Below, piece by piece: positions 1 to 41,238 of a stretch of 41,238 bases of DNA. The stretch lies in the NCBI GenBank assembly GCA_001816475.1, contig MHCC01000027.1:75312-116549 (forward strand), read 5' to 3'. Numbering within the stretch: position 1 is the first letter of the stretch; every line of letters begins with the position of its first letter. This DNA comes from Candidatus Blackburnbacteria bacterium RIFCSPLOWO2_01_FULL_40_20 (lineage in GTDB: Bacteria > Patescibacteriota > Microgenomatia > UBA8517 > UBA10165). Made by a program: the position numbers and the translations under genes. The notes under the pieces were generated by a model. That model had not been told where the DNA came from. It ran no database searches and was given only the letters and a program-made list of their open reading frames with translations.

Positions 1-314
1 GTTTTTTTAGGAGTTATTTTATTAGTTATATATGCCAGTGCTCCTATCGTTTCGATACAAGACCGAACGATACTTGCTACCTCTGGATTTTCAGAGTTTA
101 TGCCTAAAATCAGCAGCTGCAACTGATGAATAAGTTTTAAATGAATAATATTTATGTAGTGAGCAAGTGTGGAGTACAAATCTTTCTTCTTGTTACCGGT
201 AGATCGTGGAAGAGTTTTAATAACCCTCCTCTTTTTTAATTGAGCATAAAGATTATCGAAATCAATAAGTTGTTTCTTAAAATTTGGGAAATCTTGAAAT
301 ACCTTTGTTACCAT
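1..314 (-). CDS. Hypothetical protein, C-terminus cut by window edge (MVTKVFQDFPNFKKQLIDFDNLYAQLKK...)
   Basis: Manual minus-strand translation open from ATG at 314 to position 1; absent from supplied ORF track because truncated. Confidence 0.6.
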   Translation of the reverse strand, partial: MVTKVFQDFPNFKKQLIDFDNLYAQLKKRRVIKTLPRSTGNKKKDLYSTLAHYINIIHLKLIHQLQLLILGINSENPEVASIVRSCIETIGALAYITNKITPKK

Positions 315-376
315 CCCGCACGATTATAATCCTATATCTCTTACAAGACTATCTTTAAAGTGAGATAATATCTGAA

Positions 377-721
377 ATGCCGACCATAAAACAAAACTTG
401 GTAGCTTCAAAATTAGTGGAAAATGGTGGAAATTTGGGTAAAGCGATGATTGCTGCCGGATATTCTCCTGCAACTGCAAAAACCCCTCAAAAGTTGACAA
501 AGAGTAAGGGTTGGAAAGATCTGATGGACACTATATTCCCTGACGAAGTATTACTCAACACACATAGGCAGTTGTTAGACGTTAGTGACGCGAATGTTGT
601 AATAAGAGTATTGGACTTGGCATACAAACTAAAAGGTAGGTATAAAGATGGAACAACACTTTATCAACAAATTAACCTGCCAACCCCAATCTACTCTGGG
701 AAAGCAAAGGATAGTATTTAA
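377..721 (+). CDS. Terminase small subunit-like protein
   Basis: N-terminal 'NLGKAMIAAGYSPATAKTPQKLTKSKGWKDLMD' resembles the HTH region of phage terminase small subunits. Confidence 0.55.
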   Translation: MPTIKQNLVASKLVENGGNLGKAMIAAGYSPATAKTPQKLTKSKGWKDLMDTIFPDEVLLNTHRQLLDVSDANVVIRVLDLAYKLKGRYKDGTTLYQQINLPTPIYSGKAKDSI

Positions 722-870
722 TGAAAAAGATTATGGCTTCGTGCTAGCTCGATAGTTTCTTTTGACTTCGCAATTTCCATATATAGCATTTTAGGATTAG
801 GCTTGATACCAAGCCTCCATAAATCTAGCCGCGGAGCTTTTCTTTGGTCATCAAGGTAAATGTTCATATT

Positions 871-2496
871 TTATTGATAAGCAGTAAGTTTAGATATTTC
901 TTCATGTAAGGAGCCATTATGTTTGTAGCCTTCCTCAACAATGCCTACTCCATAACAAAATATCCTATACTCCTTACCTGTAAGCATTTTTAGCGCTATC
1001 CTGAAGCATTCATCATATTTTTTACCTAATACCTCTTGGGAAAACTTTTCTTCCACTTCCCATACATAATATCCATCAGTCCTATTTTTTAATTGATCCT
1101 CATCTCCCCATTTTTGTCCGACTGAAAGTGGAAGGGTTAAGGTAAACTTATCTGATTGTTCGCTCTGTGGCTCAAAATCGATTGTGGAGCCTCGAATAAG
1201 ATAGTTTGAGTCGTCACCTAGTTTAATATCAATACTTCCGTCTACCATGTATTGGTAATTAACTACTTCAACATACTTCTTACTCTCAGTTGTCTCCATT
1301 ATCCCTTCAACCAACTCTTTTTTTACTCCATCGTATGCCCAAAAGCTGTTGTATTTAATAGGAAAATAAAACTGAACATCCGAGCTAGTGATTTCATCAT
1401 CAGGCGAGAACTCTTGATTGTTGTCATATTGTTTTTTAAGAACAGAGCGCACTCGCGTAATAGAATCCCATTCTTCTCCCACGTACTTCTTTTTGAAAAA
1501 TTCAGGGTTTGTATTGTTCCAAAAGAACTTCCAACCAACACCTCTCATACCCAAAGCGTCATATTCTAAAAGAACGTCTATTACCCTTTGTAGACATTCA
1601 CTGGGCATACCTCCGTTCGGTGTCGAATTATCGCATCCATCATCTTTCCATGCGACAAGCGAGCTTTCCAGCCATTTTTTGTGAAAAGAGATATAGGCAT
1701 CTGATTTTTTGTCTTCTTCATAGCTTGTACCAGACCACTTATATACTTTCTGTATGCCTGGCGAGCAGGCATGACAAAAATCAAAAGCCATTTCCCAAAC
1801 TGAGGTTGAAACGATCAATTCTTTAACTCCATCTCCGTCTAGATCTTCAACTTTAAAAACTGCTTGCCCATAATCCCTTGAGTCGCCGTTACTAGGCCAC
1901 TGGGGAATATTTATATTTTTTGTTAGCAGGGCTACTTTATCGTCTTTAGCCTCGAAAATTTCTTTCCATTCACACGACCAGCAATTACCACCTGTTGCCA
2001 TTTGTATTACGACATCTTCTATGTTGTTATCATTAACATCACCTGTACTTACAAAATTTATATATTCATCCATTAAAGAGAAATCCAGAATAGATTTAGA
2101 TACACTTGAATACACAAGTACTGCTTGGGTTTGTGAAGTCCACTCGTCATCTTTGTTTAATCTTTCATTACAAGTAACTATATAAACTGTATGGTCGATT
2201 CCTAAGGGATTTATACTTTCTATTAAGTACCCGTCTGTTCCATATGGTTTTGGAATTAAAGTATCTTTATTTGTGGATAGCCAGTTTTTGTAACCCTCAA
2301 TGTTGCTACAGTCTATCTTTGTATGAACAATAGAGATCGGAAATGTGTCTTTGGTGATTATAGAGGTGTTACTAGTGATTAAGGGTATGCAAACAAGAAC
2401 TAGTGTGAATACCAACAATGCTTCCAGTCTGTTAGCAAAGAAGTGTTTTAGTGTTTTCATATTGAGTATAAGTGTAATACGAAAAGTTACTCTCAA
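871..2496 (-). CDS. Membrane-anchored/secreted hypothetical with FG-GAP/VCBS-like Ca-binding motifs
   Basis: 541 aa ORF, N-terminal TM/signal segment, motifs DVNDNNIEDVVI and DLDGDGVKELIV. Confidence 0.6.
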   Translation of the reverse strand: MRVTFRITLILNMKTLKHFFANRLEALLVFTLVLVCIPLITSNTSIITKDTFPISIVHTKIDCSNIEGYKNWLSTNKDTLIPKPYGTDGYLIESINPLGIDHTVYIVTCNERLNKDDEWTSQTQAVLVYSSVSKSILDFSLMDEYINFVSTGDVNDNNIEDVVIQMATGGNCWSCEWKEIFEAKDDKVALLTKNINIPQWPSNGDSRDYGQAVFKVEDLDGDGVKELIVSTSVWEMAFDFCHACSPGIQKVYKWSGTSYEEDKKSDAYISFHKKWLESSLVAWKDDGCDNSTPNGGMPSECLQRVIDVLLEYDALGMRGVGWKFFWNNTNPEFFKKKYVGEEWDSITRVRSVLKKQYDNNQEFSPDDEITSSDVQFYFPIKYNSFWAYDGVKKELVEGIMETTESKKYVEVVNYQYMVDGSIDIKLGDDSNYLIRGSTIDFEPQSEQSDKFTLTLPLSVGQKWGDEDQLKNRTDGYYVWEVEEKFSQEVLGKKYDECFRIALKMLTGKEYRIFCYGVGIVEEGYKHNGSLHEEISKLTAYQ

Positions 2497-3023
2497 AAAG
2501 GAGGTTTGTCAGGAAGTTGCTCTCCTCCCACAAGGACAAATTTTTCATCTTGGTATTTATACTCTGCGCTAGCCACAACCGGATTTTTTATATCAGACCA
2601 GTCTTTCCAATATGAAATAGTGAAGCCGTTACCACCTTCGTTTTCTTTAATACCTATCTGGGCAAGAGCAGCAGTTTCGAATATAACTTTACCTTCTCTA
2701 ATAATCCACACCTTTCCCGCGCCTTTAGTCATGCTAATTGGGATGACAACGATGCTTTCGAATGTATTTGGATCTCCATCGACTTCCATACTAAAGTATT
2801 GGGGGCAACGACCAAGAAAACACTCTGGTAGTTCACGCCTGTCGTTTATGTTCTCCACGGCCTCTGTAGTGACTTCCGGGGCGTAAGGTTTTGCAGATTG
2901 GTCAACTATCCTTTCTTCGGCGAACTTCCATAAAATTCCAACAATTAAGGCTAAGATTAAAATTAAATTTATTGCTAGTGAGGTATATAAAGTTTTTCTT
3001 GAGATGAAGTTACTATAACTCAT
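2493..3023 (-). CDS. Hypothetical protein with one N-terminal TM helix
   Basis: 176 aa ORF overlapping the stop/start of the next gene (4 nt). Confidence 0.6.
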   Translation of the reverse strand: MSYSNFISRKTLYTSLAINLILILALIVGILWKFAEERIVDQSAKPYAPEVTTEAVENINDRRELPECFLGRCPQYFSMEVDGDPNTFESIVVIPISMTKGAGKVWIIREGKVIFETAALAQIGIKENEGGNGFTISYWKDWSDIKNPVVASAEYKYQDEKFVLVGGEQLPDKPPF

Positions 3024-3043
3024 TTTGCTACCTTCGCTTTAAT

Positions 3044-3262
3044 TTATTTTAACCCGTGCTGAAGATCGCTCTCTAGTGCCAGTATCGCTGACCTCACGCT
3101 CCCCTGATGCCACTTCTCTGCTACCGACTTCAATTGCCTCTTTAGCTCCGGCTTGTTCGTCTTTGCTTTCTGGTACAATATCGGCTCGCTCTCCTGGTTT
3201 AGTATCTCTCCTAGAATCTTTATTGATTGCTTCTTCTCAAAAAAAGAGCTTAATTTTTTCAT
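3044..3262 (-). CDS. Hypothetical small protein
   Basis: 72 aa ORF, 4-nt overlap with upstream ORF, in-line with operon. Confidence 0.4.
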   Translation of the reverse strand: MKKLSSFFEKKQSIKILGEILNQESEPILYQKAKTNKPELKRQLKSVAEKWHQGSVRSAILALESDLQHGLK

Positions 3263-3450
3263 TTAAGACCTTTTTCGTGCAAGCAAGAGTTGTAATTCGC
3301 ATCATAATTTTTTGTTACTCTCCATGAACTCTTACTTTTGGTTTCCCAATCACAATAACTTCTAATTTCAGCTGGTCTAATTTGAAACCAATAAAAAAGG
3401 AAGATTAATAGGAGAAACAGAGGAGACGTGATAAGTATTTTCTTTTTCAT
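3259..3450 (-). CDS. Small membrane hypothetical
   Basis: 63 aa ORF with N-terminal hydrophobic helix. Confidence 0.4.
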   Translation of the reverse strand: MKKKILITSPLFLLLIFLFYWFQIRPAEIRSYCDWETKSKSSWRVTKNYDANYNSCLHEKGLK

Positions 3451-3458
3451 CTTAGCTG

Positions 3459-3821
3459 TTAGTTATTGGTTTGTAATTTATTTTTCTTACGCAAAATGAA
3501 GAAAGACGCAAGCGCAACTAAAACAAGTGCAGAACTTAGCCGCCATTCTACTTCTGCAGCATCGCTAATGAGGAACGAGATGTAAGATTGAGCAAGCCAA
3601 AGCATTATAACAAGCGGTATTACAAACCTCTTTCTTAGAGGGCGCTTCAAAAACACAAACCTGATAAGAATAGCCGGTGATAGTCCAACAACCCAAGTCC
3701 AAAGAAAAGAAGCTAATAAATCAAATGTGGTTATGTTTTCCATTTTAGAACCACAACAAATAGTTGTGTAAAAATTCCCTTTAATATTAGCATAAAGTCT
3801 AACAAATAGTTGGAGCGCCAA
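3459..3821 (-). CDS. Multi-TM hypothetical protein (start may be internal)
   Basis: Hydrophobic ORF; likely start MENITTFDLLASFLW. Confidence 0.45.
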   Translation of the reverse strand: MALQLFVRLYANIKGNFYTTICCGSKMENITTFDLLASFLWTWVVGLSPAILIRFVFLKRPLRKRFVIPLVIMLWLAQSYISFLISDAAEVEWRLSSALVLVALASFFILRKKNKLQTNN

Positions 3822-3847
3822 GGTGTTTGTTTAGGAATAATTGTTTT

Positions 3848-4054
3848 ATGGTCAAACGTATTCCTAAAGCCTTTGGAGAAAAGCTCAAGTATTACAGAAA
3901 ACAACGGGGTCTTTTGCAAGTAGAATTAGCAGATATTATAGGTGTTAGTACCGGTTATATTGGCGCTATTGAACAAGGAGTAAGGCTTCCTTCATTAAGA
4001 CTTCTAAAAAAGATCGCAAAAGCTCTCAAAGTGTCCCCTAGAGACCTTCTGTAA
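3848..4054 (+). CDS. XRE-family HTH transcriptional regulator
   Basis: FGEKLKYYRKQRGLLQVELADIIGVSTGYIGAIEQGVRLPSLRLLKKIAKAL is a canonical HTH_3; internal ATG at 3848 preferred over 3827. Confidence 0.85.
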   Translation: MVKRIPKAFGEKLKYYRKQRGLLQVELADIIGVSTGYIGAIEQGVRLPSLRLLKKIAKALKVSPRDLL

Positions 4055-4106
4055 TAAAAGTTCTACATTTTAGCCTCGTTTTGCATTTGCCTTCCGATAA
4101 ATTTGC

Positions 4107-4136
4107 TTGTCACACTTCTAATTAGACCAATATAAA
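4107..4136 (+). promoter_or_regulatory. Putative sigma-70 promoter (TTGTCA-18-TATAAA) for RepA-like gene
   Basis: TTGTCA at 4107-4112, TATAAA at 4131-4136. Confidence 0.45.
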
Positions 4137-4155
4137 TTCTTTTATTGGTAAAAAT

Positions 4156-4203
4156 CGGGTGGCTAATAAAGACTCCTGTGTGGGTGCCACCCGAAGCAGG
4201 AGT
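4156..4203 (+). promoter_or_regulatory. Structured 5' leader with interleaved stems; SD is part of second stem
   Basis: CGGGTGG(4156-4162)/CCACCCG(4187-4193) and ACTCCTG(4172-4178)/CAGGAGT(4197-4203), both perfect 7-mers; AGGAG 4198-4202, ATG 4212, T-run 4203-4207. Confidence 0.7.
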
Positions 4204-4211
4204 TTTTATTT

Positions 4212-5381
4212 ATGATAAATAACAAATTTGAACTAGAAATAGAAGATTCACTTAAACCAATTGATATTAAAGTTCTTACATGGTCAGAGTTTAAAGCTCA
4301 AACGTACGAGGAGCCTAAATGGATAGTCGAGGGTCTAGTACCAGAGAAAGGTTTGGTTGCAATTGCAGGTTCACCAGAGTCTTGTAAATCTTTATTTTCA
4401 AATTACCTTGCAGCAACAGTGGCGAGAGGAAATACATTATTTGACCTTTATAAAACCATTCAGGTTCCTGTTCTTCTAATCGATCAAGAAAATCTTGAAC
4501 CTTGGCTTCAAAAACGTCTTTCTGATTTTATAGAGCAGGATGATATACCATTACACATTTATCCTAAGCAGGAATGGGTATTTAACGTAGATGATCAATG
4601 TGTATTTGATGAAGTCCTTAAATATATCGATAAGCATAAAATTGGTTTAGTAATTATTGACACTCTCCGTTTCATCCATAACAAGGATGAAAACTCTTCA
4701 ACTGAGATGAAACCAGTTTTTGACAGACTTCGCCAATTAACCGAAGAGACAGCAGTAATTTTTATACATCACAACAAGAAAACTGATAAGTTCAGCAGAC
4801 GTAGGGTTGATGGCGAAGACATGATGGGAAGCATAATTATCAGAGGGTGTGTGGATTCTCAACTTACTCTTACTAAGCTTAGCGATGTTGCCGAAAGCGT
4901 TACAAAGATAAAAGTAACCCAGACTAAATCTAGATATACAAGGCCAATTCCTTCATTTGCTCTAACTTTAGAAGAGACTGACACAGGACTCGGATTTGTT
5001 TATCAAGGAGTCGTGGAAGAAGATAAATTAAAGAAAGATGAAGCAAAAGAGGCTGTTTTATCTCTTTTAGAGCAAACGCTAACACGACAAGAAATTATAG
5101 ACCAGGTCATTCAAGCTAAAACATGTTCCAAAAGAACAGTAGAATCTGCATTAAGCGAGCTTATAAAAGAGAAGAAAGTAACTCGCTCAACTACTAAGCC
5201 TTTCTATTATTCGCTTCTTAAAGAAGAGCAACTAAGTGTTCCGCAATTCGCAGATACACATATAGATTACGGAGTTGCGGAGAGCTTAAGTCAGGCAAAT
5301 AAAACCTCAGATCAGTTAACGGATGGAGAACTACTAGATATTTTTCCAGGAGCGACCATTGAAGGAGTACCTCGTGCTTAG
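4212..5381 (+). CDS. RepA-like AAA family ATPase (AAA_25 type) with C-terminal winged-helix-like segment
   Basis: IAGSPESCKSLFSNYLA (variant Walker A), GLVIIDTLRF (Walker B), AVIFIHHNKK. Confidence 0.8.
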   Translation: MINNKFELEIEDSLKPIDIKVLTWSEFKAQTYEEPKWIVEGLVPEKGLVAIAGSPESCKSLFSNYLAATVARGNTLFDLYKTIQVPVLLIDQENLEPWLQKRLSDFIEQDDIPLHIYPKQEWVFNVDDQCVFDEVLKYIDKHKIGLVIIDTLRFIHNKDENSSTEMKPVFDRLRQLTEETAVIFIHHNKKTDKFSRRRVDGEDMMGSIIIRGCVDSQLTLTKLSDVAESVTKIKVTQTKSRYTRPIPSFALTLEETDTGLGFVYQGVVEEDKLKKDEAKEAVLSLLEQTLTRQEIIDQVIQAKTCSKRTVESALSELIKEKKVTRSTTKPFYYSLLKEEQLSVPQFADTHIDYGVAESLSQANKTSDQLTDGELLDIFPGATIEGVPRA

Positions 5382-5559
5382 CCAAGAAGCAATTATTGAG
5401 TTTAAAGAATTATACTTACAAGAGTACGGGGTTAAACTTACTGATGAGCAAGCCCTCGATTACGACACAAGACTTGTAGGACTAGTTAAGGCGGTTTATG
5501 GCAAGAATCTACCTAAATCTAGTGATATTGACAAGGATAAATGCAAGGAGCATGATTAA
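5359..5559 (+). CDS. Small acidic hypothetical, overlapping RepA-like gene (start may be 5377)
   Basis: 66 aa ORF between RepA-like gene and recombinase, overlapping the former. Confidence 0.55.
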   Translation: MKEYLVLSQEAIIEFKELYLQEYGVKLTDEQALDYDTRLVGLVKAVYGKNLPKSSDIDKDKCKEHD

Positions 5560-5561
5560 AC

Positions 5562-5642
5562 TGTACTCAAACGACTGATTGCTTTTTTTGATGGCCGTCT
5601 TGGACAACCTGAGCAATCAGTTTGAGTACAACCAGGGCGGCC
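5562..5642 (+). promoter_or_regulatory. Interleaved inverted repeats upstream of serine recombinase
   Basis: TGTACTCAAACgacTGATTGCT(5562-5583)/AGCAATCAGTTTGAGTACA(5612-5630), and GGCCGTCTTGG(5593-5603)/CCAGGGCGGCC(5632-5642). Confidence 0.7.
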
Positions 5643-5654
5643 TTTAAAGGTTTT

Positions 5655-7391
5655 ATGGAAGAAAAACAAATCTATCTTCGCTATTTAGGATATGCGCGCA
5701 AGAGTTCTGAGGATAACAAGGAGCGGCAAGCGGCTTCTCTTCCAGAGCAACTATATGTGCTCGAAGGAATAAAAGCAAAACACACCCTAAATGTTGTTGA
5801 AGTTCTCCAAGAATCAAAATCTGCACATAAACCCGGGCGAGAAATCTTTAACAATATGCTTGCCCGAATAGAGAGTGGTGAAGCAAATGCAATTTTAACT
5901 TGGCACCCAAACAGACTTTGCCGTAATGCACTTGACGCAGGCCAGCTTCTTTATCTCATGGATGAAGACAAATTAGTCGAAATTCGCACACCTTCGCGGA
6001 CGTATCGAAATACCCCGGAAGATAAGTTTATGTTGACCCTTGAATTTGGTATCTCTAAAAAAGACTCAGACGATAAAAGCATTGTTGTTGAAAGAGGCCT
6101 AGAGAAGAAAGCAAGAGATGGTTGGAGACCAGGCGTTGCTCCTCAAGGGTATCTGAACGATAAAACAACCGAAAGTGGATTTAGGAAGGTACTTACCGAT
6201 TCAGAACGCTTCCCTTTTATCCAGAAAATTTTTGTGTTGTTTCACCAAGGTACAGCAGTCGTAGAAATACATAGATTAGCAAAAGATATATGGCATTATC
6301 GCTCAAGACAGAAGAAAAGAAGTGGAGGCAAACCACTTTCTTTGAGCATGATTTATAAGATTTTGACTAACCCTTTTTATTGTAAAAAGTTTGAATACCC
6401 AGAAGGAAGTGGAAAATGGTATGAAGGCGCACACGAACCAGCAGTAGACCAAAAGATATTTGACGAAATACAGGTTAAATTAGGCCGTAGAAGCCAATAC
6501 AAACTCCAACACCACAACTTTGCCTATACAGGCAGTATGGTTCGCTGTGGCTCGTGTAGCTCAAGCGTAGTAGCAGAACAAAAGTGGCAATGTATTTGCA
6601 CCAAATGCAAGCTTAAATTCTCGCTTACCAAGAAAAATAAGGAAAAATGCACTGGTTGTGGAACTCTTATTAAAAATATGGACGACCCAACCATTCTCCA
6701 CTACATTTATTACCGTTGCGGGAGAAAAAGGAATCCAAGTTGTAGAGAAAAGGCAGTACGAGTAGATAGGCTCGAGAAACAAATTGACGAAACACTATCT
6801 CAAATTGAAATCTCACCCTTGTTTATGGACTGGGCAGTACGCCAGATTATTAAAGACAATAAACAAGAGAAAACCTTCCAAGATGACACCACAGAAAACA
6901 TTAAACGAGGCCATAGCGATTGCCGGATTAAGCTCAACAACCTATTGCAACTCAAAATTTCACCAGCTAATCAAGACGGCAGCTTATTGAGCGACGAGCA
7001 ATACAAAGTTCAAAAAGAAACCTTGGAAGCAGAACTAAAGGGGCTGGGGAAACAGCTTATGGGTATGGACGAACGCTTAATTCGAGCAAACGACCAAACC
7101 GAGAAAGCGTTTACCTTTGCCACAAGAGCTAAAGAGCGGTTTGCAAATGGAGATATTAAAATAAAGCGAGATATTTTTATGGGACTTGGGTCGCACCTAA
7201 CCCTAAAGGATAAAATTGTGGGTTTTGACGCACCAGAATACATTTATACACTTAAAAAGATGAAAGAAGCGGAGCCAATTATCGCAGAACGGGTCGCACC
7301 TGAAAATCAGCCTGAATATACGCACCAAATGGAAACATATTTTGCCTCCAGTTCTACCTTGTTGCGGGGCCGGGAGTCGCGCCCGGCCTAG
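5655..7391 (+). CDS. Large serine recombinase
   Basis: YLGYARKSSEDNKERQAASLPEQ resolvase domain, recombinase domain, zinc ribbon (CGSCSSS...CTKC...CTGC), coiled coil. ATG at 5655 preferred over TTG at 5622. Confidence 0.93.
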   Translation: MEEKQIYLRYLGYARKSSEDNKERQAASLPEQLYVLEGIKAKHTLNVVEVLQESKSAHKPGREIFNNMLARIESGEANAILTWHPNRLCRNALDAGQLLYLMDEDKLVEIRTPSRTYRNTPEDKFMLTLEFGISKKDSDDKSIVVERGLEKKARDGWRPGVAPQGYLNDKTTESGFRKVLTDSERFPFIQKIFVLFHQGTAVVEIHRLAKDIWHYRSRQKKRSGGKPLSLSMIYKILTNPFYCKKFEYPEGSGKWYEGAHEPAVDQKIFDEIQVKLGRRSQYKLQHHNFAYTGSMVRCGSCSSSVVAEQKWQCICTKCKLKFSLTKKNKEKCTGCGTLIKNMDDPTILHYIYYRCGRKRNPSCREKAVRVDRLEKQIDETLSQIEISPLFMDWAVRQIIKDNKQEKTFQDDTTENIKRGHSDCRIKLNNLLQLKISPANQDGSLLSDEQYKVQKETLEAELKGLGKQLMGMDERLIRANDQTEKAFTFATRAKERFANGDIKIKRDIFMGLGSHLTLKDKIVGFDAPEYIYTLKKMKEAEPIIAERVAPENQPEYTHQMETYFASSSTLLRGRESRPA

Positions 7392-7637
7392 GAGATTATG
7401 CTTGCTGTTTCTCCAATTACTTGGAGTGTCGGACTATCTCATCTCCGATATATATCGGAGTTTGGCGTATAGTCTCTACGGAGTCCTAGATCATTATCTT
7501 GCGATAATATTAAGGTTCCCTCGGGATTGCCCTTCGACTTCGATTAGGGTTTCCCCGATATAGCCAAATTATCATTTCAATGTTACCATCGAATGAGCCC
7601 ATTTTGAGCCTCCTGTGCAACTCTACACTACCCCGCA
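7362..7637 (-). tRNA. tRNA-Met-type (CAU, possibly initiator), exons 7607-7637 and 7362-7400, interrupted by group I intron
   Basis: Spliced: TGCGGGG TA GTGT AGAGTT GCAC A GGAGG CTCATAA TCTCC TAGG CCGGG CGCGACT CCCGG CCCCGCA A. Acceptor, anticodon and T stems all pair. Confidence 0.85.
7401..7606 (-). ncRNA. Group I self-splicing intron (206 nt, no ORF) in tRNA anticodon loop
   Basis: P1 GAGgCU/GGgCUC with U.G at 5' site; P3 UUUGGC/GCCAAA; P4 UCGGG/CCCGA; P6a AUUAUC-GCAA-GAUAAU; P7 GACUAU/AUAGUC; P8 CUCCGAU-AUAU-AUCGGAG; P9 CUCCAA-GUAA-UUGGAG; 3' terminal G. Confidence 0.93.
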
Positions 7638-7735
7638 TGTAAACTTACACCGTATTATATCAACTTACGCTCGAATAAACAATCAGTAACTGGCATTATC
7701 TTGCCGCGCGCAGGCTGAGTTTTGAATTTTGAGGA

Positions 7736-7774
7736 TTGACAAATGGTATACTACTGTATATACTTTGGTATACC
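7736..7774 (+). promoter_or_regulatory. Promoter (TTGACA-17-TATACT) with operator palindromes for toxin-antitoxin operon
   Basis: TTGACA 7736-7741, TATACT 7759-7764; GGTATAC 7745-7751 / GTATACC 7768-7774 inverted repeat flanks the -10. Confidence 0.75.
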
Positions 7775-7775
7775 T

Positions 7776-8060
7776 ATGAATTATGCAATCGTTACTGCAA
7801 AAGTAGATCCTCAAACTAAAAAGGAGGCACAAAAAGTGGCCAAGAAATTGGGTATTCCCCTCAGCGTAGTAATAAAAGCTTTTTTAAAGCAATTTGCAAG
7901 AAGTAAAGCAATTGAATTTTCAGCACGAGACGAAGAGCCCAATAAATACCTAAAATCCGTAATGATGAAAGCAGAAGAAAGCTATAAAAAAGGTAAGACT
8001 TCACCTGCTTTCACAACTGCTGACGATGCTGTAAAGTATCTTGAAGACCGCGGAATATGA
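7776..8060 (+). CDS. RelB/DinJ-like antitoxin
   Basis: MNYAIVTAKVDPQTKKEAQKVAKKLGIPLSVVIKAFLKQF, ribbon-helix-helix; 4-nt overlap with toxin gene. Confidence 0.8.
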   Translation: MNYAIVTAKVDPQTKKEAQKVAKKLGIPLSVVIKAFLKQFARSKAIEFSARDEEPNKYLKSVMMKAEESYKKGKTSPAFTTADDAVKYLEDRGI

Positions 8061-8338
8061 CCATCAGATATAGTTCTGATTTTTTAAGACAATTAAAAAA
8101 ACTAAATGTCAGAGTCCGCAAAAGTTTTAAAGAAAAAATTACAACTTTTATTAAAAATCCCTTCAGCCCAGAACTTGACAACCACTCGCTCAAAAGGGAA
8201 TACCAAGGATATAGGAGTATTGATATTACAAACGATTACCGAGCCATATACCAAGAAAAGGTTGAAGGAGATGAGCTTGTTGCCTACTTTATTTCGATAG
8301 GAACACATAAAGAGTTATACGAGAAATCAACCTCGTAA
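8057..8338 (+). CDS. RelE/YafQ-like mRNA interferase toxin
   Basis: FLRQLKKLNVRVRKSFKEKITTFIKNPFSPELDNHSLKREYQGYRSIDITNDYRAIYQE...VAYFISIGTHKELY. Confidence 0.85.
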   Translation: MTIRYSSDFLRQLKKLNVRVRKSFKEKITTFIKNPFSPELDNHSLKREYQGYRSIDITNDYRAIYQEKVEGDELVAYFISIGTHKELYEKSTS

Positions 8339-8340
8339 GT

Positions 8341-8700
8341 TCATAGACCAAGGAACATCTTTGACCACCGCTCCCAGATCGGCTTTTCCTCAATAAAGGT
8401 TTGCTTGTCTAGGGATGGAGCAAGCTTGATTAATATTTCCTCAGGAGGCAAGACAACAACCACATCCCCAGGCTTTACCAGCCCTAGTTTTTCTCGAGCT
8501 TCTTTTTCCACAAACTCGCTTGATTCTGCCCTTTCTTTGAGCTCAATCAGGCTTACTTGTTCCTTTTCAAGCTTTTTAACATCAGCTTCCACTTCATCTA
8601 TTGAATTGCCCTTCCCAAGCAAGCTAAACGTGTTCCGACCCATAGATAGGACCATAGCCACGCTTATAGCAAGTAGTAACCAGCGGACGTGTTTTTTCAT
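8341..8700 (-). CDS. FtsB/DivIC-like septum formation initiator
   Basis: N-terminal TM, coiled coil, EKEAREKLGLVKPGDVVVVLP. Confidence 0.75.
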   Translation of the reverse strand: MKKHVRWLLLAISVAMVLSMGRNTFSLLGKGNSIDEVEADVKKLEKEQVSLIELKERAESSEFVEKEAREKLGLVKPGDVVVVLPPEEILIKLAPSLDKQTFIEEKPIWERWSKMFLGL

Positions 8701-8823
8701 GTGTTTACATTTTCACTCTTGCAATTATTAAAAGTGTGTGATAATATAGGATAGTAATCAAGCTCAAATTGCTTATTTACTAATACAGTCCTGAATTGTA
8801 AAATTAAGTGTTATTTATTATAT

Positions 8824-9687
8824 ATGGCAACCGAAAAGAACGTTTCTGAACTCATTAAAGACTTTATAACAATCCTCCAATCCCGAGGACGGGCATCAGC
8901 TACCATTTTAGCTTATCGAAAAGACTTAGAGCAACTTGCAAGCTCCTTGAGCGAAAAGGGTAAAACCACACCTGACTCTGTCCGTTCCTCAGATATTGAA
9001 GATTTCAAGACTACAATGCAAAAAGGCGGTTATACCGACAAATCGGTTTCTCGAAAGCTAAATGCAATCAAAACCTTCTTTACCTGGCTTGTTTCACAAA
9101 AATTAATTGAAAACGATCCTGCAGCCCCAGTTGCCCATCCAAAATACCAAAATCCTCCACCACGAATCTTGTCTCGTATGGAGTATAGAGCACTTAGAGA
9201 CGCCGCACGAAGCGATCTTAGAATTAGGGCAATTATTGAGTTAATGCTTCAAACTGGAGTCAGAATTGGAGAAGTTGCAAATTTGAGACTTGAAGACATC
9301 AGTGATAAAATTTTCATTCGAGCCTATGAGTCCCAACCACAGAGAGAAGTTCCGTTAAACGAAACAGCCCGGGACGCCTTAAATCAATATATTGCAATTC
9401 GTCCAAAGACGACAAGCGATCACATTTTTGTTACAAAGACGGGCAAGCCTCTCTTGGTTAGAAACATCAGAAGCGCAATTGATCGTTACTTTAGAGAAGC
9501 AGGGATTGAAAAGGCTAAGGTGAACGATCTTCGTAATACCTTTATTGTCCACCAATTGAAGTCTGGAGTTGACATCGTTACTGTTTCTAAGATTGCTGGC
9601 CACAAGAGACTTTCAACAACAGAACATTATCTTCAATTTATTGATAAAAGAGAAGGTAAAAAAGGGACAAAACTAGAGGAACTCTAA
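8824..9687 (+). CDS. Xer-like tyrosine recombinase
   Basis: TGVRIGEVANLRLEDI, NDLRNTFIVHQL, AGHKRLSTTEHYLQF. Confidence 0.92.
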   Translation: MATEKNVSELIKDFITILQSRGRASATILAYRKDLEQLASSLSEKGKTTPDSVRSSDIEDFKTTMQKGGYTDKSVSRKLNAIKTFFTWLVSQKLIENDPAAPVAHPKYQNPPPRILSRMEYRALRDAARSDLRIRAIIELMLQTGVRIGEVANLRLEDISDKIFIRAYESQPQREVPLNETARDALNQYIAIRPKTTSDHIFVTKTGKPLLVRNIRSAIDRYFREAGIEKAKVNDLRNTFIVHQLKSGVDIVTVSKIAGHKRLSTTEHYLQFIDKREGKKGTKLEEL

Positions 9688-9825
9688 ATTACAAATCTCA
9701 AATTCCAAATTCCAAATAATTTTTAAATTTTTAATTACCAAAATTCAAAACTGTTTGTAATTTGACATTTTTAACTTAGAATTTGTTTGGGATTTGTAAT
9801 TTTGAATTTGGAATTTATTCTAATT
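9688..9825. repeat. Intergenic heptamer-periodic inverted repeat
   Basis: AAATTAC-AAATCTC-AAATTCC-AAATTCC ... complementary GAATTTGGAATTT arm; centre CAAAACTGTTT. Confidence 0.75.
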
Positions 9826-10664
9826 ACTTTAACAGCACCTGGTATTTCTTCCCAATTATAGTTTTTCCTAACCTGAAGGTTTTTTGCCCAAACAGCCTCC
9901 AAAACTGATAAATCAATTTTCAGCTTTCTGCCCAAATCCAAAAGTGCAACTAGATCTTTGGGGAAACATTTTCCACCAAAACCAAAATCCCCGTCGGGTC
10001 CAGGAACTTTCAAGTGTCCACCCATTCTTGGATCGGCAGCCATCATGTCTTTTATGTTGTCGTATGACACTCCAAGAGCTTGAGCAACAGCATGAATCTC
10101 GTTGCAAATTATTATCTTTGCTGAAAGCATCGCGTTTGCAGCATACTTAACAAGCTCAGCAGAGATCGGGTCAGTCAAAAATATTTTTGACCTCATTGGC
10201 AAAATAGTCCTATAAAGCGTTGCAAGTCTGGCCGAAACTGCTTCAGAAAAGGTCCCGATTATTGTTCTATCAGGGTGTAAAAAATCCCAAGGAGCATTAG
10301 CTTCGGTTAAAAATTCTGGATTCATTGCAAAATTAACGTTAGGATACTTCTCTTGAAGCCTGGCGGTTGTTCTGGGCATGACAGTGGACTTAATTATTAT
10401 AATTTTCGAAGTGTTTCTAATTTTTGAAGCAATATTGCCAACAACGCCGTCAATTATGCTCAGGTCGGTTCCGGAAAAATCATGGTACATTGGAGTTGGT
10501 ACGCAAATGAAGAAGAACTCTGACTTTTCAATAACGTCGCCCAAAGTCCAAGGACCTTCCTTGTACTTATCGTACCAAAACACGGAGTGCTTTTTCGCAA
10601 ATCCTTGCCCTACAGCTTGACCTACTACTCCCCAACCAATAATGCCAACCTTGGCCATTGCCAA
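9771..10664 (-). CDS. UDP-glucose/GDP-mannose dehydrogenase family protein, short form
   Basis: VGIIGWGVVGQAVG Rossmann motif, NPEFLTEANAPWDFLHPDRTIIG, FGGKCFPKDLVALL. First 2 residues ambiguous; C-terminus (about 15 aa) lies in repeat-like DNA. Confidence 0.85.
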   Translation of the reverse strand: MAMAKVGIIGWGVVGQAVGQGFAKKHSVFWYDKYKEGPWTLGDVIEKSEFFFICVPTPMYHDFSGTDLSIIDGVVGNIASKIRNTSKIIIIKSTVMPRTTARLQEKYPNVNFAMNPEFLTEANAPWDFLHPDRTIIGTFSEAVSARLATLYRTILPMRSKIFLTDPISAELVKYAANAMLSAKIIICNEIHAVAQALGVSYDNIKDMMAADPRMGGHLKVPGPDGDFGFGGKCFPKDLVALLDLGRKLKIDLSVLEAVWAKNLQVRKNYNWEEIPGAVKVIRINSKFKITNPKQILS

Positions 10665-10970
10665 AATGCTACCAAAAAAAAATTAACTATACAAGTCTAT
10701 TTTCTTTTTTAACTCAAGTAGTTGCTTGTTAATATCTTCAAGATATGCAGTCCACAGGTTAAACTCTGACTCTGCTAGATCATGGGCGGACATAAGAGCT
10801 TCTTACTTCGCTGCGACTACTCTTGCTTTATGCCTTCGCTGCACTACGCAAAAGTGAAGTCCAAATGGGGATGTCCGAGTCTTTGTTTTGCGTCTGCCAG
10901 CTTTGCTTCAGCTTTTTTCTTTTTCTCAAGAAGATTGTTGTATTTTCAGAATCCATACAGTTTCAAAAAG

Positions 10971-11042
10971 TGGGCCTGGTAGGATTCGAACCTACGACAG
11001 AACGTGTATAAGACGTTTGCTCTACCACTGAGCTACAGGCCC
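10971..11042 (-). tRNA. tRNA-Ile(UAU)
   Basis: GGGCCTGTAGCTCAGTGGTAGAGCAAACGTCTTATACACGTTCTGTCGTAGGTTCGAATCCTACCAGGCCCA; loop CTTATAC, anticodon TAT. Confidence 0.92.
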
Positions 11043-11091
11043 GCTTAATATGTCTATTATACTAAATAAGGCTGAGGTAGTAAATCTGTGG

Positions 11092-11424
11092 CTAAAGGGG
11101 TTGGGTTATTGCAGATATTACTTCTTGAACCAAAAGTGCTGTTCTTTTTGCTCTTAATTGGCCAACTGTGTTTGATTCAAGTCCCAACCTTTGTGCAATT
11201 TGGTCAGCTGAGGTGCTTTCAGGTATTTGGTCAAGTATTGAAAGCTGATCGTGCGTCATGTTTTGGATTATCTCCTCAACAACTTCCATTTCAGCTTGTG
11301 CTGTAAATTGAATAAAAAGCTCCTCTGTTTCTTGATCGGAAAAACCTCTTTCTCTCAACGTTTGCATCAAGCTGTCGTAAAGCGCAATAATTGTTAAATC
11401 GTTTGAATTCATAATTACCTCCAA
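11092..11424 (-). CDS. Hypothetical protein (likely start 11412)
   Basis: 110 aa, helical acidic ORF; overlaps upstream gene end. Confidence 0.6.
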   Translation of the reverse strand: MEVIMNSNDLTIIALYDSLMQTLRERGFSDQETEELFIQFTAQAEMEVVEEIIQNMTHDQLSILDQIPESTSADQIAQRLGLESNTVGQLRAKRTALLVQEVISAITQPL

Positions 11425-13118
11425 TAACGCATTGCCTTCATAAGTGTGTCGAAGCCAACCTTGCTACTGGGGTCTACGTCCCCTTGTTTTAATTTGGCTA
11501 TTGCATCAAGTTGATCTTTCGCAGCTTGGATATGAGTCTGATCTAAACTTGAAGCGTTGGTCATTGCTCTAGCTGTTGTTTCAAATTTGTCTGAAAATTG
11601 GTTAAATGAGTCGACAAGAAGTCTATAATAGTTATTATTAAAATCGCCTGGAAGTTTTTCGGCTAGTGCACGAACCTGGGGCTCGATTGGCATACCAGAT
11701 TGGATTCCTGACAATAGCGGCTTTTGAACAACTTCCTGAATTGCAGCAGGAATGGACGTTTCAGTAGGTGAGTCGTGTAAACCAATTGCAGGGCTGTCCA
11801 TGCTATCAAGCGGCAAGTCTGTATAAACTGGAGCATTTGTTGTAGCTACTGAAGAAGAAATATGTTGCGCGTCGTCAGTTGAAAACAACACATGTGGTTG
11901 GTCATTTAAGTTAATACTTTCTGCATTTGAAAAAGTATGGGCCTGGGGCACACTTAAATCAATACCGCCTGCATCTGGAAATGCATGAGCAACCGGAAAA
12001 GATTGCCCTAAATCAATATTACCCAATCCTCCAGATAGAGAATAGGCTTGATTTAACAAAGTGTCCTGATTGTTGACAAGAAACATAAAAAATGCCAGTC
12101 CTGCAAGTACAAGTCTCCCTCGTCTATCGCGCACAAGAAAAGTTGCTGCGTCAACTCCAGATACCGCAGCAACACTAAAAGCAACCTTTGCATGCCTTGC
12201 AGAAACTGCCCCTAGTGCTTTTAAGACCTTAATCCGACGTTCAACATCGATCTTCCTTAGCCCTTCTTTCTTCCATCGTCCAACAGCGTTGCTTTCCCAA
12301 TACTTCTGAATAAGTTTTGTCCCAGGTAGAGTTCTAGATTCAACCATACTTTCTGTCACCTCAGTTTTTTTCGGAGCTCCAAGCTCTTCTTTCTCAAACT
12401 GTTCCCTTTCGTCGTCTGTAATAGCATGTCCCCACAGCCAATTTCGCAATCTTTCCTTTCTTTCTTTTTCAGATAAAATGACTATCCAGATTAGTCCTCT
12501 CTTTTTTTCTTGAGTCTCTACTTGTTCTTCTTTCCTCACATTTTCAGTTTCATTGTTTTTTCTTTTAACTGTTAGGGTAGAAACTATATCCTTTGCCCCT
12601 TGGCCAATGTTGCCAATTATTTGTCGAACCATCTCCTTTTTATTCCTCAGTCTCTCTGTGATTGTGGATCGTGGCTCAGAAACTGTTTTCGGAGTTGAAA
12701 TCTTTTTCTTTGTAGTCAATATTCCAACTTCCGTGGATAAATCCACAAAAATAGTCAACTCTGCATCAATTCTTCTTTTGTTAGAAACTGCAGCAATCCA
12801 ATTTTCGTTTTTTCCGGAAAACTCAGAACCTGATGCCTGCACAATTTCAAACATAGCCTTGTCAAATTCTCTGTCTGCGTTTATCTTATCCTCACAAACA
12901 CGTAAAAACTTACCTCGGGTTAAAGTTGCAGCCTCACAAAATGGCGCACCTTCGTTGTACCCCATTTGATATCCCACAACCCCCAGTTTTTGAAATTGTT
13001 CATCTGTTAGCGTAATAACAATTTCCTTAATTCTTTTGAGTTTTTCGTCAAGACTTTCAGGATGCTGTTTTTCCTCTTTACCCGAAAAAATTCTTCTTCC
13101 GCTTTCAAGGCTAATCAT
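11415..13118 (-). CDS. Hypothetical, probable membrane-associated protein
   Basis: 567 aa ORF with a central hydrophobic segment (LVLAGLAFFMFLV). Confidence 0.7.
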   Translation of the reverse strand: MISLESGRRIFSGKEEKQHPESLDEKLKRIKEIVITLTDEQFQKLGVVGYQMGYNEGAPFCEAATLTRGKFLRVCEDKINADREFDKAMFEIVQASGSEFSGKNENWIAAVSNKRRIDAELTIFVDLSTEVGILTTKKKISTPKTVSEPRSTITERLRNKKEMVRQIIGNIGQGAKDIVSTLTVKRKNNETENVRKEEQVETQEKKRGLIWIVILSEKERKERLRNWLWGHAITDDEREQFEKEELGAPKKTEVTESMVESRTLPGTKLIQKYWESNAVGRWKKEGLRKIDVERRIKVLKALGAVSARHAKVAFSVAAVSGVDAATFLVRDRRGRLVLAGLAFFMFLVNNQDTLLNQAYSLSGGLGNIDLGQSFPVAHAFPDAGGIDLSVPQAHTFSNAESINLNDQPHVLFSTDDAQHISSSVATTNAPVYTDLPLDSMDSPAIGLHDSPTETSIPAAIQEVVQKPLLSGIQSGMPIEPQVRALAEKLPGDFNNNYYRLLVDSFNQFSDKFETTARAMTNASSLDQTHIQAAKDQLDAIAKLKQGDVDPSSKVGFDTLMKAMRYWR

Positions 13119-13189
13119 CTATTGCAATATTAAATGGAAAACTCGAAAGAAGCATTATAGGAGTGTAAGAAGTCGAAGAGAAACTTTAA

Positions 13190-15532
13190 TTACAGTTTTG
13201 CTCTTCTAGTAATTTCGGCTTCAACCAAAGCTCTGTCTCGTCCAAACTTAAGTCTGGACATTTCTTTGATTATTTCACCCACCCTACCGTTTTCCAAATC
13301 TTTTAGCTTGGACATATCTTTTTTCAAATTTACAGAAAACGGCGGAACAGGCTCGTTGTTGACTGTAGTTTTCATATAAATATTGTATGCTTCTATGTTT
13401 AAGAGGTCATCCTCGCCAAACACAGGCTGGTAAACGCGAGACATGTGGTTTGCGTCTCCTACTCCAACTCGGAAAGACATAATTGTTCCCACATTCCCAA
13501 AAATGGCATTTTTGACCTCTTCTTCGACCTGGCCGATAAACTGATTTGCAACACAAAGGTCTAACTTAAACTTACGTGCCTCAGACATGATTTGGGCAAA
13601 ATCCGGAGTTGCAAAGTTTTGAAACTCGTCAACATAAAAATAAAAATCTTTACGTTCCGCAGTCGGAATATCTGCACGACTTAGTGCGGCCATTAATATA
13701 CGGGGTACAAGTAGAAGCCCCAAGAAACTTGAGTTTTCCTCGCCTAATTTACCCTTTGATAGATTGACCAAAAGAATTTTGCCCTCATCCATGATTTTGC
13801 GCAAATCTAGCGTTGAGTTGCTTTGTCCGACTATGTTTCTAATTAAGGTGTTTGTAACAAAGCGCCCAAATTTGGACAAAACATAATCTAAGATTTCAGA
13901 TTTATGAAACTCAGCGGTTTGGGCAATTTGGTCTGTCCAGTACCGCCTAACCATTGGATCTTTGATCTTTGGAATAAGCTCTTGTACAAAAGACGGGTCA
14001 GATAATATTCTAAAAACCTCAACAATTGTTGCACCCTCTACCTCATAGGCGGTTAACATTGCATTTCTAACGTTGTGTTCAAAGCGAGGACCAATAATTC
14101 CAGTTCTGTAGGGATCATAAAGCTTGTACATTAGGTTGATAATTGCAGTTGCAATAAAATGCATTTGTTGCTCGTCGAGCGCTTGAAGTAGGTTTAATCC
14201 AATTGGCCGCTCTGTGTCACTTGGATCAAAATAAATTACGTCTTCTGCGCGTTCAGGTGGAATCATTTTCAAAATTTCCTCAACTGGATCTCCGTGAGGA
14301 TCCATGAAGCAAACACCCCTACCCGCTCTTATGTCCTGCATTATCAAATCTTTCAAAAGCTCTGACTTTCCAGTACCTGTTTGCCCAATGATATAAATGT
14401 GGCGGCGCCTGTCGTCGTCTTGAATGTAAACTGGCCGAGAAATTCCCCTGTAAGAACTCATACCAATATAAACCCCCGAGGTAGGTATCTCAGATGGCGC
14501 AGGGGCACGTTTTGCGTTTAACCAGTGAATGTGGGGCGTGGTAATCTGCTTGTTAGGGAAATGGAAGATCGTTGCCAGCTCTTCGGAGTTAAGAACCATT
14601 TCTTCGTTTCCGAAAACATTAAACATCGGGTGGTACCGATATATAAAATCGGTAACAAAGCTTCCTTTGTTGCGAATTTTTCTACTCTTAAAGCCGTTTA
14701 GCTCGCCCGCAAACTGTTCAAATGATGACTTTAAGTTTGCCAGATGAGCTTTTGCGGCCTCATCTGACGAGGACACTGCAACAACCCTAATTGTTGTTAC
14801 AAATCCCTGCTTTGAAAGCTTGCTGTTGATTGCATCCATTGATTTTGCGTCAACTTTATAAGATGCTTTATCAGGGTCTGATTCAGACTTTTTAAGTTTG
14901 GACAAGTATCCCTTACCCAGTCCTTTCCAATTACTATCGGTCGGCGATACAAGAAGTTGAATACTAACGCTTTCTCCTTCCTGCATCTTAGCCAAAGTGC
15001 TAGTTAAAGAAGACAGTGTGTCTGTTGGCAAATCTTTAAAAACCTTAATAGGGTTGTAAGACGGGTTGCGAAGTTGAAAAGAAGAATAGGCAACTGAGGC
15101 GTCGGGCGTAAACAAGTTATATTCCGGAACTTCGGTAATCTCTGCGTCAGAGTATGCACCATTTATTTGTTTTTCTATCAAGTCTCTCAATTTCCTTGGG
15201 CACCAAACATAAAACCTTATGTCTTCTTTTCGTCCGACAATTTCAAAAGAAATTGTTTCTTGTGAATCAAACCTTTGCTTCCATCCACCCTTTTTAACAG
15301 AGTATAGCGAGGCAAACATTTGCTCAGCAGCATCAATTTTTACCTCGTTGTTTCTAGGTACTGCAATTTGTAAAAGCACCGAGTCTAACGACCTTGCTTC
15401 CCTTTTCCGATTTTTAAAAAGTGTCAAAAACCAAATTGCGAGGACTGCAATAACTGAGGCAAAAAGACCTAAGACAAGCAATATCGTGCCAGCACTTATT
15501 AATGTTTGAATAATTGTGTCTAAAAAATCCAT
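13190..15532 (-). CDS. TraD/VirB4-like type IV secretion ATPase
   Basis: HIYIIGQTGTGKSELLKDLIMQDIRAGRGVCFMDPHGD, YFYVDEFQNFATPDFAQIMSEARKF; start at MDFLDTIIQTL preferred to ORF start 15571 (inside repeat). Confidence 0.85.
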   Translation of the reverse strand: MDFLDTIIQTLISAGTILLVLGLFASVIAVLAIWFLTLFKNRKREARSLDSVLLQIAVPRNNEVKIDAAEQMFASLYSVKKGGWKQRFDSQETISFEIVGRKEDIRFYVWCPRKLRDLIEKQINGAYSDAEITEVPEYNLFTPDASVAYSSFQLRNPSYNPIKVFKDLPTDTLSSLTSTLAKMQEGESVSIQLLVSPTDSNWKGLGKGYLSKLKKSESDPDKASYKVDAKSMDAINSKLSKQGFVTTIRVVAVSSSDEAAKAHLANLKSSFEQFAGELNGFKSRKIRNKGSFVTDFIYRYHPMFNVFGNEEMVLNSEELATIFHFPNKQITTPHIHWLNAKRAPAPSEIPTSGVYIGMSSYRGISRPVYIQDDDRRRHIYIIGQTGTGKSELLKDLIMQDIRAGRGVCFMDPHGDPVEEILKMIPPERAEDVIYFDPSDTERPIGLNLLQALDEQQMHFIATAIINLMYKLYDPYRTGIIGPRFEHNVRNAMLTAYEVEGATIVEVFRILSDPSFVQELIPKIKDPMVRRYWTDQIAQTAEFHKSEILDYVLSKFGRFVTNTLIRNIVGQSNSTLDLRKIMDEGKILLVNLSKGKLGEENSSFLGLLLVPRILMAALSRADIPTAERKDFYFYVDEFQNFATPDFAQIMSEARKFKLDLCVANQFIGQVEEEVKNAIFGNVGTIMSFRVGVGDANHMSRVYQPVFGEDDLLNIEAYNIYMKTTVNNEPVPPFSVNLKKDMSKLKDLENGRVGEIIKEMSRLKFGRDRALVEAEITRRAKL

Positions 15533-15540
15533 ATCTTCAA

Positions 15541-15652
15541 TAATTATTAATTTGAAATTTGAAATTTTCAATCAAATAATTAATGTTTGAATTTTTAAAA
15601 TTTAAGCATTGAAAATTGATTGAAAATTGAAAATTGTAAATTGAAAATTAAA
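15541..15652. repeat. Intergenic heptamer-periodic repeat
   Basis: GATTGAAAATTGAAAATTGTAAATTGAAAATTA, identical 33-mer recurs near 26320-26352. Confidence 0.75.
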
Positions 15653-15653
15653 T

Positions 15654-16127
15654 TCATTGCTTGGGGTTTTGATCTTTGTAAACCACCTTTGTTCTTCCAA
15701 TTGCTGCCATTTTTGCCATTCTTGCACACCACTCCCAAATCCACCTTGCAGTACTTGCTGCTTTTGCATGCAAACCTTTCTTTTGAACTACCTCAACTTC
15801 TGTTAATGGCAATTCAATTGAAATGGCTTGCTGAGTTTGTGTTGGAGTAAGTACAACTTGGCCAGTCTGATCATCTTGAACTGGCATTGGAGCAGGGTGT
15901 TGCTCGATCGTTTCCAAAACATGCTCAACTTCTTGCAACCTTTGCTGGTCCGTTGGCTTTTCTAATTGAGGATTCTCAACACTCGCGCTGATAGGAGATC
16001 TTTCCTGGGCTTCAAGAGTCGTCATAGAAAAATTATGGCCGACTAAATAGTGCATAGCACAAGGGGCCATACGAAATCTTGCGCCAGCAAGATTGATTAT
16101 ACCACGACAAAAAAGAACATGGAGCAA
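15654..16127 (-). CDS. Hypothetical protein (start probably 16025)
   Basis: Gln/Glu-rich ORF ending WIWEWCARMAKMAAIGRTKVVYKDQNPKQ. Confidence 0.5.
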   Translation of the reverse strand: MLHVLFCRGIINLAGARFRMAPCAMHYLVGHNFSMTTLEAQERSPISASVENPQLEKPTDQQRLQEVEHVLETIEQHPAPMPVQDDQTGQVVLTPTQTQQAISIELPLTEVEVVQKKGLHAKAASTARWIWEWCARMAKMAAIGRTKVVYKDQNPKQ

Positions 16128-16225
16128 CCCCGCGAATAATTAGAGATTAGAGACAAAAGAATTTAACACAAACCAGGTACCGCCTGGTACTTGGCAGGAC
16201 AGGCTAACTCTTTAACCCCCAATCT

Positions 16226-19200
16226 CTAGCACTCCGCATGGCCACAGGAGTAGCATTTACTGCATCCTTCCTCGTGTACCAGGGCTAATGCACCGCATTG
16301 TGGGCAAATGTCAGCTGATGCCCTGTCATACGGGGCTATCTCAGCTGTCGCACCGCGAAGTTTGTCAAATTCAGCTGATGCCCTGTCATACGGGGCTATC
16401 TCAGCTGTCGCACCGCGAAGTTTGTCAAATTCAGCTGAGGCCGGCGTGGGGTCAGGGTTGTGCGCCGCCATGACAGCCTCAGCTTGCAATTGGGAAGGTG
16501 TTTCGCCCAAGGCCTGGCCGTTGGGCAAATCTGTTGTAATAAAACTATCTCCATTTAAAGTTGCACCACTACCGTTGAGTAGATTTATTCCATTTGTTTT
16601 TTTCTCTACTCCAAAGTGGCGTGCAAGAGCAATTGCTATCGCGTCAGGCAAAGAGCGAATTTTGTTTGGTCCAAAACCAACCGTTCTCCGACCTCCAATT
16701 CCTGACAATTGATCAACAATTTCCCACACTCTATCTTTTGAGCCTGTGTTTCCTTTAATTCTAAACATTGCCGATATCAAACGCCCCAAAGCCTCAGCCA
16801 TCCCAGCAACATCAGATCCGGCCCTACCAATATTAATAAACACTTCAAGCGGGTTGTCGGCCTCGTCGCGATTAATTGTAATGAACGCAGTGCCTGTTGG
16901 AGTAACTACTCTGTAGGTTACCCCTTCTGCTTTCTCTGGCCTTGACACTAACAAGTTTTGAGTAGTTTTTACAAAAGCCACTGGAACTTCTTTCTTGGGC
17001 GTGGCCTCTTCTCTTGACAAAACTCCAGGACGAGAACCTTCTCTCATATATGTAATTCCCTTGCACCCTAGTTCATAAGCCAACGAGTAGAGCCTTTTAA
17101 CATCTTCTATTGTGTGTACGTTTGGAGCATTAACAGTCTTTGAAATTGATGCGTCAACATATTTTTGAACTGCTGCTTGTACCTTAATATGTTCTTCTGG
17201 AATAAGATCGTTTGCAGATACAAAATATGAAGGGATCGGTTCGTCTGGATGCATTTCCTTCCATGTTTGGTAAAGTGGGTGGTAAATCTTATGCTCCCCA
17301 ATTCTGTCTCGCCTGGTGAATGAAAATTCGTATACCGGCTCAATTCCCGACGTAACTCCAGCCATCAAAGAAGTTGAACCTGTTGGAGCCTGCATTAAGA
17401 TAACAGCGTTTCTAACTCCTTGTTTTTTGATCTTTGTGCGAATATCTTCCGGTAGTTGCTTAATAAATTCACCTTCAAGATATTTTTCTTTATCAAATTT
17501 CGGAAAAGCGCCTTTTTCGCGAGACGTGTCAACTGATGCATCAAACGCCGCATCTCTTATTGTCTTATAAATTTTCTCAACAACTGGAATTGACTCGTCC
17601 GAACCATACCGAATCTTCATTTTAATCAACGCATCTCCCAACCCCATTGTTCCAACACCAATTCTTCGCTCCCCATTAAGTTGCGCTTCTCTAATTCCTT
17701 CAAAGATGTAGATGTCTCCATCAACTACATTATCCAAAAACCTTACTGCCACTCTTGTGTGATCTGCCAAGGATTCATAATCCATTTCCCCTTGATCATT
17801 AACAAATGCTGCAAGATTTAACGAACCAAGGTTGCAAACACCGTATGGTGGAAGCGGTTCTTCGCCACAATTTGAAACAACTATGCCATTTGCTGTAAAT
17901 CTATGAACATTGCTTACCGTGATATCAAAAACATCTTCAATCCCGTCTTCTTCTAAGCGGTCGAATGTCGCCAAAAAGGAAGCTTTATATGGTCCCCTTT
18001 CGTAAATTGCAAGACTGGAACGAAGCTTTTCTTGTTTTTCTTCTTGCAAAAATCCGATCAGCGCAGCAAATTTTGAAATTCCGTCTTTTGAAATAATTAA
18101 GTCGTGATAGGCCTTTGTGTTATATAACTTTTTGCCTCCTTTCCCATCAGGGAGGAGTCTTTTTTGATCAGTCCTTCTGTTGTAATATATTTTACTTATA
18201 ATTCCAAAGTTAGTAAGCAGTCTTTGCACATTTACTAATAATTCTATGCTTATTGAAGTCAGCCTTACACTTACTCCCTTGTCTGGTGTTCCACAAACAC
18301 AACCGTCACTTGAAAAAAGTCCTTGTAAGAATCCTCTTTGCAAAGTCTCAGAACCCATAAAAATCGATTCAGGAACAATGTGTTTTTTGCCGTAAGCAAA
18401 CCCCAGTCTTGTTGCTATACGGTGAAGTCTTTCTGACTTAACAACAGCCTTGTTTTCTTTCTGAACAAATACTGGGCTAACCGAATAGTTTCTTGTTGTT
18501 AAGCCTTCAGCGCTGACCAGCGCTGATACTGCTGAGGCGAACATTGGTGCAAGTTCTTGTTTTTCATTTTGATAAAAGAAGAGTTCTGCTCTATCTTTCT
18601 TCATTGATCCGTCTCCAACCAACCATCCCCAAACCCGACCTTCTTCTAGTGTTCCCCTCGTGCCAAATGCGCCACGATTGGACAAAAGCAATTTATCTCC
18701 CTTTATTAATTTTCCAGCTTCAACCATCCCTTTTGATGTGTAAACTTTATGGTCCTCCGTCAGGCGAAGTTCATAACCTTCTAGTGTATGCAGCTTATAA
18801 ACCCTTTTTATTCCAGTTAAAACAGGAGGCGAAGCCAAATACCCCTTACCGTCAACCACAGCCATAAACGGTCTACCGGCGCTATACAAATCTCCCATTC
18901 TCGCCATACCCATATTTGTTGTCACTAAGGTATCTCCAGTAACACAAGGATTGGTACAAATAAGGCGATTAAAATACCAAGTACTTGAAAGTTTATTTGT
19001 TCGCTCCATAAAATGAAGCCCAGGTTCGGCCGAAGTCCACGCAGCTTCACAAATTAAATCCCAAAGATAACGGGCTCTAATTGTCTTATGAATTTTTACT
19101 TTTTTACCAGCAGCTATCCAATTTTCCAAAACTCCATCCCAAACAGCATCGTATTCAGGATCATCCAAGTCAGGAAAAAGAAGTGGCCAATCCTCATCGC

Positions 19201-19978
19201 GTTTAACTGCTTCCATCAAACGATCCGAAACGCAAACAGATAAATTTGCTCCAGGAATCCGTGTCAAATCTTTCTTGATAGTTATGAACTCCTCAATGTC
19301 AGGATGCCAATCCCAAAGCATCAACATTAATGCGCCACGTCGAGTTCCGCCCTGTTGAATAACATCATGTGTTGCTACCGAGTACAATTCAGCCCAATTC
19401 ATTGGACCTGAAGAAAAACCGTTTACTTTTTTAACACGTGCACCTCGGGGCCTTAAACTTGATAAGTTAATCCCCGCCCCCCCACCTCTGGCCATAATAT
19501 CAATCATTTGGGCCAAGTTTTCCATTATCCCGTGGCGTGAATCTTTCGGCGAGGGCAAAACATAACAGTTGTAGTAAGTAACATCAAACCCCGTTCCAGC
19601 CCCTGCCAAGATTCTTCCACCAGGAACAAATTTGAAGTCTTGCATCGCTTGACAAAATTTCCCTTCCCATTCTTTTTGCTTGTCATTAGTTTTTTCAATT
19701 CTTGAAACAGCTTTAGCGATTCTTCTCCACATTTGCTCCGGGTATTTCTCAAGAGGAGCACCCGCATCGTCTTTTAGGGAATATCGGTCAAGGAAAACTT
19801 TTTGAGCAATGCCTTCCATTTGTGTTCCATGCTCTAGGGGGTCAGGATTGACTCGAACTAACGTAGGATTTTTTTGTATTATTGGCGGAAAGTAAACTCC
19901 ATTTCCGTTTCCATCTTTTCTCTTGTTTTCTTTTTTCTGGCCTTCTGCTTGGGAAGTTATTGCTATTTGTTTTTGCAT
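16226..19978 (-). CDS. nrdJ: Class II (adenosylcobalamin-dependent) ribonucleotide reductase containing an intein
   Basis: NCYVLPSPKDSRHGIMENLAQM, GGTRRGALMLML, TNPC/GEEPLPPYGVCNLGSLNL, MQAPTGSTSLMAGVTSGIEPVYEF, C-terminal Cys-rich CPQCGAL...CSKCYSCGHAEC. Confidence 0.95.
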   Translation of the reverse strand: MQKQIAITSQAEGQKKENKRKDGNGNGVYFPPIIQKNPTLVRVNPDPLEHGTQMEGIAQKVFLDRYSLKDDAGAPLEKYPEQMWRRIAKAVSRIEKTNDKQKEWEGKFCQAMQDFKFVPGGRILAGAGTGFDVTYYNCYVLPSPKDSRHGIMENLAQMIDIMARGGGAGINLSSLRPRGARVKKVNGFSSGPMNWAELYSVATHDVIQQGGTRRGALMLMLWDWHPDIEEFITIKKDLTRIPGANLSVCVSDRLMEAVKRDEDWPLLFPDLDDPEYDAVWDGVLENWIAAGKKVKIHKTIRARYLWDLICEAAWTSAEPGLHFMERTNKLSSTWYFNRLICTNPCVTGDTLVTTNMGMARMGDLYSAGRPFMAVVDGKGYLASPPVLTGIKRVYKLHTLEGYELRLTEDHKVYTSKGMVEAGKLIKGDKLLLSNRGAFGTRGTLEEGRVWGWLVGDGSMKKDRAELFFYQNEKQELAPMFASAVSALVSAEGLTTRNYSVSPVFVQKENKAVVKSERLHRIATRLGFAYGKKHIVPESIFMGSETLQRGFLQGLFSSDGCVCGTPDKGVSVRLTSISIELLVNVQRLLTNFGIISKIYYNRRTDQKRLLPDGKGGKKLYNTKAYHDLIISKDGISKFAALIGFLQEEKQEKLRSSLAIYERGPYKASFLATFDRLEEDGIEDVFDITVSNVHRFTANGIVVSNCGEEPLPPYGVCNLGSLNLAAFVNDQGEMDYESLADHTRVAVRFLDNVVDGDIYIFEGIREAQLNGERRIGVGTMGLGDALIKMKIRYGSDESIPVVEKIYKTIRDAAFDASVDTSREKGAFPKFDKEKYLEGEFIKQLPEDIRTKIKKQGVRNAVILMQAPTGSTSLMAGVTSGIEPVYEFSFTRRDRIGEHKIYHPLYQTWKEMHPDEPIPSYFVSANDLIPEEHIKVQAAVQKYVDASISKTVNAPNVHTIEDVKRLYSLAYELGCKGITYMREGSRPGVLSREEATPKKEVPVAFVKTTQNLLVSRPEKAEGVTYRVVTPTGTAFITINRDEADNPLEVFINIGRAGSDVAGMAEALGRLISAMFRIKGNTGSKDRVWEIVDQLSGIGGRRTVGFGPNKIRSLPDAIAIALARHFGVEKKTNGINLLNGSGATLNGDSFITTDLPNGQALGETPSQLQAEAVMAAHNPDPTPASAEFDKLRGATAEIAPYDRASAEFDKLRGATAEIAPYDRASADICPQCGALALVHEEGCSKCYSCGHAEC
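16311..16438. repeat. Perfect 60-bp tandem duplication in nrdJ 3' region (20-aa repeat)
   Basis: 16311-16370 and 16371-16430 identical, followed by a partial tcagctga. Confidence 0.97.
17870..18946 (-). mobile_element. Intein with LAGLIDADG endonuclease domain (359 aa) in nrdJ
   Basis: Starts CVTGDTLVTTNMG, ends VHRFTANGIVVSN followed by Cys; LAGLIDADG-like VWGWLVGDGSM and RGFLQGLFSSDG. Confidence 0.92.
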
Positions 19979-20143
19979 ATTTTGTTACTAGTGTGCGAAA
20001 AATTTGTTAAACTTTTTAAAGAAAGTTTCACGTCTGCATAATCCAATAATAAATCCTTGCTGTCAACTGCAAACTTCTATATCACACCAAATCACTTCAC
20101 GCACTGCCCAAGGCTGTAAAATTTTGTAACAATAATGGAGAAC

Positions 20144-20755
20144 TCAAGGCTGGTTTTTGGGTGCTGGTCTTTGTTTTTCGTTTAACCCATGAACAGATTT
20201 TTCATAAATGCTTTTTGGCACATCCATTATTTGGTTTAAGCCGGGTTTTGCGTCCTCCGGAGAATTATCCATTGACTGCCTGATAATTTCCATGTGTTTT
20301 AATGAAGCACTTGCTAGTTTTTCCAAAAAATCCCCTGTGTTTACTCCTTTTTTACTGGCTGCCTCTTGCTCTTTATACGCACTTTCCAAATACTGTTCGG
20401 CCTTCAATGCCGTTGGAACCCCCAAGTTTGCATTTCCGTTTTTTATCAACCTTTGGGCCATCAAAATCCTTTTGTCTGCAAATAATAAATATAACTCTGC
20501 TCGTCGGACCGGATCTCGGTTTACAAATATCCAAGCCCAGTCTCTTAATGCTTTGGTAGGCCATAAAATGTGGTCAGGTAAAACACTTCCCGGATACGGG
20601 AGTGGATATTCAATTTCTTCAGTTAAGTCTTTGTTTATGACAACACTGGCAGGTTGAGTAAAATTATATGTTGGAGTTGCTGATTTGAATATAGAAACAA
20701 GAAGTACAAAACAGGCAATGAATAAAACTGTAATTCTCCCAGCCAAACGAGCCAT
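20144..20755 (-). CDS. DUF5667-like membrane protein
   Basis: Signal/TM, YPLPYPGSVLPDHILWPTKALRDWAWIFVNRDPVRRAELYLLFADKRI. Confidence 0.65.
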   Translation of the reverse strand: MARLAGRITVLFIACFVLLVSIFKSATPTYNFTQPASVVINKDLTEEIEYPLPYPGSVLPDHILWPTKALRDWAWIFVNRDPVRRAELYLLFADKRILMAQRLIKNGNANLGVPTALKAEQYLESAYKEQEAASKKGVNTGDFLEKLASASLKHMEIIRQSMDNSPEDAKPGLNQIMDVPKSIYEKSVHGLNEKQRPAPKNQP

Positions 20756-20797
20756 ATTCCAAGGTAAACACCATCTTAGTTGAAGGCACTCTTCGTG

Positions 20798-21310
20798 TCA
20801 AGAAAATCTGTGTTCTCGAGGCAAAATATTACACTCTAGAAGAGACATCTCTATTGCCTCAATAACAAGCTCCACACGTTTTCTTGCTTGGGCAAGATCT
20901 ATAAAATTTTTTTCTTTTGGGAACCAGTGAAAAATAATGTTTCTGGATTCTTTCCACACATTCCAAAGAAATTGGGGAAGTTGTGCGGATTGGCACAACT
21001 TTGTTAAATCATCATATACCCAGGAATCGTTTCTAAACCTTTTTGGCAAACCCGGATTTAATGATTTACCAATTCTGAAGTGGTCACTTTCATATTGAAA
21101 CTTATTAATCAAGCCAAGGTCTAAAAACAACTTTTTTAAAAATCCTTCGTATGCTTTGGCAATAGGAAATGCTATAAATGCATAGTCGTGAAAATTATCC
21201 ACACCATTTTCTTCGCGTGCTAAAAGCAGCAAAGATTCCTCAATCAAGCACCTTTGCCCCTCCTCAAGGTAACTCCACCAAACTTTTTGTTTAATCTCCT
21301 GAATGTCCAT
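20798..21310 (-). CDS. RnlA/LsoA toxin-like domain protein
   Basis: YAFIAFPIAKAYEGFLKKLFLDLGLI...FRIGKSLNP...RNIIFHWFP resembles CPR proteins annotated RnlA family. Confidence 0.55.
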   Translation of the reverse strand: MDIQEIKQKVWWSYLEEGQRCLIEESLLLLAREENGVDNFHDYAFIAFPIAKAYEGFLKKLFLDLGLINKFQYESDHFRIGKSLNPGLPKRFRNDSWVYDDLTKLCQSAQLPQFLWNVWKESRNIIFHWFPKEKNFIDLAQARKRVELVIEAIEMSLLECNILPREHRFS

Positions 21311-21395
21311 TTTTAATACTAGTAATTACATTATAATACTTCACCAACTATCAAACAAAAGCATTTTTTTGTACGAACAGTTTAAATTTCGTATA

Positions 21396-23738
21396 ATGGA
21401 TACCATGTCCAAATTTACCCACCTTAAAACATTGCCTCCAGTAAAGACTCTTTGGAGATTTGCAAAAAAGAAGAAAGTTTCACTCCCTTTCTTTATTTTC
21501 TCTTTTTCATTTTTTGTTTTAATTTACATATACTGGGGACTTCCCTTCCCAACACAACTTACCTCTGAGGCACGCAACCCAGTTTCTACTCAACTTCTGG
21601 ACAGAAACGGAAGGCTAATCTACGAGATATTTGAAGAAAAGCGAAGAACGCCAATTAATATTCAAGAGCTTCCTCCTTACGTTGCCCAAGCAACGATTGC
21701 AATAGAAGACAAGGATTTCTACAAACACCATGGTTTGTCGCTAACCGGCATTGGGCGAGCGTTCTTAAAAACCACCACTCAAGGCGAGCTGCAAGGTGGG
21801 TCAACAATTACTCAACAGTTAGTCAAAACCACTCTATTATCGCCCGAGCGCACAGTTAAAAGAAAAATCAGGGAACTAACATTAACTCTAATTATTGAAA
21901 CGCTTTATCCTAAAGACAAGATACTTGAAATGTATTTAAATAATGTCCCCTATGGAGGAACAGCCTGGGGTATTGAGTCGGCTGCTCATACCTATTTTGG
22001 CAAAAATGCAAAAGACTTAAGTTTGCCTGAGGCCGCAATAATTGCCGGTTTGCCTGCTGCACCAACTCGTTTTTCTCCGCTTGGAGCCCACCCTGAACTT
22101 GCATTAGACCGTCAAAAATTAGTTCTTAAGAGAATGGTTGAAGACGGGTACATTTCTCAAGAAGAAGCTGAGCGAGCTGAGAATAAACAACTTAGTTTTA
22201 TAAAACAAGATAATATTAAAGCTCCACATTTTGCACTTTGGGTAAAAGAACAATTAGTAGAAAAGTATGGAGAACATCAAGTTGAGCGAGGAGGTTTAAG
22301 GGTTAAAACAACGCTGGACTTGGAGCTTCAGGATTTTGCCCAACAAACAATCGCTACAGAAGTTGGAAAACTTAAAAAAGAGAACGTTGGTAATGGCGCC
22401 GCAATCATTACAAATCCAAAAACTGGAGAAATATATGCAATGATTGGCTCAAAAGATTATTTTGCGCAAGATGAGGACGGGAAGGTAAATATTGTCTTGA
22501 GCAAACGTCAGCCCGGATCTTCAATCAAGCCACTAAATTATGCGCTTGCCCTGTCAAATGGGAATATAACACCTGCCACCCCACTGGCCGACGTGCCTTC
22601 TTGTTTTACTAATCCTGGCCAACCTTTGTATTGTCCAGTCAACTATAACCATTCATTTAACGGCGCCGTCCAAGCACGGTTTGCTCTTGGAAACTCTCTA
22701 AATATCCCAGCAGTTCGAGTCCTAGCGTTAAATGGCGTCTCTGAATTTGTCGACTTTGCAAGAAAAATGGGGATCTCAACATTTGAGGACCCTTCAAAAT
22801 ATGGTTTGTCACTGACCTTGGGAGGAGGAGAAGTAAAAATGATAGATATGGCCAAAGCATTTGGTGCATTTGCCAACGGCGGCTTGCGACAAGAACCAGT
22901 TTCAATACTTGAAGTTAAAGATTGGCAAGGGAGTGTGTTTGAAGAAAATCAAATAAAAGAAGGAGACCGCGTATTGCCCATGGAAGTTTCCTATTTAATC
23001 TCACATGTGCTGCTTGATAACAACGCACGATCCGCAACTTTTGGAACAACATCATACCTTATTGTTGGAAACCACCCTGAGGTCTCTGTTAAAACCGGAA
23101 CTACACAAAATTTACGCGACAACTGGACAATTGGATATAGTCCGGAAGTGGTTGTTGCAACATGGGTTGGAAACAATGATAACGAGGAAATGTCGCGTAT
23201 CGCCTCGGGTGTAACAGGCGCTGCTCCAATTTGGAATAAGCTTATAAAACGAGCGCTTGACCGGATTGAGGCAGGAGAACTGGGAGGTACTGGGGAACAG
23301 CTTAACAAACATGCCCACATTTGGCCAAACAAACCCGGAAGTGTTATTGGAACAAACGTTTGCGCAACAACAGGATCCCTTCCACCCGGAGGATCCCTTA
23401 ATCCCGAAGACCCAAACCAACCAACGGATCCCGGATGCCCTATTCGATTTGAATTTTTCTTGCAAGATTTTCCACCCAAAACCTCTGAACCATTAACTCG
23501 CCAAGTTTCAGTTTTTAAGGACTCCCAAATGCTGTCGCCCGAAAATGCTGCGCCTGAGGAAATAGAAATTAAAGACCATCAGGTATTTTTAGATCCCTTG
23601 GGTACCCCAGTTTGCCTTGACTGCCCAACTCCTAACTGGCCAGTAACAATAAACCCAGCAAACGTCATTCAACAAACAACCACATTCGTTTCAACCCCAT
23701 CACCCACATCGTTCCAACAAGGAAAAATCGAAGAATAA
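21396..23738 (+). CDS. Class A penicillin-binding protein (transglycosylase/transpeptidase)
   Basis: IEDKDFYKHHGLSLTGIGRAF, GGSTITQQLVK, RQPGSSIKPLNYA, KTGTTQNLRDNWTIGYSP. Confidence 0.93.
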   Translation: MDTMSKFTHLKTLPPVKTLWRFAKKKKVSLPFFIFSFSFFVLIYIYWGLPFPTQLTSEARNPVSTQLLDRNGRLIYEIFEEKRRTPINIQELPPYVAQATIAIEDKDFYKHHGLSLTGIGRAFLKTTTQGELQGGSTITQQLVKTTLLSPERTVKRKIRELTLTLIIETLYPKDKILEMYLNNVPYGGTAWGIESAAHTYFGKNAKDLSLPEAAIIAGLPAAPTRFSPLGAHPELALDRQKLVLKRMVEDGYISQEEAERAENKQLSFIKQDNIKAPHFALWVKEQLVEKYGEHQVERGGLRVKTTLDLELQDFAQQTIATEVGKLKKENVGNGAAIITNPKTGEIYAMIGSKDYFAQDEDGKVNIVLSKRQPGSSIKPLNYALALSNGNITPATPLADVPSCFTNPGQPLYCPVNYNHSFNGAVQARFALGNSLNIPAVRVLALNGVSEFVDFARKMGISTFEDPSKYGLSLTLGGGEVKMIDMAKAFGAFANGGLRQEPVSILEVKDWQGSVFEENQIKEGDRVLPMEVSYLISHVLLDNNARSATFGTTSYLIVGNHPEVSVKTGTTQNLRDNWTIGYSPEVVVATWVGNNDNEEMSRIASGVTGAAPIWNKLIKRALDRIEAGELGGTGEQLNKHAHIWPNKPGSVIGTNVCATTGSLPPGGSLNPEDPNQPTDPGCPIRFEFFLQDFPPKTSEPLTRQVSVFKDSQMLSPENAAPEEIEIKDHQVFLDPLGTPVCLDCPTPNWPVTINPANVIQQTTTFVSTPSPTSFQQGKIEE

Positions 23739-23788
23739 TTTTTCCCCCTACCCAATCTTAAGTCTGACCTGTAAAATCAAGCCGAATT

Positions 23789-26248
23789 ATGCCGGGAGAC
23801 AAGTTCTCTTTCAGGGTGAAATCCGGCTTGACAAAAGTCGAATCGGGTAGCCGGCTATCTGCCGAGACAAAAAGGGCAGTTAAAAAACTGCTCTTTGTTT
23901 TTGTTGCCTTCTTGAATCTGCTGGGGAAACCTTTATTCCTATTGTTGTCAGGTATCTTAATAGTCCTTGTTAGGATAATATACAAAATTAGTCAACTAAA
24001 AATTTCTCCATACCCTGTCATCCTGAGCAAAGCGAATGACCTCTTGCGTATGCAAGGCATTCTGGAACTAATCCAGAGGTTGTTCGTCGCCTACAGCAAA
24101 CTCAGAATGAAAGCTCCAAAATTTATAATCCCACTTCCTCGTTTGCACTTTCTTCCTGTTCTTCCAAGAAAAAAAATTATATTAGTTTTGAGTTTGATCA
24201 TTACTATAACCATAATCGCAAATGGATGGCTTCTTGCTTTAAAAGATCTTCCCCAACCCGGCCAGTTGATCACCAGAAACCAAATTCTTTCAACAAAAAT
24301 ATATGACCGCAATGGCAATTTATTATTTAAGTTTTTTAAAAACCAAAACAGAACCCTGGTAAAACTTGAAGAAGTGCCTGTTTTTGCACGCCTTGCAACA
24401 ATTGCGATTGAGGACTCTGATTTTTATTCACATCCTGGATTCTCAATAAAAGGAATGACTCGGGCAATTTTCAAAAACATTACACGGGGTGAGCTGACAG
24501 GAGGGTCAACAATAACCCAACAAGTTGTTAAAAACACCTTACTTTCGCCTAAAAAAACCTTCAACAGAAAAATAAAAGAGCTTATCTTAGCAATCCAAGT
24601 TGAGATGGCATTCTCAAAAGACCAAATACTCGAGATGTATTTAAACGAGGTATCATACGGTGGTTCTTCATACGGGATCGAAGAAGCTTCCCAGTATTAT
24701 TTTGGAAAACACGTACAAAGCTTAACACTTGCTGAAAGCGCACTGCTGGCTGGCCTTCCAAAAGCTCCAACCACATATTCGCCCTTCGGAGTAAATCCTC
24801 AAATGGCCAAAAACAGACAAAAAGAAGTTTTGCAAAGAATGGTTGAAGATAAATACATAAGCCAGCAAGAAGCAGACCAGGATTTCCAAGAAAACATAGA
24901 ATTCATACCTCACAAAATCGGTATCGAAGCCCCACACTTTGTAATGTATGTCAAGCAACTTTTAGCACAAAAGTATGGGGAGGACGCAGTTGAAAAGGGG
25001 GGTCTTGAAGTAATCACAAGCCTAGACCTTAGTACGCAAAAAATGGCAGAGGGTGTTGTAGCCTTGGAAATGGAAAAAATAAAGAAATTGGGAATTTCAA
25101 ATGGAGCTGCACTCATTACTCGGGCAGGAACTGGGGAAATTTTAGCAATGGTCGGATCAAAAGATTATTTTGATACAAAAAACGACGGCAATTATAATGT
25201 CGCAACGGCGCTAAGACAACCCGGTTCGTCAATTAAACCTGTCAACTATTCATATGCCATCGAGAGCCAACGCTTTACAGCAGCTTCGATCATTTCAGAT
25301 ACACCCATCACCTACCACATTCCCGGTTCTGAGTCCTACACCCCCCACAACTACGACAGCACATATCGTGGAAATGTGACACTCCGCATGGCTCTCGCGT
25401 CATCACTAAACGTTCCTGCAGTTAAAATCTTGGCATCATATGGCGTACGCAAGATGATAGAACAAGCCCAAAATCTGGGGATAACAACCTGGGAAGACCA
25501 GTCAAGATTTGGGTTGTCACTCACCCTGGGCGGCGGAGAAGTAAAAATGATTGACATGAACACAGCTTACGGAACTTTTGCTAATTATGGACGAAGGGTT
25601 GACTCAAACCCGATTGTAAAAATTACGGACTATCGCGGACAGGTCATTGAAGAAAATACGTGTATTCCACGTTTTGAAGGAACATTTCAGCAGTCTAATT
25701 CAATTACCAGATTTCTTGTCCCTCCGGCCTTTGCTGCTGAGGCAAACGAAAATTGCGGAACACCAGCAATTGATCCAAGAGCTGCGTTTATAATCACTGA
25801 TATCTTAAAAGACAACCGTGCACGCAGTCCGGTGTTCGGACCAAATTCTCAACTTGTTATAAAAGATCACCCAGAGGTTGCTGTAAAAACCGGAACAACT
25901 CAAAACCTCCGCGACAACTGGACAATTGGATACACAAAAGATTTTGTTGTCTCAACATGGGTTGGAAACAACAACAACACTCCAATGTCTTACGTTGCCT
26001 CAGGTGTAACGGGAGCCTCCCCAATTTGGCACAACATAATGACCAACCTTTTGGAGTACCTGCCACCCTACGAATGGGAAATCCCTGAAGGCATTGTCCA
26101 AGAAAATATTTGCCTCTCCACTGGAACTTTAGCTTGCGAAGGCTGTCAATCGCGCACGGAATACTTTATTGAAGGAACCCAACCCAAACAACACTGCGCG
26201 ATTAAAAAAGAAGAAGAACCTCTGCCTTCGGGTGGACAAATACTCTAA
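23789..26248 (+). CDS. Class A penicillin-binding protein, paralog with extended N-terminus
   Basis: IEDSDFYSHPGFSIKGMTRAI, GGSTITQQVVK, RQPGSSIKPVNYS, KTGTTQNLRDNWTIGYT. Confidence 0.92.
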   Translation: MPGDKFSFRVKSGLTKVESGSRLSAETKRAVKKLLFVFVAFLNLLGKPLFLLLSGILIVLVRIIYKISQLKISPYPVILSKANDLLRMQGILELIQRLFVAYSKLRMKAPKFIIPLPRLHFLPVLPRKKIILVLSLIITITIIANGWLLALKDLPQPGQLITRNQILSTKIYDRNGNLLFKFFKNQNRTLVKLEEVPVFARLATIAIEDSDFYSHPGFSIKGMTRAIFKNITRGELTGGSTITQQVVKNTLLSPKKTFNRKIKELILAIQVEMAFSKDQILEMYLNEVSYGGSSYGIEEASQYYFGKHVQSLTLAESALLAGLPKAPTTYSPFGVNPQMAKNRQKEVLQRMVEDKYISQQEADQDFQENIEFIPHKIGIEAPHFVMYVKQLLAQKYGEDAVEKGGLEVITSLDLSTQKMAEGVVALEMEKIKKLGISNGAALITRAGTGEILAMVGSKDYFDTKNDGNYNVATALRQPGSSIKPVNYSYAIESQRFTAASIISDTPITYHIPGSESYTPHNYDSTYRGNVTLRMALASSLNVPAVKILASYGVRKMIEQAQNLGITTWEDQSRFGLSLTLGGGEVKMIDMNTAYGTFANYGRRVDSNPIVKITDYRGQVIEENTCIPRFEGTFQQSNSITRFLVPPAFAAEANENCGTPAIDPRAAFIITDILKDNRARSPVFGPNSQLVIKDHPEVAVKTGTTQNLRDNWTIGYTKDFVVSTWVGNNNNTPMSYVASGVTGASPIWHNIMTNLLEYLPPYEWEIPEGIVQENICLSTGTLACEGCQSRTEYFIEGTQPKQHCAIKKEEEPLPSGGQIL
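24016..24110. repeat. Palindromic dispersed repeat embedded in PBP coding sequence
   Basis: TGTCATCCTGAGcaaagcg...CTCAGAATGA with complementary ends. Confidence 0.8.
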
Positions 26249-26252
26249 GAAT

Positions 26253-26352
26253 TTTCAATTTTCAAGCTCCAATTTTCAATGAATTTTCAAACTGTTTAGA
26301 ATTTTGCAAATTGAGATTTGATTGAAAATTGAAAATTGTAAATTGAAAATTA
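26253..26352. repeat. Intergenic heptamer-periodic inverted repeat
   Basis: TTTTCAATTTTCAA ... centre CAAACTGTTT ... TTGAAAATTGAAAATTGTAAATTGAAAATTA. Confidence 0.8.
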
Positions 26353-26357
26353 GTCAC

Positions 26358-26621
26358 TTATTTGTCTAGCATCACTTTTTGTCCAAACCCAAAATCCCCA
26401 ATTCCACCCACAGAAAACGACGGCAATCTACCTTGCCCTTTGTACCAAAAGTAAGCGCTAAAAAGAAGTGTTGCAGCTAAAATTAGACCAACCAAAACTC
26501 TTTCTTTGTGAGTCCAAAGTTTTAGCTGCTGATCTTTTTTAACCCGCTCTTTTTTTTTGAAAAGATTCTTGACCTCCTGGCTTACTCCAAACTTCGGTGC
26601 TTCAAAACTAACCTTAAGCAT
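26358..26621 (-). CDS. Small single-TM hypothetical
   Basis: 87 aa ORF with one TM helix. Confidence 0.55.
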   Translation of the reverse strand: MLKVSFEAPKFGVSQEVKNLFKKKERVKKDQQLKLWTHKERVLVGLILAATLLFSAYFWYKGQGRLPSFSVGGIGDFGFGQKVMLDK

Positions 26622-26676
26622 TCTTCTATTTTACCACTTGATCGTAAACAAAGGGAGTTGTATATTCTTCAATTAA

Positions 26677-27147
26677 ATGTCAAAAGAACAAAAGAGAAAA
26701 GAAAATTTACCCTATACTGATAAAACCCTTGCTCCTTTGAGAAGTGTTCTGGGAAATTCAGATTATTTAATCACAGCTACTCGCTCGCACCAAGTTGTCC
26801 TTTGTAAATCCACATACTTCCGAAACGACTACCAATTACCCGATAATGCAATTTGTGTTGTTATCGGAAAACCAGGCACAAGTCCGTCGGGACAGAACGA
26901 TGAATACGACGAAGCAATAGTAATACTGTTTTCAGAAAACCCAGTCACAAAAATTTATGTTAAAACTAAAGAACCTCAGGTAACAAAACCTGATAAGAAA
27001 CATCTCGTAAACAGAAAAAACAATACAGGAAGGCCAAAGTATGATTTTTATGCGGTACCCCCGGGGGAAGACGCAATAAAAATAATTGAACAAGTCACAA
27101 ACTTTGTCCAAAAACACTCTTTTACTTCACCTTCTTTTCCTCATTGA
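26677..27147 (+). CDS. Hypothetical protein
   Basis: 156 aa ORF; no family recognised. Confidence 0.55.
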   Translation: MSKEQKRKENLPYTDKTLAPLRSVLGNSDYLITATRSHQVVLCKSTYFRNDYQLPDNAICVVIGKPGTSPSGQNDEYDEAIVILFSENPVTKIYVKTKEPQVTKPDKKHLVNRKNNTGRPKYDFYAVPPGEDAIKIIEQVTNFVQKHSFTSPSFPH

Positions 27148-28172
27148 GCCTGAGCAACTGCAATCCTAGAACTGGAGTCAGTAGCCTGAATTCTCTTGGA
27201 GAGCCAGGCTTCAGGATTAACTAAATCATTTGGTTTTTCGCCAGACAAAACTTTCACTATTGCGTCAACTGCCTGTTGAGTCATTTTTTCTCGAGCTTCA
27301 ACTGTTGCTGAGGCGATGTGTGGAGTTAGTATCGCATTTTCCATTTGCATCATCTCAGGGTTTGTTGCCGGTTCGTTTTCATGTACATCTAAGCCTACTC
27401 CTCCCAATTTTCCAGAACGCAGGGCGTCCACTACTGCATGCTCGTCAATAATTGGCCCACGAGAAGTGTTAATTAGATACGCTCCATTTTTCATTTTTGC
27501 AATCGAATCTTTGTTGATTAAATGCCTGGTTTCGGAAGTTAATGGAACATGTAAAGACACAATGTCCGATTGTCCAAGTAAAGAATCTAAGTCTAAATAT
27601 TCTACCCCCAATTCTTTCTCTTCATCTGTATCTTTATCTCTGTTATAGTAGACAACTCTCATGTTAAATCCCTTAGCGCGTCGGGCAACCATACTCCCTA
27701 TTCTTCCCAAACCAATAATTCCCAATGTTTTGCTATAAACATCCCGCCCTAAGAAAATATGTGGTTCCCAACCTCTGTACGCCCCCTTATCTGCAAATTC
27801 ACTCGACTCAACAACACGTCTCGACAAAGACAAAATTAAAGCCCAGGTAAACTCGGCAACCGCCTCATTAACCTCGTCCGACGGAGTATTACAAACCAAA
27901 ATTCCGCGCTCCGTTGCCGCCTTAACATCAATATTGTCAAACCCCACGGCGTAGTTTGAAATTATTTTTAAGTTTGGACCCATTTGGTCCATCAATTCAC
28001 CTGTCCAGCGCTCGGTTAAAAGCGTCAGTGCTGCCTCCGCCCCCTTGCCCATTTCAACAATTTCGTCAGCTGCCAATGGTCGGTCAAAAGGCGAGACAAC
28101 CACTTCGTGGGTCTTTGCCAACTCTTCTAGCGCCTTCCCTGGAATTTGTCTTGTTACAAAAATTTTTGCCAT
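27141..28172 (-). CDS. D-isomer-specific 2-hydroxyacid dehydrogenase (glyoxylate reductase-like)
   Basis: TLGIIGLGRIGSMVARRAKGF, NTSRGPIIDEHAVVDALRSGKLGGVGLDVHENEP. Confidence 0.92.
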   Translation of the reverse strand: MAKIFVTRQIPGKALEELAKTHEVVVSPFDRPLAADEIVEMGKGAEAALTLLTERWTGELMDQMGPNLKIISNYAVGFDNIDVKAATERGILVCNTPSDEVNEAVAEFTWALILSLSRRVVESSEFADKGAYRGWEPHIFLGRDVYSKTLGIIGLGRIGSMVARRAKGFNMRVVYYNRDKDTDEEKELGVEYLDLDSLLGQSDIVSLHVPLTSETRHLINKDSIAKMKNGAYLINTSRGPIIDEHAVVDALRSGKLGGVGLDVHENEPATNPEMMQMENAILTPHIASATVEAREKMTQQAVDAIVKVLSGEKPNDLVNPEAWLSKRIQATDSSSRIAVAQAQ

Positions 28173-28183
28173 ATTTAAAATAT

Positions 28184-29164
28184 TTAAATTAACTTTGGTT
28201 TTAACTCTATCCCGTACTTTCTACTAAACTCCTCCAAACCCGCTTTTGTCAACAACCCCGCGCGTGATCCAATCTGCCCAATTACAGAAGTAGCATTCAG
28301 TGTTCCCCAAACCATTGCTTCAGCTATTGGTTTTCCATAAATAGTTGCTGCCAAAAATCCTGTTGAGTAAGCATCGCCCGCCCCAGTAGACTCAACAACT
28401 GGCGCGTTTTGAGGCACGCCAACACGCCAAAACTCTTTCCCGTCAAACGATCCAACAGAGCCTTCCGCTCCGTCAGTAATAACAATTGTTTTTGCACCCG
28501 TCTCCCTTAGTTTTACAATTGATTCTTTTAAATCTTCCCCACCAACTAGCAACATCGCCTCCTGTTTGTTGAGTATCAGTAAGTCTGCTGCGGCGAGTAT
28601 TGGCTTTAAATTTTCCAAACCTTCCCGAATTTGAAAAGAACCAGGACTAAAGGCAAGGCTAATATCGTACTTTTTCATATATTCAGGAATTTGTGTGTGA
28701 AAAATTTCGTGATTTTTGCCAACTGATGTGTAGTACGCCCACTTTACAGGTGGCAGCGGAGGAAAGCTATATTTTCTTGGCTCGTGATAGGCAAAAATTG
28801 TCCGCTCCTCTCCATAATCGATTATTGTTGAATAATTTGAGCGTCCACCCGATTCCATGACAACAAATTCAGTTGACACATCTTCATCTTCAAAAACTTT
28901 TTTTGTGTCTTGGGAATCTTGGTCGCTTCCCAATACCGTATAAATTGCAGTTTTTAAACCCAAACGCGCCGAGCCGATTGCATTATTCGCGGCATTCCCT
29001 GAAGCCAAAACCCGGGTCATCTTTGAAACCGGGATTTTGCTACCGTATTCAAAACAGATCAAACATTTCTCTTGATCTACCCGGCACATTGACTCCGTGT
29101 CGGTTGTATCAACTTCCAAGAGAACATCAGTTATGGAATCCCCAATGGAAATTAGATCGTACAT
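28184..29164 (-). CDS. PfkB-family carbohydrate kinase
   Basis: GGRSNYSTIIDYG..., VVESTGAGDAYSTGFLAATIYG; start MYDLISIGDS at 29164. Confidence 0.88.
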   Translation of the reverse strand: MYDLISIGDSITDVLLEVDTTDTESMCRVDQEKCLICFEYGSKIPVSKMTRVLASGNAANNAIGSARLGLKTAIYTVLGSDQDSQDTKKVFEDEDVSTEFVVMESGGRSNYSTIIDYGEERTIFAYHEPRKYSFPPLPPVKWAYYTSVGKNHEIFHTQIPEYMKKYDISLAFSPGSFQIREGLENLKPILAAADLLILNKQEAMLLVGGEDLKESIVKLRETGAKTIVITDGAEGSVGSFDGKEFWRVGVPQNAPVVESTGAGDAYSTGFLAATIYGKPIAEAMVWGTLNATSVIGQIGSRAGLLTKAGLEEFSRKYGIELKPKLI

Positions 29165-29168
29165 AAAC

Positions 29169-29951
29169 TTATGTGTATATGATTTCTGCCAACTTTTTTG
29201 CAACCTCTATTGGCTCTTTTGCTTGCCAAATGTTGCGCCCCACTGCCAAGCCTGCCGCACCTGCTTCAATAACTTCTTTTGCCATCTGATAAATTCCTGT
29301 TTCTGTATCTGTATCTTTATCGATGTCGAGTTTGGGTCCACCAGCAACAAATACCTTTGTTTTTCCTGCTGCGGCAACTACTTTTTTAAAAGACTCAACA
29401 TCTCCAGTATATTTAACTTTCACGCCGTCACAATTTAACTCCAAACCCAATCTTGCCGCATATGCCTCTTTATCTGTATCTTTATCAACACATTCTCCTC
29501 TAAGGTACATCCAACCAATTACAGCCAAACCCTTTTTGTGTGCTTCTTCCTCAATCTTGCTAAATTCCTGGATCATTTGCTCTTCGTGCTTTGACCCAAC
29601 ATAAATTGTGTAGCCAACTCCAACTGCGCCCAATTCAATCGCTTCATCAACTGAACAGTTTTGCAGTGAAATAGGCTCCTTGTCCTCCTGAAACGCCGTC
29701 TTGCCATTCAGTTTTACAATCAGTGGAGCTTTCTTATTCTCTTTATCTTTATCTGTATTGTAATACTTCGCCGCTATCCCTTTTTGGCAAATTACTCCAG
29801 TAAAAAATCCCGAGTTTGCAATTTCCATAACCCATGCAGGGTCAACTGACCGTTCGTCAAAATCCGTCGGTCCATGTTCAAACCCATGGTCGTATGCCAA
29901 CAGCAAACCTTTTCCGTTTTTTAATATTTGATCTAGAATTTGTAGGCTCAT
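29169..29951 (-). CDS. Class I fructose-bisphosphate aldolase, DhnA/archaeal type
   Basis: GLLLAYDHGFEHGPTDF, AARLGLELNCDGVKVKYTGD, VAGGPKL, AGAAGLAVGRNIWQ. Confidence 0.88.
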   Translation of the reverse strand: MSLQILDQILKNGKGLLLAYDHGFEHGPTDFDERSVDPAWVMEIANSGFFTGVICQKGIAAKYYNTDKDKENKKAPLIVKLNGKTAFQEDKEPISLQNCSVDEAIELGAVGVGYTIYVGSKHEEQMIQEFSKIEEEAHKKGLAVIGWMYLRGECVDKDTDKEAYAARLGLELNCDGVKVKYTGDVESFKKVVAAAGKTKVFVAGGPKLDIDKDTDTETGIYQMAKEVIEAGAAGLAVGRNIWQAKEPIEVAKKLAEIIYT

Positions 29952-30145
29952 TTTTCTAATTCTCCATAAAGTTCGATTTTCCCGCAGCTATTACAAAAAT
30001 AAGCTACTACTGGTTTTACTTTAATAAGACCAAATTTTTTGCCCAGTTTTTGAGCTGCCTTGAAAATTCCTGTACGTTTTGTCCAAAAACCTTCATCAAT
30101 TACACCCTCCTCCATATTTATTTTACAATTCGGACACTTCATCAA
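29948..30145 (-). CDS. Small zinc-ribbon protein
   Basis: MMKCPNCKINMEEG...VAYFCNSCGKIELYGE, two CxxC knuckles. Confidence 0.65.
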   Translation of the reverse strand: MMKCPNCKINMEEGVIDEGFWTKRTGIFKAAQKLGKKFGLIKVKPVVAYFCNSCGKIELYGELEK

Positions 30146-30148
30146 ACT

Positions 30149-30427
30149 TCACCTCCTCTTAGCAATAATTGCCAACACTTTTATTAGAATTATAAACCAC
30201 CCGAAGGTTATAACTGCAGTTAATGCAGTTCCTGAATAAAATCCTGGTAGTAATTCGCAATATGGAGATTGGCCGAAGGTTTTGTTTTCAAGATAAAACT
30301 TTGCAATGCAATAAACTTTGGCAAGAATTAATTTGCTCCAGGTTGCAAAAATCCAAGCAACAATCAATGTCATTATTGCCTTTAATACCTTGTCGGATCT
30401 TTCAAGCGCTTGTTGCTTTTTAGCCAT
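30149..30427 (-). CDS. Small membrane hypothetical
   Basis: Two predicted hydrophobic helices. Confidence 0.5.
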   Translation of the reverse strand: MAKKQQALERSDKVLKAIMTLIVAWIFATWSKLILAKVYCIAKFYLENKTFGQSPYCELLPGFYSGTALTAVITFGWFIILIKVLAIIAKRR

Positions 30428-30448
30428 AAATAATAAGTTATTCTTCCT

Positions 30449-31126
30449 CTATCCCGGCTCTATCTCATTATCATTTCCCGATATTATCTCAATTGCATGC
30501 GAAGTTCCAATGCGGTCAGCACCAGCTCGAATTAGTGCAATTGCTTTTTCGTACGTATCAATCCCCCCTGCCACTTTTATTTTTGCTCTACCCCCAACAA
30601 CTTTGTTTATAAGCTCAACCTCATCAACCGTTGGCCCCCTTTTACCCATTCCCGAATTTGTTTTAACAAAGTCGGCGCCAGATTCAACTACCAACTCAGA
30701 TGCTTTCTTAATTTGCTCTGTTGTTAGCAACTCTGTTTCAATTATAAATTTAACGATTGCTTTTGAGCTTAATTCTTTTACGCGCGAAACTATTTCTTTC
30801 ATCTCGACCAAAACTTCATCTTCTTTTCCACTTTTGAAAAGTCCCACATTCATGCAAAGATCCAATTCGTCTGCCCCATCTTGCACTGCTTCAACACACG
30901 AAGCAATTTTTGTATCTTTTGTGTCTTGCCCTAAGGGAAAAGAAACTGCAGTCCCAACAACTCCTATTGGTCCTAACTCTTCGCGAGCAAGCTTTACGTA
31001 ACACGGGTTAACAAAAGCTGCATGGAAGCCATATTCAACGACTTTTTGACACAGTTCTTTGATTTGGCCAATTGTTGCGTCTTGATGGTGGTTTGCAAAA
31101 TCTAAATAGTGGGTAACGTTTTCCAT
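30449..31126 (-). CDS. deoC: Deoxyribose-phosphate aldolase
   Basis: VVGTAVSFPLGQDTKDTK, KFIIETELLTTEQIKKASELVVESGADFVKTNSGM, IKVAGGIDTYEKA. Confidence 0.92.
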   Translation of the reverse strand: MENVTHYLDFANHHQDATIGQIKELCQKVVEYGFHAAFVNPCYVKLAREELGPIGVVGTAVSFPLGQDTKDTKIASCVEAVQDGADELDLCMNVGLFKSGKEDEVLVEMKEIVSRVKELSSKAIVKFIIETELLTTEQIKKASELVVESGADFVKTNSGMGKRGPTVDEVELINKVVGGRAKIKVAGGIDTYEKAIALIRAGADRIGTSHAIEIISGNDNEIEPG

Positions 31127-31127
31127 G

Positions 31128-31730
31128 TTATATTCTAAAAGGACTTTTCTTCTCGTGGTCGTGGTCTCCATTTTTTTCCATCATTTCTTCAAATTCTTTT
31201 ATTGCAGGAACCACGTCTTGCGGCTCAACAACTATTTTGTAAACCTCCAGCTCTTGTTTCCTTATCTTCATCAGCCGAGTGATTTCTTCCATGATTGGGT
31301 ACCAAAATCCGCCATACAAAATAAAGGGTTTGTGATGACCAAAGTAAAGACGCGCTAAAGCCCAAGCCATTGCAAATTCCGAAAGAGTTCCTGTTCCGCC
31401 ATTAAAGATAATATACATGTCTCCCGCCTCAAGCATCCTTAGAGTCCGCTGGACATAATCAGGCAACTCATATAGCTCATCAACCTTGTTTTGCGGATCA
31501 CGTCCTTCAAAAAAGGTCATGTCTCGGGGATAAAAAGTAATGCCAGTTACCTTTCCGCCGGAAGAATGGGCACCTTCAGTCGAGGCGCGCATAACACCAG
31601 GCCCCGCACCGTTTACAATCGTATATCCAGCCTTGGCAATTTCTGCCGACACATCATATGCATCTTTGTAAAGCGGGTCTTTGGGGTCTGACTCAGAAAA
31701 CCCAAAAATGGCAATGTTTTTTATTGGCAT
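31128..31730 (-). CDS. LOG-family protein (TIGR00730-like nucleotide 5'-monophosphate hydrolase family)
   Basis: YTIVNGAGPGVMRASTEGAHSSGGKVTGI, IIFNGGTGTLSEFAMAWALA. Confidence 0.8.
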   Translation of the reverse strand: MPIKNIAIFGFSESDPKDPLYKDAYDVSAEIAKAGYTIVNGAGPGVMRASTEGAHSSGGKVTGITFYPRDMTFFEGRDPQNKVDELYELPDYVQRTLRMLEAGDMYIIFNGGTGTLSEFAMAWALARLYFGHHKPFILYGGFWYPIMEEITRLMKIRKQELEVYKIVVEPQDVVPAIKEFEEMMEKNGDHDHEKKSPFRI

Positions 31731-31761
31731 AACTAAAGAATTTTTAATTTAAAATTGAAAA

Positions 31762-32808
31762 TTAAACTTGCTCTCCAACTTTTATTGTCTGTTCCACCAA
31801 ACGCGTTGTGTATCCCCACTCATTGTCATACCACGCCATCACCTTGACTAAATCTCCATCAATCACTCGAGTCAAGTTAAGGTCGACTATTGCCGATTCT
31901 GTTCGGCCCAGGATATCACTTGATACTAATTGCTCATCAGTTACAGCAACTATTCCTTTCCACCTTGGGTCGTCTGCAGCTTCTTTGAAAATATTGTTAA
32001 TCTCCTCAACTGTTGTTGGTCGCGCGGTAACAAAAGTAAAATCTGTTATTGATCCACAAATTACAGGCACTCGAAGTGAGATGCCGTCAAAAAGCCCTTC
32101 CAGTTCTTTTACTGCTTTTGCTGCAGCGTGGGCTGCGCCGGTTGTTGTTGGAATAATGTTGTTGTAGGCTCTGGCGCGTCCCAAATCACTTGAATGTCCG
32201 CCAGGCGGCGATCCGTCAACTATATTTTGTTCTGCAGTTAAGGCATGGACCGTTGAAAGCGCAGCTTTTTTAATTCCAATTTTGGAAACCATGATCGCCG
32301 CAATTGGAGCAACACAATTTGTTGTGCAGGAGGCGTTTGAAATTATATTTTGCTCACCTTTGTATTCGTTTGCACCAAGAACATATGTACCGATAGAGTC
32401 GTCTTTGGCAGGTGCGGAGATTACAACTTTTTTAGCCCCACCAACAAAATGTTGTTTTGCGCCTTCACTTGACGTAAACACGCCAGTCGATTCAATAACA
32501 ACATCGGCCTGGTATTTACTCCAAGGAATTCGCGATGGTTCGCGTTGTGCAAGCATTGGATACCGCTTGCCGTCAATTACCAGTGCTCCAATTTCAGGAT
32601 CCACACTTCCCGAGTTTTCGATTTGTATTTGTTTCTCAAACTTTCCATAAACCGAGTCGTATCGAAGAAGATGCGCCCATCCGGCAACGTCTAGCGATCC
32701 CGAAGTATTAATTGCAACAATTTCTATTTGGTCAGAATAGTTTTGAAGTGCAACTCGAAACGTGAGTCGTCCAATTCTTCCAAAACCATTAATGGCAGCA
32801 CAAACCAT
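31762..32808 (-). CDS. gap: Glyceraldehyde-3-phosphate dehydrogenase
   Basis: INGFGRIGRLTFR, ISNASCTTNCVAPIA, WYDNEWGYTTRLVE. Confidence 0.96.
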   Translation of the reverse strand: MVCAAINGFGRIGRLTFRVALQNYSDQIEIVAINTSGSLDVAGWAHLLRYDSVYGKFEKQIQIENSGSVDPEIGALVIDGKRYPMLAQREPSRIPWSKYQADVVIESTGVFTSSEGAKQHFVGGAKKVVISAPAKDDSIGTYVLGANEYKGEQNIISNASCTTNCVAPIAAIMVSKIGIKKAALSTVHALTAEQNIVDGSPPGGHSSDLGRARAYNNIIPTTTGAAHAAAKAVKELEGLFDGISLRVPVICGSITDFTFVTARPTTVEEINNIFKEAADDPRWKGIVAVTDEQLVSSDILGRTESAIVDLNLTRVIDGDLVKVMAWYDNEWGYTTRLVEQTIKVGEQV

Positions 32809-32810
32809 AT

Positions 32811-32929
32811 AAGATAAAGATACAGAAACAGATAAAGATTAACAAGCCTATTTATTAATCAAGCCTGTTAGCATTTTACAAACCTCTAATTTTCGAAATT
32901 GAAAAGCCATTTTTCTGTATCTTTATCTT
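32811..32929. repeat. 18-bp perfect inverted repeat spanning the pgk-gap intergenic region
   Basis: AAGATAAAGATACAGAAA (about 32811-32828) and TTTCTGTATCTTTATCTT (about 32912-32929). Confidence 0.85.
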
Positions 32930-33951
32930 AACGCTTTCAGCCCCGGCAAATCGCCTTTTGCAATAAATTGAAGCATTGCACCACCTCCCGTTGAAACGTA
33001 ATCCATTCTTTCAACTAAATTTAATTCTTTTAATGCCTTAATCGTATCTCCACCGCCCACTACCTTGTACCCTTTGGAATTTGCAATACTTTCGGCAATA
33101 ATTTGCGTTCCATCCCAATATCCACGATCAACATCTCCCATCGGTCCGTTCCAAACTATTGTCCCCGCTCTTTTTATAACTTCAGTAAAGTTTTTTGCTG
33201 AGTCGGGCGTAATATCTTCTTTGTTGCTACCAAGAAGTGCGGCAACAACACAAGCTTTTCCATCTTTTTCCCGGCAATAGGACTTAGTCTTTTGCGGAAG
33301 AACGCCACCAACCAAAACCCAATCCGCGCGATCAAGTAATTTATCAATCAAAAACGCCTTATCCATTTTCCCACCACCAATTACAAAAACTACTGGCTCT
33401 TTTGGATTTGTTAACACCTTACTTAGCGCGCGAACTTCTTCCACTAGATGAAACCCCGCTGCCACATTCTTAGACTTAGACTTGGACTGCATTACTTCGG
33501 GCAGCGCAACTATTGAGGCTTGTTCTCTGTGGGAGGAGCCAAATGCATCGTTTATATAAACGTCACCTTGTTTTGCCAATTCCTTTGCAAAATTAATATC
33601 GTTTTTTTCTTCACCCTCATCAAACCTTAAATTTTCTCTAACAAAAATATGTCCTTTGTTGACTGTTTCTTCTCCCAACTCTTCTTTCAAAATTTCCATC
33701 AGTGCATCTCCAACCGGTCTTAGGCTTAAACTTGCGCTTAAACCATTCGGCCTCCCTTTGTGACCCAAAACAACTATTTGTTTACACTCATGCTCTATTA
33801 AATACTTAATGGTAGTAACAGAAGCCCTTAATCTAAAATCGTCTCCGGTGCTGTCCTTATCCGTATCTTTATCTATTGTTACATCCAAATCCAATCTTAA
33901 AAGAACTCTTTTGTTTTTGACGTCTAGATATTGAAGTGGGGGTAAATTCAT
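32923..33951 (-). CDS. pgk: Phosphoglycerate kinase
   Basis: KRVLLRLDLDV, GHKGRP, RENLRFDEGEEKND, VWNGPMGDVD, GGGDTIKAL, STGGGAMLQF. Confidence 0.96.
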   Translation of the reverse strand: MNLPPLQYLDVKNKRVLLRLDLDVTIDKDTDKDSTGDDFRLRASVTTIKYLIEHECKQIVVLGHKGRPNGLSASLSLRPVGDALMEILKEELGEETVNKGHIFVRENLRFDEGEEKNDINFAKELAKQGDVYINDAFGSSHREQASIVALPEVMQSKSKSKNVAAGFHLVEEVRALSKVLTNPKEPVVFVIGGGKMDKAFLIDKLLDRADWVLVGGVLPQKTKSYCREKDGKACVVAALLGSNKEDITPDSAKNFTEVIKRAGTIVWNGPMGDVDRGYWDGTQIIAESIANSKGYKVVGGGDTIKALKELNLVERMDYVSTGGGAMLQFIAKGDLPGLKALR

Positions 33952-33998
33952 ACAACTAATATTAACACTACTTGGACGTTGGTACGGAATTGTGGTTG

Positions 33999-34655
33999 TT
34001 AATCAAACCCCTCCGCCAGTGCCAAAACAACCTTTTTGGGATTTTCTGATAAAACTATTGCCGAAGAAACTGCAACACCTTGAGCTCCCAACTCTAAACT
34101 TTTTGCCACATCTTCCTTGTCTTGTATTCCTGCTCCAACAACCAATGGGATTCTTGCTTCTTTTGCTATTTCAACAGCTTTTACAATCTCATCAGACTTC
34201 GCTTTTGCAACTGAAGTTTCTTTTGATGCAATAAGCTCTGGCGGTTCAAACGCAACGTACGTTGGCTTAAGCTTTGCTACTTTTTCCAACTCTTCAAGGT
34301 TTGACGCAAATACCAAAGTTCCAAGACCTGCTTTTTGACAACGTTTTATAACTTCTTTTAGTTGTCCACCTTCTAGTTTGTGTTCAGAATGGTTTAATAA
34401 AGTGCCAGTGGCACCTGCCTCACTCACAGCCTCTGGTGTAACCCACCCAGTAAATTGACCCTGTTCGGCGCTATCCACATGTTGTGCCCAGATGGTATAA
34501 AGTGTGGCAATTGTTGAAGACCTGATGTCTGTTGCTTGAACAACCGGAACAATAGGTATTTTTGTTGTTGCTTGACAGTTTGATAATATGCGCACCAACT
34601 CTACAGCCTTTACACCAGTTGCTTCTTTGTAAGTTTTGAAGTTAACGAAGATCAT
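33999..34655 (-). CDS. tpiA: Triosephosphate isomerase, short archaeal-like
   Basis: VNFKTYKEATG, LLNHSEHKL, TYVAFEPPELIAS, VGAGIQDKEDV, 218 aa. Confidence 0.9.
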   Translation of the reverse strand: MIFVNFKTYKEATGVKAVELVRILSNCQATTKIPIVPVVQATDIRSSTIATLYTIWAQHVDSAEQGQFTGWVTPEAVSEAGATGTLLNHSEHKLEGGQLKEVIKRCQKAGLGTLVFASNLEELEKVAKLKPTYVAFEPPELIASKETSVAKAKSDEIVKAVEIAKEARIPLVVGAGIQDKEDVAKSLELGAQGVAVSSAIVLSENPKKVVLALAEGFD

Positions 34656-34671
34656 AAATTAAGAATACCAC

Positions 34672-35415
34672 TTAAACAGGCAATATTGTAGTCATCAACC
34701 AAACCAAAACGACTCCCCCAATAAATAAGCTGGACTGGTGCCAAGGAATATCCTTTTGTTCTTCCTGAACCTCCGGAAGAAGGTCGGATAGCGAGATATA
34801 AAGAAATAACCCACCAGCGATTGCCAAGAGCGAGACCAAGCTGTTTTCAAAATTGGCAGAAAACAAAAGAGCCACGCCTGCACCCAAAAATGTAGACATT
34901 GCTGAAAGTAAATTAACTAGGATTATTTTTGGTTTTTTCCATCCAGCGGCAAGCATCAAACCAAAGTCTCCCATCTCGTGGGGCAGCTCGTGCAAAAAAG
35001 TAGCAACGGCGACCACAAAGCCCAATTTCGGGTCGACTAAAAATGCCGTAGCGATTGCTAGCCCATCTATAAAATTGTGGATTGTGTCACCTGAGATAAC
35101 CAAAGGAAGAGAAGTTTTAAGAGTCTTTACGTGGCCTTCATGGTGGTGCAAATGCAGCAAGAACTGTTCAAACAAGAAAGCTACAACCACTACCAACAAG
35201 ACAAGTTGTAATACCACTCTTACATTCGACCCCTCAATTGCCTCAGGTAAGATATCAAGCAACGACACTGCAAGCATCACACCAGCTGCAAAAGGTATTG
35301 CATGGATTGATAATACTTTTGCAAGTTTCTCCTGAGACAAAAGAAAAATACCACCAATTAATCCTGCCACACTCCCCAATGTTGTTAGCCCTATTACTGA
35401 AAGAATAGTTTCCAC
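34672..35415 (-). CDS. ZIP-family metal transporter
   Basis: ISGDTIHNFIDGLAIATAF, ATFLHELPHEMGDFGLML. Confidence 0.9.
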   Translation of the reverse strand: METILSVIGLTTLGSVAGLIGGIFLLSQEKLAKVLSIHAIPFAAGVMLAVSLLDILPEAIEGSNVRVVLQLVLLVVVVAFLFEQFLLHLHHHEGHVKTLKTSLPLVISGDTIHNFIDGLAIATAFLVDPKLGFVVAVATFLHELPHEMGDFGLMLAAGWKKPKIILVNLLSAMSTFLGAGVALLFSANFENSLVSLLAIAGGLFLYISLSDLLPEVQEEQKDIPWHQSSLFIGGVVLVWLMTTILPV

Positions 35416-35452
35416 ACAATGAGGATATCACAGTCGAATAACCATTTTCACA

Positions 35453-36127
35453 CTATGTCTCTTTAAGAACATAACCGAACCCGCGAATAGAGTGGAGTAA
35501 TTTTTTGGTACGATTACTGTCAATCTTTTTACGAAGATATCCCATGTAAACATCAACAACCCGAGTGTCGACGTCCTCTGAGTAATACCATACTTTGTTT
35601 AAGATAGCGTCACGAGTTAAGACACGGCCCTTGTTAGTCATTAAATATTGGAGTAGTTTAAATTCCTGGGGAGTCAACTTAATTTGTCTGCCTCTTCTGT
35701 GCACTTCAAAAGTAGTGTTATCAAGCTCTAAGTCTGCCACCTTCAATTTTTCATCTATGTTATTTCTAAACCTCAATCTTGCTCTAACCCTTGCCAAAAG
35801 CTCATCGACGACAAATGGTTTAGTTATGTAGTCGTCAGCCCCAAGATTAAGTCCTTTGATAACATCGGGTGTGGTATCTCGCGCGGTTAAGATAATTATG
35901 CGCATTTCTGGGTGTTTTTTCCTTATTTCAAGGCAAACACTTTCGCCGCTCATTACAGGAAGTCCAAGGTCCAGTACTACCAAATCAAAATCGTTTGAAT
36001 TAACAAGCTTTAAGACTTCTACCCCGTCTGAGGCAGTCTTCACAAAGTAGCCTGCTTCAACAAAGAGTTCTTTAAGAGAGTCTCTCAAATCTTTGTCGTC
36101 TTCAACAATTAAAATTTTGTATACCAT
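35453..36127 (-). CDS. OmpR-family response regulator
   Basis: KILIVEDDKDLRDSLKELF, LVVLDLGLPVMSG, winged-helix LTPQEFKLLQYLMTNKGRVLTRDAIL. Confidence 0.94.
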   Translation of the reverse strand: MVYKILIVEDDKDLRDSLKELFVEAGYFVKTASDGVEVLKLVNSNDFDLVVLDLGLPVMSGESVCLEIRKKHPEMRIIILTARDTTPDVIKGLNLGADDYITKPFVVDELLARVRARLRFRNNIDEKLKVADLELDNTTFEVHRRGRQIKLTPQEFKLLQYLMTNKGRVLTRDAILNKVWYYSEDVDTRVVDVYMGYLRKKIDSNRTKKLLHSIRGFGYVLKET

Positions 36128-36305
36128 TATTGCTTCCTATTTCGCCAGCTTCCTTACACATTATACACAAAATTCTTAAAAAATCTAGCGGCAATTTTTG
36201 ATTTTCTTACACAATTTTAACACTTACTGCTTTCTTACTTTCTTCTTACCGGCTGCTCACTTGCAAGCAATAATATGTAACTCAAATCATGTTTGCCCTC
36301 TTGAA

Positions 36306-36462
36306 AAATTTAGCTCTTCAACACGAACGCTCTACTTTTTTTGCCAACCCACCAGGACGCGGACGAACAGGTCGAGGAGGTGGGTAGGAAAAACCAAACT
36401 CATATAATCCTAGCAGCGAAACATACGGTCTAAGTGCCGCATGTTTTGTATTGGAAGAGCCT
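36306..36462 (-). ncRNA. Candidate structured RNA of unknown class (6S-like architecture possible)
   Basis: Terminal stem GGCUCUUCC/GAAGAGCU; AAACAUGCGG-CACUUAGA-CCGUAUGUUU; ACCCACC/GGUGGGU apical stem. Confidence 0.5.
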
Positions 36463-37546
36463 AATCTAAATAATCCTGAAGTTTTTTGCGGCGTGATGGG
36501 TGCTTTAACTTACGAAGAGCCTTTGCTTCAATTTGACGAATTCTCTCACGGGTAACACCAAACTCTCGTCCAACTTCCTCCAAAGTCATTGGCTTGCTAC
36601 CGTTTATTCCAAATCTTAATTTCAACACCCTCGACTCTCTATCTGTTAAAGTTGAAAAAACTTCTTCCAAGCTTTCTTTTAACAATTCTCGCGATGCTTG
36701 GTCAACTGGAGAAGGTTGAGTTGTATCTTCGATAAAGTCTCCAAGTAAACTGTCTTCTTCTTCTCCGACCTTTGCATCAATTGAAGTAACCTCCTGGGCA
36801 ATTTTGAAAATTTCTCGAACTCTGTCTGAGGACATCCCCATCTCGTCAGCTATCTCCTCAGGAGTAGGCTCCCGACCTAATTCTTGCATCAGCTTTCGAG
36901 AAACCCGGAAAAGTTTATTGATTGTCTCCACCATATGAACTGGGATTCTAATAGTTCGAGCTTGGTCTGCAATTGCACGTGTTATTGCCTGTCTAATCCA
37001 CCAAGTTGCATAGGTTGAAAATTTATAACCCTTGCGCCAATCGTATTTTTCAACAGCTCGAATCAACCCTTGATTACCTTCTTGAATTAAATCAAGGAGT
37101 GTTAATCCTCGCCCTACATATTTTTTTGCAATTGAAACAACCAAACGAAGGTTGGCCTGAGTCAAACGCTCTTTTGCCTTCTTGTCATTTTTCTCAATCT
37201 TTTTTGCTAAATCCACCTCTTCTTCTGAAGAAATAAGCCTGAATCTTCCTATTTCCCGAAGATATTGACGTACGGGGTCAGTGGACGTACCTTCCTCAAG
37301 CCGGGTTAGCACCTCTATCTCGCGCTCCAAAACATCCAAAGACTTTGAATCTTCTGTTAGATCACCCTCTGTAACTGATTCAAAAACGTCAACGCCCTCC
37401 CCTAAAAGCTTAAAATAAAGCTCTTCCAACTCCTCAAGCCTGTCTTCTGCGTCAGGAAAAGCCTCGAGTATTTCCTCTTGAGTCAAAAAGCCCTGAGACT
37501 TCCCTTTTTCAAAAAGCGCTAGTGTTTGCTTCCTAAGTTTTGCCAT
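36461..37546 (-). CDS. rpoD: RNA polymerase primary sigma factor
   Basis: [71 protein letters not shown]. Confidence 0.97.
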
Positions 37547-37587
37547 ACACGAAAAGGGCAACAAAGCCCTTCTTTCCTATTATACCC

Positions 37588-39330
37588 CTAGTTTTCAAGC
37601 TCAGTCAACTTTTTACTAAGCTCGGTTAAGTTCTCTTCCAGCACACCTACTTCTTCTTCAGTTCCACCCTTTTCAGTTTTTTTAATCCTCTCAGCTATAT
37701 CAGAAATTTTTTCGCGCGTATCTAATACTTCTAAGGATTTAAGGGTGTTTGTAATTTCTTCATTAATTGAGCTTATATCTTGCAAATCTATTCCTAAATC
37801 AACCAAATAAGTATCTGCAAATATATTTCTTAATTCATCAGGTATTGATTCGGAAAAGTGGGCCAAATCACTACTTTTAGCCAATTCGGAAACCAACCTT
37901 ATTAATCCTGGGGTTGCTATTAGACTTATAAACTTTGAATCCATCAACAATTTAGAATTAGTTTGAACAACCAAACCTATAAGACGCTCTTCAAGTAACT
38001 GTCTTCTTTGTTTAGTTTCAACAACAGGAGTTGGGTGCTCCCACTTTAAAAACGGTTGGACTGACAACTTTGAAATTTGCGCAATAACCGAATTTTCTGG
38101 AACGTCTAACTTTTCTGCAACAATCCTTGCGTAATGTGCCTTAACTATCTCGTCTGTAATGTTTGACAAAATTGGGACCAGTTGCCTGCTTATTCCTGCT
38201 TTGCCTTCTGCAGTTTTTGGATCAAAGCGCGAAAACACCGATTCTACAAAAAAATCATAAACCCCAACAGACTCCAAAATTGCTTTTTTCCATCCATCGG
38301 GATCTTTTTGGGCATACTCGTCTGGATCTTTAAAATTTCCTAAACTTGCAACCCTGACTTCAAGCCCCCTCACTTCCGCAGTTTGAATTCCACGACGAGC
38401 AGCTTGGTCGCCTGCCAAATCGGAATCTAAAGCTAAAACAACCTTCGAGCAAAATCGGGAAAGAAGCATTACCTGTTCATCAGTCAAAGCTGATCCTTTT
38501 ATCGCAACTACATTTTTAACACCTGCTTGCCATGAAGAAATACAATCAAACTCACCTTCAACAACGATTGTAAGCCCTGCTTTTTTTATCTCTTGTTTGG
38601 CAAGGTCTAAGCCAAACAACAGATTGCCTTTCTTGTAAACTTTCGTCTCGGAGGTGTTGATATATTTTGCAACTTCATTTTTGTTTTCAATAATTCTTCC
38701 AGCAAACCCTAAAACATTGCCAAAATGATCTTTTAGTGGAAACATCAACCGATCTCTAAAACGATCGAAATACCGTCCATCTTTTTTGTAAACAATGCCA
38801 GCCTTTTCCAATAATTCAAGTTTGTACCCTTTTTTCTTATTCAAAAAGTTGAGGGTTACGTCAGGGGTAGAAGGCGCAAAACCGAGTTTAAACGCTTTTG
38901 CCGTTTCATTATTAATTCCTCGCTTGTTAAGATACGCCAGGGCTTTCTTCCCAAGTTGGTGCGAAAACAGCAAATAATGATAAAACTCAGAAACATAATA
39001 ATTTAGTTTATAAAGCTCTTCTTTTTCCTCAGAGCCAGAAAACCCTTTCAGCTGTTTCAGTTTTATTCCCACCCTGTCTGCTAAAATTTTTAACGCTTGA
39101 GAAAAATCTACTTTTTCATACTCCATCAAAAAGCGATATGAGTCTCCCCCAGCTGAACAGCCAAAACATTTATAAATTTGAAGCTCCGGGGAAACAACAA
39201 AAGAAGGAGTTTTTTCTTGGTGGAAAGGACAGTTCCCTTTATAGTGCCTTCCTGCCTTTTTTAAAGTCACATATTCGCCAACAAGCTCTACTATGTCAAC
39301 CTTGCTTTTTATCTCCTCAATCTGGTCCAT
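37588..39330 (-). CDS. dnaG: DNA primase
   Basis: CPFHQEKTPSFVVSPELQIYKCFGCSAGGD, FAGRIIEN, VVEGEFDCISSWQAG; start MDQIEEIKSKVDIVELV at 39330. Confidence 0.96.
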   Translation of the reverse strand: MDQIEEIKSKVDIVELVGEYVTLKKAGRHYKGNCPFHQEKTPSFVVSPELQIYKCFGCSAGGDSYRFLMEYEKVDFSQALKILADRVGIKLKQLKGFSGSEEKEELYKLNYYVSEFYHYLLFSHQLGKKALAYLNKRGINNETAKAFKLGFAPSTPDVTLNFLNKKKGYKLELLEKAGIVYKKDGRYFDRFRDRLMFPLKDHFGNVLGFAGRIIENKNEVAKYINTSETKVYKKGNLLFGLDLAKQEIKKAGLTIVVEGEFDCISSWQAGVKNVVAIKGSALTDEQVMLLSRFCSKVVLALDSDLAGDQAARRGIQTAEVRGLEVRVASLGNFKDPDEYAQKDPDGWKKAILESVGVYDFFVESVFSRFDPKTAEGKAGISRQLVPILSNITDEIVKAHYARIVAEKLDVPENSVIAQISKLSVQPFLKWEHPTPVVETKQRRQLLEERLIGLVVQTNSKLLMDSKFISLIATPGLIRLVSELAKSSDLAHFSESIPDELRNIFADTYLVDLGIDLQDISSINEEITNTLKSLEVLDTREKISDIAERIKKTEKGGTEEEVGVLEENLTELSKKLTELEN

Positions 39331-39422
39331 CTTGTTACATAATACCCTAGTAAAGCAACTAAAGATTGATGACAGCCATTCGGGACCAGGTTGAAACAGG
39401 CTGAGGGTCAAATTAATAGGTT

Positions 39423-40530
39423 TTAATCCGAGCTTACAAAATACAACGGCAGCCGATACTTTCTTGCAAAGAAAATTAATATATCTTTCTCGCTCACTCC
39501 CCTCGCGGGCTTTCCTACTATTTTTTCCAATTCTGCACTTGCTATCCGTTCCATCCTATCTGCTCTCTCTTGTTCTAAAACTCTAGCCTCTTCCCTAACT
39601 GATTTCGACCACTCTTCTCTATTAACTCGTCCCCTTTCCTCATCTGCCGCCTTGATTTTATCTAATTCAAACCCAAAGTAACTACTCAATAAATGGACTG
39701 CAAAATTATAGCTGTTGGGAAGTGAGTCGGGGTGTTTTTTCTAACTAGCCCACCTGCGAACTTCGATTGTTTTAAATATTTCTTCTCTTTCGGCAACAAA
39801 ATACCCTTAATTTTTTCTGTTTTGATTCTAATCGGAGACAATGATTCATTTGTTACAATACAACCGTTCCTTGCACCCAGGTTTTCACTCAGCTTTTATC
39901 TGCGAACCACCAATCTCTTTGAATTTTTCTATCGTGGCTTTTTTAAGATACTGATAACTAAAATCTTCCATCAGCCGATCAAACCTTGTGGTGTTAAAAT
40001 TTCCCGACCGAGTTTGAAACAAGCGGTTTCTATCGAGAAAAAGCACATCATTTTCACTAAATCTCTTGCCCTTGAACGGATTATTTACACTTACTCTCAA
40101 ATCAGGACTGTTATCCTTGGGCTTTAATGGGTCAACTCTTATAAATTTTGGTCATTAACGATAATGGATGATAAATAGGTTTTACTTTCTTTCGATCTAA
40201 CGCCAGCTTCAAATGAAAAGCCATTGGCCTTAAACGAACCCTTGGGCATTGTTCCGTCAACTTCAAATTCTTCATCGGAATAAATGTTTATCTCAATTTT
40301 CTTGCTTGTGTCGTTAAAATTATCTACTCCAAAATTCTCTGTTTTGTATTCAAGAATCGGGAGGGCAAAAGCGTCTAAAAGAGCGGTTTTACCACTTCCA
40401 TCTTCACCTACAAATACATTAAGCCCCGAACCTCATTTGTGCCGTCGGGTGTATTTATGTTGTCAATTTCAAAATCCTTGTCCGACGGGAAAAGTCTGAA
40501 ATTCTTGATTGTAATTTTTTTGATAAACAT
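39423..40530 (-). pseudogene. RecF/OLD-like AAA ATPase gene broken by several frameshifts
   Basis: MFIKKITIKNFRLF...; GLNVFVGEDGSGKTALLDAFALPI resumes only after a +/-1 shift at the G-run 40424-40427; further shifts near 40150, 39890 and possibly 39737. Confidence 0.7.
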
Positions 40531-40539
40531 AATATCCCA

Positions 40540-41238
40540 TTAAATAGATTTAGTGATTTTGTAATTTTTTTTATCAAGTAATTTCAAATCGCCTTTACTT
40601 TTCCAAATTTCCTTAAAATCTTTGTTTCTCATTGTTCTAATATGTCCGAGATAAACGGAAACAAAATGACCGTTAATTTTAGTTTCCTTTGCTGCCTTTG
40701 TATTTTTTTCAGCAATTTTTACATAGTCGGAATCCAGCTCAATACCAATATATTTTCTGCCCAATTTTTTTGCGGCAACCGCAGTTGTACCCGTTCCCAT
40801 AAAGGGATCAAGTACAATGTCGCCCTCGTCCGTGGTCATTAGAATTAACCTTTCGAGTAGCGGAATAGGAAGCTGGCAAGGGTGCTCAGCTCTTCGTTTT
40901 TTGTGTCGTATTCTGTGAATGTCATTCCAAACATCAGAAAGAAGCGGCCCAAATCCATGCGCTTGATCTTTTTTTCCGCCATAATCTTTTAGAAATTCAT
41001 CACAAGCCCTGCACCTCGGGTGCGGATATCTAATATCAAAAAATTTAAAATCTTTGTGAGATTTTGATTTTGTGTAATACGAAATTCCATAATGATTCGG
41101 CAATAAGGTTTTTCCCATTGGCGCGCCGCCCGAATTCCAAGCGATCCAATGTCTAAAATAGGCAATTTTATTCAAATGCTCTGCGTAATGAGAAAGCCAG
41201 CGAGGAATATTGTGAACAAAAATTGCCCCTGTTGGTTT
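40540..41238 (-). CDS. DNA (N4/N6) methyltransferase, N-terminus beyond window
   Basis: LLSDVWNDIHRI, DPFMGTGTTAVAAKKLGRKYIGIELD; frame stays open through 41238 (KPTGAIFVHNIPRWLSHYAEHLNKIAYF). Confidence 0.9.
   Translation of the reverse strand, partial: KPTGAIFVHNIPRWLSHYAEHLNKIAYFRHWIAWNSGGAPMGKTLLPNHYGISYYTKSKSHKDFKFFDIRYPHPRCRACDEFLKDYGGKKDQAHGFGPLLSDVWNDIHRIRHKKRRAEHPCQLPIPLLERLILMTTDEGDIVLDPFMGTGTTAVAAKKLGRKYIGIELDSDYVKIAEKNTKAAKETKINGHFVSVYLGHIRTMRNKDFKEIWKSKGDLKLLDKKNYKITKSI

Follow-up and report, generated by a model that had tools for sequence, protein, structure and literature searches.

How an integrative element in an ultra-small bacterium sets the output of its replication helicase is the question raised by this locus, in which two interleaved complementarities stand directly before a RepA-like gene. 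The stretch of DNA that was analysed, 41,238 nucleotides in all and called the window below, contains the following genes around that site:

3848..4054, forward strand: Cro/CI-type HTH regulator gene upstream of repA (HTH_3, E=9e-18)
4212..5381, forward strand: RepA-like hexameric helicase gene (AAA_25), 389 amino acids
5359..5559, forward strand: small ORF, by eye resembling the pre-recombinase ORF of two other genomes (G019 and G040)
5655..7391, forward strand: large serine recombinase gene with Resolvase/Recombinase domains, a PHROG integrase; ATG at 5655, Shine-Dalgarno (SD) sequence AAAGG at 5646-5650
7363..7636, reverse strand: tRNA-Met(CAT) target gene, with 5' exon 7605-7636, group I intron 7399-7604 and 3' exon 7363-7398

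The helicase protein matches AAA_25 (Pfam PF13481) at E=2e-25 with 90 bits, above the curated cut-off of 27, and a PDB search with its family profile returned RSF1010 RepA (1g8y) as the best match (E=3e-10), together with Twinkle helicases. An earlier sequence-only reading of this DNA had named a RepA-like ATPase and placed its leader next to a serine recombinase, and both assignments are supported by these family matches. The small ORF has no family match in Pfam and PHROG-type searches. The spliced exons of the opposite-strand gene are called tRNA-Met by ARAGORN, and its intron, a match to RF00028, lies in the anticodon loop; the same tRNA is apparently intron-free in G019. Since the helicase gene is followed by a serine recombinase gene whose 3' end overlaps the 3' half of the tRNA-Met gene, the locus is an integrative element, residing in a genome of about 0.96 Mb. 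Its far end is not delimited, because no second copy of the attachment region was found in its own genome at 86 bases. Those relatives of the element that carry a database name are Patescibacteria, probably also the lineage of the window. The closest recombinase relative (84% identity), found in G005 of the same family, has a different ATPase gene in front, and the recombinases of G040 and G019 (64% and 59% identity) have other modules attached, which indicates that these elements swap replication modules. Just past the tRNA end of the element lie a RelB-like antitoxin gene and a small following gene (7743-8338), probably a toxin-antitoxin pair. Two related elements (L149, L150) seem to have used the 5' end of a ychF-like GTPase gene, not a tRNA, as their integration site.

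The region before the helicase gene comprises these sites:

4107..4136, forward strand: weak promoter-like TTGTCA-18-TATAAA read from the sequence (boxes at 4107-4112 and 4131-4136, 18-nt spacer)
about 4143, forward strand: putative transcription start of the repA mRNA
4155..4163, forward strand: S1a, TCGGGTGGC, 9 perfect base pairs with 4186-4194
4165..4179, forward strand: S2a, extended arm with the core ACTCCTG (4172-4178), pairing with 4196-4210 in the MFE structure
4181..4193, forward strand: GGGT/ACCC local hairpin of the MFE structure, nested in the S2 state and competing for S1b
4186..4194, forward strand: S1b, GCCACCCGA, partner arm of S1a
4196..4210, forward strand: S2b, extended arm with the core CAGGAGT (4197-4203) and the SD AGGAG (4198-4202), followed by a T-run

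Both boxes of the promoter proposed earlier are present, but their score is equalled in 24 of 200 shuffles (12%), which is not beyond chance, and a consensus promoter scanner run on the window does not list them. The stems follow the order S1a-S2a-S1b-S2b. They had been described as two perfect 7-bp complementarities with 3 nt between S1b and S2b; the interleaved order stands, and the S2 core indeed has 7 perfect base pairs (4172-4178/4197-4203), extended by A/T pairs and two G.U pairs to 15 bp (4165-4179/4196-4210), whereas S1 has 9 bp, and with full S1 the gap, still tight, shrinks to 2 nt (4195-4196). The core of S2b contains the SD and ends 8 nt before the ATG at 4212, and the local hairpin competing for S1b is present, both as first read.

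In dinucleotide shuffles of the whole window, a pair of interleaved perfect stems with a combined length of 16 bp or more is expected 0.33 times per 41-kb strand, and the pair found here sits exactly on the ribosome-binding site. The stacking-energy score of the 100-nt leader was matched by none of 1000 dinucleotide shuffles, and simple folding gives z = -3.0. When folding is predicted for a growing 3' end, S1 is the minimum (-19.3 kcal/mol) up to position 4201, and the S2 hairpin takes over from 4204 on (-22.6 to -25.9 kcal/mol); the SD is predicted to be unpaired in the S1 state and paired in the S2 state.

RepA-like genes were gathered by protein and profile searches of whole genomes (1,980, counted with repeats and including other queries). 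Besides the window, five further independent leaders, unrelated in sequence, show the same layout:

G670 (Ca. Daviesbacteria by database name; helicase 49% identical to that of the window): GCCAGG..GCCCTCGGT..CCTGGC..ACCGAGGGT
G202: GGATTGGT..AAAACCACCTGAC..ACCAATCC..GTCGGGTGGTTTT
G934: GTGCGACGAC-ac-GCCAACC-actaa-GTCGTCGCGC-GGTTGGC
G355/G865: GGTTTGC-a-GGAGCTG..GCAAGCC..CAGCTCC
G388/G177: GACAAAC..AAGCATCGTAG(T/C)..GTTTGTC-c-GCTATGGTGCTT

Each interleaved leader is equalled by 0-4 of 1000 shuffles. The comparison covered 237 leaders, each with 80 nt or more of free space, the background being taken from the loci collected; a score of -28 or lower was reached by 7 of 16 RepA-like leaders versus 2 of 221 others (Fisher p = 5e-8). 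The seven include the nearly identical pair G388 and G177, and one of the two others overlaps a known LOOT RNA end. G388 and G177 differ by a single base, which converts a G.U into a G-C pair. The layout is missing from several RepA-like genes that have space for a leader (L117, L124, L131, L137) and from every one that lies directly behind another ORF. In the element region of G202, a LOOT RNA (RF03000) overlaps another interleaved structure before a gene of 209 amino acids (L114:3316-3439; L073 about 4087-4245). At the five further leader-bearing loci whose surroundings were read (G670, G202, G934, G355, G388) a serine recombinase lies downstream, as judged from sequence and not by family search.

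Common to the six leaders are the stem order and the start of S1a 56-73 nt before the ATG, which indicates an mRNA leader. The 3' arm lies at most 24 nt from the ATG in all six, and the S1b-S2b gap is 0-7 nt (0-4 nt in most). A sequence or loop motif common to the six was not found. Homologous leaders without compensatory changes in either stem would have refuted the sequence-only reading; it withstands this test, as the layout is kept while every pair is replaced, a wholesale compensatory change. For the leader of the window itself, the genomes searched yielded no close homologue, so this covariation is between, and not within, close families. The exact leader pattern was absent from viral contigs and from a first scan of genome contigs, and a second scan returned the Daviesbacteria locus only; repA itself had remote helicases but no close homologues in viral contigs, plasmids and phages. 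Rfam gave no match to the leader at E <= 1, weak matches falling far below gathering scores, and its cut-offs were reached elsewhere only, by tRNA, LOOT and the group I intron. The existence of the stems, their occurrence above chance and their return with replaced sequence are shown, as are the identity of the gene and the element context, and the stems of the window are a real, selected leader structure. The interleaved hairpins before the helicase gene probably form a genuine on/off switch, not described before, for replication of the element.

The gap between S1b and S2b is so short in most leaders that, on geometric grounds, an ordinary H-type pseudoknot could hardly accommodate both stems in full length, and this favours a two-state leader. 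The stems are probably alternatives, as had been suggested at first; the predicted switch between 4201 and 4204 points the same way. A translational leader in which S1 is permissive and S2 is not is given an even chance of being the correct description. The segment from about 4143 to 4211 would then be a two-state RNA that sets the helicase output of the element. During transcription, S1 would form first, with the SD unpaired. After the emergence of S2b, S2a would pair with this arm, either directly or by way of the S1 loop; the resulting S2, together with the hairpin nested in it, would be the more stable state, in which the SD is sequestered. The T-run after S2 may in addition terminate transcription. 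Helicase would be made within a limited window only, or only when something holds S1. We infer that the stems act in the RNA, that S1 is the on-state and that the two states exclude each other; a trans regulator is conjectural. Burial of the SD, as claimed by the sequence-only reading, applies to the window and G670; it cannot be the common mechanism, because in four of the six leaders S2b lacks the SD and has its end 13-24 nt upstream of the ATG. In these four, S2 may act at the edge of the ribosome footprint, or, as in IncI plasmids, initiation may be favoured by a pseudoknot.

An unlikely alternative is antisense control of the IncI-alpha/IncB/IncL-M type, in which S1 and S2 would together form a pseudoknot by the SD that promotes RepA translation and is blocked by a small antisense RNA from the opposite strand. 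The stem order is identical, the SD follows immediately after the end of S2b in four of the six leaders, and rapid sequence change with kept complementarity is expected of incompatibility-type antisense control; the reverse strand of the window also carries S1 followed by TTTTT at 4154-4150. However, none of the seven leaders tested has a reverse-strand promoter above shuffles (the promoter consensus being uncertain for these bacteria) or a conserved leader peptide or ORF, and in most the gap is too short for full-length stems to coexist.

Quite unlikely is a transcription attenuator of the pT181/pIP501 type, with S1 as antiterminator and S2 plus T-run as terminator, so that most transcripts would end before repA. 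The intrinsic terminator noticed earlier is consistent with TTTTTATTT after S2 in the window, with TTGTTTT after S2b in G670 and weakly with G202, and the predicted states are alternative, but as a general rule the terminator is not supported: S2b is not followed by a T-run in G934, G355 or G388, and a terminator scan lists no site at the leader, though its loops were limited to 8 nt. The stems might also be a binding site, in mRNA or DNA, through which RepA itself or the HTH protein of the element represses repA autogenously. Autogenous feedback is common in replicons, and the Cro/CI-type regulator gene lies just upstream; this explanation is nevertheless very improbable, as the six leaders share no sequence or loop motif and DNA operators leave the replacement of both arms in each homologue unexplained. 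Finally, a signal in single-stranded DNA (hairpins for priming or of an origin, RSF1010 ssi-like) that happens to precede repA is scarcely credible, since, although elements of the RSF1010 kind with a RepA-type helicase use hairpin priming sites, the fixed distance to the start codon and the SD overlap fit an mRNA leader, and no iterons were found nearby.

The two-state leader gains support, by analogy, from a second and strongly covarying leader, uncatalogued so far, to which the study of repA led:

5563..5642, forward strand: interleaved recombinase leader (P1 5563-5571/5621-5629; P2 5575-5583/5612-5620; crossing P3 5593-5603/5632-5642)

It lies 1.4 kb downstream of the repA leader and consists of a P1/P2 hairpin of 18 bp and the crossing P3 of 11 bp, which ends 12 nt before the recombinase ATG. 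It recurs in about 17 other genomes, and its core pattern, 22 sites in 20 of 223 genomes of the class, includes some chance occurrences. A recombinase lies within 2.2 kb at about 15 of the inspected sites; at others the contig ends too early or different genes are present. The members (L009, L055, L152-L154, L158, L160-L162, L164-L167, L170-L173 and the window) share the conserved core T6-RATGGCCGYYTYGGACAA. In the 18 aligned members, window included, 98.7% of the cells are paired, and two-sided changes occur in 10 of 22 pairs; the covariation score is 0.355, whereas shuffles give 0.134 and sliding gives no more than 0.096. P1/P3 were evaluated on this 18-row alignment and the arms checked by direct listing, a MAFFT alignment of five leaders having misplaced the P2 arm. 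Rfam contains no match for this leader, and viral contigs do not contain its exact core pattern. The gap between the crossing helices is 0-3 nt in most members; both helices covary yet can hardly form together, which argues for selected alternative states. In L152 and L161 the leader lies between the arms of an inverted repeat, GGCAGTTT...AAACTGCC, which reaches the start codon and whose downstream arm looks partial in L158; this repeat is possibly an operator or an extra enclosing stem.

Tentatively, integrative elements of the Patescibacteria type may control both replication helicase and serine recombinase via small bistable leader RNAs that share one topology (order S1a-S2a-S1b-S2b, with the 3' arm by the start codon). 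In that case, the leader of the recombinase gene would be a conserved new RNA class with the invariant core T6-RATGGCCG...GGACAA, perhaps sensing a common signal that coordinates replication and excision. How RNA controls replication genes has been studied thoroughly for a few groups of plasmids from cultured bacteria, and our literature search found no paper on the regulation of such mobile elements in ultra-small bacteria. The repA leaders, six natural sequences with a single topology, are testable constructs that give access to the question of how these elements remain quiet; genetic manipulation has been reported for Saccharibacteria (PMC10633639).

Among known systems, the co-transcriptional fluoride and preQ1 riboswitches also have interleaved stems and switch near an SD or terminator, whereas the repA leaders have no conserved ligand-binding core and no Rfam match. 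RSF1010 (IncQ) RepA and the helicase of the window fall into one hexameric helicase fold group (1g8y), but RSF1010 is a mobilizable plasmid, not an integrative element with a serine recombinase, and to our knowledge an interleaved leader is not among its features. In rep attenuators of the pT181/pIP501 type, the leader before rep adopts one of two conformations that exclude each other (PMC8383071). Alternative conformations are likewise predicted here, and an antiterminator/terminator pair with T-run can be seen by eye in the window; in contrast, the T-run occurs in some homologues only, and the promoter scan gave no indication of an antisense RNA.

In ColIb-P9 (IncI-alpha), repZ requires a pseudoknot upstream of its ribosome-binding site, which the antisense Inc RNA blocks (PMC8383071). 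Like the IncI-alpha repZ and the IncB and IncL-M repA leaders, the leaders described here have interleaved pairing adjoining the SD of a replication gene, and RNA structure is predicted to control its translation. In contrast to them, the stems are strong (6-15 bp each) and lie within about 55 nt, the protein is a RepA-type helicase (AAA_25) and not an IncI-type initiator, and in the window the SD itself lies within S2b. Of the IncI/IncL analogy drawn at the outset, the topology thus holds, but membership is neither supported nor established, because neither antisense promoter nor conserved leader peptide was found. The repA leader is a new variation on RNA-controlled replication genes, a control logic that was apparently built repeatedly, with free sequence turnover, in mobile elements of ultra-small bacteria.

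Follow-up and report, generated by a model that had tools for sequence, protein, structure and literature searches.

Between a small open reading frame and a large serine recombinase gene in the window, by which we mean the whole stretch of 41,238 nt analysed here (from a Patescibacteria genome of the Microgenomates type, assembled as 958,425 bases in 27 contigs), lie 95 bases in which two inverted repeats interleave. The question raised by this locus is what these repeats are: a site on the DNA, or an RNA leader of the recombinase gene in which two stems replace one another. The genes that flank the repeats are as follows.

5359..5559, + strand: small ORF of 66 aa upstream of the recombinase, from the ORF list, its 3' end overlapping the promoter; a Pfam search gave no match
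5655..7391, + strand: large serine recombinase gene, 578 aa, with Resolvase and Recombinase domains (Pfam)

The Pfam matches of the 578-aa product (PF00239, 4.1e-15; PF07508, 1e-5) identify it as a large serine recombinase. The 95 bases with the motif extend from the end of the small ORF (5559) to the recombinase start (5655); downstream, the recombinase gene and a tRNA(CAT) gene on the - strand overlap at their 3' ends. This tRNA gene (7361-7640, - strand) holds a group I intron (7410-7605; Rfam, 76.8 bits), which is present at the same tRNA(CAT) in L005, L010 and L011 and absent from L006, L008 and L009. Just past the tRNA, at 7743-8338 (+ strand), a RelB-like antitoxin and a YafQ/ParE-like toxin form a pair.

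Folding of the recombinase leader

Two folds, designated state A and state B, were recognised in the leader, and their elements are located as follows.

5562..5569, + strand: 5' arm of stem 1a in state A (fold; covariation of stem 1a)
5570..5572, + strand: 3-nt bulge on the 5' side of stem 1 (fold; 3-6 nt in relatives)
5573..5584, + strand: 5' arm of stem 1b in state A (fold; wobble counts)
5585..5591, + strand: U-run with the following GA, partner of 5644-5650 (TTAAAGG) in state B (state B fold)
5593..5603, + strand: 5' arm of stem 2 in state B, GGCCGTCTTGG (fold; RNAalifold; covariation)
5605..5612, + strand: 5' arm of stem 3 in state B, a short copy of the stem 1a 5' arm (CAR) (RNAalifold; covariation)
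5611..5630, + strand: shared 3' arm, whose partner in state A is 5562-5584 (fold; two-partner covariation)
5617..5624, + strand: part of the shared 3' arm, whose partner in state B is 5605-5612 (fold; two-partner covariation)
5632..5642, + strand: 3' arm of stem 2 in state B, CCAGGGCGGCC (fold; covariation)
5646..5650, + strand: AAAGG, Shine-Dalgarno-like, 4 nt 5' of the start codon (sequence; masked in state B)

In state A, RNAfold joins 5562-5569 and 5573-5584 with 5611-5630 into a stem 1 of 20 pairs; the inverted repeat noted in the preliminary description and its 3-nt bulge are where they had been placed, but the length of 19 bp given there is one pair short. In state B, 5593-5603 pairs with 5632-5642 to form the 11 pairs of stem 2, both of whose non-Watson-Crick pairs are U.G on the + strand, and a single nucleotide (5631) separates the right arms of the two stems, just as had been described. 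Two further elements were absent from that description. A third helix, stem 3, was revealed by RNAalifold and by single folds: the loop 3' of the stem 2 left arm carries CA followed by a purine or other matching letter, which is a short copy of the stem 1 5' arm (there CTCA plus the same letter), and after stem 1 opens this loop copy pairs with the stem 1 3' arm, thereby competing for the same arm. The other is the extension of state B in which the U-run at 5585-5591 pairs with 5644-5650. Compared with dinucleotide shuffles, the 141-nt region gave a z of -2.4, with 4 of 200 shuffles as good, which is moderate for a single sequence; the case for structure therefore depends on the relatives.

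Two other candidates were rejected. A leader peptide read from the ATG at 5591 (MAVLDNLSNQFEYNQGGL) is at odds with the relatives, in which this position reads AGC (L049) or the reading lengths differ (L009 and L010). An intrinsic terminator or attenuator was dismissed because there is no U-run 3' of stem 2 and no terminator-like site was detected. An aptamer-like conserved unpaired core was not seen beyond the loop U-run and ACA.

Strand asymmetry and covariation among relatives

Four loci with recombinases 55-84% identical to that of the window (L005, L008, L009 and L010) show the same arrangement directly 5' of the start codon with different stem sequences; stem 2, for example, reads GGCCGTCTTGG/CCAGGGCGGCC in the window but ATGCCCTCATTGG/CCAGTGGGGGCAT in L010. 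The locus comparison also placed the arrangement before more distant recombinases, down to 36% identity. The arms of 85 unique leaders were aligned with a score that rewards Watson-Crick pairs only, so that G.T and A.C were treated alike. Among the unpaired juxtapositions of the arms on the + strand, G.T was found 147 times and A.C 4 times (115 vs 1 in stem 2, 11 vs 2 in lower stem 1 and 21 vs 1 in upper stem 1). As a DNA dyad should give approximately equal numbers of the two, this asymmetry points to an RNA and not to DNA alone, and it bears out the RNA role that had been proposed for the leader from two wobble pairs.

The strand asymmetry is also the reason for which we rejected the reading that the dyads serve purely as DNA, as an operator or attachment site to which the recombinase or a repressor of the element binds. 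The 50 bp from the first to the last base of the stem 2 arms (5593-5642) do match a serine integrase attP in size, and integrase promoters frequently overlap att sites (PMC2951348); moreover, the spacer of the type II copies described below holds an inverted copy of sequence adjoining the target tRNA, so that att sequences are nearby. However, there is a third covarying partner on the same strand (see below), the target tRNA of the window is located where the recombinase gene ends, away from the motif, and the same core sequence precedes recombinases with different tRNA targets. We therefore regard a site acting solely as DNA as very improbable, and binding of the DNA by the recombinase alongside an RNA role would be compatible with these observations.

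In 63 distinct relatives, 97.2% of the cells of stem 2 and stem 3 are paired, and the covariation score of the two helices is 0.564, whereas shuffled controls give 0.181 +/- 0.011 and slid ones no more than 0.126; the alignment was fitted to this structure. For lower stem 1 (stem 1a), which was not fitted by the alignment, 93.8% are paired and the score is 0.458 (0.158 +/- 0.014 in shuffles). None of 500 shuffles reached the observed score for either state, and the leader thus behaves as a conserved structured RNA. The compensatory changes that the preliminary description had suggested looking for in the leaders of relatives are accordingly present, with both folds beyond shuffles across the 63 distinct rows. 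Shared ancestry is not fully removed by these controls; the strand asymmetry and the triple match described next are independent of them.

Two mutually exclusive folds of similar stability

The letters of the stem 1 3' arm fit both of their partners, the stem 1 5' arm and its copy in the loop, in 69 of 71 sequences, the triplets being A/A/T (37), G/G/C (18), A/G/T (8), C/T/G (3) and T/T/A (1). Identical partner letters occur in 57 of the 71; in 5000 permutations this number averaged 32.9 and never exceeded 46. Because one 3' arm covaries with two partners, fold A (stem 1) and fold B (stem 2 with stem 3) are both under selection, and covariation of a single strand with two alternative partners is what marks a bistable switch. 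The stems had earlier been judged mutually exclusive on the geometric ground that so short a linker could not span the helix; coexistence of the full stem 1 and stem 2 is indeed implausible given a spacer of 0-1 nt, and the covariation of the stem 1 3' arm with one partner per state is the stronger argument.

Energies computed at 37 C agree with two states in balance. The means are -28.8 kcal/mol for state A and -29.3 kcal/mol for state B, with a difference of 0.5 +/- 4.8, and the computed gap is within 5 kcal/mol in 65 of 81 leaders, so that the two folds are of comparable stability. For the full leader, minimum-energy folding gives A in 42 of the 81 and B in 39. When only the nascent prefix ending at the stem 1 right arm was folded, 80 of the 81 adopted fold A, and from this we infer that the order of transcription would favour A first and B later.

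A compromise between the two states would be a static H-type pseudoknot, in which lower stem 1 and stem 2 form together, the upper half of stem 1 is melted, and the whole serves as a fixed block or a ligand pocket. Judging from the loop lengths, lower stem 1 and stem 2 would be sterically compatible if stem 1b melts, and such a form is a plausible intermediate of refolding. As the final structure it is improbable, since it leaves unexplained both the conservation of stem 1b (21 G.U vs 1 A.C) and the covariation of the stem 1 3' arm with the loop copy in stem 3.

A predicted promoter at a fixed distance from the motif

A sigma70-like promoter, TTGACA-17-CATGAT at 5528-5556, was missing from the preliminary description.

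5528..5533, + strand: -35 hexamer TTGACA of a sigma70-like promoter (sequence; homologous place in relatives)
5551..5556, + strand: -10 hexamer CATGAT (spacer 17), separated by 4 nt from the motif, which starts at 5561 (sequence; fixed place in relatives)

The -10 end lies exactly 4 nt 5' of the motif in 66 of the 85 leaders, and the -35 region has T at -33 in 87% of them, T at -32 in 69% and G at -31 in 55%. The score for a promoter at this fixed place is 8.66 (6.78 +/- 0.12 in shuffles). No conserved sequence was found upstream of the promoter, and copies from six genomes become similar only near it. A promoter at a fixed place sets the predicted RNA start at the base of stem 1, and in the window it strongly suggests a transcript beginning at about 5562-5564. 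A start downstream of 5612, which had been named as incompatible with an RNA role of the dyad, is thus unsupported.

Distribution and genomic context

From an alignment of 12 leaders (A2) we built a covariance model (R1), whose E-values are rough. Among sampled genomes, it matched 103 of the 374 from the class and 31 of the 380 drawn from the phylum Patescibacteria as a whole; 22 of these 31 are outside the class, and there are up to 7 motif copies per genome. The motif lies 5' of a serine recombinase gene in 56 of the 85 copies, at a distance of 60 nt or less in 45 and farther away in 11, in keeping with the view that it is a recombinase leader; a convergent tRNA is met first in 18 of the 85, and in 11 of the 85, several of them at contig ends, neither is found in the available sequence. 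The product of 43 gene-fused copies is a serine recombinase 24-100% identical to that of the window. At the level of sequence comparison, these results establish the RNA nature of the motif, its strand, selection on both folds and the association with serine recombinases, and we consider it highly probable that recombinase mRNAs carry in this motif a conserved RNA that is bistable and acts in cis.

Some recombinase genes do without it. The motif is absent in L006 (recombinase 68% identical), L011, L012 and L013, and L007 has a shortened leader (L007:2460-2517) with a short stem 1 closed by GTGA, in which the left arm of stem 2 is missing and the right arm CCAGGGCGGCC is kept. Without this left arm, only state A is possible in L007. 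Judging from these five loci, the motif would not be indispensable. In addition, a clear Shine-Dalgarno sequence is missing in several relatives.

In the copies that we call type II, the recombinase start lies approximately 200-390 nt past the motif (in one case approximately 640 nt), with a palindromic stretch between. The order of motif, palindromic stretch and recombinase was observed in L131, L015, L071, L074, L082 and L088, the palindromic stretch being bounded by AAAGTTCTTTAAAATTTTTGCG and its inverted copy. In L131, which belongs to the source genome itself (C17:18000-24500; type II leader with its long spacer at C17:22098-22203, - strand), a portion of this palindrome recurs in inverted form (GACAGAAAGTGAATCCGCGA) where the recombinase gene ends by tRNA-Pro, and the whole tRNA-Pro gene is covered in antisense by the recombinase ORF. 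Eleven further loci (L060, L067, L068, L077, L092 and L095, and likewise L107, L117, L120, L128 and L129) have the promoter, the motif and a partial palindromic stretch leading to the 3' end of a convergent tRNA, with no adjoining recombinase. Such tRNA-facing copies look like the ends of integrated elements or non-autonomous copies. Genome G104 (L126-L130) has six motif copies and one Resolvase-family gene, and motifs facing one another in pairs were observed in L113 (about 310 nt apart) and L119 (10 nt apart).

A search of viral contigs with a protein query gave 5 pattern matches, none of them a relative, and the exact motif pattern was found in none of these contigs. Phage and plasmid records held no match to the leader of the window, which was the only leader used as query.

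A probable two-state switch and its possible outputs

Taken together, these features are most simply read as a switch at the 5' end of the recombinase mRNA. Region 5561-5654 would be the 5'-terminal leader of this mRNA, with RNA polymerase beginning at the base of stem 1. Stem 1 (state A) would be the first to form on the emerging RNA. As the right arm of stem 2 emerges, it would pair with the loop of stem 1 and displace stem 1, and the loop copy would then seize the stem 1 3' arm as stem 3, probably giving one long hairpin (state B). This hairpin would end at the start region, where the U-run would pair with AAAGG before the AUG. State A would thus leave the start region open (ON) and state B would mask it (OFF), and each transcript may allow a brief burst of recombinase synthesis until it refolds, or else some factor may bias the choice between the states. 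A 5'-terminal bistable switch that controls recombinase expression in one of these ways is, in our judgement, the probable function of the leader.

For the copy in the window, predicted accessibility agrees with this output. Between A and B, the probability of being unpaired drops from 0.72 to 0.14 for AAAGG and from 0.71 to 0.37 for positions -12 to -1. The simplest reading of these modelled values is that A is open and B is masked. Against it, the start codon is predicted to be largely unpaired in both states (0.79 and 0.82). That masking of the start region is the output in copies like that of the window is a proposition we hold to be about evenly balanced, and it leads among the outputs considered. 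The type II and III copies are as structured, and as balanced between A and B, as the others, and therefore either these copies were derived recently, or the switch can operate away from a start codon as well; given the same equality in the tRNA-facing copies, masking of the start codon cannot be the sole output.

An output at the level of transcription, through pausing, termination or antitermination, is possible though on the whole unlikely. In its specific form, the state B hairpin would pause or terminate RNA polymerase before the gene, or one of the two states would act on the polymerase as an antitermination RNA and carry it through the type II palindrome. Such a role would fit a motif that opens the transcript at a constant distance from the promoter and is equally conserved where the gene is 200-390 nt away, and the putRNA of HK022, a 5' nascent RNA that modifies the polymerase, offers a precedent (PMC9378689). 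However, no terminator-like site was found, the 8 nt 3' of stem 2 average 3.7 T, which is little for an intrinsic terminator, and type I copies have the gene directly after the motif, with no terminator to read through. We consider this form rather doubtful.

Outputs of other kinds, among them an effect on RNA stability or an action in trans, are together no likelier than one on transcription. One of them is a small RNA: the 5' module of approximately 95 nt would be set free to work on the host or on other motif copies, the adjoining gene being secondary. The presence of up to 7 copies per genome, many without an adjoining recombinase, and the fact that the module has its own promoter would suit this possibility, but the 45 of 85 copies within 60 nt of a recombinase start codon, before recombinases down to 24% identical, argue against it, as do the lack of a terminator at the end of the module and of a known target. 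We judge a trans-acting small RNA to be improbable. A broader reading, tentative at best, is a dedicated and widespread class of RNA switches for site-specific recombinases whose output, exerted via the polymerase or in trans, is independent of an adjacent start codon. If true, a switch of this kind, acting also from tRNA-facing copies, could couple the supply of recombinase to the integrated or free condition of the element.

A second bistable leader in the same element

The preliminary description had ascribed the same logic to a leader at 4156, and this likeness holds for a separate RNA of the same architecture that is independently conserved, with its own compensatory changes in L133 and L134. 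It occupies 4156-4210 (+ strand) as the leader of an AAA_25 gene and represents a second conserved bistable RNA (shuffle z -3.9). Its stem 1, CGGGTGGC/GCCACCCG in the window, becomes CAGGTGGAA/TTCCACCTG in L134, and its stem 2 changes from ACTCCTG/CAGGAGT to CTCCCG/CGGGAG, with the Shine-Dalgarno sequence AGGAG lying within stem 2. The two leaders belong to the same element and share a stem 1, a loop copy of its 5' arm and a stem 2 with the ribosome binding site; however, the leader at 4156 differs in sequence, has shorter stems and different downstream genes, and is not matched by R1. In G256, a leader of the 4156 type was observed approximately 730 nt upstream of a serine recombinase.

Comparison with known systems

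Control of integrases is usually ascribed to promoters, repressors and directionality factors. A two-state RNA before diverse serine recombinases would add control at the RNA level to the movement of mobile DNA, in a setting of host-dependent tiny bacteria with almost no genetics, where more than one in four of the genomes sampled from a single class carry the motif. An RNA with both folds visible in an alignment could also serve as a benchmark for the detection of alternative structures and as a basis for compact timers. Rfam (4227 families) gave no match at 5540-5660, at the gathering threshold or at E up to 5, nor did any family match the leaders at nine loci whose recombinases are homologous, and in the open-licence literature we did not find an RNA leader of serine recombinases described.

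The closest counterparts each share part of its features. In mobile elements of the KplE1 intS type, control also resides within a short stretch upstream of a tRNA-associated integrase gene, but there the att site overlaps the integrase promoter and control is exerted by binding of the integrase to DNA (PMC2951348), whereas the leader bears the signature of an RNA. The putRNA of HK022 is likewise a structured RNA at the extreme 5' end of transcripts of a mobile element; it consists, however, of two static stem-loops acting on RNA polymerase, in contrast to the two exclusive folds of the leader. Attenuators and riboswitch expression platforms have in common with the leader a shared strand, two competing partners and near-equal energies, and the leader differs from them in having no recognised ligand domain, leader peptide, terminator or Rfam family.

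The mRNA of phage lambda cIII exists in two conformations in equilibrium. Binding of RNase III to this mRNA relieves an inhibitory structure of the start region and thereby affects translation (PMC2777011). As in the leader, alternative structures thus form in the start region of an mRNA of a mobile element; the two are unrelated in sequence, however, and cIII is not a recombinase. In functional analogy, the leader would work most like the lambda cIII mRNA or an attenuator, yet it is a member of neither family, and it is set apart from cIII as a 5'-terminal module outside the coding region that is common to diverse genes of one enzyme class.
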